Below, piece after piece: positions 1 through 64,000 of a stretch of DNA of 64,000 nucleotides (position 1 is the stretch's first letter; each line of letters opens with the position of its first letter). Position numbers and translations under genes: made by a program. Source of the stretch: Modestobacter sp. VKM Ac-2984 (lineage in GTDB: Bacteria; Actinomycetota; Actinomycetes; Mycobacteriales; Geodermatophilaceae); assembly GCF_026967985.1 (NCBI RefSeq), contig NZ_JAPVBJ010000007.1:186001-250000 (forward strand). Reading direction: 5' to 3'. A model generated the notes under the pieces. It saw only the letters and a list, made by a program, of their open reading frames with translations, was not told where the DNA came from and ran no database searches.

Positions 1-238
1 CGGCGAGCACCGGGCGGCGACCCACGTGGTCCGACAGCGCCCCGACCACCAGCAGCGACACCAGCAGGGCGAAGGCGTAGACGCCGAAGACGACGGTGAT
101 CAGCCCGGAGCCGAAGCCGAACTCCTCCGCGTAGACCCGGTACAGCGGTGAGGGCACCCCGGACGCGGCGAGCATCAGCGTCAGCAGCACCGCCACCGAC
201 CAGAAGGCGGCGGGGCGGGCGAGCTCACGGCGCGGCAC
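1..238 (-). CDS. MFS transporter, N-terminal part only (runs off the window)
   Basis: Translating the minus strand from the left edge gives the start of a major facilitator protein. An N-terminal hydrophobic helix is followed by a periplasmic stretch (SGVPSPLYRVYAEEFGF), a second helix and the conserved loop 2-3 signature GALSDHVGRRPV (MFS motif A). About 79 codons are in the window and the rest lies beyond position 1. I chose the GTG at 238. A TTG at 250 is in the same frame and is an alternative, and neither has a convincing ribosome binding site. The gene follows the lipoprotein gene by about 40 bases on the same strand and may be cotranscribed with the cob operon. The substrate cannot be told from this fragment. 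Confidence 0.72.
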   Translation of the reverse strand, partial: MPRRELARPAAFWSVAVLLTLMLAASGVPSPLYRVYAEEFGFGSGLITVVFGVYAFALLVSLLVVGALSDHVGRRPVLA

Positions 239-279
239 GAACCGGTGCAAGCCGCAACGAGCCGGTCGTGTTCCCACCG

Positions 280-681
280 TCACGCGGTGAGCCGGCCGTC
301 CGAGGTCGCCGTGAGCACAGGCAGCACGGTCCACTCGCCGCAGCCGGGCCCGTTCGGCCGGGTCACCTCGGTGTCGACCGGTGCACTGGCCGACCACAGC
401 CTGGTGCCGGCCGGGTCGCGCAGTGTCAGGGAGACCTGCACCGTCTCGACGTCCGGGATCTCCCGTTCCCACCAGACGCCCTGGGACGAGCGCGGGTCCG
501 CGCCGACCTCCACGCCGGTGCACTCGTCGTCCAGGCAGACCTCCGCCGTCGTCCCGGCGGGCAGGTCCAGCGCGCTGGTGTCGACGGCGACGACGGTGAG
601 CGCCGCCATCTCGGTGCACCCCTGCGGCTGGCCGGCGCAGCCGGCGAGCGCCGCCACCAGGAGCATGAGGACGGCGCGCAT
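280..681 (-). CDS. Putative secreted lipoprotein of unknown function
   Basis: The 133-residue protein starts with a short lipoprotein signal peptide: MRA, a hydrophobic core and the lipobox LAGC, with Cys15 as the predicted lipidated residue. The rest is a small beta-rich domain with Cys pairs and no motif I recognise. Its ATG lies only 4 bases after the cobIJ stop, so it is probably translated from the same message as cobG-cobH-cobIJ. A role in B12 metabolism is not implied by its sequence. It is presumably anchored on the outer face of the cell membrane. Confidence 0.7.
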   Translation of the reverse strand: MRAVLMLLVAALAGCAGQPQGCTEMAALTVVAVDTSALDLPAGTTAEVCLDDECTGVEVGADPRSSQGVWWEREIPDVETVQVSLTLRDPAGTRLWSASAPVDTEVTRPNGPGCGEWTVLPVLTATSDGRLTA

Positions 682-685
682 CAGG

Positions 686-2218
686 TCAGCCGGGGTAGCG
701 GCGGGAGGTGAAGACCTGGCCGGACGGCGTCACCCGGGTCTGGGTGGAGCCGATCATCACCAGGCAGCGCATGTCGACCGTGTCGGGGTCGAACTCACCG
801 AGGGTGGTCACGGTGACCGACTCCTCAGGCCCGCCGACGTCCCGGCCGATGACGACGACCGTCGCGGGGTCCTTCACGTCCAGCAGCACCTTGTGCGCCT
901 CGCCCAGCTGGTGCGGGCGCGCCTTGGAGCGCGGGTTGTAGAGCGCGAGCACCAGGTCGGCGGCGGCCGCGTGCCGCAGCCGGTCCAGCACGACGTCCCA
1001 CGGCTTGAGGACGTCGGACAGCGAGATGATCGCGAAGTCGTGCCCGAGCGGCGCCCCCACCCGGGAGGCCACCGCCTGCGCCGCCGTGAGCCCGGGCAGC
1101 ACCCGGACCTCGACGTCGGCGAACTCCGGCTGCGCGGCGACCTCGAGCACCGCGGCGGCCATCGCGAACACGCCGGGATCACCGCTGGAGACGACCGCGA
1201 CCCGCCGTCCGGACTGCGCCAGCCGCAGCGCCGCCGCGGCCCGCTCGGCCTCCACCCGGTTGTCGCTGGGGTGCCGGGTCTGCCGGGGGTTGACCTCCAC
1301 CCGGTCCAGGTAGGGGCCGTAGCCGACCAGGTCGTCGGCGCGGGCCAGCGCCTCGGCGGCCTCCGGCGTCGTCCAGCTGCGCTGCCCGGGGCCCAGGCCG
1401 ACGACCACGACGTCACCGCGCCGGGGTCCGTCGTCCTCGGCCCGTTCGGGGTGGTTGCCCGGCCCGGTGAGCTCGCTGGGCAGCAGGGCGAGGGAGAAGT
1501 ACGGGACGGTGGCCGGGTCGACGTCGGCGAGCGGCTCGACCCGCTGCCGGTCGGTGGTGGCCCGCTCCACGTACCAGGCGCGGTCGAGCACCCCGGCGGC
1601 GTCGAACGCCTCCCGGACTCCTGTGAAGGTGCGGCCCAGCTTCAGCACCGCAGCGGAGTCGGTGGTCGACAGCCACTCGGCGAGCTCGTCGGCGGGCAGC
1701 GTGCCGGGCAGCACGGTGAGCACCTCGTCCCGCTCGACCAGCGGCCGGCCGAGCACCGCGGCGGCGCCGCTGACGCTGGTGACGCCCGGGACGACCTCGG
1801 TGGGGTACCGGTGGGCCAGCCGCTTGTGCATGTGCATGTACGAGCCGTAGAAGAACGGGTCGCCCTCGGCGAGGACGACGACGTCCCGGCCGGCGTCCAG
1901 GTGCGCGGCCAGGCGGGCGGCGGCGGCCTCGTAGAACTCGTCGATCGCCCCCTGGTAACCGCCGGGGTGGTCGGTGGTCTCGGTGGTGACCGGGTAGACC
2001 AGCAGCTCCTCGACCTGGCCCTCGCGCAGGTACGGCGCGGCCAGCCCGCGGGCGACCGAGCGGCCGTGCTGGGCGGCGTGGAAGGCGACGACGTCCGCGG
2101 CGCCGATCAGCCGGGCGGCCTTGACCGTCACCAGCTCCGGATCGCCCGGCCCCAGCCCGACCCCGTACAGCCGCCCTGTCCCCGCCGAAGGGCCAAAATC
2201 GCGACTTTGGCCCCTCAT
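686..2218 (-). CDS. cobIJ: Fused precorrin-2 C20-methyltransferase / precorrin-3B C17-methyltransferase
   Basis: This is a bifunctional 510-residue SAM-dependent methylase of the oxygen-dependent cobalamin pathway. The CobI half (about residues 15-245) opens with GRLYGVGLGPGDPELVTVKA and carries the AEGDPFFYGSYMHMHKRL segment. The CobJ half (about 268-500) starts VVVVGLGPGQRSWTTPEA and contains SSGDPGVFAMA and LALYNPRSKAR. CobI methylates C20 of precorrin-2; CobJ methylates C17 of precorrin-3B with ring contraction. The fusion is common in actinobacteria. The ATG overlaps the cobH stop (ATGA). Oddly, the first 11 codons, including two bases of the start codon, come from a palindromic repeat (2185-2217), so the N-terminus MRGQSRDFGPS is foreign to the family. 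The catalytic parts look intact. Confidence 0.95.
   Translation of the reverse strand: MRGQSRDFGPSAGTGRLYGVGLGPGDPELVTVKAARLIGAADVVAFHAAQHGRSVARGLAAPYLREGQVEELLVYPVTTETTDHPGGYQGAIDEFYEAAAARLAAHLDAGRDVVVLAEGDPFFYGSYMHMHKRLAHRYPTEVVPGVTSVSGAAAVLGRPLVERDEVLTVLPGTLPADELAEWLSTTDSAAVLKLGRTFTGVREAFDAAGVLDRAWYVERATTDRQRVEPLADVDPATVPYFSLALLPSELTGPGNHPERAEDDGPRRGDVVVVGLGPGQRSWTTPEAAEALARADDLVGYGPYLDRVEVNPRQTRHPSDNRVEAERAAAALRLAQSGRRVAVVSSGDPGVFAMAAAVLEVAAQPEFADVEVRVLPGLTAAQAVASRVGAPLGHDFAIISLSDVLKPWDVVLDRLRHAAAADLVLALYNPRSKARPHQLGEAHKVLLDVKDPATVVVIGRDVGGPEESVTVTTLGEFDPDTVDMRCLVMIGSTQTRVTPSGQVFTSRRYPG
2185..2217 (-). repeat. Palindromic element, copy 1, at the cobH/cobIJ junction
   Basis: This 33-bp element has a 24-bp inverted-repeat core (2190-2213) centred on TCGCGA with one mismatch (position 2198). 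It matches copy 2 at 3311-3343 in 32 of 33 bases, and the flanks differ completely. Read along the minus strand it begins TGAGGGGCC and ends CCCTTCGG. Its first three bases are the cobH stop codon, and with the preceding A they form the cobIJ ATG. It is open in all six frames. Here it encodes the N-terminal peptide RGQSRDFGPS of CobIJ. Confidence 0.9.
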
Positions 2219-2835
2219 TCGGCGGTGCTCGCCATCGCGTTGACCGCGGCGGCGGTGATGGCGCTGCCGCCGCGCCGGCCGCGGACGGCGAGGAACTCCA
2301 GGTCGGCGGCGGCCAGCGCCTCCTTGGACTCCACCGCCCCGATGAAGCCCACCGGGATGCCGATGACGGCGGCCGGCCGCGGGGCCCCGTCACGGATCAT
2401 CTCCAGCAGGTGGAACAGCGCGGTGGGGGCGTTGCCGATCGCGACGACGGCGCCGTCCAGCCGGTCACCCCACAGGTGCATCGCCGCGGCGGTGCGGGTG
2501 GTGCCCATCTCCCGGGCCAGGTCGGGGGTGCGCGGGTCGTTGAGGGTGCAGACGACCTCGTTGAACGCCGGCAGCCGTTTGCGGGTCACCCCGGAGGCGA
2601 CCATCTGGGAGTCGCACAGCACCGGGGCGCCGGACTCCAGCGCCTTGCGGCCGGCCCGGACGACGTCGGGGGAGAAGGCCACGTCGGCCGCCAGGTCGAC
2701 CTGACCGCAGGCGTGGATCATCCGGACGGCGACCTGGGCGACGTCCTCGGGCAGCCCGGACAGGTCGGCCTCGGCGCGGATCATGGCGAAGGACTGCCGG
2801 TAGATCTCGGCGCCGTCGTGCTCGTAGGAGTACAT
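2215..2835 (-). CDS. cobH: Precorrin-8X methylmutase
   Basis: CobH moves the C11 methyl group of precorrin-8X to C12, giving hydrogenobyrinate in the aerobic corrin pathway. The 206-residue protein begins MYSYEHDGAEIYRQSF and contains the active-site segment RMIHACGQVD with the catalytic histidine. It also has the family stretches LCDSQMVASGV, GNAPTALFHLLEMI and IGIPVGFIGAVESKE. Length and sequence are normal. The ATG overlaps the cobG stop by one base, and the TGA overlaps the cobIJ start. The stop codon lies in the palindromic element (2185-2217), so the last residues (STAE) may be shorter than in the ancestral gene. Confidence 0.95.
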   Translation of the reverse strand: MYSYEHDGAEIYRQSFAMIRAEADLSGLPEDVAQVAVRMIHACGQVDLAADVAFSPDVVRAGRKALESGAPVLCDSQMVASGVTRKRLPAFNEVVCTLNDPRTPDLAREMGTTRTAAAMHLWGDRLDGAVVAIGNAPTALFHLLEMIRDGAPRPAAVIGIPVGFIGAVESKEALAAADLEFLAVRGRRGGSAITAAAVNAMASTAE

Positions 2836-4028
2836 CAGTCCTCTTCGATCCGGAGTTCGTAGCCGGACGGCGTCGCGACGACGTCGACGACCCCGCCCTG
2901 CGGTCGGCCGCAGCGGCGTTCGCAGCCGGCCCAGTGCTGTCGGGCGCCGCCGGCGGGCAGCGTCCGGGTGGAGACGGCGGTGACGGCGTCGGCGCGGACG
3001 TCGGCCAGCGACTTGGCGCAGCCCGGGCGGCCGGCGCAGGTGGTCACCTGCAGCCAGGGGCTCGCCTCGTCGAAGACCATGCCGGTGCGGAACAGGTCGA
3101 CGGCGGCGTCGTCCACGGCGTCCTCGGCCAGGTCGGGCACGACGACGCTGCGCCACGGGGTCAACTGCACGTCGGCGGCGAGCCGGGCGAGGAGATCGGC
3201 CTGGTCGGCGGTCAGCCGGCCCAACGGGACGACGCCGATGAGCGCCGTCCGGCCGTCGAGCTGCGTCGCCGCCCCGACCGGCCCCACCACCGGCGCCCCC
3301 GGCACCTCGACCGAAGGGCCAAAGTCGCGACTTTGGCCCCTCAGGCGGGTGGCGACGCGGGTGGGGCCGTCGGCGAGCTCGGCCAGCCGCCAGGCGGTCG
3401 AGCCCTGGGCGGCGCGCTCGGCGAGGAAGGCGTGGGTGGCGTCCAGGGCCAGCGCGACCGCGTCGTCCGGGGCGCAGCGCAGGCCGGAGTCGACGCCGCC
3501 GAGCAGCAGGGCCACCGAGCCGGCGGAGAGCGCCAGCAGGCCGACGTCCCCGCCGAGACCGGCGACGTCGCCCCGCCCGTCGTCCAGGGTCAGCAGGAAA
3601 CGGCCGGGCAGCTCGGCCAGCGCCGGGTCGGCACGCAGCCCGGCGTCGAAGGCACCGACCCACGGCCGGGCGTCGACGTGCCCGCCCGGAGTGCGCCCGG
3701 ACAGGGTGCTGGCCAGCACGTTGCGCACCCGCTCGTGCGTGGCGCTGGGCAGCAGGCCGGCGGCGGCCAGCCGGTCGCCCAGCTCGGCCTCCGCACCGGC
3801 CGGCAACCCGCGCAGCTGCACGTTGCCCCGGCTGGTCAGCTCCAGGTGCCCGTTCCCGAGCTCCCGGGCCGCGGCCGCCAGCGCCTGCAGCTGCACCGCG
3901 CCGATCGCCCCGCCCGGCACCCGGACCCGGGCCAGCCCGCCGTCGGCGGCGGCGTGGGTCTGCAGCGCGCCGGGGCAGGCATCGGCGCGCTCGCGCTGAG
4001 CGGGGAGGGAGGTCCCGGGGAAAGACAT
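2835..4028 (-). CDS. cobG: Precorrin-3B synthase (CobG), with a palindromic-element insert
   Basis: CobG is the iron-sulfur mono-oxygenase of the oxygen-dependent B12 pathway and makes precorrin-3B from precorrin-3A. The 397-residue protein belongs to the nitrite/sulfite reductase-like family. It has two ferredoxin-like halves, a LTSRGNVQLRG motif near residue 65 and the 4Fe-4S ligands CAGRPGCAKS and CERRCG near the C-terminus. It is the first gene of the cobG-cobH-cobIJ operon. Around residues 229-240, in the linker between the two halves, sits RGQSRDFGPS, encoded by the second copy of the palindromic element, in the same frame as in CobIJ. The insert avoids both cluster-binding and substrate motifs, so the enzyme is probably functional. 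I see no riboswitch in the 57 bases upstream. Confidence 0.93.
   Translation of the reverse strand: MSFPGTSLPAQRERADACPGALQTHAAADGGLARVRVPGGAIGAVQLQALAAAARELGNGHLELTSRGNVQLRGLPAGAEAELGDRLAAAGLLPSATHERVRNVLASTLSGRTPGGHVDARPWVGAFDAGLRADPALAELPGRFLLTLDDGRGDVAGLGGDVGLLALSAGSVALLLGGVDSGLRCAPDDAVALALDATHAFLAERAAQGSTAWRLAELADGPTRVATRLRGQSRDFGPSVEVPGAPVVGPVGAATQLDGRTALIGVVPLGRLTADQADLLARLAADVQLTPWRSVVVPDLAEDAVDDAAVDLFRTGMVFDEASPWLQVTTCAGRPGCAKSLADVRADAVTAVSTRTLPAGGARQHWAGCERRCGRPQGGVVDVVATPSGYELRIEED
3311..3343 (-). repeat. Palindromic element, copy 2, inside cobG
   Basis: The core 3316-3339 is a perfect 24-bp palindrome (GGGCCAAAGTCG followed by its reverse complement). With its flanks the conserved unit is 33 bp, 32 of which match copy 1. 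It lies in the coding sequence of cobG and adds RGQSRDFGPS in the interdomain linker, in the same orientation and frame as in cobIJ. Its A/T-rich centre stands out from the local GC content. Confidence 0.92.
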
Positions 4029-4085
4029 GGCGCCCGCGAGGCTACTTCCCGCCGCACCCTGGGCAGTCGAGCCCGCCCCTCCCGG

Positions 4086-4799
4086 TCAGGTCAGCGACGT
4101 CCGGTCGAAGGACATCCAGACCCGCCGCCGGTCGGCCCGGGTGCGCACCTTCGCCATCGCGTCCACCCGGCGCTGCTGCTCGGCGGTGGCGCGGTGCTCG
4201 ACGACGGCGAGCTCGGCCTCCCGCATGTCGTGCTCGGCCGCCGCCTCCGCCGGGGTCTGCGGCAGCTGCGGGTCGAGGTCCTCGGGGGAGACCTCCGGGC
4301 CGGGGTCCTCCTTGTACGGGCTGTCGTCCGGCAGGTTGCCGCTGACCCGGCCGTAGGCGCCCAGCGTCAGCAGCACCAGGCCGGCGCCGATGGAGAAGAT
4401 GACGTTGGCCATCGAGAACGCCAGCAGGTTGAACTCGCTCTCCAGCACCGCGAGGTTGGCCAGCGCCGAGATCAGGAACAGGATGCCGATCAGCAGCATC
4501 GTGTTCGACGCGGCGCGGGGCCCGAGGAACGCGGTGACCACCAGCACCAGCGCGGTGACCACCGAGATCGTGGAGAGCAGGCCGTTGGAGGACAGGCCGG
4601 CCACCTCGCCGCCGTCGGTGGAGAAGTAGGCCAGCCCGTCGGCGAAGCCGAGCAGGCCGAAGGTGAGCAGGATCAGGCCCACGACCACCGCGCCGACGCG
4701 CTGCACGGTGTAGACCACCGACCCGCCACCCTCGTCGGTCTGGTTCGCATCGTCCGAACGGTTCGGCCGACGGTGTCGCAGGTTCTCGCGCACGCTCAT
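4086..4799 (-). CDS. DUF4383 family membrane protein
   Basis: The 237-residue integral membrane protein has a short polar N-terminus and then four transmembrane segments, for example VGAVVVGLILLTFGLLGFA, LLSTISVVTALVLVVTAFLG, NTMLLIGILFLISALANLAV and MANVIFSIGAGLVLLTLGAYG. This matches DUF4383. A charged, cytoplasmic tail of about 80 residues follows, rich in Glu, Gln and Arg. The ATG at 4799 is preceded by CGGAGGCAACCC, a good ribosome binding site. DUF4383 proteins have no established function. It is divergent from the TPR gene and may share its control region (4800-4932). Confidence 0.82.
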   Translation of the reverse strand: MSVRENLRHRRPNRSDDANQTDEGGGSVVYTVQRVGAVVVGLILLTFGLLGFADGLAYFSTDGGEVAGLSSNGLLSTISVVTALVLVVTAFLGPRAASNTMLLIGILFLISALANLAVLESEFNLLAFSMANVIFSIGAGLVLLTLGAYGRVSGNLPDDSPYKEDPGPEVSPEDLDPQLPQTPAEAAAEHDMREAELAVVEHRATAEQQRRVDAMAKVRTRADRRRVWMSFDRTSLT

Positions 4800-4932
4800 G
4801 GGTTGCCTCCGTCGTGTGGATGACCAGACACGGGGGCTTCGTCGATGACGGCTCGGACGGATGCGCCGTGTGCACGACACGCCGGGAAGAGCCGTGCGGA
4901 CGGCGCTGTTACGGGCCGGTGGAAGGAGCGTC

Positions 4933-5262
4933 ATGAACCAGCCGTACGAGATCGACCTGCACTCGGAGTACCTGCGCGCGGACCTCTTCTTCGCGATGGG
5001 GCAGCCCGCGGAGGCCGCCCGTGTCCTGGACGGGGTGCTCGCCGCCGAGCCGGACAACCAGGCCGCGCTGGAGCTGCTGGCCCGCAGCTACTTCGGTTCG
5101 GCCCAGCTGAGCCGCGCCGAGGAGGCGCTGGCCCGGCTGGTGGAGCTGGCCCCGGCCAACGGGTGGGCCCGCCGCGCACTGGCCCGCACGCTCGAGCGGC
5201 AGAACCGCGGGGCGGACGCCGCCGTCCACCACCGCGTCGCCGACGCCCTCGGCGCCGCGTGA
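4933..5262 (+). CDS. Small tetratricopeptide-repeat protein
   Basis: The 109-residue cytoplasmic protein is made almost entirely of TPR helices: LHSEYLRADLFFAMGQPAEAARVL, then AEPDNQAALELLARSYF and ELAPANGWARRALARTLERQ. About three repeats form a protein-binding surface. I chose the ATG at 4933 because GGAAGGAG stands just upstream. In-frame starts further upstream add a sequence with no TPR character. Such proteins usually act as adaptors and the partner is unknown. It converges on the AGCS symporter gene with a strong hairpin between them. Confidence 0.85.
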   Translation: MNQPYEIDLHSEYLRADLFFAMGQPAEAARVLDGVLAAEPDNQAALELLARSYFGSAQLSRAEEALARLVELAPANGWARRALARTLERQNRGADAAVHHRVADALGAA

Positions 5263-5285
5263 CCGACGTTCGCTGAGCTCGTCGT

Positions 5286-5320
5286 CCGGCGGGTGCTCGG
5301 AGTCCGGGAGCACCCGCCGG
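5286..5320. terminator. Bidirectional terminator hairpin
   Basis: A perfect 13-bp stem, CCGGCGGGTGCTC (5286-5298) with its complement at 5308-5320, and a 9-base loop lie between the convergent TPR and AGCS genes. No T-run follows on either side, as is usual in this GC-rich group. Confidence 0.8.
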
Positions 5321-5329
5321 AGCGACAGG

Positions 5330-6922
5330 TCAGCGGTCCTCGACCGAGGGCGGCGGGTTCGGGGTGGTGCCGTCGACGCCCGTGGTGGCGGCGGTGCTGC
5401 CGCCCGTCGGGGAGGGCGTGATGCCCCGCTCGGCGACCGGCAGCAGCGCCCCGTGGGCCAACCGCTCGCGGTAGCCGAAGAGCTCCCGCTTCACCACCCG
5501 GCTCAGGATGTAGAGCCCGATGATGTTCGGCAGCGACATCAGGAAGATCATGCTGTCGGAGAAGCCGATCACCGCGTCGAGGGTCGAGGAGGCCCCGATG
5601 ACCACGAAGATGCAGAAGATCAGCTTCCAGGTCCGGTCCACCACCATCGACTCGCCGAACAGGTAGGTCGACGCCTTCAACCCGTAGTAGCTCCAGGCCA
5701 GCATCGTGGAGTAGGCGAACAGGATCACCGCGACCGCCAGCACGATCGGGAACCAGTCCGCCACCGTCTCGAAGGCGGCGGAGGTCGTCTCCACGCCCGG
5801 GGCACTGGCCTCGTCCGCCCAGGTGCCGGTGATCACGATGGCCAGCGCGGTCATCGTGCAGATGACGACGGTGTCGATGAAGGGCTCGAGGACGGCGACG
5901 TGGCCCTCGGTCGCCGGCTCGTTCGTCTTCACCGCGGAGTGGGCGATCGCGGCCGACCCCAGCCCGGCCTCGTTGCTGAAGGCCGCCCGCCGGAAGCCCT
6001 GGATGAGCACGCCGACGACGCCGCCGAACCCGGCCTCGGGGCTGAACGCCGTCCGGAGGATCTCCCAGAGGGCATCGGGGATCTCGGTGAAGTTGGCGAA
6101 CAGCACGGAGAGGCAGGCGATGACGTAGAAGACGGCCATGAACGGGACGAGCTTGTCGGTGACGCGGGCGATGCTCCGGATCCCGCCGATGATCACCGCA
6201 CCGACCAGGATCGCGAGCACCAGGCCGAAGACGGCACCGGCCGCCCCGAACCCGAGCCAGCCGTCCTCGCCGCCGGTCACCGACTGGGCCTGGGCGAAGG
6301 CCTGGTTGGCCTGGAACATGTTCCCGCCGCCGACGGCGCCGCCCAGGGTGAAGATGCAGAACAGGACCGCGAGGACCTTGCCCAGCGTGCCCTTGCCCTT
6401 CTCCTTCAGCCCCTGGCTCAGGTAGTACATGGGCCCACCGGAGACCCGGCCGTCGTCGTAGACCCTGCGGTACTTGACGCCGAGGGTGCACTCGACGCCC
6501 TTGGTGCACATGCCGACGAGGCCGGCGATGATCATCCAGAACGTCGCCCCCGGTCCGCCGAGGGAGATGGCCACCGCGACCCCGGCGATGTTCCCGAGGC
6601 CCACCGTCCCGGAGACGGCGGTCGCCAGCGCCTGGAAGTGCGTCACCTCCCCGGCGTCGTTCGGGTCGTCGTACTTGCCCTTGATCAGCTGGATCGCGTG
6701 ACCGAAGGCCCGGAACTGGAAGCCCTTCAGGTAGACCGTGAAGAAGATCCCGGCCAGGACGAGCCAGACCACGATCAGCGGCAGCACGACGCCCTCGTCG
6801 ATGAAGTCCAGCGGGACGCTGTAGAAGACGATCCCGACGATGAAGTCCGAGATCGGCGCGAAGACGTCGTTGACCTGCTCGTCGAACGTGGCGGCCTGCG
6901 GGGAGGGGAGCGACGTGTTCAC
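5330..6922 (-). CDS. Sodium:alanine/glycine symporter, AGCS family
   Basis: The 530-residue transporter has about ten or more transmembrane helices. Family signatures include [19 protein letters not shown] near residue 105, the segment with [13 protein letters not shown], and [21 protein letters not shown]. These are hallmarks of the AlsT/AGCS family, which takes up alanine or glycine with sodium. The C-terminal tail is polar and rich in Thr, Gly and Pro. The start overlaps the stop of the universal stress protein gene by 4 bases (ATGA), so translation of the two is coupled. Substrate preference cannot be read from the sequence. Confidence 0.92.
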
Positions 6923-7356
6923 GGGACCACCAGGACCGGGATCGGGGACAGTTGGATGAGGCTGCTCGGGGTGGACCCGAACAGCAGCGTGCGCACCCGG
7001 CTCTGGCCGACCCGGCCGACGATGATCCAGGCGGCGTCCTCCTCGCGGGCGAGGGAGACGAGCGTCTCGGCGGGGTGCCCGTGCCGGACGACGCCCTCGA
7101 CGGTCAGGTCGCCGGCGGCCGACAGCCGGGCGACCGCGGGGTCGAGCACCCGCTCGCGGGCCGACTTCGCCTCGCGTTCCTTGTCGATCGTGCGGCGTTC
7201 GTTCTCCTCCGCCGTGGAGAACGAGTAGGGCGACCAGGGGACGACGCAGGCGAGCACCAGGCGCAGGTCGTGTCTGCGCGCCGCGTCGGCAGCGGCATCA
7301 GCCGCTCGCCCGCTCGCCTCGCTCCCGTCGAGCCCCACGATGATCGATGCGGACAT
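6919..7356 (-). CDS. Universal stress protein (ATP-binding type)
   Basis: The 145-residue single UspA domain starts [18 protein letters not shown]. Near the C-terminus it carries [15 protein letters not shown], which fits the ATP-binding pattern G-2x-G-9x-G-S. It is therefore of the nucleotide-binding class. It overlaps the AGCS symporter gene by 4 bases and is first in the pair, so the two are made together. UspA domains encoded beside transporters often act as regulators of them; that role here is inference. Confidence 0.92.
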
Positions 7357-7545
7357 TGGGTGACCCCCTGCCGTCGCGGACGTTTCGGGAAAGCTAGTGG
7401 CTGGGAACGCCTCACCGCCAGATGGAACAGGGCTTCACTGGCGAAGCTGTGATGTGCTGATGACCGCACGGCCGGCGTCCTGGACCGGCTGGCCGTGCCG
7501 AATGCCCGCCTCGACTCGAGCACCTGCTCGGCCAGGAGACCCTTC

Positions 7546-8130
7546 ATGAACCACCGCACCGTCCGCCGCACGCTGCTCGCCGTGCCGCTGTCGCTCGCCC
7601 TGTCGCTCCCGCTCGCCGCCTGTGGCGGTGACGAACCGGCCGAACTGGCCGAGGCGCCGGTCGAGGCACCCCTGGAGGAGGAGGCGCCCGCCGTCGACGA
7701 GGCACCCGTCGACGAGGCACCCGTCGAGGAGGTGGCGACCGAGGTCTCCACCGACCTGAGCGTGCGGCCGGAGGTGCCGCCGACGGACGCCCCGGCGCCC
7801 ACCGAACTGGTGACCGAGGACGTCGTCGTCGGCGACGGCGCCGAGGCCACCGTGGGCAGCACCGCGCAGGTCAAGTACGTCGGCGCCTTCTACGGGACCG
7901 GCGAGGAGTTCGACGCGTCCTGGGACCGGGGCGAGGACGAGACCCTGCCCGTCCCCCTCGGCGCCGGCCAGGTGATCCCCGGCTTCGAGCAGGGGATCGA
8001 GGGCATGCAGGTCGGCGGCCGGCGGGTCATCACCATCCCCAGCGCCCTCGCCTACGGCGACCAGCCCCCGCCGGGCATCCCTCCCGGCTCCGACCTGGTG
8101 TTCGTCGTCGACCTCGTCTCGGTGGACTGA
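7546..8130 (+). CDS. Secreted FKBP-type peptidyl-prolyl isomerase lipoprotein
   Basis: The 194-residue protein begins with a signal peptide ending in the lipobox LAAC, about 27 residues in. A flexible acidic linker rich in Glu, Ala, Pro and Val follows to about residue 85; it includes two exact 15-bp coding repeats at 7693-7722. The rest is an FKBP domain: AQVKYVGAFYGTGEEFDASW, then PLGAGQVIPGFEQGIEGMQV, GGRRVITIPSALAYG and the terminal SDLVFVVDLVSV. It should assist proline isomerisation during folding of exported proteins. I chose the ATG at 7546 with CAGGAG upstream; an in-frame ATG at 7501 would put polar residues ahead of the signal peptide. Confidence 0.92.
   Translation: MNHRTVRRTLLAVPLSLALSLPLAACGGDEPAELAEAPVEAPLEEEAPAVDEAPVDEAPVEEVATEVSTDLSVRPEVPPTDAPAPTELVTEDVVVGDGAEATVGSTAQVKYVGAFYGTGEEFDASWDRGEDETLPVPLGAGQVIPGFEQGIEGMQVGGRRVITIPSALAYGDQPPPGIPPGSDLVFVVDLVSVD
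7693..7722 (+). repeat. Tandem 15-bp repeat in the FKBP linker
   Basis: Two exact copies of GTCGACGAGGCACCC encode VDEAP-VDEAP in the acidic linker. A third, diverged unit follows. Changes in copy number would keep the frame and alter only linker length. Confidence 0.8.
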
Positions 8131-8141
8131 CCCGGGACCCG

Positions 8142-8567
8142 GTGGTCGCCGATCCGGACCACCGCCCCGGCCCGGGGCGGTGGTGGGCCCGCGGGCTGCT
8201 CGCCGGCTACCTGGCCCTCGGCGCCTTCGTGACGCTGCGGCCCACCCCGATGGGCCGGTTCTCCGGCCCGATCACCCGCACGGTGATCGAGGCCACCGAC
8301 CTCCCGTGGTCGGTGGCCTTCCCGCTGGTCGAGCGCGGCGGGAACGTGCTGCTGTTCGTCCCGCTGGCGCTGCTGCTGTGCTGGTCGCTGCCCGGGTGGC
8401 CCCGGTGGGCGGTCTGGCTGGCGTGCGTGGCCGGGTCGGTGGGCGTCGAGCTCGTCCAGGCGCTGTTCCTGCCGGCGCGCTACCCGTCCCTGGTCGACAT
8501 CGGGACCAACAGCACCGGCGCCGCGATCGGCGTCGGGCTGCACTGGCTGCTCACCCGCCGCCGCTGA
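8142..8567 (+). CDS. VanZ-like family membrane protein
   Basis: The 141-residue protein has four predicted transmembrane helices. It shows the VanZ pattern of a polar Asn in GGNVLLFVPLALLL, then SVGVELVQALF and DIGTNSTGAAIGVGLHWLL. VanZ domains are linked to low-level teicoplanin resistance in Enterococcus, but in actinobacteria their role is unknown. The GTG at 8142 follows the FKBP stop by 11 bases, so it is probably in the same transcript. Confidence 0.85.
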   Translation: MVADPDHRPGPGRWWARGLLAGYLALGAFVTLRPTPMGRFSGPITRTVIEATDLPWSVAFPLVERGGNVLLFVPLALLLCWSLPGWPRWAVWLACVAGSVGVELVQALFLPARYPSLVDIGTNSTGAAIGVGLHWLLTRRR

Positions 8568-8670
8568 CCGCCCGTCCGTGCGTCGGTGCGCTCCGGTGCG
8601 GGTACCGGTGGGTGGTCGCCGTCCCCACCTCAGCCCCGGGTGCGCCGGGCGACCGATCCAGGAGCAGACG

Positions 8671-8826
8671 ATGAGCGCACCCACCTGCACCCCGCACCAG
8701 GAGCAGCACGAGCACCAGCACGGTCCCAGCTGCGGCCACGAGGCGGTCGAGCACGAGGGCCACGTCGACTACGTGCACGACGGGCACCGGCACGCCGAGC
8801 ACGACGGCCACTACGACGAGCACTGA
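8671..8826 (+). CDS. Small histidine-rich, probably zinc-binding protein
   Basis: This 51-residue protein has 13 histidines and 2 cysteines (TCTPH, SCGH), many in H-x-H or H-x3-H spacing, and runs of Asp and Glu. It has no transmembrane segment or signal peptide. The composition suggests a cytosolic buffer or carrier for zinc or another soft metal. Related short His-rich proteins are frequent in actinobacteria, often near zinc genes; no such gene is in this window. The ATG has CCAGGAG upstream at good spacing. The stop codon is part of a hairpin shared with the convergent gene. Confidence 0.78.
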   Translation: MSAPTCTPHQEQHEHQHGPSCGHEAVEHEGHVDYVHDGHRHAEHDGHYDEH

Positions 8827-8840
8827 GCCCGCGGCTCAGT
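8822..8840. terminator. Convergent terminator hairpin made from two stop codons
   Basis: ACTGAGCC (8822-8829) pairs perfectly with GGCTCAGT (8833-8840) over a 3-base loop. The stem holds the TGA of the His-rich gene on one arm and the TGA of the minus-strand unknown gene on the other. Confidence 0.65.
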
Positions 8841-9432
8841 AGCGGTACCACTCGGGGAGCCGGCTGCGCCGGTCCACCCGCAGGCTGACCAGCCGCCGGC
8901 CGTCGGAGGTCAGCGCCTCTGCGGCCGGTGGCTGTTTGCCGCCCCAGACCACCACCAGGTGCCCGTGCCGGGGGACCCGGATCTCCCGCCCGCCGACGAC
9001 GACCCGGTCGACCGCAGGACCCGCGCGCAGCAGGGCGTGCGAGACGTAGCGGGCACCCCAGGGCATCGACCGCCCGGCGTTCCGCGCCGTCGCGCCACCG
9101 CCGGTCCACACCAGGTGACCGCCCAGGACCGCCGCCCCGGGGCGGTCGGTGAGGTCGTCCTCCTCGAGGCCGCCCCCGCCGCCACCGAGCACCGCCCACG
9201 CCTGCCCCCGTCGCACGAGGGCCCAGGTCTCCCGGGCCACGTGGCCGACGCTGCGGCGGGCGAAGAGCGTGCACGCGACGTCTCCGTCGACGTCCACCCC
9301 CAACGGGACGAACCGTCGGCGTCGACTCAGCCGGGGCGGTGCCTCCGGCACGCCGTGCTCGATGAGCGCGATGCTCTCCGCGAGCGCGTCGTAGGCCACC
9401 GCCGCAGGCTGGGGCCCGGCCTCGACCGTCAC
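8836..9432 (-). CDS. Unknown protein, last gene of the siderophore operon
   Basis: I do not recognise this 198-residue protein. It has no signal peptide and no clear membrane helix. It contains a GGGGGG stretch near residue 90, repeated WGG/WTGGG segments and an Arg/Tyr-rich C-terminus ending PEWYRY. The GTG start overlaps the stop of the preceding acyltransferase gene by 4 bases (GTGA). It is therefore the sixth coupled cistron of the siderophore operon and is probably iron-regulated with it. A soluble beta-rich fold seems likely, but no enzyme motif is visible. Confidence 0.75.
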   Translation of the reverse strand: MTVEAGPQPAAVAYDALAESIALIEHGVPEAPPRLSRRRRFVPLGVDVDGDVACTLFARRSVGHVARETWALVRRGQAWAVLGGGGGGLEEDDLTDRPGAAVLGGHLVWTGGGATARNAGRSMPWGARYVSHALLRAGPAVDRVVVGGREIRVPRHGHLVVVWGGKQPPAAEALTSDGRRLVSLRVDRRSRLPEWYRY

Positions 9433-10001
9433 GCGGCCAGCAGCGCCTCGAGGACGTCCCGGCGCAGGAACGCCAGCCGCGCGCGTTTGGTCGGCAGCTC
9501 GACCTCGGGGCCGAGCTCGAAGCCGGTGCGGCGCAGCCGCTCCAGAGCGCCCTCGTTGCCGGCGTCGGGCTCGACGACGACGCGCCGGATGGTCGGGTCC
9601 GCGAGCGCAACCGCGCCGAGGGCAGCGGCGAGCCGGAGGGTGAAGCCCGGCTCCGGGGTCGTCGCAGGGGCCAGCAGCACGTGGATGCCGAGGTCGCCGG
9701 GCTCGACGTCGTACACCTCGCCCACCGGGTCGGCGGCCGGCTGGTAGGTCTGCAGCAGCCCCACGGGCCGGTCGTCCACGGACACCAGCCAGGCGTGGTG
9801 GGTGTCCAGCGAGTCGACGTAGGCGTAGATGTCCCGCACCTGCTCCTCGGTGTGGTCGGTCATCCCCCAGAACCGGGCGCGCTCCTCCCGCACCCAGGAG
9901 TGCACGAGCGGGGCGTCGCGGTCGGGGTCCAGGCGGCGCACCTCGAGGGTGCGGCCCTCCCCGAAGGGGTGGGTGCCCTCGGCGAGGCGGGCATCGGTCA
10001 C
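9429..10001 (-). CDS. GNAT siderophore N-acyltransferase, second copy (internal start in a longer frame)
   Basis: The 190-residue acyltransferase is of the IucB/RhbD/MbtK type. It has the segment PLVHSWVREERARFWGM near the start, then GIHVLLAP and IRRVVVEPDAGNEGALERL, which match the other acyltransferase of this operon. These enzymes acylate the N-hydroxylated amine before NIS synthetase assembly. The GTG at 10001 has the strong ribosome binding site GGAGGAG, so an independent start is likely. The upstream acylase frame runs into it without a stop, because of the 25-bp duplication at 10014-10063. It may therefore be made both alone and as the C-terminal domain of a fusion. Confidence 0.8.
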   Translation of the reverse strand: MTDARLAEGTHPFGEGRTLEVRRLDPDRDAPLVHSWVREERARFWGMTDHTEEQVRDIYAYVDSLDTHHAWLVSVDDRPVGLLQTYQPAADPVGEVYDVEPGDLGIHVLLAPATTPEPGFTLRLAAALGAVALADPTIRRVVVEPDAGNEGALERLRRTGFELGPEVELPTKRARLAFLRRDVLEALLAA

Positions 10002-12137
10002 GGGATCTCCTCCGGTCGAGCGGGTGGGACGGGGATGAGGTCGGGTGGGTGGGACGGGGATCAGGGAGCCGCGGGCCCAGAGCGCGGTCTGGTCCTCGGC
10101 GTGCGGACCGGGCACACCGTCGGCGCCCAGCGGGACCACCCAGCGGCTGGCGTCGCGATCGGCGAGGGCCCAGACGTAGCGGGCCACCGGTCCGCGCAGG
10201 CACAGGTCGGTGAGCCCGGGCAGGCTCGCGGTCGCGAGGACGCAGTTGGTGTCACCGGCCAGCGGCAGCCCGTCGGCGGGCCGGACGACGGTCTCCGCCC
10301 AGCCGGTGCCGTCGAGGGAGTGCACGGTCCGCAGCCGGTGCGTCGCCCCCCAGTCCGGTGCGGGGGCGGTCGCGGCGTCGGCGAGGGCGTCGCGGACCAG
10401 CGCGTCGACGTCGACGCCGTGCCGCGGGAGGACGTCGAGCAGTCGCTCCAGCGCCGTCCCGACCCGCTCCACGGGGGAGAGCCACGGGCCCAGCACCTCC
10501 GGGACGCCGGTCGGCTGGTGCAGCGGGGCGAGCAGCGGCAGGTCCAGCACCCGCCGCACCAGGGCGCTGCGCCAGGCGGCGAAGGCCCCGGCGCCGAGGC
10601 TGCCGGCGTCCATCCGGCCGTCCCAGGCCAGCAGCTCGGCGCGCAGCCGGGCGGCGGGGGTGCCGGTCTCCGGCCCGGTGTCCCGGCGGAGGGCGTCGAG
10701 CAGCCCGGTGGCGGGGGAGGCGGTGTCGACCAGCAGCTCGGCGAGGTCCTCGACCCGCAGGCCGGTGCGGTCGCCGACGAGGGCGCGGAGCCGGGCGGCG
10801 CGGTGCGGTGGGGCGAAGACCGTGCCGTACGGGGCGACGTCCGGGCGCGCGTCGTTGGCGGTCACCGCAACGCCGTCCCACGGTGCGCCGTCGGAGACGC
10901 GCAGCCCTGCCGGGGGAGGGCAGGTGCCGCGCCAGGCGTGCGCCCGGTCCCACGCCGGCACCGGGTGCCAGCGGTTGTCGGCCGCCCGGTCGGGCACCCG
11001 GCCGGCGATCAGCTGGCGCACGTCGCCGGTGGTGTCGGCGACCAGCACGCTGTTCACCGGCTCGACCCACGACGCGAGGGCGGCCTCGACGTCCCCGGCG
11101 GTCCGTGCGCGCAGCAGCCGTGGCAGCGCCTCGAACCCGAGCGCGGCGTCCACCCGGCTCGGGGCGCGCAGGCTCAGTGCCTCGGGCTCCTCACCCCCGG
11201 ACCAGGCCGGCACGACCACCGGTCCGCGGGCGGTCTCCACGGTCTCGACGGTCACCGGCTCGCCGTCGCGGACGGCCAGCCGGACCGTCGCCGTCTCGGC
11301 CGGCTCCCAGCCGTCCGGCCCGAGGGCCTGCAGCCGGTCGCCGTCGCGGCGCAGACGCTCCCGGTAGAGGTCCTGGTGCACGGCCATCGCGTTGGTCACC
11401 GCCCACGCCACCGTGCCGGTGTGGCCGAAGTGCGCGACCCCCGGGACGCCGGGGAAGGCGAGCCCGACCACGTCGAGGGCCTCGGGCCCGTCCACCACGA
11501 GGTGCACCTGCTGGTAGACGCCGGGGCGTTCCAGCAGCCGGTGCGGGTCACCGGCGACGAGCGGCAGCCCGGACGCGGTCCGGGACCCGGTCACCGCGAC
11601 CGCGTTGCTGCCGTCCGGTGGTCCCAGGCCGAGCGCGGCGGCGAGGTCGGGCCCGAGCCGGGGCCCGAAGGAGCGCAGCAGGTGCCCCCGCCAGACCGTC
11701 GTCCCCAGCGAGCCGAACAGCACGTGGTGGACCAGGAAGACCCCCAGCGGGGTCCACGGCTGCCAGCCGCCGTCCCCGCCCCGGGGCAGGCCGAGCGCCT
11801 GCAGCTCCGGTGACCGGGCGGCGCCCTCGGCCAGCCCCTCGCGCACGCCCGCCACGTAGGCGGCGACCCAGCGCCGGGTCTCCGGGTCGAGGGCGTCGTG
11901 GCAGCGGCGGGCGGTGTCGTCGAGCCGGGCGCGGGCGGCGAAGTCGTCCCAGGACAGCCCGGCGGCGCCGACGTGCGCGGCCAGCGTCGCCTCGCTCCGC
12001 CACCGCTCCACCTCCAGCTGCCACGCACGGTCGACGGCGGTGACCCGACCCTGCGCCCAGGCGAGGTCGTCGAGCGAGCCGGCCCGCACGGTCGGCACGC
12101 CCCACGGGTCGCGGGTCACCCCGGCCTGTGTCGTCAC
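9429..12137 (-). CDS. Penicillin acylase family (Ntn-hydrolase), reading frame continuous with a GNAT domain
   Basis: The first 690 or so residues form a penicillin/cephalosporin acylase-type precursor. The alpha part starts RDPWGVPTVRA. The Gly-Ser junction lies in PPDGSNAVAVTGSR, making Ser177 the predicted catalytic N-terminal nucleophile after self-cleavage. Next come AGDPHR and GHTGTVAWAVTNA of the beta chain. There is no cleavable signal peptide, so it appears cytoplasmic. The GTG at 12137 overlaps the synthetase stop (GTGA). The frame continues without a stop into the GNAT domain (902 residues in all). I read this as the result of a 25-bp tandem duplication rather than an ancient fusion. 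In other siderophore systems (PvdQ) such acylases trim a fatty acyl chain; here the role is inferred from context only. Confidence 0.82.
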   Translation of the reverse strand: MTTQAGVTRDPWGVPTVRAGSLDDLAWAQGRVTAVDRAWQLEVERWRSEATLAAHVGAAGLSWDDFAARARLDDTARRCHDALDPETRRWVAAYVAGVREGLAEGAARSPELQALGLPRGGDGGWQPWTPLGVFLVHHVLFGSLGTTVWRGHLLRSFGPRLGPDLAAALGLGPPDGSNAVAVTGSRTASGLPLVAGDPHRLLERPGVYQQVHLVVDGPEALDVVGLAFPGVPGVAHFGHTGTVAWAVTNAMAVHQDLYRERLRRDGDRLQALGPDGWEPAETATVRLAVRDGEPVTVETVETARGPVVVPAWSGGEEPEALSLRAPSRVDAALGFEALPRLLRARTAGDVEAALASWVEPVNSVLVADTTGDVRQLIAGRVPDRAADNRWHPVPAWDRAHAWRGTCPPPAGLRVSDGAPWDGVAVTANDARPDVAPYGTVFAPPHRAARLRALVGDRTGLRVEDLAELLVDTASPATGLLDALRRDTGPETGTPAARLRAELLAWDGRMDAGSLGAGAFAAWRSALVRRVLDLPLLAPLHQPTGVPEVLGPWLSPVERVGTALERLLDVLPRHGVDVDALVRDALADAATAPAPDWGATHRLRTVHSLDGTGWAETVVRPADGLPLAGDTNCVLATASLPGLTDLCLRGPVARYVWALADRDASRWVVPLGADGVPGPHAEDQTALWARGSLIPVPPTRPHPRPTRSTGGDPVTDARLAEGTHPFGEGRTLEVRRLDPDRDAPLVHSWVREERARFWGMTDHTEEQVRDIYAYVDSLDTHHAWLVSVDDRPVGLLQTYQPAADPVGEVYDVEPGDLGIHVLLAPATTPEPGFTLRLAAALGAVALADPTIRRVVVEPDAGNEGALERLRRTGFELGPEVELPTKRARLAFLRRDVLEALLAA
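10014..10063 (-). repeat. 25-bp imperfect tandem duplication joining two genes
   Basis: On the minus strand, copy 1 (10063-10039) and copy 2 (10038-10014) match in 22 of 25 bases; both contain ATCCCCGTCCCACCC. Twenty-five is not a multiple of three. If one copy is removed, the acylase frame ends at a TGA that overlaps the GTG at 10001 (GTGA), the arrangement seen at every other junction of this operon. Confidence 0.85.
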
Positions 12138-13951
12138 CGGTGTGCGGCGACCGGGTTGGCCAGCGTCCCGGCGTACAGCAGCGAGGACGCCTGGTCGGCC
12201 AGGTCGACCATCTGCGTCGTGTTGCGCAGCTGCAGCCGGTTCAGGCACGAGTGCTGGAACTCCCGCGTGAAGAGGTCGAAGCGCCGGTGCAGGTCCGGGT
12301 GGGCGTCCCGGTGCGCCCGCAGGCAGTCGGCGACGCAGCCCCAGACCTCCTCGGCGTCCAGCAGCCCGTCGGCGTCCAGCACGCCGGCGAGGTACCGGAG
12401 GAAGCCGTCGAAGACGTCGGTGAAGACCGACAGCAGCCGCACGTCGTCCGGGTAGTCGACCCGCACCCGCTCGACGCCCGCGGGCAGCGGCCGGTCACCG
12501 AAGACGGCGACCTCCTCCCCGACGTCCTTCATCAGGACCCGGGTCGGCACCGAGCCCGCCAGCACGAGGATGACGTTCTCCCCGTGCGGCATGAAGGCGA
12601 GGTCCTGGGCGAGCAGGCAGTGCACGACCGGGCGGAGGTAGGCGTCGAGGTAGCGCCGCAGCCAGCTGCGCGGGTCCAGGCCCGAGTCGACGACCAGGCC
12701 GCCGACCAGCGAGCGGCCCTCGGCGTCCCGGTGCAGCAGCGCCGCCATCGTCATCGCCCGCTCGCCCGGCCCCAGCCGCGGCACCGGGCTCTCCCGCCAC
12801 AGCGCCGCGACCATCCGCTGGTACGGCGAGCGCAGCCCGCGGGCGGCCATCCGGTGGTAGGCGTCGCCGGTGTAGCCCACCGACGCGAGCTCGCGCAGCA
12901 CCCCGAACCCGCTGGCCACGAGCTCGGGGTCGCCGGTGACGACCTCGGCGACCCAGTCGTTGATCGCCGGGGTCGCCTGCATGTAGGCCGGCGAGAGCCC
13001 GCGCAGGAACCCCATGTTCTGGATCGCCAGCGCGGTCTTGACGTAGTGCCGGTCGGGGCGGTCGAGGTCGAAGAACGTCCGGATCGACTGCTGGGCCTGG
13101 TAACGGTCCTCGCTGTGGCCCACCGGCACCAGGTCGCGCCGGCCGACGTCGGCGGCGAAGGTGACCGCCAGCCGGTGCTCCCACTGCCACGGGTGCACGG
13201 GCAGGTAGAGGAAGTCGGCCGGGTCCAGCCCCAGCGACCGCAGCCGGTCGGCGAACCGCGCGAGCAGCTCCTCGCCGAGCTGGCTCTCGTACAGCTGTTG
13301 CTCGTCGACGCCGGCACCGCAGGCGAGATGGGTGTGCTCGCGGCGGGCCGCCAGCCAGACCAACCGGACCGGGGCCCCGGACTCGGGGGCGTAGGCGGCG
13401 GTGTCGGCCAGCCCGAAGCCGATCCGCCCGTTGTTGGCCACGAACGCCGGGTGTCCCTCGGTCATCGAGCGCTCGACGGTCTGCAGGTCGGCGCGGGCCA
13501 GCTCCCGGGCGTCGGCGCGGCGGTGGTGCAGCTTCCAGGCCGCCCCGGCGAGGGTCGCGCTGACCTCCTCCAGGTAGGTGCCCAGCAGCTGGTCGGGGAT
13601 GCCGAGGTCGTGCTGCAGCTCGCCGACGAGGGCGAGGGCGTCCAGCGGTGCGTCGGCGCCGTCGACGGTGCGGGTGACCGAGGCCGGGTCGACGTCCCAG
13701 TGCTCGAGCGGCAGCACCCGCGCGGTGAAGCGGTACCGGACCCCGGGGGCGGTGCCCAGCGACCACCAGCTGCGTCCCAGGTCGTCGGCCGGGCCGCCGT
13801 CCACCTCGGGGGAGACGAGGCGTTCGTGGCTGAACTCCGACAGCGCCTTGGTGACGACGTGCCGGTGCGCCCGGGCCATCGCCACCGGCTCGAGGTGGTC
13901 GGCGCCAAGCGGGACGGCGTCCGCGACCAGCTCGGTCGTGGACGCGGTCAT
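12134..13951 (-). CDS. NIS siderophore synthetase, IucA/IucC family
   Basis: The 605-residue ATP-dependent synthetase of the NRPS-independent siderophore type adenylates a carboxylate and condenses it with an N-hydroxylated amine. Family signatures are EGHPAFVANNGRIGFG near residue 165, LPVHPWQWEH near 250, KTALAIQNMGFLRGLSPAYM and FMPHGENVIL, followed by the C-terminal FhuF-like region. It resembles DesD/AlcC-type enzymes that oligomerise or cyclise hydroxamates. The ATG overlaps the stop of the acyltransferase gene by 4 bases. Which siderophore is made cannot be decided, but a desferrioxamine-like trihydroxamate is plausible. Confidence 0.93.
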   Translation of the reverse strand: MTASTTELVADAVPLGADHLEPVAMARAHRHVVTKALSEFSHERLVSPEVDGGPADDLGRSWWSLGTAPGVRYRFTARVLPLEHWDVDPASVTRTVDGADAPLDALALVGELQHDLGIPDQLLGTYLEEVSATLAGAAWKLHHRRADARELARADLQTVERSMTEGHPAFVANNGRIGFGLADTAAYAPESGAPVRLVWLAARREHTHLACGAGVDEQQLYESQLGEELLARFADRLRSLGLDPADFLYLPVHPWQWEHRLAVTFAADVGRRDLVPVGHSEDRYQAQQSIRTFFDLDRPDRHYVKTALAIQNMGFLRGLSPAYMQATPAINDWVAEVVTGDPELVASGFGVLRELASVGYTGDAYHRMAARGLRSPYQRMVAALWRESPVPRLGPGERAMTMAALLHRDAEGRSLVGGLVVDSGLDPRSWLRRYLDAYLRPVVHCLLAQDLAFMPHGENVILVLAGSVPTRVLMKDVGEEVAVFGDRPLPAGVERVRVDYPDDVRLLSVFTDVFDGFLRYLAGVLDADGLLDAEEVWGCVADCLRAHRDAHPDLHRRFDLFTREFQHSCLNRLQLRNTTQMVDLADQASSLLYAGTLANPVAAHR

Positions 13952-14541
13952 GCCAGCACCCCGCCCAGCTCGCTCGCCGCGAAGGACGCCGGCGTGCAGG
14001 TGCTCAGCGCCGCCGTCTTGTGCCCCAGGTCGACCAGGCCGTGCTCGACGAAGCCCGCGGCCCGGTTCTTGGCCCGGATCGCGGCGTTGCGCGCGTCCGG
14101 CTCGACGACCACCCGGCGCGCACCGGGGCGGTCCAGGGCGAAGCGCACGACCGTCGCCATCACCGCCGAGGTCAGGCCGCGGACGGGCGGGGCGCCCTCG
14201 GCCGGCGGGGCGACGAGGACGTGCATCCCGACGTCGCCGGGCTCGGCCGCCCAGACGCCGACGAGCTCCCGGTGGCGGGGGTCGTAGGTCTCGGCGAGGA
14301 ACGCCGGGGTCCCGTCGACCCGGCCCAGCCACGCGTCGTGGTGCGGGTCGGCGGTGATCGCGGCGTAGGCGGTGCGCACCGCGGCCGGCTCGGCGTCCTG
14401 CATCAGCCAGTAGACCGAGCGCGGGTGGGTGACCCAGGAGTGCAGCAGGTCCAGGTCGCGGTCGACGTCGAGCGGTTCCAGCGTCAGCACCCCGACCGGC
14501 GTGCGGACCGACCAGGGGGGCGCGGCGGGAGCGGCGCTCAT
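13948..14541 (-). CDS. GNAT siderophore N-acyltransferase, first copy
   Basis: The 197-residue acyltransferase of the IucB/MbtK/DesC class transfers an acyl group, such as acetyl or succinyl, from CoA to the hydroxylated amine. The GNAT core shows LDLLHSWVTHPRSVYWLM, then VGMHVLVAP and ARRVVVEPDARNAAIRAKN. It lies between the N-hydroxylase and the synthetase genes and overlaps each by 4 bases. The operon has a second, diverged copy (9429-10001), so two different acyl donors or two substrates may be used. Confidence 0.9.
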   Translation of the reverse strand: MSAAPAAPPWSVRTPVGVLTLEPLDVDRDLDLLHSWVTHPRSVYWLMQDAEPAAVRTAYAAITADPHHDAWLGRVDGTPAFLAETYDPRHRELVGVWAAEPGDVGMHVLVAPPAEGAPPVRGLTSAVMATVVRFALDRPGARRVVVEPDARNAAIRAKNRAAGFVEHGLVDLGHKTAALSTCTPASFAASELGGVLA

Positions 14542-15905
14542 CGCAGGGCCCCGGTCGCCGTCAGCCCCGCCTCGTCGGGCAGCGCGTCGGTGTCCTCGAG
14601 CTCCACCCCGAACTCCTGGTAGGCGATGTGCTGCTCGACCGGGTAGATCTCCCGGCCGCACATCGCGTTGACGATCACCGAGTTCCGGTAGGGGCCCATG
14701 CCCAGGTCGGGGGCGGTGAGGCTGTGGGTGTGCTCCTCGGCGTTCTGCACGAAGACCTCCTCGCCGGTGACGTCCACCGCGTAGTCCAGCGCCACGTCGT
14801 ACCGGCCGCGCGCGTCCCAGCGGATCCGGTCACGCACCGGGTCCAGGAACGCCGGCACCCGGGACCGGTAGCCGGTCGCCAGGACCAGCCCCTGGGTCGG
14901 GCGGGTGACCGTGCGCCCCTGCTCGGCGTGGTGCAGCCGCAGCTCGTAGCGCCGCTGCTCGGCGTCCCAGCGGGCACCGACCACCTCGACGCCGGTGTGC
15001 AGCGACGAGGGCACCGCACCGCGCCGTCCCGTGCGGTACAGGGTGTCGTAGATGGCGTCCACCAGGGTGCCGCTGATGCCCTTGTAGAGGTGGCGCTGCT
15101 CGCGGGCGAGGGCGTCGCGCCGCCCCATCGGCAGGGCGTGGTGGTAGCGGGCGTACTCCGGTGAGGTCATCTCCAGGGTCAGCTTCGTGTACTCCATGGG
15201 GAAGAACCGGGGGGAACGGGTGAGCCAGTCGACTCGGTACCCGAGCCGGTCGGCGTCGGTGAGCAGGTCGAGGTACACCTCCGCGGCGCTCTGCCCGCTG
15301 CCCACGACGGTCACGTGCCCGAGGGTCTGCAGCTCCTCCTTGTGCTCCAGGTAGCGCGAGCTGTGCCAGGCCGGGCCGGGCAGGTCCCGCACCGGCTCGG
15401 GGACCCACGGCGCCGTCCCGACGCCGAGGACCAGCCGCCGGCCCAGGTGCACCTCCGGCTCCCCGGAGCGGACGTCGCGGGCCAGCACCCGGTAGACGCC
15501 CGCGGCGGCGTCGTGCTCGACCCGCTCGACGCGCCGGCCCCACCGGAGGCCGGGCACCCGCTCGGCGACCCAGCGGCAGTAGGCGTCGTACTCCGCGCGC
15601 AGCGGGTGGAAGTCCTCGCGGATGTAGAAGGGGTAGAGCCGGCCGGTCGCCTTGAGGTGCGCCAGGAAGGAGTACGGCGACGTCGGGTCGGCCATGGTCA
15701 CCAGGTCGGCCAGGAACGGGACCTGGAGGGTGGTGCCCTCGATCATCATCCCGGGGTGCCAGGAGAACTCCTCGTGCTCGTCGAGGAAGACGCCGGACAG
15801 GTCGGGCACCGGGGCGGTGAGCGCGGCCAGGCCGAGGTTGAACGGCCCGATCCCGATGGCGACGAAGTCGTGCACCGGTGCGGCGTCCAGGGGCGTGGTG
15901 CTCAT
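14538..15905 (-). CDS. Lysine/ornithine/diamine N-monooxygenase
   Basis: This 455-residue FAD- and NADPH-dependent enzyme hydroxylates the terminal amine of a diamine or amino acid, creating the hydroxamate precursor. The FAD site is near the start (VAIGIGPFNLGLAAL), the substrate/flavin segment WHPGMMIEGTTLQVPFL is typical, and the NADPH site is VVGSGQSAAEVYLDLL. A late ATGYR motif (LVLATGYRSRVPAFL) completes the family pattern. Given the decarboxylase just upstream, cadaverine or putrescine is a likely substrate, as in DesB. The ATG overlaps the decarboxylase stop by 4 bases. Confidence 0.93.
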   Translation of the reverse strand: MSTTPLDAAPVHDFVAIGIGPFNLGLAALTAPVPDLSGVFLDEHEEFSWHPGMMIEGTTLQVPFLADLVTMADPTSPYSFLAHLKATGRLYPFYIREDFHPLRAEYDAYCRWVAERVPGLRWGRRVERVEHDAAAGVYRVLARDVRSGEPEVHLGRRLVLGVGTAPWVPEPVRDLPGPAWHSSRYLEHKEELQTLGHVTVVGSGQSAAEVYLDLLTDADRLGYRVDWLTRSPRFFPMEYTKLTLEMTSPEYARYHHALPMGRRDALAREQRHLYKGISGTLVDAIYDTLYRTGRRGAVPSSLHTGVEVVGARWDAEQRRYELRLHHAEQGRTVTRPTQGLVLATGYRSRVPAFLDPVRDRIRWDARGRYDVALDYAVDVTGEEVFVQNAEEHTHSLTAPDLGMGPYRNSVIVNAMCGREIYPVEQHIAYQEFGVELEDTDALPDEAGLTATGALR

Positions 15906-17428
15906 GCCCCGACCCGCCCGCCGGCGAGGGCCAGCGCGCTCGGCGCCGCCACGTCCGGGGCCGCGGCGGACTCCGCGAGCAGGTCCTCCCCGGCCGCCCG
16001 CACCAGGTCGACCACCGCCCGGACGTCGGCCCGGGTGGTCGCCGGGTTGAGCAGGGTCAGCTTCAGCCACGGACGCCCGTCGATGACGGTGCGCGCGACG
16101 ACCGCCTCCCCCTCCTCGAACAGCCGCTCGCGGATGCCGGCGACGAGCTGGTCGGCGGCGGCCGGGTCGAGCGGGCCGTCCGGGCCGGTGGGGCGGTGCC
16201 GGAACAGGACGGTGCTCAGCGTCGGTTCGCTGTGCACCTCGATGTCCGGGTCGGCGCACAGGTCCTCGTGGACCTGGACGGCCAGGTCCAGGCACGCGTC
16301 GAAGGCCGCACCGATCGCGTCGGCCCCCATGGCGCGCAGCGTCACCCACAGCTTGAGCGCGTCGAAGCGCCGGGTGGTCTGCAGGCTGCGGTCGACCTGG
16401 TTCGGCGCCCGCTCGCCACGCGGGTTGAGGTAGGCGGCGTGGTGGGTGACGTGCCGCAGCGTGGCGGCGTCGCGCACCAGCACCGCCGAGGACGCCACCG
16501 GCTGGAAGAAGGTCTTGTGGAAGTCCACGGTCACCGAGTCGGCGCGCTCGATGCCGTCGAGCAGGTGCCGCCGGCGGCGGGACACCAGCAGCCCACCCCC
16601 GTACGCGGCGTCGACGTGCAACCACGCGCCGATCTCCGCGCAGACGTCGGCCACCGCGGGGAGCGGGTCGATCCGGCCGAGGTCGGTGGTGCCGGCGGTG
16701 ACGGACACCGCCATGACGACGTCACCGGTGGCACGGACCCCCTCGGCGACCTGCCGCAGCGCGGCCGGGTCCATCCGGTGTCGTGCGTCGGTGGCCACCG
16801 GCAGCACCGCGTCGGCGCCGAGCCCGAGCAGGCGGGCGGCCTTGCCGACGCTGAAGTGCGCCTGGTCGGTGGCGAGCACCCGCAGCCGGGAGCCCGGGGC
16901 CAGGACGCCGCCCGGCAGTGCGGCGAGCGCCTCGTCGCGGGCCAGCAGCAGCGCGTGCAGGTTGGACTGGGTGCCGCCGCTGGTGAACACGCCGTCCGCG
17001 TCGGGGCCCAGGCCGGCGCGGCCGGCGGCCCAGGCGATCAGCCGGCGTTCGATGAGGGTGGCCGTCGTCGACTGGTCGTAGGTGTCGACCGAGGTGTTGA
17101 CGGCGGAGGCGAGCAGGTCGGCCGCCAGGGCCGGGATCGCGACCGGGCAGTTGAGGTGGGCCACGTAGCCGGGCTCGTGGAACCACACCGCGTGCTCGAG
17201 GTAGAGCCGGGAGGTCTCCTTGAGGGCGGAGAACGTGTCGCCGAGGGGGACCTCGAGGTCGACGCCGGCCACGAGCTCCTCGAGGTCCTGCTGCGGCGCC
17301 CCCGACCGGGGGCGGCGGACCACCCGCACGCGGTCGGTGAGCGCGCCGAGCGCGGCGGTGACGACCGCGGCGTAGTGGTCGACCGTCGATCCCGAGAACA
17401 GATGTGCGGTCGGCGTGTGCTCCGTCAC
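15902..17428 (-). CDS. PLP-dependent group II decarboxylase (DesA-like)
   Basis: The 508-residue pyridoxal-phosphate decarboxylase has the PLP lysine in VDFHKTFFQP (Lys305), AWLHVDAAYGGG before it, and TSGGTQSNLHALLLARD. It matches the glutamate/diaminobutyrate/lysine decarboxylase group. As first gene of a hydroxamate operon it should supply the diamine, probably cadaverine from lysine. I use the GTG at 17428, with GGAAGGG upstream. An in-frame start at 17479 would lie within or beyond the iron box and is unlikely. The iron box 15 bases upstream indicates repression by an IdeR/DmdR-type regulator. Confidence 0.92.
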   Translation of the reverse strand: MTEHTPTAHLFSGSTVDHYAAVVTAALGALTDRVRVVRRPRSGAPQQDLEELVAGVDLEVPLGDTFSALKETSRLYLEHAVWFHEPGYVAHLNCPVAIPALAADLLASAVNTSVDTYDQSTTATLIERRLIAWAAGRAGLGPDADGVFTSGGTQSNLHALLLARDEALAALPGGVLAPGSRLRVLATDQAHFSVGKAARLLGLGADAVLPVATDARHRMDPAALRQVAEGVRATGDVVMAVSVTAGTTDLGRIDPLPAVADVCAEIGAWLHVDAAYGGGLLVSRRRRHLLDGIERADSVTVDFHKTFFQPVASSAVLVRDAATLRHVTHHAAYLNPRGERAPNQVDRSLQTTRRFDALKLWVTLRAMGADAIGAAFDACLDLAVQVHEDLCADPDIEVHSEPTLSTVLFRHRPTGPDGPLDPAAADQLVAGIRERLFEEGEAVVARTVIDGRPWLKLTLLNPATTRADVRAVVDLVRAAGEDLLAESAAAPDVAAPSALALAGGRVGA

Positions 17429-17442
17429 GAACGAGCCCTTCC

Positions 17443-17461
17443 GTAGGTTAGCCTCCCCTAA
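17443..17461. promoter_or_regulatory. Iron box (IdeR/DmdR1-type operator)
   Basis: The 19-bp sequence agrees with the actinobacterial iron box (TTAGGTTAG-C-CTAACCTAA pattern) in about 16 of 19 positions. The left arm TAGGTTAG is intact and the right arm reads CCCCTAA. It lies between the divergent decarboxylase (start 17428) and siderophore-interacting protein (17536) genes, so one operator may serve both directions. Ferrous-iron-bound repressor would shut the locus when iron is sufficient. Confidence 0.85.
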
Positions 17462-17535
17462 ACACGGCGGACGGTACACGGGGCTGGGACCCGGTGCGCA
17501 GGGGTCCTGACCGGTGACGGCGAGAGGGACGAGCG

Positions 17536-18267
17536 ATGCAGCACGGCTGGGAGGGCGTGGTCCTCAAGGCCATGCGCGGCAAGGACTTCGTCCTCACCGT
17601 GCGCGGGAGCGAGCAGGTCGGCGAGCAGTACCAGCGGGTCCGGGTCTCCGACGGTGGGCTGCTCGCCGAATGCCCGCCGCACCCGGCGATGTGGGTCCGG
17701 CTGTGGTTCTCCCACGACGGGCGCCCCCACCAGCGGGCCTACACGCTCGTCGACCCGGACCCGGCGTCGGGCACCTTCGACCTCGAGTTCGTCCTGCACG
17801 ACGGTCCGGCCGCGCACTGGTCCCAGGCCGTACAGCCGGGCAGCACCATCGAGGCGACGGTGCAGGGCACCCGCGAGGCCCAGCCGCCCCCGGCGACCCG
17901 GGTGGTGCACCTCGTCGGTGACCCGGCGTCCCTGCCGGCGGTGAACTCGCTGTTGGACGCCCACCCGACGACGCCCGCGCGGGTCTGGCTGGAGGCCGGG
18001 CACCCGGCCGACCGCGACCTCCCCGTGCGCGCCCGGGGCGGGCACGAGGTGGTGTGGGTCGACCGCGACGGCGCCGCCCCCGGGCAGGCGCTGCAGGCCG
18101 CCGTGACGGGTGCCTGGGCCGCGGACGCGGCAGCCGACCCGGCGCAGGACTGGTTCTGGGTGGCGTGCGAGGCCGCCGCCACCCGGGCGCTGACCCGGCA
18201 CCTGCGCCGCGAGCTCGGGGTCGGCAAGGACCGCGTGTCCTCGCTCGCCTACTGGCGCACGACGTGA
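17536..18267 (+). CDS. Siderophore-interacting protein (ferric-siderophore reductase)
   Basis: The 243-residue flavoprotein of the SIP family reduces ferric siderophores in the cytoplasm and releases ferrous iron. It has an FAD-binding beta-barrel with the flavin motif RAYTLVDPDP and an acidic strand FDLEFVLHD. The C-terminal NAD(P)H-binding half has the terminal segment RRELGVGKDRVSSLAYWR. It is the first gene of the rightward unit facing the biosynthetic operon across the iron box. The stop overlaps the next MFS gene by 4 bases. Confidence 0.9.
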   Translation: MQHGWEGVVLKAMRGKDFVLTVRGSEQVGEQYQRVRVSDGGLLAECPPHPAMWVRLWFSHDGRPHQRAYTLVDPDPASGTFDLEFVLHDGPAAHWSQAVQPGSTIEATVQGTREAQPPPATRVVHLVGDPASLPAVNSLLDAHPTTPARVWLEAGHPADRDLPVRARGGHEVVWVDRDGAAPGQALQAAVTGAWAADAAADPAQDWFWVACEAAATRALTRHLRRELGVGKDRVSSLAYWRTT

Positions 18268-19508
18268 CCGCCCCGTCCACGCCCACCGTCGCCGAGACGG
18301 CCCCGGTGGGTCCGGGCCGTTCGCCGTGGGTGCTGCTCAGCACCCTGTGGGTCACCCAGTACGTCGGCATCGGCTTCCTGACCGTCGGCCTGGTCGCGAT
18401 CCTGCGGGCCGACGGCGTCTCCCTCGCCGACCTCTCGCTCATCTCGCTGCTCGGCCTCGCCTGGCCGCTCAAGCTGCTCTGGGCGCCACTGCTGGACCGA
18501 TACGGGTCCCGGCGGCTCGGGCACCACCGCTCCTGGTTGCTGGCCCTGCAGACCGGCATGGTCCTCGCGCTCCTCGGGCTCCTGCCGTTCGAGGACCCGG
18601 CCGCCTCGCTCGGCCCGCTCGTCGTCGTCTGCGCCGTCTACGTGCTGCTGTCGGCGACCCAGGACGTGGCGGCCGACGCCCTCGCCGTGCGGCTGCTGCG
18701 CCCGCAGGACCGCGGCCTGGGCAACGGCGTGCAGGTGGGCGCCAGCTACCTGGGCACCGTGCTCGGCGGTGGTCTCTGCGTCCTGGTGTACGACCGCGCG
18801 GGGTGGACCGCGGCGGTGCTGCTGCTGGCGGCCCTCACCCTGGTCGCGCTCGCGGTGGTGCTCCGGTTCCGTGAGCCCGCCCGCGACCCCCGGCCGCCGG
18901 GCAACGCCGCCTGGGGTGCGCTGATCGGCGTGTTCCGCCGCCCCGGCGTGCCGGTGTGGGCGCTGGGCGTCGTGCCGCTGGTCTACGGGGGCGCGGCCGG
19001 GGTGTACGCCCTGCCCAGCGCGGCGCTGGTGGACGCCGGGTGGTCGCTCACCCGCATCGGCGTGGTCACCGGCGTCGTCATCAGCGTGCCCGCGGCGCTG
19101 GCCGGCCCGCTCGCGGGGTGGCTGGTCCGCCGCTGGGGCCGGGCCGCGGTGCTCGTCGGCGGCGGCGCCGCACTGGCGGTCTCCACGGCCGGGCTGGTCC
19201 CGCTGCTCCTCGGCTCGGCGCCGCTGGTCGGCACGGTGGTGGCGCTCAGCGGCTTCCTCGTCGCCTACACCGCGCTCAACGTCGTGGTCTACACGGTGAG
19301 CATGGACCTCTCCCGCCCGGCCACGGCGGGCACCGACTTCACCACGCTCACCACGGTCCCGCTGCTCGCCTCGTTCCTCACCGCCTCCGCCGCGCTCGCC
19401 ACGGCGGCGCTCGTCGGGTACGTCGCCTCGGCGGCCGTGTGGTGCGGGGTGACCCTGCTCGGGGTCGCCCTGGGCGTGCGGTGGCTGCGAGCCGCACCGC
19501 TCCGGTGA
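18264..19508 (+). CDS. MFS permease, RhtX/FptX/AmpG-like, probable siderophore importer
   Basis: The 414-residue protein has about 12 transmembrane helices. The N-terminal region GIGFLTVGLVAILRADGVS and SLLGLAWPLKLLWAPLLDRYG, and later SATQDVAADALAV, match the RhtX/FptX and AmpG groups. Some of these carry intact ferric siderophores across the inner membrane. The GTG overlaps the SIP stop, so uptake and reductive release are coupled. No ABC-type siderophore receptor or permease is present in the window, which supports an import role. The direction of transport is inferred. Confidence 0.82.
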   Translation: MTAPSTPTVAETAPVGPGRSPWVLLSTLWVTQYVGIGFLTVGLVAILRADGVSLADLSLISLLGLAWPLKLLWAPLLDRYGSRRLGHHRSWLLALQTGMVLALLGLLPFEDPAASLGPLVVVCAVYVLLSATQDVAADALAVRLLRPQDRGLGNGVQVGASYLGTVLGGGLCVLVYDRAGWTAAVLLLAALTLVALAVVLRFREPARDPRPPGNAAWGALIGVFRRPGVPVWALGVVPLVYGGAAGVYALPSAALVDAGWSLTRIGVVTGVVISVPAALAGPLAGWLVRRWGRAAVLVGGGAALAVSTAGLVPLLLGSAPLVGTVVALSGFLVAYTALNVVVYTVSMDLSRPATAGTDFTTLTTVPLLASFLTASAALATAALVGYVASAAVWCGVTLLGVALGVRWLRAAPLR

Positions 19509-20854
19509 CCACCGCCCCCAACGAGCGGCCTGCCGTCCCGCCCCGGCGGCTGCCGCTGCTCGCGGTCGAGGCGGCGACGCTGCTCTCCGGCACGGCCAAC
19601 GGGGTGACCGTGGTCGTCCTGCCGTGGCTGGTCCTCGAGCGCGGCGGCGGCGCGGCCGGTGCCGGCCTGGTCGCCGCCGGGACGGCGCTGCCGCTGGTGC
19701 TCACCGCGGTGCTCGCGGGCGTCGTCGTCGACCGGGTCGGCCGGCGCCGGGTGTCGGTGGTCTCCGACGTCGTCTCCGCGGCGGCGGTCGCCGCCATCCC
19801 GCTGCTGGAGCTGGCCACCGGCGGGCTGGGGCTGGGTGCGGTCGTCGCGCTCGCCGCCCTCGGGGCACTGCTCGACCCGGCGGGGGTGACCGCCCGCGAG
19901 GCGATGCTCCCGGAGGCCGCTGCGGCCGCCCGGCTCCCGCTCTCCCGGGTCAACGGCGTCCACGAGGCGGTGTGGGGGTCGGCGTTCTTCATCGGGCCGG
20001 CGATCGGTGGCGTGCTGATCGGGCTCGTCGGCGCGGTCCCGGCGCTGTGGGCCACGACCGGCGCCTTCCTGCTGTCGGCCGTCGTCGTCGCCGTCGTCCG
20101 GGTCCCCGGCGGCGGGCGGCCGGATCCCCGGGAGGAGACCTCCGGCAGCGCGGTCCGGCGGGTCCTCACCGACACCGCCGAGGGGATCGCGGTGCTCCGC
20201 CGGGACCGGCTCGTTCTGTGCTCCGCCGCGGTCGCCGTCCTCGTCTCGGCGACCTACCTGCCGATCTCGGCGGTGCTGCTGCCGGTGCTGTTCGAGCAGC
20301 AGGGCGCCCCCGGCCGGCTCGGTCTCCTGCTGCTGGTGATGAGCGGCGGCTGGGTGCTCGGCAGCCTGCTGCAGGGCGCGCTGGGCCACCTGCTGCCCCG
20401 CAGCGTCGTGCTCCGGGTCGCCACCGTGGGGGCGTCCCTGGCGCTCGTCCCGTTCGTGGCGCTGCCGCCCTACCCGGTCCTGCTCGGCTGCGGTGCGCTC
20501 GCCGGGCTGCTCTTCGGCCCGATCAACCCGCTGGTCAACCTGGCGTTCCAGCGTCGCGTGCCGCCGCACCTGCGTGGACGGGTGCTGGGGATCGTCGCCT
20601 CCGGCGCCTACGCCGCGGGACCGGTCGGACACGTCGCGGCCGGTGTGCTGGTCGACACCACCGGGCTGCGCACGGCCTTTGCCGTGTTCGTCGGCGCCGT
20701 CGTCCTCGCCGGGCTGTCGGCGCTGGCGATGCGCCCGCTCCGGGAGCTCGACGACCTGCCGGACGGCGAGGACGTCGACGTGCCGGTGACCGCGCCCCCT
20801 CCCTCGGTGACCGAACCGGTGCTCCCCGGGTCCCGGGAGCCCGCCGCCCGGTAG
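19505..20854 (+). CDS. MFS transporter, EntS-like, probable siderophore exporter
   Basis: The 449-residue major facilitator protein has LLSGTANGVTVVVLPWLVLE at the start and the loop 2-3 motif VVVDRVGRRRVSVVSD. A GPAIGGVLIGLVG segment near the middle and a polar C-terminal tail follow. It resembles the EntS/DHA3 efflux group (YfiS, macrolide-type), which exports finished siderophores. It is third in the rightward operon, overlapping the preceding MFS gene by 4 bases. The two MFS proteins are unrelated in detail, which suits one importer and one exporter. Confidence 0.82.
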   Translation: MTTAPNERPAVPPRRLPLLAVEAATLLSGTANGVTVVVLPWLVLERGGGAAGAGLVAAGTALPLVLTAVLAGVVVDRVGRRRVSVVSDVVSAAAVAAIPLLELATGGLGLGAVVALAALGALLDPAGVTAREAMLPEAAAAARLPLSRVNGVHEAVWGSAFFIGPAIGGVLIGLVGAVPALWATTGAFLLSAVVVAVVRVPGGGRPDPREETSGSAVRRVLTDTAEGIAVLRRDRLVLCSAAVAVLVSATYLPISAVLLPVLFEQQGAPGRLGLLLLVMSGGWVLGSLLQGALGHLLPRSVVLRVATVGASLALVPFVALPPYPVLLGCGALAGLLFGPINPLVNLAFQRRVPPHLRGRVLGIVASGAYAAGPVGHVAAGVLVDTTGLRTAFAVFVGAVVLAGLSALAMRPLRELDDLPDGEDVDVPVTAPPPSVTEPVLPGSREPAAR

Positions 20855-20865
20855 CGTCAGCCGCA

Positions 20866-20980
20866 CATCACGGCAGTGCGCGAGGAAGCCGGTGCGAACC
20901 CGGCGCGGTCCCGCCACTGTGAGCCTCGGCGTCGTCGCAGATGCAGAGGCGAGCCAGACACTCCGGCTGCCGTGCTCGAC
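20866..20980 (+). ncRNA. Cobalamin riboswitch
   Basis: The region has the conserved core GAAGCCGGTGCGAACCCGGC and then GCGGTCCCGCCACTGTGA (20885-20922), and a B12-box-like segment GAGCCAGACACTCC near 20951. This is the AdoCbl riboswitch layout. A short hairpin (20985-20989 with 20996-21000, CGGGG/CCCCG) directly precedes the cobN ribosome binding site GGGAGG. That suggests control by blocking translation; no terminator-type stem with U-run is seen. It sits 34 bases before the cobN start. Confidence 0.92.
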
Positions 20981-21014
20981 GACCCGGGGCGCGGACCCCG
21001 AGGGAGGCACCGCC

Positions 21015-24000
21015 GTGAGCTCACGCACCTTCACCCTGCTCTCCACCTCCGACACCGACCTGCTGTCGGCCCGAGCCAGCGACTCGTCGTGGCGGCTGGG
21101 CAACCCCTACCGCGCCGGCGACCTCGCCGAGTTCGCCGCCGGTACCGATCTCGTCGTGGTCCGCATCCTCGGGTCCCGCCGGAAGTACGAGGACATGGTC
21201 GCGCCCCTGTTGCGCCTGGGCGTCCCGGTGGTCGTGCTGGGTGGCGAGCAGTTGCCCGACGCCGAGCTGATGGAGCTCTCCACCGTCCCGATGGGCGTGG
21301 CCACCGAGGCGCACGCCTACCTGGCGCAGGGCGGTCCGGACAACGTGGTGCAACTGCACCGCTTCCTGGCCGACACGGTGCTGCTGGACGGCGAGGGCTT
21401 CGACGCCCCGGCCGTCGCACCGGACTGGGGCCTGCTCGACCGCCCGACCAGCGCCACCGGTCCGCGGGTCGCCGTCCTCTACTACCGGGCGCACCACCTG
21501 GCCGGGAACACCGCGTTCGTGCACACGCTGTGCGAGGCGATCGAGACCGCCGGCGGGGTGCCGGTGCCGGTCTACACCGCGTCGCTGCGGTCGGTGGAGC
21601 CGGAGATGCTCGACGTGCTGCGCACGGTCGACGCCATGGTCGTCACGGTCCTGGCGGCCGGCGGCTCCAAGCCCGCCACCGCCTCCGCCGGTGGGGACGA
21701 CGGCGCATGGGACGTCGGCGAGCTGGCCCGCCTCGACGTCCCGGTGATCCAGGGTCTGGTGCTCGGCACCCCGCGGGCGACGTGGGCGGCCAACGACGAC
21801 GGGCTCTCCCCGCTGGACGTGGGCAACCAGGTCGCGATCCCGGAGTTCGACGGCCGGATCATCAGCGTGCCGTTCTCCTTCAAGGAGGTCGACTCCGACG
21901 GCCTGACCTCCTACGTGCCCGACCCGGAGCGGGCTGCCCGGGTGGCCGGCACCGCCGTCGCGCACGCCCGGCTGCGGCACACCGCCCCGGCGGACCGCAA
22001 GATCGTGGTGATGCTGTCGGCGTACCCGACGAAGCACGCCCGGATCGGCAACGCGGTCGGCCTGGACACCCCCGCCTCGGTGGTGCGCCTGCTGGCGGCG
22101 ATGGCCGGGCAGGGCTACGACATCGGCCCGTTCGACGGCGAGGGCTCGTTGCCCGGCGTCGCCGACCTGGACGGCGACCGGCTGGTGCACGCGCTGATCG
22201 AGGCCGGCGGGCAGGACCCGGACTGGCTGACCGCCGAGCAGCTGTCCGGCAACCCGGTCCGCATCCCCGCCGCGGAGTACCGCCGGTTCTTCGACACCCT
22301 GCCCGCCGAGCTGACCGACCGGATGGTGGAGCACTGGGGGCCGCCGCCCGGCGAGCTGTTCGTGGACCCGACCGACGACTGCATCGTGTTCGCGGCGCTG
22401 CGTGCCGGCAACGTCGTGGTGATGGTCCAGCCGCCGCGCGGGTTCGGGGAGAACCCGATCGCGATCTACCACGACCCGGACCTGCCGCCGTCCCACCACT
22501 ACCTGGCCGCCTACCACTGGCTGCGCTCGTCCTTCGGTGCGCACGCGGTCGTGCACGTGGGCAAGCACGGCAACCTGGAGTGGATGCCCGGCAAGACCGT
22601 CGGGCTGTCGGCGTCCTGCGCCCCGGACGCCGCGCTGGGCGACCTGCCGATGGTCTACCCGTTCCTGGTCAACGACCCCGGTGAGGGCTCGCAGGCCAAG
22701 CGCCGGGCGCACGCGGTGCTGGTCGACCACATGGTGCCGCCGATGGCCCGCGCCGAGACCTACGGCGACATCGCCCGGCTGGAGCAGCTGCTCGACGAGC
22801 ACGCCAACATCGCCGCGATGGACCCGCCCAAGCTGCCCGCCGTCCGGCAGCAGATCTGGACGCTGATCCAGGCCGCCAAGCTCGACCACGACCTCGGCCT
22901 GGACGACCGGCCACACGACGCCGAGTTCGACGAGATGATCCTGCACGTCGACGGGTGGCTGTGCGCCATCAAGGACAGCCAGATCCGTGACGGGCTGCAC
23001 GTCTTCGGCTCCCCGCCGGAGGGCGACGCGCGGGTGGGGCTGGTGCTGGCGATCCTGCGGGCCCGGCAGATCTGGGGCGGCTCGGTGGCCATGCCCGGCC
23101 TGCGCGAGGCGCTCGGCCTGGTGGAGGACGGCTCGGCGGGGCTGCACGAGACCGACGAGGTCGAGGCCCGGGCGCTGGCCCTGGTCACCGCCATGGAGGC
23201 GGCCGGCTGGACCGCCGACGCCGTCGAGCCGACCGTCGCCGAGGTGCTGGGCGGGCCGCACGCCGAGGTCAGCCGGGTGCTGCACTTCGCGGTCGCCGAG
23301 GTCGTGCCGCGGCTGGCGAAGACCACCGACGAGATCGACATGGCCCTGCACGCCCTGGACGGCGGGTACGTGCCCGCCGGGCCGTCGGGCTCGCCGCTGC
23401 GCGGGCTGGTCAACGTGCTGCCGACCGGGCGCAACTTCTACTCCGTCGACCCGCGCGCGGTGCCCTCCCGGCTGGCCTGGGAGACCGGGCAGGGCCTGGC
23501 CGAGTCCCTGGTCGAGCGGTACGTCTCCGAGACCGGGGAGCACCCGCGCTCGGTCGGGCTCTCGGTGTGGGGCACCTCGGCGATGCGCACGTCCGGCGAC
23601 GACGTCGCCCAGGTGCTCGCGCTGCTCGGGGTCCGGCCGGTCTGGGACGAGGCGTCCCGCCGGGTGACGACGCTGGAGCCGATCCCGCTGGGGGAGCTGG
23701 GCCGGCCGCGGATCGACGTCACGGTGCGCATCTCCGGGTTCTTCCGGGACGCCTTCCCGCACGTGGTGACCATGCTCGACGACGCCGTCACCCTGGCCGC
23801 GGGGCTGGAGGAGGCACCGGAGCAGAACTACGTGAAGGCGCACGTGGACGCCGACGTCGCCGAGCACGGCGACCGCCGGCGCGCCACCACCCGGGTGTTC
23901 GGCTCCAAGCCCGGCGCCTACGGGGCCGGGCTGCTGTCGCTGATCGACAGCCGGGACTGGCGCACCGACGCCGACCTGGCCGAGGTCTACGCGGTGTGGG

Positions 24001-24632
24001 GCGGCTACGCCTACGGCCGCGACCTGGACGGCGTCGCGGCCCGGGCGGACATGGAGACCTCCTACCGGCGGATCGCGGTGGCGGCCAAGAACATCGACAC
24101 CCGCGAGCACGACATCGCCGACTCCGACGACTACTTCCAGTACCACGGCGGCATGGTCGCCACGGTGCGCGCGCTGACCGGTTCGTCGCCGAAGGCCTAC
24201 ATCGGCGACTCGACCCGACCCGAGCACGTGCGCACCCGCTCGCTGGTGGAGGAGACCTCGCGGGTGTTCCGCGCCCGGGTGGTCAACCCCAAGTGGCTGG
24301 CTGCGATGCGCCGGCACGGCTACAAGGGCGCCTTCGAGATGGCCGCGACGGTGGACTACCTGTTCGGCTACGACGCCACCACCGGCGTCGTCGCCGACTG
24401 GATGTACGAGAAGCTCGCGCAGAGCTACGTGCTGGACCCGGAGAACCGGGAGTTCATGGAGAAGTCCAACCCCTGGGCGCTGCACGGCATCGCCGAGCGG
24501 CTGCTGGAGGCGGTCGACCGGAAGATGTGGGCCGAGCCGGACCCGGCGCTGCTGGCCGAGCTGCAGCAGGCCTACCTGGACACCGAGGGCGACCTCGAGG
24601 GCGGCGAGACCCCGGCGCAGCAGCCGGTCTGA
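21015..24632 (+). CDS. cobN: Cobaltochelatase large subunit CobN
   Basis: CobN is the large subunit that, with CobS/CobT-type AAA+ partners (or ChlI/ChlD-like), inserts cobalt into hydrogenobyrinate a,c-diamide. The 1205-residue length is normal for the CobN/BchH family. Conserved stretches include AVVHVGKHGNLEWMPGKTVG, LPMVYPFLVNDPGEGSQAKR, NVLPTGRNFYSVDP, VRISGFFRDAFPHVV and KSNPWALHGIAERLLEA. The GTG at 21015 has GGGAGG seven bases upstream. An AdoCbl riboswitch precedes it, so it is shut down when B12 is plentiful. The AAA+ partner subunits are not in the window. Confidence 0.96.
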   Translation: MSSRTFTLLSTSDTDLLSARASDSSWRLGNPYRAGDLAEFAAGTDLVVVRILGSRRKYEDMVAPLLRLGVPVVVLGGEQLPDAELMELSTVPMGVATEAHAYLAQGGPDNVVQLHRFLADTVLLDGEGFDAPAVAPDWGLLDRPTSATGPRVAVLYYRAHHLAGNTAFVHTLCEAIETAGGVPVPVYTASLRSVEPEMLDVLRTVDAMVVTVLAAGGSKPATASAGGDDGAWDVGELARLDVPVIQGLVLGTPRATWAANDDGLSPLDVGNQVAIPEFDGRIISVPFSFKEVDSDGLTSYVPDPERAARVAGTAVAHARLRHTAPADRKIVVMLSAYPTKHARIGNAVGLDTPASVVRLLAAMAGQGYDIGPFDGEGSLPGVADLDGDRLVHALIEAGGQDPDWLTAEQLSGNPVRIPAAEYRRFFDTLPAELTDRMVEHWGPPPGELFVDPTDDCIVFAALRAGNVVVMVQPPRGFGENPIAIYHDPDLPPSHHYLAAYHWLRSSFGAHAVVHVGKHGNLEWMPGKTVGLSASCAPDAALGDLPMVYPFLVNDPGEGSQAKRRAHAVLVDHMVPPMARAETYGDIARLEQLLDEHANIAAMDPPKLPAVRQQIWTLIQAAKLDHDLGLDDRPHDAEFDEMILHVDGWLCAIKDSQIRDGLHVFGSPPEGDARVGLVLAILRARQIWGGSVAMPGLREALGLVEDGSAGLHETDEVEARALALVTAMEAAGWTADAVEPTVAEVLGGPHAEVSRVLHFAVAEVVPRLAKTTDEIDMALHALDGGYVPAGPSGSPLRGLVNVLPTGRNFYSVDPRAVPSRLAWETGQGLAESLVERYVSETGEHPRSVGLSVWGTSAMRTSGDDVAQVLALLGVRPVWDEASRRVTTLEPIPLGELGRPRIDVTVRISGFFRDAFPHVVTMLDDAVTLAAGLEEAPEQNYVKAHVDADVAEHGDRRRATTRVFGSKPGAYGAGLLSLIDSRDWRTDADLAEVYAVWGGYAYGRDLDGVAARADMETSYRRIAVAAKNIDTREHDIADSDDYFQYHGGMVATVRALTGSSPKAYIGDSTRPEHVRTRSLVEETSRVFRARVVNPKWLAAMRRHGYKGAFEMAATVDYLFGYDATTGVVADWMYEKLAQSYVLDPENREFMEKSNPWALHGIAERLLEAVDRKMWAEPDPALLAELQQAYLDTEGDLEGGETPAQQPV

Positions 24633-24648
24633 GCGCCGGCCGGCAGGT

Positions 24649-24705
24649 GGGGAGCCAGGAGGCTTGTGCTCTGCTCACCCCCAGTGAGCAGAGCACCAGC
24701 TCCCC
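24649..24705. terminator. Terminator hairpin after cobN
   Basis: A perfect 12-bp inner stem (GTGCTCTGCTCA at 24666-24677 with 24685-24696) has a 7-base loop. It is enclosed by a second stem, GGGGAGC (24649-24655) with GCTCCCC (24699-24705). It separates cobN from the BNR gene. Confidence 0.8.
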
Positions 24706-24766
24706 GAGGTACCACCCGGCGGCCCGACTCCGATGAGTTCCGCCGGGTCGCGGAGTCCTCTGCTGC

Positions 24767-25846
24767 ATGGCGACGACTCTGCTGGCGATCGGCACGCGCA
24801 AGGGGCTCTGGCTCGCGACGAGTGAGGACCGGCGCGACTGGTCGCTGTCCGCACCGCACTTCCTGATGACCGAGGTGCCGAGCATCGGCATCGACACCCG
24901 CGACCGGCGCCGCCGGCTGATGGTCGGGGTGCGGTCGGAGCACTTCGGGCCCACCGTCCTGCACTCCGACGACCTGGGCCAGACCTGGGACGAACCGGCC
25001 GGCGGCGCGATCGGCTTCCCGGACGACACCGGTGCCGCCGTCGAGCGGATCTGGCAGCTGCAGCCGGACTCCGCCGACCGGTCCGGGGTGGTCTGGGCCG
25101 GGTGCGAACCGATCTCGGTGTGGCGTTCGGACGACGGCGGGGAGTCCTTCGCGCTGTGCCGCGGGCTCTGGGACCACCCGCACCGCAGCGAGTGGGGGGC
25201 CGGCTACGGCGGCGCGGCGGCGCACTCCGTCGTCCCCGGGCCCGAGGGCACGGTGCACGTGGCGATGAGCACCGGCGGCGTCTACCGGACGCGGGACGGC
25301 GGGGCCTCGTGGCAGCCGCGCAACTCCGGCATCTCGGCGTACTTCCTGCCCGGGCCGGCGCCGGAGTTCGGGCAGTGCGTGCACAAGATCGCCCGGGACG
25401 CCGCCGACCCGCGGCGGCTGTACGCGCAGAACCACCACGGCGTGTACCGGTCCGACGACGACGGCGACTCGTGGACGTCGATCGCCGATGGGCTGCCGTC
25501 GGACTTCGGGTTCGCGATGCTCGCCGACCCGCGCCGCGGCGGACGGATCTGGGTCGTCCCGCTGGTCGCCGACGGCGAACGGATCCCGCCGGGCGGCGAG
25601 CTGGCCGTGCACCGCAGCGACGACGCCGGTGCGACCTGGCGCCGGCTGGCCACCGGGCTGCCCACCCACGAGTACAACGCCGTGTTGCGGGACGCCGCCG
25701 CGGTCGACGCCGGGGACCCGGTGGGCGTCTACGTCGGGACCCGCAGGGGCGAGGTGTACGCCAGCGCGGACGAGGGGGAGTCGTTCCGCACCGTCGCCTC
25801 GCACCTGCCCGACGTGCTGTGCGTGCGGGCTGCGGTGCTGCCGTGA
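24767..25846 (+). CDS. BNR/VPS10-type beta-propeller protein
   Basis: The 359-residue protein is built of repeats with the Asp-box pattern S-x-D-x-G-x-T/S-W/F: SDDLGQTW, SDDGGESF, TRDGGASW, SDDDGDSW, SDDAGATW and SADEGESF. This gives a six- or seven-bladed propeller like sialidase or VPS10 domains. There is no signal peptide, so it is probably cytoplasmic, and no sialidase catalytic residues stand out. It overlaps the MoaD-like gene by 4 bases, and the pairing suggests a joint function that I cannot name. Annotations such as exo-alpha-sialidase should be treated with caution. Confidence 0.85.
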   Translation: MATTLLAIGTRKGLWLATSEDRRDWSLSAPHFLMTEVPSIGIDTRDRRRRLMVGVRSEHFGPTVLHSDDLGQTWDEPAGGAIGFPDDTGAAVERIWQLQPDSADRSGVVWAGCEPISVWRSDDGGESFALCRGLWDHPHRSEWGAGYGGAAAHSVVPGPEGTVHVAMSTGGVYRTRDGGASWQPRNSGISAYFLPGPAPEFGQCVHKIARDAADPRRLYAQNHHGVYRSDDDGDSWTSIADGLPSDFGFAMLADPRRGGRIWVVPLVADGERIPPGGELAVHRSDDAGATWRRLATGLPTHEYNAVLRDAAAVDAGDPVGVYVGTRRGEVYASADEGESFRTVASHLPDVLCVRAAVLP

Positions 25847-26127
25847 CCGTCCGGGTGGTGCTGCCGCGGTTGCTGGCCGACTGCACCGGCGGCCGGACGT
25901 CGATGTCGCTGGACCTGCCCGAGGACGGGACCGTCCGCGCGCTGCTGGACGCCCTCGCCGCCGAGCACCCGGTGTTCGACCGCCGGGTGCGGGACGAGAC
26001 CGGTGCCCTGCGCCGGCACGTCAACGTCTACGTCGACGGGGAGGAGGTCCGGAGGCTGGCCGGACTGGTCACCCCCGTGCCGGCGGGGGCCGAGGTGATG
26101 GTCGTGCAGTCCGTCGCCGGTGGCTGA
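25843..26127 (+). CDS. MoaD/ThiS family sulfur-carrier-like protein
   Basis: The 94-residue beta-grasp protein has the MoaD/ThiS features: a TVRALLDALAAEHP helix, a NVYVDGEEVR strand pair, a VPAGAEVMVVQSVAGG tail and the C-terminal Gly-Gly needed for adenylation and thiocarboxylation. It starts at the GTG overlapping the stop of the propeller gene (GTGA). No E1-like adenylyltransferase lies nearby, so it may draw on a MoeB/ThiF encoded elsewhere. It could serve molybdopterin synthesis, but its partner gene makes a separate sulfur-transfer role possible. Confidence 0.87.
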   Translation: MTVRVVLPRLLADCTGGRTSMSLDLPEDGTVRALLDALAAEHPVFDRRVRDETGALRRHVNVYVDGEEVRRLAGLVTPVPAGAEVMVVQSVAGG

Positions 26128-26135
26128 CCTCAGCC
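26122..26135. terminator. Small convergent hairpin made from two stop codons
   Basis: GGCTGA (26122-26127) and TCAGCC (26130-26135) are complementary. They contain the TGA stop codons of the MoaD-like gene and of cobS. The stem is only 6 bp, so terminator activity is uncertain. Confidence 0.4.
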
Positions 26136-26924
26136 GAGCAGGACGGCGGCGGCCAGCAGGACGACCGCCGCCGTCACCTCGCCCATGGCGCCCATGACGT
26201 CGCCGTTCACCCCGCCCAGCCGGGTGCGGGCCCGGGAGAACAGGGCCTCCGACGACCCCAGCCCGGCGGCGACGGCGGCGACCACCCCGAGGGCGGCGAC
26301 CAGGCCGTCCTGGGCGACGAGCACTGCACCTGCGGCGGCGAGCGCGGCCGTGACCAGCGCCGCACCGGCCAGCCAGCCCCGCGAGACGGTGCCGGCCACC
26401 GCCTGGCCCAGCGACGACCCCTGCGCGATCGGCACCCCCGGCAGGCCGGTGCGCGCCATCGCCACCCGGGCGGCGACGGTCGCCGCCGGCAGGGCGAGCC
26501 AGCCGCCGTCCAGCGTGAGCAGGTGCGCCAGGCAGCCGACCTGCAGCAGCAGGGTCAGGACCAGCGTGACGACGCCGAAGGGGCCGACGTCCCCGGCGCG
26601 CATCACCGCCAGCGCCTTCTCCCGGCCACGCAGCGGACCCAACCCGTCGGCGGTGTCGGCCAGCCCGTCCAGGTGCAGCCCGCGGGTCAGCGCGGCCAGG
26701 ACGGCGACGCCCAGCACCCCGCCGACCAGCGGGCTCACCGCTCGGCCGCCGGCCCAGGCGACAACCGTCGCCACGCCGCCGAGCACCAGGCCGACCAGCG
26801 GCGCCCAGGGCAGCACTCCCTGGGCCGAGGTCGCGGCCGGCACCCGCAGGCTGGTCAGCAGGGCGAACGACTCCGCCGGCCCGGTCCAGGGGCGGCGGGT
26901 CGCCGACTGGTCCGGGGAGCTCAT
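26130..26924 (-). CDS. cobS: Adenosylcobinamide-GDP ribazoletransferase (cobalamin synthase)
   Basis: This 264-residue membrane enzyme joins alpha-ribazole to adenosylcobinamide-GDP, the last assembly step of B12. It shows LLTSLRVPA near the start and the conserved LTRGLHLDGLADTADGLGP segment. The segment REKALAVMRAGDVGPFGVV, thought to be part of the active site, follows, then several hydrophobic helices. The name follows the CobS/CobV cobalamin synthase family, not the cobaltochelatase CobS. It overlaps cobU by 4 bases and is last in the phosphatase-cobU-cobS operon. Confidence 0.95.
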   Translation of the reverse strand: MSSPDQSATRRPWTGPAESFALLTSLRVPAATSAQGVLPWAPLVGLVLGGVATVVAWAGGRAVSPLVGGVLGVAVLAALTRGLHLDGLADTADGLGPLRGREKALAVMRAGDVGPFGVVTLVLTLLLQVGCLAHLLTLDGGWLALPAATVAARVAMARTGLPGVPIAQGSSLGQAVAGTVSRGWLAGAALVTAALAAAGAVLVAQDGLVAALGVVAAVAAGLGSSEALFSRARTRLGGVNGDVMGAMGEVTAAVVLLAAAVLLG

Positions 26925-27484
26925 CGCAACCGCTGGGGGAGCCCGGCGACCACGAACCACACCTCGTCGGCGGTCGCGGCCAGCCGCTGGTTCACCGTGC
27001 CCAGGGTGTCCCGGAACAGCCGGCCGGCCCGGGTCTCCGGCACGACGCCGAGCCCGACCTCGTCGCTGACCGCCACCACGTGCGCCGGCGTCATCACCCA
27101 GCTGTCGACCAGTGCGTCGCAGCGCCGGGCGAGCCGGTCCCGGGCCGCGGCGGCGTCCGTGGGAGAGCCGGCGGCATGGGCACCGGTCGCGTCGACGGCG
27201 TCCCAGATGCCGGTCTGGTCCATCAGCGCGGCCACCCAGGTGGTGACGCTGTCGACCAGCACCGCGCCCGAGCGCAGCAGCTCCGAGGGCGCCGTGGTCT
27301 CCACCGTCGTCCACCCGGCCGGGCGGCGGGCGCGGTGGGCGGCGACCCGGGCCGACCACTCGGCGTCGGCCTCGTCGACGACGGAGGTCGCCAGGTAGGT
27401 GACCTCCGCCCGGTCCGCCAGCAGCTGCTCGGCGTGCGCCGACTTGCCCGAGCGGGAGCCGCCGAGGACCAGCACCCTGCTCAC
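26921..27484 (-). CDS. cobU: Adenosylcobinamide kinase / adenosylcobinamide-phosphate guanylyltransferase
   Basis: The 187-residue bifunctional enzyme of nucleotide-loop assembly phosphorylates adenosylcobinamide and then attaches GMP. The P-loop VLVLGGSRSGKSAHAEQLL is at the N-terminus. Characteristic segments follow: YLATSVVDEADAEW, AHRARRPAGWTTVE, VLVDSVTTWVAALM and VSDEVGLGVVPETRAGRLF. The GTG start overlaps the stop of the histidine phosphatase gene (GTGA), and the stop overlaps the cobS ATG. Length and motifs are normal. Confidence 0.95.
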   Translation of the reverse strand: MSRVLVLGGSRSGKSAHAEQLLADRAEVTYLATSVVDEADAEWSARVAAHRARRPAGWTTVETTAPSELLRSGAVLVDSVTTWVAALMDQTGIWDAVDATGAHAAGSPTDAAAARDRLARRCDALVDSWVMTPAHVVAVSDEVGLGVVPETRAGRLFRDTLGTVNQRLAATADEVWFVVAGLPQRLR

Positions 27485-28044
27485 GTCAGCACCAGCTCCG
27501 TGACCGTGCCGTTGTGCGGGGTGACCGCCGGCATCCGGTCCGGGCCGAGACCGGCCACCACCGCCTGGAGGGCCCGGATGGTGTCCCCGTGGGTGACCAG
27601 GGCGACGACCGGGGCCGGCGGGGCCGCACGCAGTTGGTCGAGGTAGCCGGCGACCCGGGCGTGCAGCTGGGCGAGGCTCTCCCCGCCCTCGGCCGACCAG
27701 TGCGGGTCGGTCCAGTCGACGACGTCCCACAGCTCGCGGGAGGGCCGCCCCTCGAGCACCCCGTAGCCCTGTTCGCGCAGCGCCGGGGTGGTGGTGAGCG
27801 GCAGCCCCGTGGCGGCGGCGCAGTGCTCGGCGGTCTGCACGGCGCGGTGCAGGTCGCTGGAGACGAGGGCGCCGGGGCCACCGCCGTCCCGGGTGAGCAC
27901 GGCGAGCTCGGCGGCGGCCTGCGCGGCCTGTTGGTGGCCGAGCTCGGTCAGCGGCACGTGGGCGGTCTGTCCCTGCATCAGGCCGGCGGCGTTCCACTCG
28001 CTCTGACCGTGGCGGACGAGGAGCAGGGTCAGGGGAGCGGCCAT
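27481..28044 (-). CDS. Histidine phosphatase family protein, probable alpha-ribazole phosphatase
   Basis: The 187-residue branch-1 histidine phosphatase has the catalytic RHG motif in LLLVRHGQSEWNAAG, an LHRAVQTAEH segment and the second catalytic His in ALVTHGDTIRALQ. It is first in an operon with cobU and cobS, overlapping cobU by 4 bases. That makes a CobC-like role, removal of phosphate from alpha-ribazole-5'-phosphate, the best guess. By sequence alone it could equally be a phosphoglycerate-mutase-like enzyme of other specificity. Confidence 0.85.
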   Translation of the reverse strand: MAAPLTLLLVRHGQSEWNAAGLMQGQTAHVPLTELGHQQAAQAAAELAVLTRDGGGPGALVSSDLHRAVQTAEHCAAATGLPLTTTPALREQGYGVLEGRPSRELWDVVDWTDPHWSAEGGESLAQLHARVAGYLDQLRAAPPAPVVALVTHGDTIRALQAVVAGLGPDRMPAVTPHNGTVTELVLT

Positions 28045-28120
28045 GGTGGGTCGGAGCGTATGCGCCGGGAGGGGCGGGGCGGCGTGGGCCCTGCGGCCCC
28101 GGGCTCGTACCGTCGCGGTC

Positions 28121-28918
28121 GTGACGATCCCGCTCCGCCCCGGCGCCGGCCCCGCCCCCCGGCCCGCCGCTCGCCCGACCGGCCCCGACCCGCTCGCCCC
28201 GCTGCTGGAGCTGCCCGGCGTCGCCGCGGCGGCCGAGGACGCGCGCGCCGCGGTGGACCGGCTGCTCGGCCACAAGGTGCTCCGCCGCGAGTCCGCCGGG
28301 GTGAGCACGGAGTCGGCGCTGCGCGGTGCCCGGGCGTCCGCTGCCCTGGAGGGCGTGGACCGGCCACTGGCGGACCTGCGCGCCGGTGAGGTCACCGACC
28401 CGGTCGTGCAGGGTGCGCTGCGGGTCTCGGTGGGCCTCGGCTCGATGGTGGAGACCTGGGAGCGGGCGCCCGGGCAGGTGCTCGCCCGGCTGCACGTCCT
28501 CGCCGCCACCGACCTCGCCGAGCCGGCCGACCTGGGCCGCCCCAGCGGTTCGGCCGGTCCGCGGCTGGGCGGGCTGTTCTCGCTCATCACCGGCGCGACC
28601 ACGGTGCCGGCGGTCGTGGTGGCCGGGGTGGTGCACGGCGAGCTGGCCGCACTCGCCCCCTTCGGCGTGCAGGACGGCGTGGTCGCCCGCGCCGCCGCCC
28701 GGCTGGTCATCATCAGCCGGGGCCTGGACCGCAAGGCGGTCTCGGTGCCCGAGGTCGGGTTCGCCGAACTCGGCCGGGACGCCTACGAGGCCGCCCTGGC
28801 GGGCTACCGCACCGGCGGACCGGCGGGGGTGGCCGGCTGGCTCGTGCACTGCTGCCGCGCCACCGAGCACGGCGCCACCGAGGGCCTGGCGATCTGCGAG
28901 AGCCTGCTCCGCGGCTGA
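28121..28918 (+). CDS. Conserved actinobacterial protein next to the HAD/tad region (Rv3662c-like)
   Basis: The protein has about 265 residues, with a Pro/Arg-rich start and then an all-helical region. It includes LLGHKVLRRESAGVSTESAL and RGARASAALEGVDRPL, the latter like the N-terminal helix region of Fic proteins. A catalytic Fic HPFxxGNGR motif is absent. Position beside the HAD-ssd-tad cluster matches the conserved hypothetical gene found there in mycobacteria. I chose the GTG at 28121; an upstream in-frame ATG at 28043 would overlap the phosphatase gene start. Function is unknown. Confidence 0.75.
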   Translation: MTIPLRPGAGPAPRPAARPTGPDPLAPLLELPGVAAAAEDARAAVDRLLGHKVLRRESAGVSTESALRGARASAALEGVDRPLADLRAGEVTDPVVQGALRVSVGLGSMVETWERAPGQVLARLHVLAATDLAEPADLGRPSGSAGPRLGGLFSLITGATTVPAVVVAGVVHGELAALAPFGVQDGVVARAAARLVIISRGLDRKAVSVPEVGFAELGRDAYEAALAGYRTGGPAGVAGWLVHCCRATEHGATEGLAICESLLRG

Positions 28919-28969
28919 GCGCGGCGGCGCCGCCCTGCGCCGCCGCGGCAGCGCGACCAGACTGGGCGG

Positions 28970-29959
28970 ATGCGCTTCCTCGAGGTCGATGGTCTGGGAC
29001 AGGTCAGCCGGGTCGGACTGGGCACCTGGCAGTTCGGGTCCCGCGAGTGGGGCTACGGCGACGAGTACGCCGTGGGCGCGGCGCGGGACATCGTCCGGCG
29101 GGCCCGGGAGCTCGGGGTCACGCTCTTCGACACCGCCGAGGTGTACGGCTTCGGCCGCAGCGAGAAGATCCTGGCCGAGGCGCTCGGTGCCGACCGGGCC
29201 GAGGTGGTCGTCGCCAGCAAGGTCTTCCCCGTCGCGCCCTTCCCCGCGGTGGTCCGCAACCGCGCGACCGCGAGCGCCCGCCGGCTGCAGCTCGACCGGA
29301 TCCCGCTCTACCAGGTGCACCAGGCCAACCCGCTCGTGCCGGACTCGGTAATCATGCCGGGCATGCGCGTCCTCCTCGACGAGGGCGTGATCGGCGCCGT
29401 CGGGGTCTCCAACTACTCGCTGGACCGCTGGCAGGCGGCCGACCGCGCGCTCGGCAGCCCGGTGGTGAGCAACCAGGTGCAGTTCTCCCTGGCCCACGCC
29501 GGGCCGCTGGCCGACCTGGTGCCCTTCGCCGAACGCGAGGACCGGGTGGTCATCGCCTACAGCCCGCTCGCCCAGGGCCTGCTGGGCGGCAAGTACTCGG
29601 CCGAGAACCGCCCCGGGGGCGTCCGGGCGATGAACCCGCTCTTCGGCACCGAGAACCTGCGCCGGGCGGAGCCGCTGCTCCAGCTGCTCCGGGACGTGGC
29701 CGCCGCGCACCAGGCGAAGCCGGCCCAGGTGGCGCTGGCCTGGCTCCTCGGCCTGCCGCAGGTGGTGGTGATCCCGGGGGCGTCCAGCGTCGAGCAGCTG
29801 GAGTCCAACGTGGCGGCCGCCGAGCTGGAGCTGACGCCCGAGGAGCAGCAGGCGCTGACCACCGCGGCACAGGACTTCCAGCCGGTCTCCACCGGCCGCA
29901 CGGTCCTGGACCAGGTGCGCGAGAAGGTCGCCGAGGTGCGCAGCCGCGTCAGCGGCTGA
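28970..29959 (+). CDS. Aldo/keto reductase
   Basis: The 329-residue NADP-dependent TIM-barrel oxidoreductase has the early segment GLGTWQFGSREWGYG, the catalytic Asp/Tyr stretch TLFDTAEVYGFGRSEKIL, and the catalytic Lys in VVASKVFPVAPF. The His-containing strand LYQVHQANPLVPDS and IGAVGVSNYS follow, with a C-terminal cofactor segment VVVIPGASSVEQLESN. It belongs to the Tas/YajO-like group acting on small aldehydes or ketones. It appears to be a single gene; the natural substrate is unknown. Confidence 0.92.
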   Translation: MRFLEVDGLGQVSRVGLGTWQFGSREWGYGDEYAVGAARDIVRRARELGVTLFDTAEVYGFGRSEKILAEALGADRAEVVVASKVFPVAPFPAVVRNRATASARRLQLDRIPLYQVHQANPLVPDSVIMPGMRVLLDEGVIGAVGVSNYSLDRWQAADRALGSPVVSNQVQFSLAHAGPLADLVPFAEREDRVVIAYSPLAQGLLGGKYSAENRPGGVRAMNPLFGTENLRRAEPLLQLLRDVAAAHQAKPAQVALAWLLGLPQVVVIPGASSVEQLESNVAAAELELTPEEQQALTTAAQDFQPVSTGRTVLDQVREKVAEVRSRVSG

Positions 29960-29966
29960 GTGGCCG

Positions 29967-29985
29967 GCGCCGGCTGAGCCGGCGC
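29967..29985. terminator. Convergent terminator hairpin
   Basis: GCGCCGGC (29967-29974) pairs with GCCGGCGC (29978-29985) over the 3-base loop TGA. It lies between the ends of the aldo/keto reductase and HAD phosphatase genes and abuts the HAD stop at 29986. Confidence 0.7.
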
Positions 29986-30849
29986 TCAGGCGCCGCGGCG
30001 CCGACGGCGACCGGCGGGGGGCACCACGACCGGGGTGGCGAGCCCGCTGCCGGCAGCCGGGAGGGCGCGCAGCGTGCGCCGCCGGGCGTACCAGGCCAGC
30101 CCGGCCATGGCGGCCCCGACGCCGACGGCGGCACTGGTCACCACCGGCGTCCGGGCGCCGGAGAACCGCGAGCGCAGGGTGACCGGGCGGGTGAACTCCA
30201 GCACCGGCCAGCCGCGCTCGACGGCGGCCTTGCGCAGTCCCTTGTCGGGGTTGACGGCGGTGGGGTGCCCGACCGCCGCCAGCATCGGCAGGTCGGTGAT
30301 CGAGTCGCTGTAGGCCCAGCAGTCGGCCAGGTCCCAGCCCTTCTCGGCGGCCACCTCGCGCATCGCGGCGGCCTTGTTCTCGCCGTAGGCGTAGAAGTCG
30401 ATCTCGCCGGTGTACTTCCCGTCGACGGTGACCATCCGGGTGGCGACGACCCGGTCCACCCCGAGCATCTCGCCGATCGGCTCGACCATCTCCGCGCCGC
30501 TGCTGGAAACGATCACGATCTCCCGGCCGGCCGCCTGGTGCGCCTCGATCAGGTCCGCGGCCTCGGCGTAGACCAGCGGGTCGACGATGCCGTGCAGGGT
30601 CTCCCGGACGATCTCGTGCACGACGGCGACGTCCCACCCCGTGGTCATCGCGGTGATCTGGCTCCGCATCCGCTCCATCTGGTCGGCGTCCGCGCCGGCC
30701 AGGGAGAAGACGAACTGCGCGTAGGCGCCCTTGAGGACGGCTCGCCGGTTGATCAGCCCACCCTGGAAGAACGGTCGTCCGAAGGCCAGCGTGCTGGACT
30801 TCGCGATGACCGTCTTGTCCAGGTCGAAGAACGCCGCGGCGCGGGTCAC
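29986..30849 (-). CDS. HAD-IB family phosphatase with C-terminal membrane segment
   Basis: The 287-residue protein has HAD motif I FFDLDKTVIAKSS at the very start, motif II IVSSSGAEMV, a lysine in ENKAAAMREVA and motif III CWAYSDSITDLPML. It belongs to the SerB-like HAD-IB group, for which phosphoserine, lysophospholipid or related substrates are possible. A hydrophobic stretch (about residues 240-258) and an Arg-rich tail suggest membrane attachment at the C-terminus. The start is GTG at 30849; a second GTG at 30858 is in frame. The gene diverges from the ssd-tad operon, an order kept in mycobacteria (Rv3661). Confidence 0.88.
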   Translation of the reverse strand: MTRAAAFFDLDKTVIAKSSTLAFGRPFFQGGLINRRAVLKGAYAQFVFSLAGADADQMERMRSQITAMTTGWDVAVVHEIVRETLHGIVDPLVYAEAADLIEAHQAAGREIVIVSSSGAEMVEPIGEMLGVDRVVATRMVTVDGKYTGEIDFYAYGENKAAAMREVAAEKGWDLADCWAYSDSITDLPMLAAVGHPTAVNPDKGLRKAAVERGWPVLEFTRPVTLRSRFSGARTPVVTSAAVGVGAAMAGLAWYARRRTLRALPAAGSGLATPVVVPPAGRRRRRGA

Positions 30850-30896
30850 ATCGCACACGGTAAGGGGATCGGCAGTCCGGGTGGTCGAGCACACCG

Positions 30897-30924
30897 TCGT
30901 CCACACCCGGACGGGTCGTCCACA
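30897..30924 (+). promoter_or_regulatory. Paired TCGTCCACA motif before the ssd-tad operon
   Basis: TCGTCCACA occurs at 30897-30905 and again at 30916-30924, a 19-bp spacing, in the intergenic region between the HAD and ssd genes. The same layout occurs at 34796-34823 and, inverted, at 40888-40915. Each half matches the actinobacterial DnaA box TTGTCCACA in 8 of 9 bases. The binding protein is unknown. Confidence 0.45.
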
Positions 30925-30974
30925 GATGCCCGCCGGGGGTGGGCCGAGGCCGGCCGGCCCGCTGGGCTGGGCAG

Positions 30975-32069
30975 GTGTCTGCTGCCTCGCGCGCCCTCGG
31001 TTCCGCGCCTCCCGTCCCCGCCCACCCACTGGTCCTGAGCACCGACCCCGACCTGCTCGACGACCTGCTCCGGCTGCTCGCCGCCGCCGGTGCGACCGCC
31101 GAGCTGGCCACCGGGGGAGGTGCGCTCCGCCGCGCCCACCGGGACGCGCCGCTGGTGCTCCTCGGCGCCGAGGTGCTGGGCAGCGCGCCGGTGCGGGCGC
31201 TGCCACGGCGCCCCGGAGTGCTGGTCGTCGCGACCGGTGAACCCGTGCCCGAGGTGTGGCCCGCGGCCGTCGAGCTCGGTGCCGAACGGGTGGTGGTGCT
31301 GCCCCGGGACGAGGCCTGGCTGGTGGAGCGGGTGGCCGCGGCGGTGCAGGCGCCCGCCCGGCCCGGGTGGCTGACCGTGGTCGGCGGCGCCTGCGGTGGT
31401 GCCGGGGCGAGCACCCTGGCGACGGCGCTCGCGGTGGCCGCGGGCGGTGCCGCCGACGGCGGGGTGCTGCTGGTGGACGGCGACGGCTGGGGTGCCGGGC
31501 TGGACCTGCTGCTCGGAGCCGAACGGGAGCCCGGTCTGCGCTGGCCCGAGCTGGTCGGGGTGAGCGGACGGGTGGCCGGCCCGGCGCTCGCCGCGGCGCT
31601 GCCCGAGGCCGCCGGGGTGGCCGTGCTGTCCGCCTCCCGGGAGGACCCGCAGGAGCTGCCGGCCGAGGCGCTGCTCGCCGTCTGCGCGGGTGCCCGGGCC
31701 AGTGGGTGCGGCGTCGTGCTGGACCTGCCCGTCCGCAGCCCCGCCGCCGAGGTGCTGCTCGCCGAGGCCGACCTCGGCATCCTGCTCGTCCCGGCCCGGC
31801 TGCGGGCGGGGGCTGCCGCCCGCGCCCTGCTGGAGGGCGACCCGCGGCCCTGGTCGGCGGCGCGCGTGGTCAGCCGGCCGGTCCCCGGTGGTCTCACCCG
31901 CGCCCAGGTGGCCGACGTGGTCGGCCGACCGGTCTTCGCCGAGCTCGCCGCCGACCGGTCGGCAGCGCCCCGCAGCGAGCGAGGGGAACCGCCGTCCGTG
32001 GCCGCCCGGTCCCCGCTCGGTGGGCTCAGCCGACTGATCCTCGCCGAGCTGGCCGGGCGGGCGGCGTGA
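30975..32069 (+). CDS. ssd: Septum site-determining protein Ssd / CpaE-like ATPase of the tad cluster
   Basis: The 364-residue protein has an N-terminal receiver-like region and a C-terminal MinD/ParA-like ATPase domain. The P-loop is degenerate, [16 protein letters not shown], with no lysine where most ParA proteins have KGGxGKT, as in the Ssd subgroup. In mycobacteria Ssd influences septum formation. As first gene of a tad operon it probably helps place the pilus machine, as CpaE/TadZ does. I chose the GTG at 30975, though the ribosome binding site is weak. It overlaps tadA by 4 bases. Confidence 0.85.
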
Positions 32070-33220
32070 CCGCGGGGTCGGCGCCACCGCTGGTGGAGCG
32101 GGTGCGCGCCCGGCTCGCCACCGGCGTCGGCGCCCCCAGCCCGGCGGCCGTGGCGGCCCTGGTCCGGGAGGAGTCCGGTGGGCTGCTGGGCGACCGCGGG
32201 GTGCTCGACGCCGTCCGGGCCGCCACCGACGAACTCGCCGGGGCCGGCGTCCTGGAGCCGCTGCTGCGCACGCCCGGGGTCACCGACGTGCTGGTCAACG
32301 GGCCGGACGAGGTGTGGGTCGACCGCGGCGAGGGCCTGGAGCCGGTCGACGTGCGGTTCCCCGACGAGGCCGCCGTCCGCCGGCTCGCGGTGCGGCTGGC
32401 CGCCGCTGCCGGCCGCCGGCTCGACGACGCCGCGCCGTGGGTCGACGCCGGCCTGCCCGACGGCACCCGGCTGCACGCCGTCCTGCCGCCAGTGTCGGGC
32501 ACGGGGACGTGCCTGTCCCTGCGGGTGCTGCGCCGGGCGGTGCTCTCCTTCGCCGACCTCTCCGCCCGGGGTGCCCTGCCCGGCGCCAGCGCCGACCTGC
32601 TCGCCGCCGCCCTCCGGGCGCGGCTGGCGTTCCTGGTCACCGGCGGCACGGGCACCGGGAAGACGACGGTGCTCTCCGCGCTGCTCGGGCTGGTCGACCC
32701 CGGGGAGCGCCTGGTGCTCTGCGAGGACGCACCGGAGCTGACCCCGCAGCACCCGCACGTCGTCCGGCTGCTCACCCGACCGCCCAACGTCGAGGCCGCC
32801 GGTGCGGTCACGCTGCGGGACCTGGTGCGGCAGGCCCTGCGGATGCGCCCGGACCGGCTGGTCGTCGGGGAGGTCCGCGGCGCCGAGGTGGTCGACCTGC
32901 TCGCCGCGCTGAACACCGGCCACGACGGCGGCTGCGGCACCGTGCACGTCAACCGGGCAGCGGACCTGCCGGCCCGGCTGGAGGCCCTCGGCGGTGCGGC
33001 CGGCCTGGGCCGGGCCGCGGTGCACAGCCAGGCAGCGGCCGCGCTCGCGCTCGTCGTGCACCTGCGGCGCAGCCCGGCGGGGCGGGGCGTGGCCGAGCTG
33101 GGCATCGTCCGGCGACAGGGGGAGCTGATCGAGGTGACCGCCGGGTGGCGGGCCGACGGCGGGCCCACCCCGGCGCGCGGGGAACTGGCCGACCTGCTCG
33201 GGGTGCGGGTGCCCGGATGA
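32066..33220 (+). CDS. tadA: Tad pilus assembly ATPase TadA/CpaF
   Basis: The 384-residue hexameric type II/IV secretion ATPase has the Walker A motif [16 protein letters not shown]. The Asp-box segment [10 protein letters not shown], Walker B region [14 protein letters not shown] and the His-box [14 protein letters not shown] follow. It powers polymerisation of Flp pilin subunits at the cytoplasmic face of the membrane. It lies between ssd and tadB with 4-base overlaps on both sides. The N-terminal domain is shorter than in proteobacterial CpaF, as usual in actinobacteria. Confidence 0.94.
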
Positions 33221-34014
33221 GCCCGGTGCTGCTGCTCCTGGGGGCCGCACTGCTGGCCTGGCCCTCCGGCGCCGCCGCCCGGTCACGTCGGCTCACGGCG
33301 CCGGGGCAGAACAGGGCGCGGCCAGACCTCCGCGCCCTGGCCGGGGGCCCCGGGGGGCCGTGGGCGTGCGCGCTGGCGAGCGGGGGAGCGGCGGTGCTGC
33401 TGTCCACCCCGGTCGTGGCCGCACTTGCGGCCGTCTGCGGTGCCGTCGCCGGCCGGGCCCTGCAGATGCGAGGCCGGACGGCCGCCGCTGACCGGCGGAC
33501 CCGGGCCCTCGTGGAGGCCCTCGGCGTGCTGGCCGCGGAGGTGCGCGCCGGGCGGCCGCTCCGGGAGGCGGCCGAGGCCGCGGTCGGCGGTTGCCCGGAC
33601 CCCGGCACCGCCCGGGCGCTCGAGCCGGTGCTGCGGCTGGCCGCGCCGCCGGCGGTGCCGGCCGACGACGAGTCGAGTCACGCCCTCGTGCGGATCGCGG
33701 CCGCGGTGCGGCTGAGCACCCGCACCGGGTGCTCACTGGCCGGCGTGGTCGCCGCCGTCGAGGACGACCTGCGGGCCCGGCTGCGGGCCGGGGAGGAGCT
33801 GCGCTCGGCGGTCGCCGGACCGCGGGCCAGCGCCACCGTGCTCGCCGGGCTGCCCCTGCTCGGCCTGCTGATGGGCAGCGGGGTGGGCGCCGATCCGTGG
33901 CGGGTGCTCACCACCACCGCCGCCGGGACGGCGCTGCTGGTGCTGGGCGTGGCCCTGGAACTGGCCGGGCTGACCTGGTCGGCCCGGCTGGTCCGGCGGG
34001 CGGTGGCACGGTGA
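33217..34014 (+). CDS. tadB: Tad pilus platform protein TadB (type II secretion system F family)
   Basis: The 265-residue integral membrane protein has two N-terminal hydrophobic segments and a T2SF-type cytoplasmic region: [20 protein letters not shown], then [32 protein letters not shown]. Two C-terminal helices follow. TadB and TadC form the membrane platform that TadA turns or pushes. It overlaps tadA and tadC by 4 bases each. Confidence 0.88.
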
Positions 34015-34766
34015 GCGGGAGCGGGGTGGACGCTGCGCTGCCGGTGCTGGTCCTGGCCGGTGCGGTGCTGCTGTGGGCGCCGCCCGGGGCCGGCCGCCGG
34101 GATCGGGTGCGGTCCGTGCTGACCGCTCCCGGGGCGGCCGGCCGGTCCTGGCCGAGCCGCCGGACGACCGGCCCGCCGGGGACGGTGCGACGCCGGGTGG
34201 AGGCGGGCCTGGGTGGGCTGGCGGCCTTCCTGGTGCTCGGGGCCGGGCTGCCGGCCGCGCTCGTCGGACTGGGCCTGGCCGCCGGGCTGGACCGGCTGCT
34301 GCGGCGGTCCGGTGCGCCGCCGCCCGAGGCCGACTCCCTCGCCCGGGACCTGCCGGTGGCCTGCGACCTGCTTGCCGTCTGCCTGGCGGCCGGCACCCCG
34401 GTCGGCGCCGCCGTCGCGGCCGTCGGGGAGTCGGTCCCGGGGCCGCTCGGCGACCGGCTGGTCGAGGTGGGGGCGCTGTACCGGCTGGGCGCCGCCCCTC
34501 GCCGGGCCTGGGCCGGTGCGCCGCCGCCGGTCGACGCGCTGGCCCGCACGGTGGTGCGGGCCGGGGAGTCGGGGTCGGCCGTCGTCCCGGCCCTGCAGCG
34601 GCTGGCCGCCGACCTGCGCAGCGCCGGCCGCAGCCGGACCGAGGCCGCGGTGCAGCGGGCGGGGGTCTGGGTGCTGGCGCCGCTCGGGCTCTGCTTCCTG
34701 CCGGCGTTCCTGTGCCTGGGCGTCGTCCCGATGGTGCTGGGCATCGCCGGCGACGTCTTCGGCTGA
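34011..34766 (+). CDS. tadC: Tad pilus platform protein TadC (type II secretion system F family)
   Basis: The 251-residue membrane protein has two to three N-terminal hydrophobic segments, the T2SF core ARDLPVACDLLAVCLAAGTP and RTVVRAGESGSAVVPALQRL, and a final hydrophobic pair ending MVLGIAGDVFG. It pairs with TadB in the platform. GTG start at 34011 overlaps the tadB stop. It ends the first tad transcription unit; a 142-base gap with a paired CCACA motif follows before the pilin gene. Confidence 0.87.
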   Translation: MSGSGVDAALPVLVLAGAVLLWAPPGAGRRDRVRSVLTAPGAAGRSWPSRRTTGPPGTVRRRVEAGLGGLAAFLVLGAGLPAALVGLGLAAGLDRLLRRSGAPPPEADSLARDLPVACDLLAVCLAAGTPVGAAVAAVGESVPGPLGDRLVEVGALYRLGAAPRRAWAGAPPPVDALARTVVRAGESGSAVVPALQRLAADLRSAGRSRTEAAVQRAGVWVLAPLGLCFLPAFLCLGVVPMVLGIAGDVFG

Positions 34767-34795
34767 GCAACGACCTCGGGGCTCGGTGCCGGTCG

Positions 34796-34823
34796 GTGTC
34801 CACAACCGCGGTCGATCTCCACA
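34796..34823 (+). promoter_or_regulatory. Paired CCACA motif before the pilin gene
   Basis: GTGTCCACA (34796-34804) and ATCTCCACA (34815-34823) are spaced 19 bp apart in the tadC-flp gap, 86 bases before the pilin start. The arrangement, including the shared CCG after the first half and ACAACC after the second, matches the site at 40888-40915. Confidence 0.45.
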
Positions 34824-34908
34824 ACCTGGCCGCGGTGGCCGGCGAGCGGCGCCGCCGGCAGCAGGCTCGGGTCGACGGACCGGCAGGCGGTCCGGCGGAG
34901 GAGGGGAC

Positions 34909-35139
34909 ATGGACCAGCAGTCGCAGGTCGAGGAGCGACCCGGCCGGCGGGCCGCACGGGCCCGGAGGTGGGCTGAGGCCCACGCGGCGGACGAGGCGGG
35001 GATGAGCACCGCGGAGTACGCCGTCGGCACGGTGGCCGCCTGCGCGTTCGCCGCCGTGCTCTACCAGGTGGTGACCGGTGGGTCGGTGGTCGCGGCGCTG
35101 GGCGAGCTCGTCCAGACCGCTCTCGCCACGCTCGCCTGA
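34909..35139 (+). CDS. Flp-type pilin (DUF4244 family)
   Basis: The 76-residue prepilin has a polar leader of about 31 residues, the class III cleavage context EAG|MSTAEYAVGT with Glu at the usual +5 region, and one hydrophobic segment (AACAFAAVLYQVV) that forms the pilus core. DUF4244 is the actinobacterial Flp pilin-like family. GGAGGAGGGG gives a strong ribosome binding site, as expected for an abundant structural protein. Neighbours tadABC and tadE support the assignment. A prepilin peptidase is not in the window. Confidence 0.88.
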   Translation: MDQQSQVEERPGRRAARARRWAEAHAADEAGMSTAEYAVGTVAACAFAAVLYQVVTGGSVVAALGELVQTALATLA

Positions 35140-35145
35140 GTCGAC

Positions 35146-35532
35146 GTGTCGACACCCGGCCGCGGCCGGCGGGCCGGTGCGGCCCGGGAGGCCGGGATGG
35201 TGACCGCGGAGACGGCCGTGGTGCTGCCCGTGCTCCTGCTGGTGCTGGCCGCTGCCGTGTCGGCGGTCGTCGTGGTCGGTGCCCAGCTGCGCTGCGTGGA
35301 CGCCGCCCGGGAGGGGGCTCGGGCGGCGGCGCGCGGTGAGCCGGTGGCTGCGGTGCACGAGCTGGCGGCGCAGGCCGCCCCCGACGGGGCGACGACGGAC
35401 CTGGAGGTGGGGGAGACGGTGCGCGTGACCGTCGCGGCGACGGTCGCACCGCTCGGGCCCCTGCCCTGGCGCGTCGAGGTCTCGGCGACGGCGACGGGCG
35501 TGCGCGAACCGGCAGCGGGCGGCTCGTCGTGA
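35146..35532 (+). CDS. tadE: TadE-like minor pilin
   Basis: The 128-residue protein has the TadE pattern: a basic leader, then AREAGMVTAETAVVLPVLLL with Glu after the cleavage site, a single transmembrane helix and a short extracytoplasmic beta domain. The motif VVVGAQLRCVDAAREGARAAARG is typical. It follows the pilin gene by 6 bases and overlaps the next gene by 4. TadE-type pseudopilins are needed for pilus assembly. Confidence 0.9.
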   Translation: MSTPGRGRRAGAAREAGMVTAETAVVLPVLLLVLAAAVSAVVVVGAQLRCVDAAREGARAAARGEPVAAVHELAAQAAPDGATTDLEVGETVRVTVAATVAPLGPLPWRVEVSATATGVREPAAGGSS

Positions 35533-35903
35533 CCGGCCGCCAGCCAGACGACGGTGAGCGCGGTTCCGCGACCGTGTGGACGGTCGCGCTGGCGGGACTG
35601 CTCGCCCTGGTCGGTGCGGCCACGCTCCTCGTCGGCACCGCCGTCGTGGCCCGGCACCGCGCCACCTCGGCGGCCGACCTCGCGGCCCTGGCCGCCGCCG
35701 GCCGGGCCGTGCTGGGCGACCCGGCGGCCTGTGCGGTCGCCGAGGAGGTCGCCGCGGCGAACAGCGCGACGCTCGACTCCTGTCAGGTCGGCGCGGGTGC
35801 CGTGGTCGAGCTGCACCTCCACGTCCCGGTCCGGCTGGGCCCCCTCGGCGTCCTCGACGCCCCGGCCCGGGCCCGCGCCGGCCCGGCCCCGCCGGGGACC
35901 GGG
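35529..35903 (+). CDS. TadG-like (Rv3654c-type) pilus protein, 3' end undefined: no stop codon
   Basis: This is the last gene of the tad cluster. From the GTG at 35529 it encodes ERGSATVWTVALAGLLALVG, a single membrane helix, and RHRATSAADLAALAAAGRAV, the hallmark of TadG/Rv3654c-like secretion proteins. Homology fades at ARARAGPAPPG, near residue 119, where relatives end. Here the frame stays open far into the antisense of the helicase gene (next in-frame stop at 39726-39728), and neither other frame stops before 36271. I give the end as 35903, just before the helicase stop, as the recognisable part only. Lost stop, real extension or sequence error cannot be told apart. Confidence 0.65.
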
Positions 35904-38426
35904 TCAGAAGACGAGGTCGTCGGGGTCGGCACCGGCCGCGTCGGCCTCGGTGGCGGGGTCGGCCTCCGTCGCGGCCGGGGCGCTGGCGCCGAAGAGGCCG
36001 GGCCGCGGCGCCGGCCGCCGGGTCACCTCCGTCTCCTCGGCCGTCAGCTCCGGGGCGTGCGCGAGTTCGTCGAGGACGACGTCGAGCACCCGCACCGCGC
36101 CGGCCTTGTCCAGCGGGTCGTTGCCGTTGCCGCACTTGGGCGACTGCACGCACGACGGGCAGCCGGACTCGCACTCGCAGCTGGCCACCGTCGCCCGGGT
36201 CGCCTGCAGCCAGTCCCGGAGCACCGCGTACCCGCGCTCGGCGAAGCCGGCGCCACCCGGGTGGCCGTCGTAGACCACGATCGTGGCCGCACCGGTGTCC
36301 GGGTGCAGGGCGGTGGAGACCCCGCCGAGGTCCCAGCGGTCGCAGGTGGCCAGCAGCGGCAGCAGCCCGATCGCGGCGTGCTCGGCGGCGTGCAGCGAGC
36401 CGGGGAGGGCGGCGTCGTCGACGTCGGCGCGGTCGATCGCCCGCTCGTCCAGCGTCAGCCACACCGCCCGGGTGCGCAGCTGGCGGGGCGGCAGGTCCAG
36501 CGGGAACTCGGCGAGCACCTCGCCGGTGCCCAGCCGCCGCCGCTGGTAGGCGACGACCTGGTTGGTGACGTCCACGACGCCGGTGTGCGCGGTGACGGCG
36601 CCCAGCGGGCGGGTGCGGTCGGTGGAGACGATCGACAGGTCGACGGTGTCGCGGGCCACCGTCGTCCACTCCGGGCTCTCCGGGTGCACCACGGCGCAGG
36701 CGTCCTCGACGTCGAGCTCGTCGACCACGTAGGTCTCGCCGCGGTGCACGTAGAGCGCGCCGGTGTGCACGGTCGCGTGCGAGGCGTCGCCGTCGACGGT
36801 GCCCAGCAGCCGGCCGGTCGCGCCCTCGACGATCGACACCGGGGCGGCGCCGCTGCCGCGGATGTCCACGTCCGGCCGGCCCCGTCCGGCCCAGTACCAG
36901 CCGGTGGGGCGGGTGCGCAGCAGCCCCTCGGCGACCAGCTCCCCGACCTGAGCCTCGGCCACCTCGCCGCCGAAGTCGGCCAGGTCGGCGTGGGTCAGGG
37001 GCAGCTCGGCGGCGGCGCAGCACAACTGCGGCCCCAGGACGTAGGGGTTGGCCGGGTCGGTGACGGTCGCCTCGACGGGCCGCCCGAACACCGCGCGCGG
37101 GTGGTGCGCCAGGTAGTGGTCCAGCGGGTCGTCCCGGGCGACGAACACGACGAGCGACTCGCGCTGGGCCCGCCCGGCTCGCCCGGCCTGCTGCCACATC
37201 GAGGCCAGGGTGCCCGGGTAGCCGGCGAGCACGACGGCATCGAGCCCGGCGATGTCGATCCCGAGCTCCAGGGCGTTCGTGGTCGCCACGCCCAGCAGGT
37301 CGCCGGTCGACAGGGACCGTTCCAGCTCCCGCCGCTCCTCGGGCAGGTAGCCCCCGCGGTAGGAGTCGACCCGGGAGACCAGGTCCGCCCGGCCGCGGGA
37401 CCGCAGGATCGCGCGCGCCTGCTCGGCGACGGACTCCGCGCCGCGGCGGGAGCGCACGAACGCCAGCGTGCGGGCGTTCTGCTCGACCAGGTCGGCCAGC
37501 AGCCCGGCGGCGTCCGCCGCGGCCGAGCGGCGCAGCGGCGCACCGTGCTCGCCGGTCCGCTCGGTCAGCGGCGGCTCCCACAGCGCGAAGGTCGCGCCCG
37601 GACGCGGCGAGCCGTCCTCGGTCACCGCCGTCACCGGGGCACCGACCAGCCGGCCGGCGGCCAGCGCGGGGTCCGCCACGGTCGCCGACGCCAGGACGAA
37701 CACCGGGTCGGCGCCGTAGCGGCGGCAGATCCGCCGCAGCCGGCGCAGCACGTGCCCGACGTGCGAGCCGAACACGCCTCGATAGGCGTGGCACTCGTCC
37801 ACGACCACGTAGGCCACCCGGCGCAGCGTGCTCGACCACTTCTGGTGGGCCGGGAGCACCCCCCGGTGCAGCATGTCGGGGTTGGTCACGATCCAGCGCG
37901 AGTGCCGCCGCACCCACTCGCGCTCCTCCATGGGGGTGTCGCCGTCGTAGGCCGCCGGCCGCACCGAGGGGTCGGCGAGCGCAGCGACGGAGGCCAGCTG
38001 GTCCCGGGCGAGGGCCTTGGTGGGGGCGAGGTAGAGCACGCAGGCGCGGGGGTCGTCGGCGAGCGCGGTCAGCGCGGGCAGCTGGTAGGCCAGGGACTTC
38101 CCCGACGCCGTCCCGGTGGCGACGACGACGTGGCTGCCGGCCCGGGCCAGCTCGGCCGCCTCGACCTGGTGGCTGAACGGCGCCGGCACCCCGCGCTCGG
38201 CCAGCCGGTCGCGCAGCGGCGCCCCGACCCAGTCCGGCCACTCCGCCAGCCGGCTGGGGCGGGCCGGCAGCCGGTGGACGTGGGTCACGGGGTCGTCGTC
38301 GGCGTCCGTGCCCGACAGCAGGGCCTCGAGCAGCTCGGTGCCCGGCAGCGAGCCACCGGTCAGGTCGGGCACCGGCTCCGGCGGCACGTCCGCGGATCGC
38401 CGGACGGAGCGCAGGGACGTCACCAC
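35904..38426 (-). CDS. DEAD/DEAH-box helicase with DUF1998-type C-terminus (MrfA-like)
   Basis: The 840-residue superfamily 2 helicase has Walker A VATGTASGKSLAYQLPAL, the motif II variant VVDECHAYRGVFGSH, motif III LASATVADP, GVATTNALELGIDIAGLDAVVLAG and QQAGRAGRAQ. The C-terminal region holds a four-cysteine cluster, CECESGCPSCVQSPKCG, as in MrfA/YprA-type helicases that act in DNA repair (for example mitomycin damage). GTG starts at 38426 and 38423 are adjacent. The same helicase stands beside the tad cluster in mycobacteria (Rv3649). It converges on the tadG-like gene. Confidence 0.93.
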   Translation of the reverse strand: MVTSLRSVRRSADVPPEPVPDLTGGSLPGTELLEALLSGTDADDDPVTHVHRLPARPSRLAEWPDWVGAPLRDRLAERGVPAPFSHQVEAAELARAGSHVVVATGTASGKSLAYQLPALTALADDPRACVLYLAPTKALARDQLASVAALADPSVRPAAYDGDTPMEEREWVRRHSRWIVTNPDMLHRGVLPAHQKWSSTLRRVAYVVVDECHAYRGVFGSHVGHVLRRLRRICRRYGADPVFVLASATVADPALAAGRLVGAPVTAVTEDGSPRPGATFALWEPPLTERTGEHGAPLRRSAAADAAGLLADLVEQNARTLAFVRSRRGAESVAEQARAILRSRGRADLVSRVDSYRGGYLPEERRELERSLSTGDLLGVATTNALELGIDIAGLDAVVLAGYPGTLASMWQQAGRAGRAQRESLVVFVARDDPLDHYLAHHPRAVFGRPVEATVTDPANPYVLGPQLCCAAAELPLTHADLADFGGEVAEAQVGELVAEGLLRTRPTGWYWAGRGRPDVDIRGSGAAPVSIVEGATGRLLGTVDGDASHATVHTGALYVHRGETYVVDELDVEDACAVVHPESPEWTTVARDTVDLSIVSTDRTRPLGAVTAHTGVVDVTNQVVAYQRRRLGTGEVLAEFPLDLPPRQLRTRAVWLTLDERAIDRADVDDAALPGSLHAAEHAAIGLLPLLATCDRWDLGGVSTALHPDTGAATIVVYDGHPGGAGFAERGYAVLRDWLQATRATVASCECESGCPSCVQSPKCGNGNDPLDKAGAVRVLDVVLDELAHAPELTAEETEVTRRPAPRPGLFGASAPAATEADPATEADAAGADPDDLVF

Positions 38427-38485
38427 CCCACTGTCACACCGGCGCGCAAGCCGCTGCCCGGGCCGGCGGGCCGAATGATGCTGAG

Positions 38486-38501
38486 TGTGAACGGGATCAC
38501 A
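38486..38501. promoter_or_regulatory. CRP/GlxR-type binding site
   Basis: TGTGAACGGGATCACA is a perfect match to the CRP-family half-sites TGTGA-N6-TCACA. It lies in the 193-base region between the divergent helicase and hppA genes, 119 bases before the hppA ATG. A cAMP-receptor protein could control either gene. Confidence 0.7.
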
Positions 38502-38619
38502 TCAAACCCTGGCGGCGGGCCCACCTCCTGCGGCACAGTGCGTCCCACGCCGGGCCCTCCCGAGCGAGAGCCCGGGGGCGGCTGGCCGGTGCGCGCCCCG
38601 CCTCGCCTCGGAGGAACAC

Positions 38620-40881
38620 ATGCCCGACACCGACCTGTCCGGAGGACACCTCGCCCTGGTGGCGATCGCGCTCCTCATCTCCCTCTCCGCCCTCGGCTTC
38701 GCCGCCTGGCTGGTCCGTGCGGTCCTGGCCGCAGATCAGGGCACGGCGTCGATGCAGGAGATCGCGAAGGCGATCCAGGAGGGCGCCGGGGCCTACCTGA
38801 GACGGCAGTACCGGACGCTCGCGGTGTTCGCCGTCATCGTCTTCGGGTTGCTGCTCCTGCTCCCGGTGGCCGAGGGAGGGCTGGGCACCCGGCTGGGCCG
38901 CGCGGCCTTCTTCCTCGTCGGTGCCGGGTTCTCCGCCGCGGTCGGGTTCATCGGGATGACCCTGGCCACCCGCGGCAACGTCCGGGTGGCGGCCGCCGCG
39001 GCCGCCGGCGGGCACCGGCCGGCCTTCCGCATCGCGTTCCGCACCGGCGGCGTCTGCGGGATGATCACCGTCGGCCTGGGGCTGTTCGGGGCCTCGCTGG
39101 CCCTGCTGCTCTTCCAGGAGACCGCCCCGATCGTGCTGGAGGGCTTCGGCTTCGGCGGGGCGCTGCTGGCGATGTTCATGCGCGTCGGTGGCGGCATCTT
39201 CACCAAGGCCGCCGACGTCGGCGCCGACCTCGTCGGCAAGGTCGAGGCCGGCATCCCGGAGGACGACCCGCGCAACGCCGCGACGATCGCGGACAACGTC
39301 GGCGACAACGTCGGCGACTGCGCCGGCATGGCCGCGGACCTCTTCGAGTCCTACGCGGTGACGCTGGTGGCCGCGCTGATCCTCGGCCAGATCTTCTTCG
39401 GGCCTGTGGGGATGGTGTTCCCGCTGGTGGTGGCTGCGATCGGGGTGATCGCCTCCGTGGTCGGGATCCTGGCGAGCAACCCCAGCAGCAACGACCGGAA
39501 CTGGATGGCCCCGATCAACCGCGGCTTCTTCCTCTCCGCCGCCGTCTCCCTGGTGCTGGTCGCGGTGGCGGCGTTCACCATCCTGCCGACGATCTCCGAC
39601 GGTCTGGACATCGCGGTCAGCCCGCAGGTGCTCGGTTTCCTCTCCGTGCTCATCGGCATCGTGCTGGCCGCCGCGATCCAGCAGCTCACCGGCTACTTCA
39701 CCGAGACCTCCCGCCGGCCCGTCCGTGACGTGACCCGCAGCTCGCTCACCGGCCCGGCCACGGTGATCCTCTCCGGCATCTCCCTGGGCCTGGAGTCGGC
39801 CGTCTACGCGGCCCTGCTCATCGGCACCGCCGTCTACGGCGCCTTCCTCATCGGCGGCGCCGCGGCGCTCTACGCGGTCGCGCTGGCCGGCTGCGGGCTG
39901 CTCACCACCGCCGGGGTGATCGTTTCGATGGACACCTTCGGCCCGGTGAGCGACAACGCGCAGGGCATCGCGGAGATGTCCGGGGACATCGACGCCGAGG
40001 GCGCCCAGGTGCTCACCGACCTGGACGCGGTCGGCAACACCACCAAGGCGATCACCAAGGGCATCGCGATCGCCACCGCCGTGCTGGCGGCCACCGCCCT
40101 GTTCGGCTCCTACAACGCCAGCCTCATCGTGGCGCTGGACGAAGCCGGGTCCGGCCTCGGGAACGCACTCACCCTGGTCTCCCCGAACAACGTCGTCGGC
40201 GCCGTCGTCGGCGCCGCCGTCGTCTTCCTCTTCTCCGGGCTGGCGATCAACGCGGTGTCCCGTGCCGCCGGCCGGGTCGTGTTCGAGGTGCGCGAGCAGT
40301 TCCGCACGCACCCCGGGATCATGGACTACAGCGAGCGCCCCGACTACAGCCGCGTGGTCGACATCTGCACCCGGGACTCGCTGCGGGAACTGACCACCCC
40401 CGGCCTGCTCGCCGTCCTGGCGCCGGTCGCGGTCGGCTTCGGACTCGGGTTCGGCCCGCTGGCCGCCTACCTGGTCGGTGCGATCGCCACCGGCACCCTC
40501 ATGGCGGTGTTCCTGGCCAACTCCGGCGGCGCCTGGGACAACGCCAAGAAGATGGTCGAGGACGGCGCGCACGGCGGGAAGGGCAGCCCGGCGCACGAGG
40601 CGACCATCATCGGCGACACCGTCGGCGACCCGTTCAAGGACACCGCCGGTCCGGCCATCAACCCGTTGCTGAAGGTGATGAACCTGGTCGCGCTGCTGAT
40701 CGCCCCGGCCGTCGTCGGGCTGTCCGTGGGTGAGGACGCCAACACCGCGGCTCGGCTGGCGATCGCGATCGGCGCGACCCTGGTGATCGTGGTGGCCGTC
40801 GTGGTCAGCAAGCGGCGGTCCAGCGTCGTGGGCGGCGAGACCGACACCCCGGCCGAGGCGCTCGCCGAGAAGGCGTTCTGA
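38620..40881 (+). CDS. hppA: Membrane-bound proton-translocating pyrophosphatase, K+-independent type
   Basis: The 753-residue protein has about 16 transmembrane helices and couples pyrophosphate hydrolysis to proton export. The substrate motifs are complete: FTKAADVGADLVGKVEAGIP, then DDPRNAATIADNVGDNVGD with DCAGMAADLFESY, and EATIIGDTVGDPFKDTAGPA. In GNTTKAITKG (472-481), Lys476 and Thr479 are the residues that mark the K+-independent class. The ATG has CGGAGGAAC upstream. A CRP-type site lies in the promoter region. It recovers energy from pyrophosphate alongside the soluble Ppa encoded at 50739. Confidence 0.96.
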   Translation: MPDTDLSGGHLALVAIALLISLSALGFAAWLVRAVLAADQGTASMQEIAKAIQEGAGAYLRRQYRTLAVFAVIVFGLLLLLPVAEGGLGTRLGRAAFFLVGAGFSAAVGFIGMTLATRGNVRVAAAAAAGGHRPAFRIAFRTGGVCGMITVGLGLFGASLALLLFQETAPIVLEGFGFGGALLAMFMRVGGGIFTKAADVGADLVGKVEAGIPEDDPRNAATIADNVGDNVGDCAGMAADLFESYAVTLVAALILGQIFFGPVGMVFPLVVAAIGVIASVVGILASNPSSNDRNWMAPINRGFFLSAAVSLVLVAVAAFTILPTISDGLDIAVSPQVLGFLSVLIGIVLAAAIQQLTGYFTETSRRPVRDVTRSSLTGPATVILSGISLGLESAVYAALLIGTAVYGAFLIGGAAALYAVALAGCGLLTTAGVIVSMDTFGPVSDNAQGIAEMSGDIDAEGAQVLTDLDAVGNTTKAITKGIAIATAVLAATALFGSYNASLIVALDEAGSGLGNALTLVSPNNVVGAVVGAAVVFLFSGLAINAVSRAAGRVVFEVREQFRTHPGIMDYSERPDYSRVVDICTRDSLRELTTPGLLAVLAPVAVGFGLGFGPLAAYLVGAIATGTLMAVFLANSGGAWDNAKKMVEDGAHGGKGSPAHEATIIGDTVGDPFKDTAGPAINPLLKVMNLVALLIAPAVVGLSVGEDANTAARLAIAIGATLVIVVAVVVSKRRSSVVGGETDTPAEALAEKAF

Positions 40882-40887
40882 CCGGGT

Positions 40888-40915
40888 TGTGGAGAGCGGC
40901 ACCGGGTGTGGACGA
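40888..40915 (-). promoter_or_regulatory. Paired CCACA motif, inverted orientation, after hppA
   Basis: On the minus strand, TCGTCCACA (40915-40907) and CTCTCCACA (40896-40888) are 19 bp apart and are followed by ACC, as in the tadC-flp gap. It lies between hppA and the EspC-like gene, facing away from the latter. Confidence 0.4.
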
Positions 40916-40999
40916 CGCACCCCGGGAGGTGCGCCGAGCTCCCTAGCGTCCCTCCCGCCGGTCCCGTCCGGGGCCGTGGTCCGCCGCCGGGAGGCACGT

Positions 41000-41335
41000 G
41001 TGTCCGATCTGATCGACGTCCACCTCGACGCTCTCGGGGCACTGCTCGGTGAGCTGACCGCGCTCGGCGCAGAGCTCGGGGAGGAGGCGCGGCTGTGCGC
41101 CCCGGCGGAGCGGGCGCTGGGGACCGCGCTGGAGGGGGAGGTGGCGGAGTCGGCGGCTGCGACCGGGGCGGCGTGGACCGACCTGGTCACCACGCTGGCC
41201 GCACGCACCCTGGCCGTCGCCGCCACGCTGGCGACCGCGCTGGAGTCCTACCGGGCCGTCGACGTCGGCCTGGCCGGGCAGCTCGGTGGCGACGGCGGCG
41301 GTGCCGGCGGTGGCCGGGTCCGGGTGCCGCGGTGA
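41000..41335 (+). CDS. EspC-like / type VII secretion target-type helical protein
   Basis: The 111-residue helical protein has no signal peptide and resembles the small ESX-associated (EspC/WXG100-like) proteins: two amphipathic helices, VHLDALGALLGELTALGAEL and TDLVTTLAARTLAVAATLATALESYR, and a Gly-rich tail. The GTG at 41000 has GGGAGGC upstream. It overlaps the DUF1023 hydrolase gene by 4 bases, a frequent actinobacterial pair. No core ESX genes (EccB, C, D) are in the window, so secretion is inferred from family resemblance. Confidence 0.7.
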   Translation: MSDLIDVHLDALGALLGELTALGAELGEEARLCAPAERALGTALEGEVAESAAATGAAWTDLVTTLAARTLAVAATLATALESYRAVDVGLAGQLGGDGGGAGGGRVRVPR

Positions 41336-42861
41336 CGACGACGGCAGTCGTCGCCGGCTGGGACGTCCCGCAGCTGCGGGGAGCGGTGGTCACCCTCGGG
41401 GTGCTGACCGACCGGCTGGTGCCCTGGCGGAGCCGGCTGGACGAGCTGGGCCGTCAGCTCGGGGCCGCCGGGTCCTGGTCCGGTCCGGCCGGCACGGCGG
41501 CCGCTGCGGCGCTCGTCGAGCTCTCCACGATCACCTCCGGCGTCGGCGGGGCGCTGGCCGCCTCGCTGGCCGACCTGACCGGGCTGTCCGCCGCGGCGGA
41601 CGAGGCGCAGGAGCTGGCCGCCGAGGCCCTCGCGGTCGCCGCGGCCGGCGGGTTCGCGCTGGACGGCGCCGGCCGGGCGGTCGGGGTCCCCGCCCCACCC
41701 CACCCGGCCATGGCACCGGACCAGCTGGCCGACGTGGAGGCCGCCCGGAGCGCCGCGGTGCTCGCCGAGGCCAGAGCCGAGGGGGCTCGTGTCGCGGCAG
41801 CTCGGGCGGGAGCGTGCGCCCGAGCCGCCGAGGAGCCGCTGCTCCGGCTCGGTGCGGTCGACGTCCCGGTGCCGGACCGCTTCGCCGACCTGGTGGACCG
41901 GTTGCCGCCGGCCCCGGCGCCGCAGGTCCCGGCCACCGCCGGCCCGCGGGGCGCCGCGGCCTGGTGGGCCGGTCTGACGGCGGCCGGGCAGCTGCAGGCG
42001 ATCGACGGGCAGCCGAGGGCGGTCGGGGCCCTGGACGGTCTGCCCGCCTGGGCCCGCGACCGGGCGAACCGGGCCAACCTGGCCGCGGCGCTGCGGCACC
42101 TCCCGCCGGGGTCGGTCGGCCACGACACCGCCGGTGTGGTGCAGCGCACCCTGACCGAGCTGGTGGCCGCCGGCTCCGTGGCGCAGCTGCTGCAGTTCGA
42201 CCCGGCGACCGGCCTGGTGGCCCTGTCCGTCGGCGACCTGGACACCGCTGCCGCCGTGGGTGTCCTGGTGCCTGGGGTCGAGACCACGGTCGTCGACGAC
42301 CTGGCCGGGCTGGTCGGTGACGCCCGGGACGTCGCGGCGGCCGCTGCGGTGGCTGCCCCGGGGCTGGCCGTGGCCACGGTCGCCTGGCTGGGCTACCGGA
42401 CACCCCGGTGGTTCACCTCGGTCTCCGAGCACGCCTCCCAGCGCGGGGGGCGCGACCTGGACCGTGCGCTGGACGGGCTGGCCGCCAGTCGTGCTGCCCG
42501 GGCCGCCGGGCCGGCGCCGCGGACGACCGTGCTGGCGCACAGCTACGGGACCGTCGTCACCGGGGAGGCCGCGCGAGCACCGGGCCTCCTGGCCACGGAC
42601 GCCGTCGTCCTGCTGGGCAGCCCCGGCACGGGCACGGGGACGGCGGAGGGGCTGGAGGCGGCGGAGGTCTACGGCGCCTGGTCGGCGGCCGACCCGATCG
42701 CCTGGTCCGGCTGGTACGGAGCCGGCCCGTTCGACACGAGGTTCGGCGACGTCCCCCTGCCGACCGAGCCGACCCAGTGGCACACCCAGTACTACGACCG
42801 GGACCGCCCGACCCTGGCCGCCGTCGGCGCGGTCGTGGCCGGCCCGTGGGCGCCGCGATGA
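41332..42861 (+). CDS. DUF1023 alpha/beta hydrolase with WXG-like N-terminal domain
   Basis: The 509-residue protein has an N-terminal helical region (about 1-190) with a WSGPAGTAAAAALVEL turn, like WXG100/PPE-type helical hairpins. A C-terminal DUF1023 alpha/beta hydrolase domain follows, with the nucleophile elbow VLAHSYGTVVTGE (Ser404) and VVLLGSPGTG. No signal peptide is present. Together with the preceding small protein this looks like a substrate/partner pair of a type VII-like system. Substrate unknown; esterase or lipase activity is likely from the fold. Confidence 0.82.
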   Translation: MTTTAVVAGWDVPQLRGAVVTLGVLTDRLVPWRSRLDELGRQLGAAGSWSGPAGTAAAAALVELSTITSGVGGALAASLADLTGLSAAADEAQELAAEALAVAAAGGFALDGAGRAVGVPAPPHPAMAPDQLADVEAARSAAVLAEARAEGARVAAARAGACARAAEEPLLRLGAVDVPVPDRFADLVDRLPPAPAPQVPATAGPRGAAAWWAGLTAAGQLQAIDGQPRAVGALDGLPAWARDRANRANLAAALRHLPPGSVGHDTAGVVQRTLTELVAAGSVAQLLQFDPATGLVALSVGDLDTAAAVGVLVPGVETTVVDDLAGLVGDARDVAAAAAVAAPGLAVATVAWLGYRTPRWFTSVSEHASQRGGRDLDRALDGLAASRAARAAGPAPRTTVLAHSYGTVVTGEAARAPGLLATDAVVLLGSPGTGTGTAEGLEAAEVYGAWSAADPIAWSGWYGAGPFDTRFGDVPLPTEPTQWHTQYYDRDRPTLAAVGAVVAGPWAPR

Positions 42862-43057
42862 CCTGCGGTCCGGTGCCGGGAACAGTGAGCGACGTCATCC
42901 GTTGGAGGTGGACCAGCCGGGGCGTCCCGGTTCACCGCTGGGCCTCCCGGTCCGGTGGTGGCCTACCGTGGCCTCGCCGAACGGGTACAGCCCGCTCTGC
43001 CCCGTGCGCCACCGGGTCCTCCCCGGCGATTGCACCAGCACCCTCGACAGGAGCACC

Positions 43058-45925
43058 GTGCCGCCCACCAAGACCACGAAGTCAGCCACCAGCACCGGCG
43101 ACCGCGCGCCGCGCAAGCGTGCCGTCGCGGCCGGAGGCAAGCCCCTGGTCATCGTGGAGTCGCCGACCAAGGCGAACAAGATCGCGGGGTACCTCGGCAG
43201 TGACTACGTCGTCGAGGCCAGCGTCGGGCACATCCGTGACCTGCCGCGCAACGCCGCCGACGTGCCCGCCGCGCACAAGGGCGAGTCCTGGGCCCGGCTC
43301 GGTGTCGACGTCGACCACGGCTTCGCCCCGCTCTACGTGGTCAGCCCGGACCGGCGGCAGCAGGTGACCCGGTTGAAGCAGTTGGTCAAGGAAGCCAGCG
43401 AGATCTACCTCGCCACCGATGAGGACCGCGAGGGCGAGGCCATCGCCTGGCACCTGATCGACACGCTCAAGCCGACCGTGCCCATCCGCCGGATGGTGTT
43501 CCACGAGATCACCCGCGAGGCGATCGCCCGCGCCGTGGCGAACCCGCGGGAGCTGGACACCGCGCTGGTCGACGCCCAGGAGACCCGCCGCATCCTCGAC
43601 CGGCTCTACGGCTACGAGGTCTCCCCGGTGCTGTGGAAGAAGGTGCTCCCCAAGCTGTCGGCCGGCCGGGTGCAGTCGGTCGCCACCCGCATCGTCGTGG
43701 AGCGCGAGCGGGCCCGGATGCGGTTCACCGCCGCGGACTACTGGAGCCTCGACGGCGTCTTCGAGGTCGCCGAGCAGCGCACCGCGACCGACGCGGGGGA
43801 GCCGACGACCCTGCGGGCCCGGCTGGTGACCGTGGACGACAGCCGGGTCGCCACCGGCCGTGACTTCGACGCCGACACCGGCACCGTGACCAGCGACGTC
43901 GTCCACCTGGACGAGGCCGGTGCCCGCGGCCTGGCGGCACGCCTGGAGGGCCGGCCGGTCTCGGTCAGCCGGGTCGACGAGCGGGACTACACCCGCAAGC
44001 CCTACGCCCCCTTCATCACCTCCAGCCTGCAGATGGAGGCCGGCCGGAAGCTCGGCTGGTCCTCCGCCCAGGTCATGCGGGTGGCCCAGCGGCTGTACGA
44101 GAACGGCCACATCACCTACATGCGGACCGACTCGACCAACCTGTCGAACGAGGCGATCACCGCCGCCCGCCGGCAGGCCGCCGAGCTGTACGGCGACGCC
44201 TACGTGCCGGCGGAGCCGCGCCGGTACGACAAGAAGGCCAAGGGCGCCCAGGAGGCGCACGAGGCGATCCGCCCGGCGGGTGACTCCTTCCGCACCCCCG
44301 GGCAGCTGGCCGGCCAGCTCGCCCGCGACGAGTTCCGGCTCTACGAGCTGATCTGGCAGCGCACCATCGCCTCCCAGATGGCCAACGCCGTCGGCAAGAC
44401 GCTGAGCATCCGGCTCGTCGGCAGCTCCAGCACCGGCGAGGTCGTGGAGTTCACAGCCTCCGGGCGGACCATCACCTTCCCGGGCTTCCTGCGGGCCTAC
44501 GTCGAGGGCAAGGACGAGGGCTCGGGCAACGACGACGCCGAGGCCGACGACAGCGAGCGCCGGCTGCCCCGGGTGGAGCAGGGGCAGCGGCTGGACACCC
44601 GTGAGCTGGACCCCAAGGGGCACACCACCAGCCCGCCGGCGCGCTACACCGAGCCGAGCCTCACCGCCCGGCTCCAGGAGCTGGAGATCGGCCGGCCCTC
44701 GACGTACGCGTCGATCATGCAGACGATCCAGGACCGCGGGTACGTCTGGAAGAAGGGCTCGGCGCTCGTGCCGTCCTTCGTCGCCTTCGCCGTGGTGAAC
44801 CTGCTCGAACAGCACTTCGCCCAGCTGGTCGACTACGACTTCACCGCGTCGCTGGAACGCGAGCTCGACGAGATCGCCGCCGGGCAGCTGGGCCGGGTCG
44901 ACTGGCTCACCGAGTTCTACTTCGGTGGCGAGGGCCGGCACGCCGGTGGCATCGGTGCGTCCGGTGGGCTGAAGTCCGTCGTCGGCCAGCGGCTGGAGGA
45001 GATCGACGCACGCGGCGTCAACTCCATCCCGTTGCGGGCGCTGGCGCCCGGCGGTGAGCCGGTGGTCGTGCGGGTCGGCCGGTACGGCCCCTACCTGCAG
45101 GCCGGCGGTGAGGACGGCGCGCGGGTGAGCCTCCCCGAGGACGTCGCGCCCGACGAGCTGACGACCGAGCGGGTCACCGAGCTGCTCAACGCCCCCTCCT
45201 CGGACCGGGAGCTGGGCACCGACCCGGAGTCCGGCTTCCCGGTGGCGGTGAAGGCGGGCCGCTACGGCCCCTACGTCACCACGGTCGTGCCCGAGGGCAG
45301 CAAGGAGGCCTCGCGGACCGCCAGCCTGTTCAAGACGATGACGCCGGAGACGGTCACCCTGGAGCAGGCGCTGCAGCTGCTCACCCTGCCGCGCACCATC
45401 GGCAAGGACGCCGAGGGCGCGGAGATCCAGGCGCTCAACGGCCGGTACGGGCCCTACATCAAGAAGGGCACCGACTCGCGCTCGCTGGAGAGCGAGGACG
45501 CGCTCTTCACGATCACCCTCGACGAGGCGCTGGCGATCTTCGCGCAGCCCAAGCAGCGGGGCCGGGCCGCGGCCAAGGCGCCGCTCAAGGAGCTGGGTGC
45601 GGACCCGGTCAGCCAGGGGCAGGTCACCGTGCGCGAGGGCCGCTTCGGCCCCTACGTCACCGACGGGGAGGTCAACGCCAGCCTGCGCAAGGGCGACGAG
45701 GTCGAGACGATCACCCTGGAGCGGGCGGCCGAGCTGCTCGCCGACCGCCGTGAGCGTGCGCCGGTGAAGAAGAAGGCGGCCAAGAAGACCGCTGCCAAGA
45801 AGGCACCGGCGAAGAAGGCCACCGCCAAGAAGGCCACCGCGAAGAAGACGACGGCGAAGAAGACGGCCGCCGAGCCAGCGCAGGCGGCCACGGAGGTCGA
45901 GGAGCGGGTCCCGGCCGGCAGCTGA
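43058..45925 (+). CDS. topA: DNA topoisomerase I (type IA)
   Basis: The 955-residue enzyme relaxes negative supercoils. The TOPRIM domain starts PLVIVESPTKANKIAGYLGS and includes YLATDEDREGEAIAWH. The catalytic tyrosine is in HITYMRTDSTN (Tyr354). The C-terminal half has several GRYGPYL/GRFGPYV repeats in place of zinc fingers. It ends in a lysine/alanine repeat tail (AKKAPAKKATAKKATAKK) that aids DNA binding and processivity in actinobacterial TopA. The GTG at 43058 follows ACAGGAGCACC. It starts a housekeeping block after a 196-base gap in which I see no other gene. Confidence 0.97.
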   Translation: MPPTKTTKSATSTGDRAPRKRAVAAGGKPLVIVESPTKANKIAGYLGSDYVVEASVGHIRDLPRNAADVPAAHKGESWARLGVDVDHGFAPLYVVSPDRRQQVTRLKQLVKEASEIYLATDEDREGEAIAWHLIDTLKPTVPIRRMVFHEITREAIARAVANPRELDTALVDAQETRRILDRLYGYEVSPVLWKKVLPKLSAGRVQSVATRIVVERERARMRFTAADYWSLDGVFEVAEQRTATDAGEPTTLRARLVTVDDSRVATGRDFDADTGTVTSDVVHLDEAGARGLAARLEGRPVSVSRVDERDYTRKPYAPFITSSLQMEAGRKLGWSSAQVMRVAQRLYENGHITYMRTDSTNLSNEAITAARRQAAELYGDAYVPAEPRRYDKKAKGAQEAHEAIRPAGDSFRTPGQLAGQLARDEFRLYELIWQRTIASQMANAVGKTLSIRLVGSSSTGEVVEFTASGRTITFPGFLRAYVEGKDEGSGNDDAEADDSERRLPRVEQGQRLDTRELDPKGHTTSPPARYTEPSLTARLQELEIGRPSTYASIMQTIQDRGYVWKKGSALVPSFVAFAVVNLLEQHFAQLVDYDFTASLERELDEIAAGQLGRVDWLTEFYFGGEGRHAGGIGASGGLKSVVGQRLEEIDARGVNSIPLRALAPGGEPVVVRVGRYGPYLQAGGEDGARVSLPEDVAPDELTTERVTELLNAPSSDRELGTDPESGFPVAVKAGRYGPYVTTVVPEGSKEASRTASLFKTMTPETVTLEQALQLLTLPRTIGKDAEGAEIQALNGRYGPYIKKGTDSRSLESEDALFTITLDEALAIFAQPKQRGRAAAKAPLKELGADPVSQGQVTVREGRFGPYVTDGEVNASLRKGDEVETITLERAAELLADRRERAPVKKKAAKKTAAKKAPAKKATAKKATAKKTTAKKTAAEPAQAATEVEERVPAGS

Positions 45926-45957
45926 CGTACCGCCGGGCGGACGGGTCGGAGGGGCGG

Positions 45958-46701
45958 GTGGAGGGCTGGGAAGAGCGGCGGACGTCGTTCGGTGCGGTCG
46001 CGGCCGACTACGCCGCCCTCCGGCCCACCTACCCGCCCGACGTGGTCGGGTTCCTGCTCGGCGACGCCCCGCGCCGGGTGCTGGACCTGGGGGCCGGGAC
46101 CGGCCTGCTCACCGACCGTCTGGTGGCCGCCGGGCACGAGGTGGTCGCCGTCGACCTGTCCGGGGAGATGCTGGCGCAGCTGCGTGAGCGGCTGCCCCGG
46201 GTGCGGGTGGCCACCGGGGGAGCGGAGTCGGTCCCGTTGCCCGACGCCCACGTGGACGCGGTCGTCGCCGGGCAGGCCGCGCACTGGTTCGACGTCGTCC
46301 CCGCGACCGCCGAACTGCGCCGGGTGCTCCGGCCGGGTGGGGTGGTCGGCCTGGTCTGGAACACCCGGGACGAGCGGGTGCGGTGGGTGCGCGCCCTCGG
46401 TGAGCTGCTCGCCGACGAGGCCCGAGACCACGAGGCCGACCAGACGGTGGTGGCCCGGTTCGCTGCCGAGCTGCCCGCCGAGGTGGCGGTGGCCGACTCC
46501 GCCGTCGCGCAGCGGGTGACCCCCGAGCAGGTCGTCGCCGGCATCGGCACCCGCAGCTACGTGGCGATGATGGACGATGCCCGGCGGGCGGAGTTCCTCG
46601 GTCAGGTGCGGGAGCTGCTGGCCACCCACCCCGACACCCGGGGAGCCGCGCAGCTCGAGCTGCCGTACACCACCCGGGCGTACCGACTCACCCCCCGCTG
46701 A
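45958..46701 (+). CDS. Class I SAM-dependent methyltransferase
   Basis: The 247-residue methyltransferase has motif I VLDLGAGTGLLTDRLVAAG, the acidic residue after strand 2 in VVAVDLSGEM, and motif III-like LRRVLRPGGVVGLVWNTRDE. It is of the methyltransferase domain 11 type. The start FGAVAADYAALRPTYP resembles small-molecule (for example trans-aconitate or ubiquinone-like) methylases of actinobacteria. The GTG at 45958 lies 32 bases after topA. The substrate cannot be inferred. Confidence 0.88.
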   Translation: MEGWEERRTSFGAVAADYAALRPTYPPDVVGFLLGDAPRRVLDLGAGTGLLTDRLVAAGHEVVAVDLSGEMLAQLRERLPRVRVATGGAESVPLPDAHVDAVVAGQAAHWFDVVPATAELRRVLRPGGVVGLVWNTRDERVRWVRALGELLADEARDHEADQTVVARFAAELPAEVAVADSAVAQRVTPEQVVAGIGTRSYVAMMDDARRAEFLGQVRELLATHPDTRGAAQLELPYTTRAYRLTPR

Positions 46702-46778
46702 TTTCGGCCGCCGGCCCGGTCGGGCGCCTGGCCCGGAGGAGTGGAAATCGACCGGACTCGTCGGTCCCGACCGGTACG

Positions 46779-49214
46779 GTGACCGAGCCGAGGCCACGAC
46801 ACGGCCACGTCCCGCGGCGCTCCGGTGCCGCCACACCCCGGGGGTCTTCGATCAGCTCCGACCCGACGGACCGCCCGTCCCCGGGCGGCTCGTCCGCTGC
46901 GACGCCGGCGGCCGACGGGAGCCGCACGCCGTCCGGCGCCGCGCCCGGCTCGGGTGGCATCGATGACGGCGGTCCCGGAAGGGCACCGGCTGCAGTGCCC
47001 CCGGACGGGCTCCCGGCGGCCGGCGCACCCACCCCGGACAGCGCCGGCCTGCCGCTGCTCGAGCCGCAGGACGACGCGCCGGGTGACGACCGGTCCGGTG
47101 CGGACGACGAGGAGCACCTCGGCGCCGGAGCGGTCGGTCAGGTCGCGAAGATCCGCGCGGTGCTACGGGTGCGCGACTTCCGCAAGCTGTGGCTGTCCAT
47201 GTCGCTGTCCAGCTTCGGCGACTGGCTCGGGCTGCTGGCGATCACCGCGACCGCCACCACGCTGGTCGACGGCTACATGGCCAGCAACCTGGCCCTCAGC
47301 GGCGTCCTGCTCTTCCGGCTGCTGCCGGCGCTGGTGCTCGGGCCGCTGGCCGGGGTCTTCGCCGACCGGTTCGACCGACGCAAGACGATGGTGCTCACCG
47401 ACCTCTTCCGGTTCGGCCTCTTCGCCTCCATCCCGCTGGTCGACAACCTGATCTGGCTGTTCATCGCGCAGTTCCTCATCGAGGTGGTCAGCCTCTTCTG
47501 GACCCCGGCCAAGGACGCCGCCGTCCCGAACATGCTCCGCAAGGACCAGTTGGAGCCGGCCAACCAGCTGTCCCTGATCACCACCTACGGGATCACCCCG
47601 GTGCTCGCCGGTGGCGTCTACGCGGTGCTCAACACCTCCGGGGGCCGGCTGAGCCAGCTGCTCCCCGGGCTCGACCAGATCGCCCTCGCGCTCTACCTGA
47701 ACGCGCTGACCTTCCTGGTCGCGGCCGTCGTCATCTGGAACCTGCCCTCGATCAGCGGTCGCCGGGCCGCCCGGCCCGAGGCGCCGCAGGAGAGCTTCCT
47801 CGGCTCGCTCAAGGCGGGCTTCTCCTTCGCCGGGCACACCCGTCTGGTCCGCGGGCTGATCCTCGGGATCACCGGGGCCTTCGCCGCTGCCGGCGCGATC
47901 ATCGCGACCGGGCAGTTCTACGTGAACGACCTCGGTGGGGGGCAGGCGGCCTACGGGCTGCTGTTCGGGGCGGTCTTCGTCGGCCTCGGCCTGGGCATCG
48001 GCCTGGGCCCCAGCATCGCCCACGACCTGGCCCGCGAGCGCATCTTCGGGGTGGCCATCGTCGGCGCCGGGGTCGCCGTGCTGTTCATGTCGTGGATCGC
48101 CACGTTGTGGGTGGCGCTGCTGCTGGTCGTGCTGATGGGCTTCTTCGCCGGCATCGCCTACCTGGCCGGCTTCACCCTGCTCGGCACGGAGGTCGACGAC
48201 GCGATCCGCGGCCGCACGTTCGCCATCGTCCAGTCCCTCGTCCGCGCCTCGCTCATCCTCTCCCTCGCGACGGTGCCGATCGGCGTGGGCGTGATCGGCC
48301 AGAACCAGGTCGACGTCGGCGTCCTGACGCTGGCGGTCACCGGGGAGCGGGTCATGCTGTTCGTCGCCGGCCTGCTGGCCGTCGGCGTCGGCGTGGTCGC
48401 CTACCGGCAGATGGACGACGGCCGCCCGGTGCCGCTGCTGGCCGACGTCGTCACCGCGCTGCGCCGGGACACCACCGCGCGGCGACGGCTGGCCGGAGGC
48501 GGGGTGTTCATCGCCTTCGAGGGCGGCGAGGGGGCGGGCAAGTCGACGCAGGTGCGCCGCCTGCAGGAGTGGCTGACCGGGGAGGGGCTGGTCGCCCGGA
48601 CCACCCGCGAACCGGGCGGGACGGCGCTGGGCGGGAAGGTCCGGACGCTGCTGCTGGACCCGGCCAGCGCCGGGCTGTCGCCGCGGGCCGAGGCGCTCAT
48701 GTACGCCGCCGACCGCGCGCAGCACGTGCACGACGTCCTCCGTCCGGCACTGGACGCCGGAGAGGTGGTGATCACCGACCGGTTCGTGGACAGCTCGCTG
48801 GCCTACCAGGGCGCCGGCCGCACGATCCCGATGGACGACGTCCGCTCGATCTCCCGCTGGGCCACCCAGGGGCTGCGTCCGGACCTCACCCTGCTCCTGG
48901 ACCTGCCGCCCGAGGTCGGCCTGGCCCGGGCCCGGGGGCGGGCCGCGGCAGACCGGCTGGAGTCGGAGTCGCTGGACTTCCACCAGCGGGTCCGCCGGAC
49001 GTTCCTCGCCCTGGCCGAGGCCGAGCCCGACCGCTACCTGGTGCTCGACGCCCGCCGGTCGCCGGAGGAGATCGCCGCCGCCATCCGCACTCGGGTGAGC
49101 GTGCTGCTGGAGGGCCTGCCGCTGCAGCAGCTCCCGGCCGACGTGTCGGTGCCGCACAGCCGCCGCGGCAGCGACCACGTCCAGACGGGGCCGACGCCTC
49201 AGTTGCACCCATGA
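46779..49214 (+). CDS. tmk: Bifunctional MFS transporter / dTMP kinase
   Basis: The 811-residue protein has three parts. Residues 1-120 are a low-complexity Pro/Ser/Gly/Asp-rich extension. Residues 125-560 form an MFS transporter with FRKLWLSMSLSSFGDWLGLL, the motif A-like VFADRFDRRKTMV and about 12 helices. Residues 575-790 form thymidylate kinase, with P-loop FIAFEGGEGAGKSTQ, TTREPGGTALG and ITDRFVDSSLAYQG. Tmk phosphorylates dTMP for DNA synthesis. No stop or start context separates the two parts, and such a fusion is known in actinobacteria. It therefore seems real, placing Tmk at the membrane. The stop overlaps holB (ATGA). The GTG at 46779 is uncertain. Confidence 0.9.
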   Translation: MTEPRPRHGHVPRRSGAATPRGSSISSDPTDRPSPGGSSAATPAADGSRTPSGAAPGSGGIDDGGPGRAPAAVPPDGLPAAGAPTPDSAGLPLLEPQDDAPGDDRSGADDEEHLGAGAVGQVAKIRAVLRVRDFRKLWLSMSLSSFGDWLGLLAITATATTLVDGYMASNLALSGVLLFRLLPALVLGPLAGVFADRFDRRKTMVLTDLFRFGLFASIPLVDNLIWLFIAQFLIEVVSLFWTPAKDAAVPNMLRKDQLEPANQLSLITTYGITPVLAGGVYAVLNTSGGRLSQLLPGLDQIALALYLNALTFLVAAVVIWNLPSISGRRAARPEAPQESFLGSLKAGFSFAGHTRLVRGLILGITGAFAAAGAIIATGQFYVNDLGGGQAAYGLLFGAVFVGLGLGIGLGPSIAHDLARERIFGVAIVGAGVAVLFMSWIATLWVALLLVVLMGFFAGIAYLAGFTLLGTEVDDAIRGRTFAIVQSLVRASLILSLATVPIGVGVIGQNQVDVGVLTLAVTGERVMLFVAGLLAVGVGVVAYRQMDDGRPVPLLADVVTALRRDTTARRRLAGGGVFIAFEGGEGAGKSTQVRRLQEWLTGEGLVARTTREPGGTALGGKVRTLLLDPASAGLSPRAEALMYAADRAQHVHDVLRPALDAGEVVITDRFVDSSLAYQGAGRTIPMDDVRSISRWATQGLRPDLTLLLDLPPEVGLARARGRAAADRLESESLDFHQRVRRTFLALAEAEPDRYLVLDARRSPEEIAAAIRTRVSVLLEGLPLQQLPADVSVPHSRRGSDHVQTGPTPQLHP

Positions 49215-50425
49215 GCCAGAGTGGAGCCGTGACGACGGCGACCGCCCTGCCCGCCCCTGGCGTGTGGGCCGACGTGGTGGGGCAGCCGGCCGTGGTGGCC
49301 GAGCTGCAGGCCGCGGTGGCCCAGCCGGCGGCGATGACGCACGCCTGGCTGTTCACCGGGCCGCCCGGCTCCGGCCGGTCGGTGGCCGCCCGCGCCTTCG
49401 CTGCCGCGCTGCAGTGCCCGGCCGGTGGGGACGGCACCTGCCACGCCTGCCGGACCGTGCTGGCCGGCAGCCACGCCGACGTGCACCGGGTGGTGCCCGA
49501 GGGGCTGTCCATCGGGGTCGCCGAGGTGCGGCAGATCGTCCGCACCGCGGGCCGCGCGCCCTCGCAGGGGCGCTGGCAGATCGTGGTCGTCGAGGACGCC
49601 GACCGGATGACCGAGCAGGCCTCCAACACGGTGCTCAAGATGCTGGAGGAGCCGCCGCCGCGGACGGTCTTCCTGCTCTGCGCGCCCTCGCTGCACCCCG
49701 ACGACGTGCCGGTCACCATCCGCTCCCGCTGCCGGGTGGTGGCCCTGCGCACCCCGCGGATCGAGGCGGTCACCGAGGTGCTGGTCCGCCGGGACGGCAT
49801 CGACCCGGCGCTGGCCGCCTGGTCCGCGGCGGCCGCCGGCGGGCACGTCGGCCGGGCCCGGCACCTCGCCCGGGACGAGTCGGCCCGGCTGGCCCGCAAG
49901 GCGGTGCTGGACATCCCGCTGTCGCTGGTCTCGCTGGCGGCCTGCCTGCACGCCGCCGACGACCTGGTCGGGACGGCCAAGGACGAGTCGGACAAGACCG
50001 TCGCCGAGGTCGACGCGGTCGAGACCGACGCCGTCAAGGCCAGCCTGGGTGTGGGCGCGCGCGGGCCGGGGGTCGCCGCCGCCAGTCGCGGGGCCGGTCA
50101 GCTCAAGGAGCTGGAGACGCGGCAGAAGCGGCGGGCCACCCGGATCGGCCGGGACTCCCTGGACCGGGCGCTGGTCGACCTGGCGGCGCTCTACCGGGAC
50201 GCGCTGGTGATCAGCTCGATGGGCGGCCCGGCCGGGGAGCTGACGCTGCCGCTCGCCCACCCCGACCGTCGGGCGGACGCCGTCGAGCTGGCCCGCCGGA
50301 TCGGCGCCGAGGGCGCGCTGCGCCGGATCGACGCCGTGTTGGCCGCGCGCACCGCACTGGAGCAGAACGTGAAGCCGCAGATCGCCGTGGAGGCGCTGAC
50401 GGTCGCCCTGCGGCTGCCGGCCTGA
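49211..50425 (+). CDS. holB: DNA polymerase III delta' subunit
   Basis: The 404-residue clamp-loader subunit has an AAA+ fold with TGPPGSGRSVAARAFA in the Walker A position. The invariant lysine is replaced by Arg, as expected for the non-hydrolysing delta' subunit. A zinc finger uses CPAGGDGTCHACRTVL, and the sensor/arginine-finger segment is TIRSRCRVVALRTP. The C-terminal collar region is longer than in E. coli and contains charged helices. It overlaps the MFS-tmk gene by 4 bases, as tmk-holB pairs often do. Confidence 0.95.
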   Translation: MSQSGAVTTATALPAPGVWADVVGQPAVVAELQAAVAQPAAMTHAWLFTGPPGSGRSVAARAFAAALQCPAGGDGTCHACRTVLAGSHADVHRVVPEGLSIGVAEVRQIVRTAGRAPSQGRWQIVVVEDADRMTEQASNTVLKMLEEPPPRTVFLLCAPSLHPDDVPVTIRSRCRVVALRTPRIEAVTEVLVRRDGIDPALAAWSAAAAGGHVGRARHLARDESARLARKAVLDIPLSLVSLAACLHAADDLVGTAKDESDKTVAEVDAVETDAVKASLGVGARGPGVAAASRGAGQLKELETRQKRRATRIGRDSLDRALVDLAALYRDALVISSMGGPAGELTLPLAHPDRRADAVELARRIGAEGALRRIDAVLAARTALEQNVKPQIAVEALTVALRLPA

Positions 50426-50507
50426 GCCGCTTCCTCGAGCGCGTCGCCACACCGCGGGGGCGTCGCAGGACGGGCGCGGCGGTGCCGTAAGCTCACTCGC
50501 GCAGTCC

Positions 50508-50580
50508 GCCGCCTTAGCTCAGTCGGTAGAGCATCTCACTCGTAATGAGAAGGTCGTCGGTTCGATTCCGACAGGCGGCT
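50508..50580 (+). tRNA. tRNA-Thr (anticodon CGT)
   Basis: The 73-base cloverleaf has the acceptor stem GCCGCCT/AGGCGGC with discriminator T, D-loop AGCTCAGTCGGTAGAGC, anticodon stem TCTCA/TGAGA with loop CTCGTAA (anticodon CGT, reading ACG), and T-arm GTCGGTTCGATTCCGAC. CCA is not encoded. A TAAGCT hexamer 15 bases upstream could be the -10 element. Confidence 0.97.
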
Positions 50581-50607
50581 CTCCTTCCTCCGTCTCCCCG
50601 CCTCGGT

Positions 50608-50628
50608 CGGCGCACGTGTCGTGCGCCG
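50608..50628. terminator. Terminator hairpin after tRNA-Thr
   Basis: CGGCGCAC (50608-50615) pairs perfectly with GTGCGCCG (50621-50628) over a 5-base loop, 28 bases after the tRNA end. Confidence 0.65.
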
Positions 50629-50669
50629 CTGCGGGACACCACCGTCACCCGCCGTCCGGCGGATGTGGA

Positions 50670-50701
50670 ACGGCGGCGCACCCGGGTGGGTGCGCCGCCG
50701 T
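50670..50701. terminator. Terminator hairpin after ppa
   Basis: A perfect 14-bp stem (50670-50683 with 50688-50701) has the 4-base loop GGGT. It lies 37 bases past the ppa stop, which reads on the minus strand, and can also stop rightward transcription from the tRNA. Confidence 0.8.
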
Positions 50702-50738
50702 CTGGTCGGTGCGTGTTCGGCGAGGTCCGCCGCTGGGG

Positions 50739-51233
50739 TCAGTGCTGCCGGGGGGTGTCGATGGCGCGCTGCCGGGAGGCCTCGATCTCGGCCTCGGCCT
50801 CGGCGCGCCCGACCCACTCGGCGCCCTCGACCGACTTGCCCGGCTCGAGGTCCTTGTAGGTCTCGAAGAAGTGCTGGATCTCCAGCCGGTCGAACTCCGA
50901 GACGTCGTTGATGTCCTGCAGGTGGGCCATCCGGGGGTCGGTCGCCGGGACGGTGAGGACCTTGTCGTCCCCGCCGGCCTCGTCGGTCATCCGGAACATG
51001 CCGATGGCCCGGCAGGTGATGAGGCACCCGGGGAACGTCGGCTCCTCGAGCAGGACCAGGGCATCGAGTGGGTCACCGTCCATTCCGAGCGTCTCCTCGA
51101 TGTACCCGTAGTCGGCGGGGTACCGGGTCGAGGTGAACAGCATCCGGTCCAGGCGGATGCGTCCGGTGGCGTGGTCCAGCTCGTACTTGTTCCGCTGGCC
51201 CTTGGGGATCTCTACCGTCACGTCGAACTGCAC
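50739..51233 (-). CDS. ppa: Inorganic pyrophosphatase, family I
   Basis: The 164-residue soluble, magnesium-dependent enzyme hydrolyses pyrophosphate to phosphate. It begins [19 protein letters not shown] and carries the active-site patterns [25 protein letters not shown] and the metal-ligand region of the family. I start at the GTG at 51233, matching the usual N-terminus; a longer frame from 51257 adds MVVRHTIG and is less likely. No Shine-Dalgarno sequence is seen and a CACTAT hexamer lies close upstream, so a leaderless message is possible. It diverges from dacB. Confidence 0.95.
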
Positions 51234-51287
51234 GCCGATAGTGTGGCGTACGACCATCCGTCCCGTCGGCGGAGGTCACTCCAGGGG

Positions 51288-53753
51288 GTGGGGGAGATCT
51301 CGTCGAGTCCGGGTCCGGAGCAGCCGGGGGTGCCTGAGGGCAGCCCCGAGGTGTCGCCCTCGGCGGCTGACGGCGGCGACGGGACGACGCCCGATCCGTC
51401 CGCCCTGGCCGACGCAGCGCCCGCCCCGCGCACCCCGGACGACCCCGCAGGTGTGGCCGCGGGATCCACGGGGCCGGTGGGGGAGCCGAGCGCGGAACCG
51501 GCCGAGCAGGAACACCAGGAGGCCACGGCCCCGGTCGAGCAGGCCGCCGAGCCGTCGGCGCCGGAGGGGGTCATCGAGGAGCCGCTCCCGGAGACGACCG
51601 GCGGGGCAGCCGAGGCGCGCCGCGCCGCCGCGGAGCAGGCAGCCGCCGACCTGGCTGCGGTGAAGAGGTGGGCGGCCGAGCGGGCTGCCGCCGAACGGGC
51701 AGCGGCCGAGGAGGCCGAGCGGGCTGCGGCCGCCCAGGCCGAGCTCGACGAGGCCGACGTCGAGCGTGCCCGGGCCGAGCAGGCTGCCGCCGACCTCGCC
51801 GCGGTCCGGGAGTGGGCGGCCCAGCAGGCCGCCGCGGCGCGGGCCGCCGAGGAACAGGCGGCCGCCGAACGGGCCGCGGCCGATCAGGCAGAGGCGGCCC
51901 GCGTCGAGGCCGAGCGCGCGGCGGTCGCGCGGGCGGAGGCCGACCGCGTGGCGACCGAGCAGGTCGAGGCGGACCGACTGGCGACAGAACGAGCGGCCGC
52001 GGACGAGGCCGACGGGCAGCGGGCCGCCGCCGCCGCGGCGATGGCCGCCGAGCGCGCAGCCATCGAGCAGGAGACGGCCGAGCGGGCCGCGACCGCGCGC
52101 GCCGCCGCCGAACGTGCCGCGGCCGAGGATGCCGAAGCCGAGCGCAGGGCGGTGGCCGAACGGACTGCGGCAGCCGAGCGCGCAGCAGCCGACCGCGCGG
52201 CAGCCGAACGCGCCGACCGGGCACGGGCGCAGGCCGAGCGGGTGGCGAGTCGCCAGGCGGTCGCGGAACACGCTGCCCCTGCCCCTGCCCCTGCCCCTGC
52301 CCCTGCCCCTGCCCCTGCCGCGGCGAGTGCGACCGCGGCCACCTCCGGCTCGCGGCGGGCGGGCTCCAGCACCGGGGGCGGCGGCCGGCGGACGAAGGTC
52401 CTGGTCGCCGCCGTCCTCGCCCTCGTCCTGGTCGCGGCCGGGGTGGTGCTGGCCCTGGACCTGACCGGCGGCGACTCCGCCGTGGCCGTGGACGCCGAGC
52501 AGGTGCCCGACGCCGTCCTGCCCGACCTCACGGAGCCCGGCCCGGTGCTCACCCCGCTCTCCGCCGAGGCGCCGGTGCCCGACCCGGCGGCGCTCGCGGC
52601 CGTGCTGAACCCGTTGCTCGCCTCCCCGGCGTTCGGCAGCGGCCTGTCCGCGCAGGTCGTCGACGTGGCCACCGGGCAGGTGCTCTTCGAGCAGGACGCG
52701 GCCGACCCCGGCACGCCGGCCTCCACCGCGAAGCTGCTCACCGCCCTCGCCGCGCTCACCACCCTGGAGCCCGCCGGCACCCTGACCACGACCGTGGTGG
52801 CCGGCAGCGCCCCGGGGGAGGTCGTCCTGGTCGGCGGGGGCGACCCGACCCTGTCGACGACCGCACCGTCGGTCGACTACCCGGGCGCGGCCACCGTCGC
52901 CGACCTGGCCGCCCAGGTCCAGCAGGCGCTCGGTGGTCAGCCGGTGACCAGCGTCGTCGTCGACAACTCGTTGTTCAGCGGCCCGCTCACCGCCCAGGGC
53001 TGGGGTGCTGATGACGCACCCTCGACCTACGCCGCCCCGGTGACCGCCACCGCCGTCGACGGCGCCCGGCAGGTCCCCGGCCGCACCCCCCGCAGTGGGT
53101 CGCCGGGCACCGACGCCGGTGCCGCCCTGGCCGCGGCGCTGGGCGCCCCGGACGCAGCCGTCAGTCTGGGTGCCGCACCGGCCGGCGCACGCACGCTGGG
53201 CAGCGTCGAGTCAGCGCCGGTCGCCCGGCTGGTCGAGCAGTCGCTCACCGCGTCGGACAACCTGCTGGCCGAGTCGCTGGCCCGGCACGTGGCCATCGCC
53301 CGGGGGCTGCCGGCCACCTTCGAGGGGGCCGCGCAGGCGATCGGTGCCGCGCTGACCGACGCCGGGCTGGACACCACCGGGCTGGCCCTGTCCGACGCCA
53401 GCGGCCTGTCCCGCGACGACCGGGTGCCCGCCCAGCTCCTGGTCGACGTCGTCCAGGTCGCCGCCGACGGCAGCGTCCCCGACGCCGACGTGCTGCTCTC
53501 CGGCCTCCCGGTCGCCGGGTACGACGGCACCCTGATCGACCGGGCCGCCGACGGCCCGGGCAGCCCCGGCGCGGTGCGGGCCAAGACCGGCACGCTGCTG
53601 GGCGTCAACGACCTGGCGGGCACGGTGCAGACCGCCGACGGCCGGCTGCTGGCCTTCGCCGTCCTGGCCGACGGCGCCACCGGGAGCCTGGAGGCGACCG
53701 AGACCGCGCTGGACGTCGTGGCGGCCGCGCTGGCCGGCTGCGGCTGCCGCTGA
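51288..53753 (+). CDS. dacB: D-alanyl-D-alanine carboxypeptidase (PBP4/DacB family) with a long Ala-rich N-terminal region
   Basis: The last 430 residues are a penicillin-binding protein of the S13 family, which trims or cleaves peptidoglycan peptides. It has ASTAKLL (Ser479, SxxK), ASDNLLAE (Ser656, SxN) and AKTGTLLG (Lys766, KTG). A transmembrane segment, VLVAAVLALVLVAAGVVLAL (about 371-392), anchors it with the enzyme outside. The unusual part is the cytoplasmic N-terminus: about 105 acidic, Pro-rich residues, then about 220 residues of AERAAAE-type heptads, probably a long coiled coil, and an (AP)n stretch from a hexanucleotide repeat. The GTG at 51288 is my choice; 51243 is also in frame. 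Confidence 0.88.
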   Translation: MGEISSSPGPEQPGVPEGSPEVSPSAADGGDGTTPDPSALADAAPAPRTPDDPAGVAAGSTGPVGEPSAEPAEQEHQEATAPVEQAAEPSAPEGVIEEPLPETTGGAAEARRAAAEQAAADLAAVKRWAAERAAAERAAAEEAERAAAAQAELDEADVERARAEQAAADLAAVREWAAQQAAAARAAEEQAAAERAAADQAEAARVEAERAAVARAEADRVATEQVEADRLATERAAADEADGQRAAAAAAMAAERAAIEQETAERAATARAAAERAAAEDAEAERRAVAERTAAAERAAADRAAAERADRARAQAERVASRQAVAEHAAPAPAPAPAPAPAPAAASATAATSGSRRAGSSTGGGGRRTKVLVAAVLALVLVAAGVVLALDLTGGDSAVAVDAEQVPDAVLPDLTEPGPVLTPLSAEAPVPDPAALAAVLNPLLASPAFGSGLSAQVVDVATGQVLFEQDAADPGTPASTAKLLTALAALTTLEPAGTLTTTVVAGSAPGEVVLVGGGDPTLSTTAPSVDYPGAATVADLAAQVQQALGGQPVTSVVVDNSLFSGPLTAQGWGADDAPSTYAAPVTATAVDGARQVPGRTPRSGSPGTDAGAALAAALGAPDAAVSLGAAPAGARTLGSVESAPVARLVEQSLTASDNLLAESLARHVAIARGLPATFEGAAQAIGAALTDAGLDTTGLALSDASGLSRDDRVPAQLLVDVVQVAADGSVPDADVLLSGLPVAGYDGTLIDRAADGPGSPGAVRAKTGTLLGVNDLAGTVQTADGRLLAFAVLADGATGSLEATETALDVVAAALAGCGCR
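52275..52316 (+). repeat. Hexanucleotide tandem repeat in dacB
   Basis: Seven exact copies of GCCCCT encode alternating Ala-Pro between the coiled-coil region and the membrane segment. The unit is six bases, so gain or loss changes linker length but not frame. Confidence 0.95.
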
Positions 53754-53793
53754 CGGCGGCCGGCCGCAGGGTGCCGCCGGGTACGGTGAGGCG

Positions 53794-54888
53794 ATGAGCC
53801 GCTCCTCGTCCCTGGTCGACTGGGACCTCGCCGGCCGCACCGCCCGTCGCCTGGTCGGGGCCGGCCCGGAGACCTCCCGGGAGGAGGCCGCGGCCGTCGT
53901 CGCGGAGCTGCACCGCGCGGCCGCGACCGCCGTCGCGCACGTCGAGGCGCTCACCGGGCTGCGCCCCGTCCCCGGCGGCCCGGAGCCCACCGTGGCGGTC
54001 GTCGACCGGCCCGGCTGGATCGACTCGAACACCACGGGCATGGCCGCCCTGCTCGACCCGCTGGCCGACGGGCTGCAGGCGGCGTCGGGCTCGACGCCGG
54101 GGCCGCTGGCCACCGCGATCGGCTCCCGGGCGACCGGAGTGCAGGCCGGTGGCGTGCTGGCCTTCCTCTGCACCCGCGTGCTGGGCCAGTACGAGGTCTT
54201 CGGCAGCGGCGGCCGCCTGCTGCTGGTGGCGCCCAACATCGTCGAGACCGAGCGCCGGCTCGGCGTCGACCCCACGGACTTCCGGCTGTGGGTCTGTCTG
54301 CACGAGGTCACCCACCAGCTGCAGTTCACCGCCGTGCCGTGGCTCCGCGGCCACCTGGAGGCGCAGATCGCGTCCTTCGCCGAGGCGACGGACCTGACCC
54401 CGGACGTGCTGCGCGAGCGGCTCACCGACGTGCTGCGCAGCCTCACCGACGTCGTCCGCGGCCCCGGTGCAGACGACGACGCGCCGCAGGGGCTGATGGC
54501 GCTCATCCGGGACCCCGAGCAGCGCGCCGTGCTGGACCGGGTCACCGCGGTGATGAGCCTGCTCGAGGGGCACGCCGAGTACGTGATGGACGGCGTCGGG
54601 CCGGACGTCGTCCCGTCCGTGCGCACCCTGCGCAAGCGCTTCGCCCAGCGCCGCAAGGGCCGCGGCCCCATCGACCGGGTGCTCCGCCGCCTGCTCGGCC
54701 TGGAGCAGAAGATGCAGCAGTACGCCGATGGCCGGGTGTTCGTGGCCGGGGTCGTCGAGCTGGTCGGCATGGACGGGTTCAACCAGGTCTGGGCCGGCCC
54801 GGAGAACCTGCCGTACAAGGACGAGCTGACCGAGCCCGCGCGCTGGGTGAAGCGGGTGCTGGAGACCCGGCCGGCCTTCCCGGCCTGA
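53794..54888 (+). CDS. Zinc-dependent metalloprotease-like protein (DUF2342, zincin_2)
   Basis: The 364-residue actinobacterial protein has the zinc-binding motif HEVTH in [20 protein letters not shown] and a downstream [13 protein letters not shown] that supplies a third ligand. It has no signal peptide and is thus cytoplasmic. It is the DUF2342 family, sometimes labelled coenzyme F420 biosynthesis associated. Its conserved position between dacB and tilS matches mycobacteria (Rv3626c). No substrate is known. Confidence 0.9.
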
Positions 54889-54911
54889 GCCGGCGCGCCC
54901 CGACACCCCCG

Positions 54912-55946
54912 ATGGTCGGACCCGACCCCGCCGTCGCGGCGCTGCGCAGCGCGGTGCGCCCGGGGCTGCGGGCGGGCACGGGCCCGGTGCTCGCCGCCTG
55001 CAGCGGGGGAGCGGACTCCGTGGCGCTGGCCGCCGCGCTGGCCTTCGAGGCGCCCCGCGCCGGCCGCCCGGTCGGCGGGGTCACCGTGGACCACGGGCTG
55101 CAGCCAGGGTCGGCCGAGCAGGCCGACCGCACCGCCGGCCTGCTCCGCGCCCTCGGGCTCTCCCCGGTGCTGGTGCTGCGGGTCGACGTCGGTGCCGAGG
55201 GCGGGCCCGAGGGCGCGGCCCGGGCGGCCCGCGCGGCGGCGCTGGCCGGGGCGGCGGACGAGCACGGGGCGGCGGTCGCGCTGGGCCACACCCTGGACGA
55301 CCAGGCCGAGACCGTCCTGCTCGGGCTGGCCCGCGGCTCCGGACCGCGCTCGGTCGCCGGCATGGTCGAGCACCGCCTGCCGTTCTGGCGCCCGCTGCTC
55401 GACGTCCGGCGGGCGACCACCCGGGCCGCCTGCGCGGCGCAGCAGCTGCCGGTGTGGGACGACCCCTGGAACAGCGACCCCGCCTACACCCGCGTCCGCC
55501 TGCGCGCCGAGGTGCTGCCGCTGCTGGAGGAGGTGCTCGGCGGGGGTGTCGCGGCTGCCCTCGGCCGGACCGCGGCGATGGTGCGGGAGGACCTGGACAC
55601 CCTGGACGCGCTGGCCGAGGTCGAGCTGGCGGCGCTGGCCGGCCCGGACGGCGACCTGCCCGCCGCCCCGCTGGCCGAGCTGCCCCCGGCCCTGCGACGC
55701 CGGGTGCTGCGCGGCTGGCTCCGTCGCGCCCGGGTGCCCGACCTGCAGGGCGTGCACCTGTCGGCGGTCGACGCGCTCCTCACCCGGTGGAGGGGTCAGG
55801 GGCGGGTGGACCTCCCCGGTGGTGCGGGAGTGCTCCGTGCGTCTGGCAGGCTGACCGTGCAGCCCGGCGGTCCCCCCGGTCGCGGGACCGGTCCGCGCCC
55901 GGCTGCACCAGATGTCGTCCCCCCAGAGGAGCCCAGACCGTCGTGA
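54912..55946 (+). CDS. tilS: tRNA(Ile)-lysidine synthetase
   Basis: The 344-residue ATP-dependent enzyme converts C34 of tRNA-Ile (CAU) to lysidine so that it reads AUA. The PP-loop is [17 protein letters not shown], followed by [11 protein letters not shown] and [20 protein letters not shown]. The [15 protein letters not shown] segment confirms the family. The C-terminal tail (about 25 residues) is Pro/Gly-rich. The stop overlaps the hpt start by 4 bases. Gene order tilS-hpt-ftsH is widely conserved. Confidence 0.94.
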
Positions 55947-56533
55947 GCGAGCCCGCCATCCCCGCAGCCGGCCCGTTGGGCCCGGACCACGGCTACGGCC
56001 CGGACATCGACCACGTGCTGCTGTCCGAGGAGCAGATCCAGGGCAAGATCGCGGAGCTGGCCGCGCAGATCGCCCACGACTACGCCGGCCGCGAGGTGCT
56101 GCTGGTCGGCGTCCTCAAGGGCGCGGTGCTGTTCATGTCCGACTTCGCCCGGGCGCTGCAGCTGCCGACCCAGATGGAGTTCATGGCGGTCTCCTCCTAC
56201 GGCAGCGCCACCAGCTCCTCCGGCGTGGTGCGGATCCTGAAGGACCTGGACCGAGACATCGCCGACAAGCACGTGCTGGTGCTCGAGGACATCATCGACT
56301 CCGGGCTCACCCTGTCCTGGCTGCTGAAGAACCTGGGCAGCCGGCGACCGGCGTCCCTGGAGGTCTGCACGCTGCTGCGCAAGCCGGACGCGGTGAAGGT
56401 CGACGTCCCGGTGCGCTACATCGGCTTCGACATCCCGAACGAGTTCGTCGTCGGCTACGGGCTGGACTACGCCGAGCGGTACCGCGACCTGCCCTACATC
56501 GCCACGCTCAAGCCCGAGGTCTACTCGAGCTGA
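55943..56533 (+). CDS. hpt: Hypoxanthine phosphoribosyltransferase
   Basis: The 196-residue purine salvage enzyme makes IMP (and GMP) from hypoxanthine (guanine) and PRPP. It has the flexible-loop region [18 protein letters not shown], the PRPP motif [18 protein letters not shown] and the base-recognition segment [20 protein letters not shown]. The GTG at 55943 overlaps the tilS stop and has AGAGGAG upstream within tilS. A structured terminator follows. Confidence 0.95.
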
Positions 56534-56538
56534 CGGCG

Positions 56539-56590
56539 GGCCCGCTGCCCCCACCGCACGCGGCCCCGCGGCGGGGCCCGGCAGCGGGCC
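56539..56590. terminator. Structured terminator after hpt
   Basis: An outer 11-bp stem, GGCCCGCTGCC (56539-56549) with 56580-56590, encloses an inner hairpin, GGCCCCG (56562-56568) with CGGGGCC (56572-56578). It separates hpt from the ftsH promoter region. Confidence 0.65.
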
Positions 56591-56764
56591 GCATCCAGCT
56601 CCCCGTCAGCTCGCGACCAGCAGGGACACAGGTCCTGCGGTGTACCTTTGTCCCAACGACGTCGCCCCGCGGCGGGGCGTCCCCCAGGGTCGCGGGCGGC
56701 GTCCAGCGACGATCAGGAGGGTCGACGGGCAAGCCGGGTCCACCCCGGCGCCCGGCCACGGTGT

Positions 56765-58761
<1,997 letters not shown>

Positions 58762-58765
<4 letters not shown>

Positions 58766-59502
58766 GCGACGCGGTCGGGGGCGTGGCCCCCGGCGGCGTG
58801 GCACCGAACGGAGCCGCAGCCGGTGGCGCGGTGCCCCCCGGGGACGACGGGCACGGCATCGTCCAGCGTGCACCGGTGGACGGCGTCGGCCTGGACCCCC
58901 GGACCGGCGACCCGGTGGCCGACCTGCCCGACGGGCGGGTCGACACGGCCCGGATCGAGGCCGCCGTCCGAGAGATCCTGATCGCGATCGGGGAGGACCC
59001 GGACCGGTCCGGTCTGGTGGACACGCCGGCGCGGGTGGCGCGGGCCTACGGAGAGACGTTCGCCGGCCTGGCCCAGGACCCCTTCGACGTCCTGGCGACG
59101 ACGTTCGACGAGGACCACGACGAGCTCGTGCTGGTCAAGGACATCCCGATGTACTCGACCTGCGAGCACCACCTGGTGCCGTTCCACGGGCGGGCGCACG
59201 TCGGCTACATCCCCGGCAGCGACGGACGGGTCACCGGGCTGTCCAAGCTCGCCCGGCTGGTCGAGGTGTACGCCCGGCGGCCGCAGGTGCAGGAGCGGAT
59301 GACCCGGCAGATCGCCGACTCGCTGTTCGAGGTGCTCAAGCCCCAGGGCGTGATCGTGGTCGTGGAGGCCGAGCACCTCTGCATGGCGATGCGCGGCGTT
59401 CGCAAGCCCGGCTCGTCCACGATCACCTCTGCGGTCCGCGGCATCTTCCGGGAGAACCCGGCGACCCGCAGCGAGGCGATGAGCCTCATCCTGCAGCGGT
59501 GA
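58762..59502 (+). CDS. folE: GTP cyclohydrolase I
   Basis: The 246-residue enzyme catalyses the first step of folate synthesis, GTP to dihydroneopterin triphosphate. The zinc site is [20 protein letters not shown] with the later Cys in [34 protein letters not shown] marks the family N-terminus. Compared with the usual length it carries about 60 extra residues at the start, rich in Gly, Ala, Pro and Val. They could be real or reflect a later true start; no better ribosome binding site is seen. It overlaps ftsH by 4 bases and precedes folP by 7 bases. Confidence 0.95.
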
Positions 59503-59509
59503 CCGCGCA

Positions 59510-60370
59510 GTGAGCGCCGTGCTCCTGCCCCGCCCGGGCCGGTGCCTGGTGATGGGCGTCCTGAACGTCACGCCGGACTCCTTCTCCGACGGCGGGTGCT
59601 ACGCCGACGCCGGCGCCGCGATCGCCCACGGGCTCCAGATGCACGCCGCCGGCGCGGACTACGTCGACGTCGGTGGGGAGTCGACCCGGCCGGGCGCCGA
59701 CCGGGTCGACGCGGCCGAGGAGTGCCGGCGGGTCGTGCCGGTGGTCCGGGAGCTGGCCGCCGCGGGCGTGCGGGTCAGCGTGGACACCACCCGCGCCGAG
59801 GTCGCCGTCGCCGCCCTGGCGGCCGGCGCGGTGCTGGTCAACGACGTCAGCGGCGGTCTGGCCGACGAGGGCATGGCCCGGTTGGTGGCCGAGGCCGGGG
59901 TGCCCTGGGTGCTGATGCACTGGCGCGGGCACAGCCGGGAGATGTACGCGGCGGCGCGCTACGGCGACGTGGTCACCGAGGTCGGCGCGGAGCTGACCGC
60001 CCGGGTCGAGGACGTCGTCGCCGCCGGCGTCGACCCCGCCCAGCTGGTGCTGGACCCGGGGCTGGGGTTCGCCAAGAACGCCGAGCACAACTGGGCGTTG
60101 CTGGCGGGGCTGGACCGGCTGGTCGCGCTCGGGCTGCCGGTGCTGGTCGGGGCCTCGCGCAAGACGTTCCTGGGCCGGCTGCTGGCCGGTCCCGGAGGCG
60201 AGCTCCGTCCGGTCGAGGGCCGGGAGGCGGCGACCGTGGCGATCTCGGTGCTGGCCGCGCAGGCCGGTGCCTGGGGTGTGCGGGTGCACGACCCCGTGCA
60301 GTCGCTGGACGCGATCGCCACCCTGGCCGCCGTGCGGGCGGCCCCCAGCACAGGAGGAACCCGTGGCTGA
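59510..60370 (+). CDS. folP: Dihydropteroate synthase
   Basis: The 286-residue TIM-barrel enzyme joins p-aminobenzoate to dihydropterin pyrophosphate and is the sulfonamide target. It has the start VMGVLNVTPDSFSDGG, VDVGGESTRPGADRV, VLVNDVSGGLAD, LDPGLGFAKNAEHNW and VLVGASRKTFLG. All loop motifs are normal. The GTG at 59510 lies 7 bases after folE, and the end overlaps folB by 8 bases. Confidence 0.96.
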   Translation: MSAVLLPRPGRCLVMGVLNVTPDSFSDGGCYADAGAAIAHGLQMHAAGADYVDVGGESTRPGADRVDAAEECRRVVPVVRELAAAGVRVSVDTTRAEVAVAALAAGAVLVNDVSGGLADEGMARLVAEAGVPWVLMHWRGHSREMYAAARYGDVVTEVGAELTARVEDVVAAGVDPAQLVLDPGLGFAKNAEHNWALLAGLDRLVALGLPVLVGASRKTFLGRLLAGPGGELRPVEGREAATVAISVLAAQAGAWGVRVHDPVQSLDAIATLAAVRAAPSTGGTRG

Positions 60371-60734
60371 CCGGACGCCGGACCGCATCACGGTGCACGG
60401 CCTGACCGGGCACGGCTTCCACGGCGTGTACCCGGCCGAGCGGGAGAACGGCCAGACCTTCCGGGTCGACGCGGTGCTCGAGCTGGACACCGCCCCGGCG
60501 GCCGCGGACGACGACCTGACCAAGACCGTCCACTACGGCGAGCTGGCCCAGCAGTTGCACGCCGTGCTGGTCGGCGAGCCGGTGGACCTGCTGGAGACGC
60601 TGGCCCAGCGGCTGGCCGACGTGTGCCTGGCGTACCCGGTGGTGGACGCGGTGGAGATCACCGTGCACAAGCCGGAGGTCGACCTGGGCGTGCCGGCCCA
60701 CGACGTCACGGTCGCGATCCGGCGCGCGCGCTGA
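60363..60734 (+). CDS. folB: Dihydroneopterin aldolase
   Basis: The 123-residue T-fold enzyme converts dihydroneopterin to hydroxymethyl-dihydropterin. The family start RITVHGLTGHGFHGVYPAER, the catalytic-site strand TVHYGELAQQL and VEITVHKPEVDLGVPAHDV are clear. The GTG at 60363 has AGGAGGAACCC upstream and starts inside the end of folP. The stop shares its A with the folK ATG. Confidence 0.95.
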   Translation: MADRTPDRITVHGLTGHGFHGVYPAERENGQTFRVDAVLELDTAPAAADDDLTKTVHYGELAQQLHAVLVGEPVDLLETLAQRLADVCLAYPVVDAVEITVHKPEVDLGVPAHDVTVAIRRAR

Positions 60735-61237
60735 TGAGCCGGGCCGTCCTCTCCCTCGGCGGGAACCTCGGCGACCGGGCCGGCACCCTGCGGCAGGCAC
60801 TGGTCACGCTGAAGGAGCACGGCCTGGTGGCCCGGTCGACGCTGTACGAGACGCCCCCGTGGGGGCCGGTCGAGCAGCCGCCCTACCTGAACGCGGTCGC
60901 CGTCGTCCGGGGTGAGCGGGACGCCGCCGGCTGGCTCGCCCTCGCCCACCAGCTCGAGCAGGCTGCCGGTCGCACCCGGGACGTCCGCTGGGGAGCCCGC
61001 ACCCTGGACGTCGACGTCGTCACCGTCACCGCGGACGACGGGACGCCGGTGGTCTCGGCCGACCCGGCGCTGACCCTGCCGCACCCCCGGGCCGCGGAGC
61101 GGGCGTTCGTGCTCGTCCCGTGGCTGGCGCTGGACCCCGCGGCGACCCTGCCCGGGCACGGTCGGGTGGCCGACCTGGTGGCGGCGCTCGCGGCCGACGA
61201 GGTGGCCGCGGTCGTCCGCTGGGAGCAGCTGGCGTGA
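60734..61237 (+). CDS. folK: 6-hydroxymethyl-7,8-dihydropterin pyrophosphokinase
   Basis: The 167-residue HPPK activates hydroxymethyl-dihydropterin for FolP. It has AVLSLGGNLGDRAGTLRQAL, LYETPPWGPVEQPPYLNAV, the GARTLDVDVV metal-binding segment and LPHPRAAERAFVLVPW. All are normal for the family. It is coupled to folB (one-base overlap) and to the DUF3180 gene (4-base overlap). Confidence 0.96.
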   Translation: MSRAVLSLGGNLGDRAGTLRQALVTLKEHGLVARSTLYETPPWGPVEQPPYLNAVAVVRGERDAAGWLALAHQLEQAAGRTRDVRWGARTLDVDVVTVTADDGTPVVSADPALTLPHPRAAERAFVLVPWLALDPAATLPGHGRVADLVAALAADEVAAVVRWEQLA

Positions 61238-61734
61238 CCTCCGTCCGCCGCCGGGACCTGGTGGCCCTCGCGGTCGGCCTGGCGTTGGCCAGCTGGCTGT
61301 TGGTCCGCGCCGGTTACGGCTCGCTGCCGCAGCTGCAGTGGTGGCTGCCGGTGCCGCTGGGCGTGCTCGCGGTCGCCGAGCTGCTCGGCGCCCGGGCGCT
61401 GGCGGCCCGGCTGTCCGCGCAGCGGGACCGCCGCCCGTCGCCGGGCCGGACACCGGGCGCCACCCGGCCGGTCGAGCCGATGCTGGTGGCCCGGGTGGCG
61501 GTGCTCGCCCAGGCCAGCGCCTACGTCGGCGCAGTGCTCACCGGCTGCTGGGCGGGGCTGCTGCTGCACACGGTGCCGCAGCTGGGCCGGCTGTCCGCGG
61601 CCACCGCCGACACCGTCACCGGCATCCTCGGCGTCGTCTTCGCCGCCGGGCTCACCGGTGCGGCGCTGTGGCTGGAGCACGTCTGCAAGATCCCGCCCGA
61701 CGAGGACGACGCCGCCCCCACCGCCCGCGCCTGA
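61234..61734 (+). CDS. DUF3180 family membrane protein
   Basis: The 166-residue protein has four predicted transmembrane helices: LVALAVGLALASWLLVRAGY, LPVPLGVLAVAELLGARAL, LAQASAYVGAVLTGCWAGLLL and TGILGVVFAAGLTGAALWLEH. A basic loop lies in the middle and the tail is acidic. It follows folK in many actinobacteria (Rv3605c in M. tuberculosis). Function is unknown. It ends the ftsH-fol unit at a very strong terminator. Confidence 0.88.
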   Translation: MTSVRRRDLVALAVGLALASWLLVRAGYGSLPQLQWWLPVPLGVLAVAELLGARALAARLSAQRDRRPSPGRTPGATRPVEPMLVARVAVLAQASAYVGAVLTGCWAGLLLHTVPQLGRLSAATADTVTGILGVVFAAGLTGAALWLEHVCKIPPDEDDAAPTARA

Positions 61735-61778
61735 GGCGGTCCGGACGGGCGGGAGGTCTCCCGCCCGTCCGGACCGCC
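61735..61778. terminator. Strong bidirectional terminator
   Basis: A perfect 20-bp stem (61735-61754 with 61759-61778) has the 4-base loop GGTC. It begins at the base after the DUF3180 stop and ends 6 bases before the stop of the convergent substrate-binding protein gene. Confidence 0.9.
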
Positions 61779-61784
61779 GGCGGG

Positions 61785-62744
61785 TCAGGGCTGCTCGGCC
61801 AGGTCGGCGATCGAGGTGAGGCCGTACTCCTCGGCGGTCTCCCTGGTCACGACGATGGCGTCCTTGTCCTGGGCCTCCGACTGCTCGAGCACGGTCAGGT
61901 TCTCCGGCAGGGCCTCGGGGAGGGCGGCGTAGACCTCCTCGGAGCTGACCGCGGTCGCCTCCTCGTCGAAGTACTCCAGCAGCACGCCGGTGTACTCCGG
62001 GATCAGGTCGATCGACCCGTCCTGCAGGGCGGGCATGTAGACCTCCCGGCTGCCGATGTTGAGCTGGGTCTCGACCGTCGCGCCCTGGGCCTGCAGCGCC
62101 TGCGCGTAGATGTTGGCCAGGGTGATGTTCTCCGGGAAGTTGGCCGACCCGATGGTGAGGTCCGTCCCGGCGGCCTGGGTGCCCGTCGCGTCCAGCCCCT
62201 GCTCGGCCAGCCACTGCCCGGCGACCGCGGCCGGGTCCTGCCGGTCGATGATCACCTGCTCGTTGAGCGCGATGAGGTCCTCGGTGGTGAGCTCCGCGGA
62301 CACCGCGTTCAGCACGGCGGTGACGCCCTCGGTGGCCTCCTCGGTGCTGATCAGCGGGACCACGTTCTGCGCGGCGAACAGGTTCTCCGGGTCCTCGAGG
62401 ACCACCCAGTCGTTGGCCGCGATGTTCGGGTCGGTGGTGAAGACGTCGGCTGCGTCGATCTGGCCGTTGGCCAGCGCGTTGATGGTGAGGGGGCCGCCGG
62501 CGTCCAGGCTGCGGAACTCACCGAAGGTCACTCCGTAGACCTCCTCCAGGCCGGGGACGCCGTCGGGCCGGGTCTGGAACTCCGGCGGCCCCCCGAGGAC
62601 CAGGTCGGCGGCGATGGTGTCGCCGCCCCCGGCGGGGGTGCTGGCGCTCCCTCCCGCGCTGCTGCTGCCGGACTCTCCGCACGCGGTCAGCGCGGTGAGC
62701 AGGGCGGTCCCGCCGGTCAGCGCCGTGGCGATCCTGCGGTTCAT
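61785..62744 (-). CDS. Betaine/choline-type ABC substrate-binding lipoprotein, circularly permuted
   Basis: The 319-residue binding protein has a lipoprotein signal (ALLTALTAC, Cys22) and a Ser/Gly linker. The OsmX/OpuC-type domain is present, but its two lobes are in the reverse of the usual order. First comes the part normally second: LVLGGPPEFQTRPDGVPG, then SLDAGGPLTINALANGQIDA, FTTDPNIAANDWVVLEDP and FAAQNVVPLIS. After about residue 200 comes the part normally at the N-terminus: LTIGSANFPENITLANIYA, then NIGSREVYMPALQDGSIDLI, PEYTGVLLEYF and DKDAIVVTRETAEEYGLTS. All segments seem intact. It is last in the operon after two permease genes. ATG at 62744, AGGAG upstream. Confidence 0.9.
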   Translation of the reverse strand: MNRRIATALTGGTALLTALTACGESGSSSAGGSASTPAGGGDTIAADLVLGGPPEFQTRPDGVPGLEEVYGVTFGEFRSLDAGGPLTINALANGQIDAADVFTTDPNIAANDWVVLEDPENLFAAQNVVPLISTEEATEGVTAVLNAVSAELTTEDLIALNEQVIIDRQDPAAVAGQWLAEQGLDATGTQAAGTDLTIGSANFPENITLANIYAQALQAQGATVETQLNIGSREVYMPALQDGSIDLIPEYTGVLLEYFDEEATAVSSEEVYAALPEALPENLTVLEQSEAQDKDAIVVTRETAEEYGLTSIADLAEQP

Positions 62745-62830
62745 GGGGTCTCTCCTGGGGTCAGCCGCGGCGCGGCGCGCCGGGTCACTGGGTGCCGGGT
62801 GGCGGGTGCCACCCGCGGAACGGGACCGGG

Positions 62831-63673
62831 TCACCCCGAGGGGTGGTCGCCGGAGGGGGTCAGGGCAGCAGCCGGGGTGGTCGCCTGCCGTGTGGACCGG
62901 CCACCGTCGGGCCCGCCCCTCGGTGGCTGGGGACGCACCACGGTCACCGCCGCGCTGCGGCTGTCGCGGGTCGAGCGGCGGGAGAACCGGCCCGAGACGC
63001 CGCGTGAGACGGTGGCGCGCTGCAGCAGCGAGAGCGCCAGGTCGACCAGCAGGGCCAGCGCAGCGACCAGGACGGCGCCGCCGGCCATCTGACCGAAGTC
63101 CCGGCTGGCCAGCCCGTCGTACACGTAGCGGCCCAGGCCGCCGAGCCCGACGTAGGCGGCGATCGTCGCGGTGGCGATGACCTGCAGCGCGGCGCTCCGC
63201 AGGCCGGAGAACACCAACGGGAGCGCGTTGGGCAGCTCCACGCGGAACAGCACCTGCGGGCCGGTCATCCCCATGCCGCGGGCCGCATCGCGGACGGCCG
63301 GTGACACGTTGCGCACCCCGGCGTAGGTGTTGGCCAGGATCGCCGGCAGGGCCAGCAGGACCAGGGCGATCTCCGTGGGCACCAGGTAGACGGCGTTCCC
63401 GCGGCCGCTGATCAGCGGCGACACCATGACGTACAGGAGGATCAGCAGGCCGACCGTCGGCAGCGCCCGCAGCCCGTTGGCCACGGAGACCAGCCAGGAC
63501 GCCCGGCCGGTGTGGCCGAGGACGAGCCCCAGCGGGAAGGCGATCACCGCGGCGATCGACAGGGCGATCGCGGTGTACGCCAGGTGCGCGGAGGCCTGCT
63601 CGACGATGCCGGGTGTGACCCGGGTGCCGGTCCAGTTCTGCGGGTCGTTGAGCCACAGGAGCATGTCGTTCAT
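62831..63673 (-). CDS. Betaine/choline-type ABC transporter permease
   Basis: The 280-residue BPD-type permease has about five or six transmembrane helices. The EAA loop that contacts the ATPase is RDAARGMGMTGPQVLFRVELPNALP. Typical OpuCB/D-like stretches are GLRALPTVGLLILLYVMVSP and VIATATIAAYVGLGGLGRYVYDGLA. The last 65 residues form a polar, Arg/Pro-rich tail that is unusual for the family. It overlaps the next permease gene by 4 bases (ATGA) and precedes the binding-protein gene by 86 bases. Confidence 0.92.
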   Translation of the reverse strand: MNDMLLWLNDPQNWTGTRVTPGIVEQASAHLAYTAIALSIAAVIAFPLGLVLGHTGRASWLVSVANGLRALPTVGLLILLYVMVSPLISGRGNAVYLVPTEIALVLLALPAILANTYAGVRNVSPAVRDAARGMGMTGPQVLFRVELPNALPLVFSGLRSAALQVIATATIAAYVGLGGLGRYVYDGLASRDFGQMAGGAVLVAALALLVDLALSLLQRATVSRGVSGRFSRRSTRDSRSAAVTVVRPQPPRGGPDGGRSTRQATTPAAALTPSGDHPSG

Positions 63674-64000
63674 CGGGCCGCCGACACCCGCTGCCACGGG
63701 GTGAGGAGGCGAGCGCCGAGGACGATCAACCGGTCGAGCAGCAGCGCCAGCGCGACGGACAGCGCGATGCCGAGCACGATCGGCGGGTAGTAGGGGCCGG
63801 TCACCGACAGCTGGAACCCCGTGATGAACAGCTGGCCGAGCTGGGGGATCCCGATGGTCGCCGCGATGGCGACCAGGCTGACGTTGGCCACCATGGCCAC
63901 GCGCAGGCCGGCGGCGATGACCGGGATCGCCAGCGGGAGCTCCACCGTCCGCAGCCGCTGGAGGCGGGTGAAGCCCATCGCGGTGGCCGCCTGCACAGCG
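63670..64000 (-). CDS. Betaine/choline-type ABC transporter permease, C-terminal part
   Basis: The visible 109 residues contain the EAA loop AATAMGFTRLQRLRTVELPLAIP and LRVAMVANVSLVAIAATIG, then two more membrane helices ending near residue 320 of a normal permease. The start is beyond 64000. It is the second permease of the heterodimeric OpuC-type importer. The ATPase gene is expected further upstream, outside the window. Confidence 0.9.
   Translation of the reverse strand, partial: AVQAATAMGFTRLQRLRTVELPLAIPVIAAGLRVAMVANVSLVAIAATIGIPQLGQLFITGFQLSVTGPYYPPIVLGIALSVALALLLDRLIVLGARLLTPWQRVSAAR

Follow-up and report, generated by a model that had tools for sequence, protein, structure and literature searches.

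Dispersed palindromes of Modestobacter are retained at orthologous positions and exchanged in sequence type

Near relatives within Modestobacter keep the places of short, dispersed palindromes and exchange their sequence: the palindrome found at an orthologous position is mostly retained, and its sequence type is exchanged whole. This contrasts with the usual picture, in which bacterial palindromic repeats spread to new places and decay at old ones. The explanation that we favor, with slightly better than even confidence, is that these are REP-like palindromes at inherited addresses that turn over in place, the dominant type being copied over older palindromes. The genus offers a natural system for studying how 24-bp sequences become uniform genome-wide in the absence of the known REP enzyme.

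Two family A units in the cobalamin genes

The window, i.e., the whole 64,000-nucleotide stretch of DNA that was analyzed, contains three cobalamin genes on the minus strand. These are cobIJ (686..2218), a precorrin-2 C20-/precorrin-3B C17-methyltransferase fusion matching PF00590 in two stretches, with TIGR01467 and TIGR01466 above cut-off; cobH (2215..2835), encoding precorrin-8X methylmutase (PF02570; NF006136 above cut-off); and cobG (2835..4028), encoding precorrin-3B synthase (PF03460; TIGR02435 at 242.7 bits versus a cut-off of 234.8). They harbor two 33-bp palindromic units of family A, also on the minus strand, namely copy 1 at 2185..2217 (core 2190-2213) and copy 2 at 3311..3343 (core 3316-3339). 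As stated in the original prediction, the units are near-identical on unrelated flanks (32 of 33 bases are equal, and the 15-base flanks agree at just 5/15 and 7/15 positions), and both encode RGQSRDFGPS on the minus strand. The account of copy 1 as forming the gene junction was also accurate: unit bases 1 to 3 are the cobH stop codon, two of these (TG) double as part of the cobIJ ATG, and the unit encodes the CobIJ N-terminus. Copy 2 lies in frame within cobG. The units had further been described as open in all six frames, which is true of the 24-bp core but not of the 33-bp unit, where TGA occurs in one of the six.

A chance origin was rejected, as no matches of the units were found across 100 shuffled windows or in a reversed control. 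A known RNA family was rejected given the lack of any Rfam match at E≤1 in window positions 1-6000, and a phage origin given that the 22-bp core has no exact match among viral contigs. As single-stranded DNA, copy 1 folds at -11.6 kcal/mol (z of -2.6) and copy 2 at -14.6 kcal/mol (z of -3.9).

The CobG peptide corresponds approximately to residues 230-239 of 397, the unit center being 701 nt from the start. Since it lies beyond the better of the two NIR_SIR_ferr stretches (32-89) and within the TIGR02435 match (14-390), placement in an interdomain linker is plausible. At the cobH/cobIJ junction, the anticipated empty sites do exist, the ATGA overlap being uninterrupted in five Modestobacter genomes. 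The junction is both empty and filled among near relatives (G012 versus G009 and G020), with a 27-bp in-frame insert in G012 relative to G009. Palindrome types at both cob sites were assigned by eye across the genus.

Genomic distribution and palindrome families

The original prediction could have failed on an ancient RGQSRDFGPS peptide in distant genera or on a lack of further genomic copies. Neither was found: this Modestobacter genome contains 34 family A copies (24-bp palindrome, ≤3 mismatches), with 0 in the reversed control. After a pairing filter, 57 sites were retained for analysis (30 A, 24 B, and 3 D). Genes were predicted with our own codon-usage caller, for which starts are approximate. 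This caller placed 8 of the 57 sites inside ORFs, and three more read as N-terminal coding sequence (C12:78917, C15:403338, and cobIJ, whose start had been set too far in), giving 11/57 coding and 46/57 extragenic sites. Most copies are thus extragenic and lie shortly behind a stop codon: 28 of 36 co-directional sites are closer to the stop codon than to the next start. Another 11/57 lie between convergent genes and only 2/57 between divergent ones, and some copies occur within operons and genes.

At least four palindrome families (A to D) exist in Modestobacter, and their abundance is species-specific. Individual genomes harbor two to three families side by side, and several contain few palindromes or none. 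The units measure 24-30 bp and have a TCGCGA or TGGCCA core, constant outer arms, and variable positions 4-7. Center and outer arms were invariant across 238 sites; the apparent constancy of the center is inflated because these sites, mostly from loci fetched for A copies, were chosen for consensus closeness and pairing. When applied to 200 genomes of the order, a unified pattern matched 191, in most cases only a few times (0-15 outside the family versus 0-9 in the control), so that only high counts are meaningful.

Most copies are single. At the loci examined, same-type doublets include nine pairs spaced 52-54 bp apart and others at 31, 44, 45, and 50 bp, and mixed A/B pairs also occur side by side. 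In own sequence totaling 288 kb and selected around copies, 51 A half-sites were inside palindromes versus 1 single, and 43 versus 0 for B. Paired changes between A copies exceeded a simple expectation (9 versus 2.2 and 11 versus 2.8), although this excess is not counted as support, since the changes are concentrated at few positions.

Sequence type at orthologous positions

The orthologue table comprised 31 of the 34 A copies, leaving out C12:518947, C20:97409, and C12:329881. Of the 30 A sites located in the close relative G001, 17 have B or D and 8 have A, with an A unit persisting alongside at one of the 17 swapped sites; in G013, 6 of 29 carry B or D. According to the filter, a palindrome is present at the same place at 25/30 sites in G001 and 27/29 in G013, bearing in mind that the class "none" includes degenerate or displaced palindromes (C12:403190 and C19:159017 in G001) and that the unclassified G001 site C12:118942 looks like a degenerate A. 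The palindrome positions are common to three species, and flank identity at the A-site orthologues is 94.8% for G001 and 95.3% for G013.

In the 12 nt adjoining the palindrome, identity is 63-74% at swapped sites versus 75-87% at unswapped sites, with a random baseline of 51-54%. The exchanged tract comprises the palindrome and some additional bases. At 20-60 nt from the palindrome, swapped and unswapped sites are 83-90% and 85-90% identical, which does not favor a scenario in which other species donated whole alleles. An exact type exchange between identical flanks was found at C20:225304, and at one locus, beside genes that we take to be cobO and cobB, two units spaced 54 bp apart are of the same type in each of three species (A-A, B-B, or D-D). 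Small length changes frequently accompany the exchange, the intervals being 29-54 at swapped sites versus mostly 40-43. At C18:133140, both relatives have a B unit next to an A unit, indicating an addition there rather than a swap. Type swapping at fixed positions, the main feature of these palindromes, is invisible from one window alone.

Proposed in-place turnover and its alternatives

The swaps could alternatively reflect selection, or loss followed by new insertion at favored spots. A functional 3'-end site (a terminator, an mRNA stabilizer, or a protein-binding palindrome) held by selection and recoded when its partner specificity shifts would fit the placement just behind stop codons, the few divergent sites (2/57), the positions common to three species, the invariant center and outer arms, the fact that both window copies fold significantly as single strands, and the constant spacing (52-54 bp) between paired units of one type. 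We nonetheless regard it as unlikely, as turning A into D requires 8 coordinated changes out of 24, and turning A into B requires 10, at many sites whose flanks changed by 5%, and as two to three families occur together in a genome and several Modestobacter genomes have hardly any palindromes or none. Like intrinsic terminators, the palindromes form a strong stem immediately downstream of stop codons, including sites that separate convergent genes (11/57), but they lack a T-run (TTTT at 0/57 sites; five Ts in 10 nt at 1/57), their sequence is common across genes with an invariant center, and copies lie within operons and genes. G-U versus A-C mismatches on the mRNA strand have no clear bias (48:34 at co-directional sites, 13:18 inside genes) that would favor an mRNA hairpin under selection. 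That different mobile palindromes insert and excise repeatedly and independently at a small number of preferred targets, e.g., older hairpins behind genes, without replacement, seems quite improbable to us. It would account for the cobH/cobIJ junction being empty and filled among near relatives, for adjoining mixed A/B pairs, and for site-specific complementary bases outside the consensus, which exceed shuffled partners from position 13 onward (z of 4.8, 7.2, and 3.9 for A; 2.8, 3.2, 1.8, and 4.2 for B). However, recurrence of the palindrome at the same place at nearly all located sites (27/29 in G013, 25/30 in G001) would require near-saturated targets, and the REP-kind transposase (PF01797) was not found in 23 genomes.

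The likeness to Rickettsia palindromic elements that had been proposed stood in part: the Modestobacter units are palindromic and dispersed, with in-frame copies in unrelated genes, as in PMC10969869, and empty sites exist. In-frame insertion as the chief description was not supported by the census, in which 46/57 sites are extragenic. Rickettsia elements are approximately 150 bp long (PMC10969869) and would be expected mostly within ORFs, unlike units of about 24-30 bp with 11/57 sites coding. A fixed frame and peptide would also be expected of such elements, whereas the common frame suggested here is favored but not fixed, with 7 of 15 coding loci using only the GQSRDFGP/HQNGHFGG phase, 5 only another, and 3 mixed. 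A selfish in-frame element aiming mainly at genes, already disfavored by the genome census, is therefore highly improbable despite its in-frame copies in CobG, at the CobIJ N-terminus, and at several other N-termini. We likewise give almost no credence to a DNA uptake sequence that differs between species as dialects and forms inverted-repeat pairs at gene ends, for which PMC3630211 provides a precedent in Neisseriaceae, including species differences and copies in genes. The species-specific dialects, copies in genes, and symmetric units at gene ends would agree with it, but half-sites are not enriched as singles (1 versus 51 in palindromes for A, 0 versus 43 for B, in the 288 kb around copies), on which ground it was rejected, and there are just tens of copies per genome.

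The closest resemblance to the palindromes and their doublets is with REP/REPIN sequences, described in PMC3116915, PMC3686654, and PMC3733652 as palindromes of 20-40 bp, present in tens of copies, that are extragenic, fall into species-specific classes, form doublets at fixed spacing with a variable spacer (compare the nine Modestobacter pairs at 52-54 bp), and sometimes lie inside ORFs or supply stop codons. These sources also describe an "orthoswitch" to a new REP class, modeled as decay of old copies and spread of new ones (PMC3116915, PMC3686654, PMC3733652), whereas the Modestobacter type changes at the same address. Unlike REPs, the Modestobacter palindromes are fully symmetric and without the GTAG/CGTC tag (within 8 nt of either end, GTAG at 0/57 and CGTC at 3/57 sites). 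The cognate Y1 (RAYT) transposase gene was not found either: PF01797 matched 0 of 23 Modestobacter genomes, 5 of which are <90% complete, with the control positive in 5 of 14, and RAYT-driven spread was rejected on this basis.

In the favored explanation, the palindromes occupy inherited addresses that mostly follow stop codons directly, both in Modestobacter and, in other sequence versions, in some sister genera. The dominant palindrome of a genome would be copied into sites holding an older one, with some 24-48 bp being replaced. The likeliest routes would be ectopic template switching at the replication fork, in which a hairpin of single-stranded DNA is the intermediate, one arm being copied from another palindrome and the second templated by fold-back, or the action of a putative palindrome-specific nuclease or transposase. 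A further-reaching version, in which replacement is active without a known transposase and addresses are occasionally overwritten genome-wide by a new dominant palindrome via hairpin copying, so that species differ in dialect and not in location, is one that we hold tentatively and consider less likely than not.

In-frame copies arise at gene overlaps (cobH/cobIJ) or in linkers such as that of CobG, and under in-place turnover they would be by-products. A unit just behind the stop codon of a gene overlapping its neighbor (ATGA) would become the neighbor's N-terminus, and units in flexible linkers would be tolerated, surviving because the core is open in all frames and encodes in one of them a hydrophilic Gly/Ser/Pro-rich peptide. 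Caution is warranted in annotation, where RGQSRDFGPS in CobG and the extra CobIJ N-terminus are to be read as repeat-derived sequence rather than as functional motifs.

Copy number and families of the palindrome

The two 33-bp units in cobIJ and cobG (2185-2217 and 3311-3343, minus strand) were indeed alike at 32 of 33 bases with unrelated flanks, as originally noted, and no match to the unit arose in 100 shuffled windows. The identities of the two minus-strand host genes are supported by Pfam and NCBIfam. The claim that the element is open in all six frames holds for the 24-bp core, termed family A, and fails for the 33-bp unit, which carries a TGA in one of six frames. A complete-genome search for further copies, proposed at the outset, yielded 34 cores at ≤3 mismatches in this Modestobacter genome (G000; 21 contigs, 4.56 Mb), 15 of them matching the R/Y consensus exactly, and none in the reversed-sequence control. 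At ≤2 mismatches, at least one core was present in 13 of 23 Modestobacter genomes, with 22 to 40 copies in G000, G004, G013, G018, G019, and G021 and 0 to 5 in each of the other 17. Outside the genus, a single match turned up among 36 family or order genomes, and it has the other core. An exact scan of genome contigs returned 65 stretches (64 from Modestobacter and one from an uncultured Blastococcus MAG), and the 22-bp core was not found in viral contigs.

A palindrome scan of the compared loci revealed a second abundant core. Family B (CCACCAAAATGGCCATTTTGGTGG), searched via its 18-bp centre, has 22 copies in G000 and up to 45 within the genus, and differs from A at 10 bases. Family D (GGCAGAAATGGCCATTTCTGCC; 28 copies each in G001 and G008, 7 in G000) differs from A at 8 of 24 bases, as four symmetric pairs. 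Family C (GGCCATGTTGGCCAACATGGCC) is absent from G000 and reaches 73 copies in G016, 50 in G006, 40 in G005, 26 in G010, and 14 in G012. The G012 copies, on several contigs, include cores TTCGCCAA and TTCGCGAA besides TTGGCCAA, perhaps a family caught midway between two core types. A unified pattern gave 48 matches in G000 versus 1 in the control and 46 versus 0 in the sister-genus genome G030, which carries versions of its own (e.g., GCCAAGATGGCCATCTTGGC); across the order, most genomes gave background counts only.

Exchange of sequence type at shared positions

The cobH/cobIJ junction was compared in 21 genomes, with site types assigned by eye. Twelve carry family A (G000, G013, G018, G004, G019), B (G001, G008, G021), or C and C-like units (G006, G002, G016, G012); five have a plain ATGA overlap (G014, G011, G020, G009, G003), G010 and G017 have partial or unclassified units, and the pattern gave no reading for G007 and G005. 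The empty site sought in cobIJ orthologues was found, G012 differing from G009 by a 27-bp in-frame insertion. In the CobG linker, an A-, B-, C-like, or other palindrome occupies the same spot in 15 of 21 genomes, also typed by eye. No clean empty site was seen there, because linkers without a palindrome (G014, G007, G020, G012, G009, G017) are only about 9 nt shorter.

Anchors lying about 100 bp away from 29 A copies were located in G001 and G013 and the sites then read; adding the two cob sites brought the comparison to 31 of the 34 A copies. G013 carries A at 21, B at 5, D at 1, and none at 2, with 2 not found (flank identity, 95.3%); in G001, 8 sites are A, 9 are B, and 8 are D, 4 have none, 1 is unclassified, and 1 was not found (94.8%). 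At C18:133140 (contig:position in G000), an A unit adjoins a B unit in both genomes, so the strict G001 swap count is 16/30 rather than 17/30. The 12 nt adjoining swapped units are 63 to 74% identical versus 75 to 87% at unswapped ones (random, 51 to 54%), and identity at swapped sites recovers to 83 to 90% at 20 to 60 nt from the unit. The exchanged tract thus spans about 24 to 48 bp; at C20:225304 the exchange is base-exact on both sides. The comparison shows type exchange at fixed positions, while we can only infer its driver.

One gene boundary, presumably cobO-cobB, carries a doublet 54 bp apart that is A-A in G019, B-B in G021, and D-D in G000 (C19:157326-157380; compared as L053, L064, and L157), with spacers unrelated between species and constant in length. 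Among pairs in compared loci passing a strict filter, those 52 to 54 bp apart are all of one type (9/9) and those 30 to 35 bp apart are all mixed A/B (5/5); outside that filter, same-type pairs also occur at 31, 44, 45, and 50 bp. At C18:133140 (L059), where G000 has a single A unit, G013 and G001 (L236, L232) are about 600 to 700 bp longer beside the B+A pair, apparently through one additional gene without counterpart in G000, which we take to be DinB-like.

Position relative to genes

By a codon-usage gene caller with approximate starts, the 57 A, B, and D sites of G000 fall between co-directional genes (36), in convergent (11) or divergent (2) gaps, or inside ORFs (8). Within co-directional gaps, 28/36 units lie closer to the stop (median, 23 nt versus 52 nt to the next start), as do 11/14 in gaps of ≥100 nt. 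Sixteen sister-genus loci from four genomes have the unit centre 11 to 30 nt from the gene stop in nine and the unit within a called gene in four. In four cases the upstream stop lies just ahead of the unit. The unit is then taken to form the N-terminus of the downstream gene, at cobIJ, C12:78917 (MSTDQGQSRDFGPS), C15:403338 (MPEQGQSRDLGPS), and C4:68289 (MTDLQGRSRDFGPS), the first three being counted as co-directional among the 57 sites and the last not. The reading frame is favoured rather than fixed: among 15 coding loci, condensed from 40 in-ORF entries with some doubtful starts, seven show only the hydrophilic phase, five only another, and three vary between species.

DNA or RNA role and relation to known repeats

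Across 238 sites, the centre of the palindrome and positions 8 to 12 are almost always paired, and mismatches fall at positions 4 to 7. G-U and A-C mismatches on the mRNA strand are similar in number (48:34 co-directional, 13:18 inside genes), TTTT follows the palindrome at 0 of 57 sites, and A half-sites number 1 outside palindromes versus 51 inside. Pairing of the flanks past the consensus exceeds that of shuffled partners for a few bases, and single-strand folding is good for both window copies. Together these data favour a whole palindrome recognised or copied as DNA; a role as RNA is also possible.

The units belong to a REP-like population without the defining RAYT (the cognate Y1 transposase) and tetranucleotide tag (GTAG or CGTC), and in-place turnover of sequence type is the remarkable trait of this population. 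Titles and abstract openings of open-licence papers on Modestobacter or Geodermatophilaceae palindromes contain no report of the element, nor do those on in-frame palindromic elements, high-GC genome hairpins, or concerted evolution of palindromes; in the excerpt of PMC9686282, the palindrome matches are mentions of CRISPR. No paper on REP with RAYT in Actinobacteria was found in the open-licence literature.

Other repeats were also noticed. Sequence resembling CCACTCGCAGGCTCGYGGYGGGCCCCTGC, perhaps a repeat or terminator family in its own right, lies beside or near palindromes in L224 (G013; orthologue of C19:89464) and L232 (G001; orthologue of C18:133140). Within the window, 61735-61778 is a perfect, loopless 44-bp inverted repeat (arm, 22) unrelated to families A to D, and 24638-24724 has two 41-nt arms, 73% complementary and 5 nt apart. 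Degenerate 39-nt repeats in 15-nt steps at 51671-52207 probably reflect coding sequence rich in alanine and glutamate.
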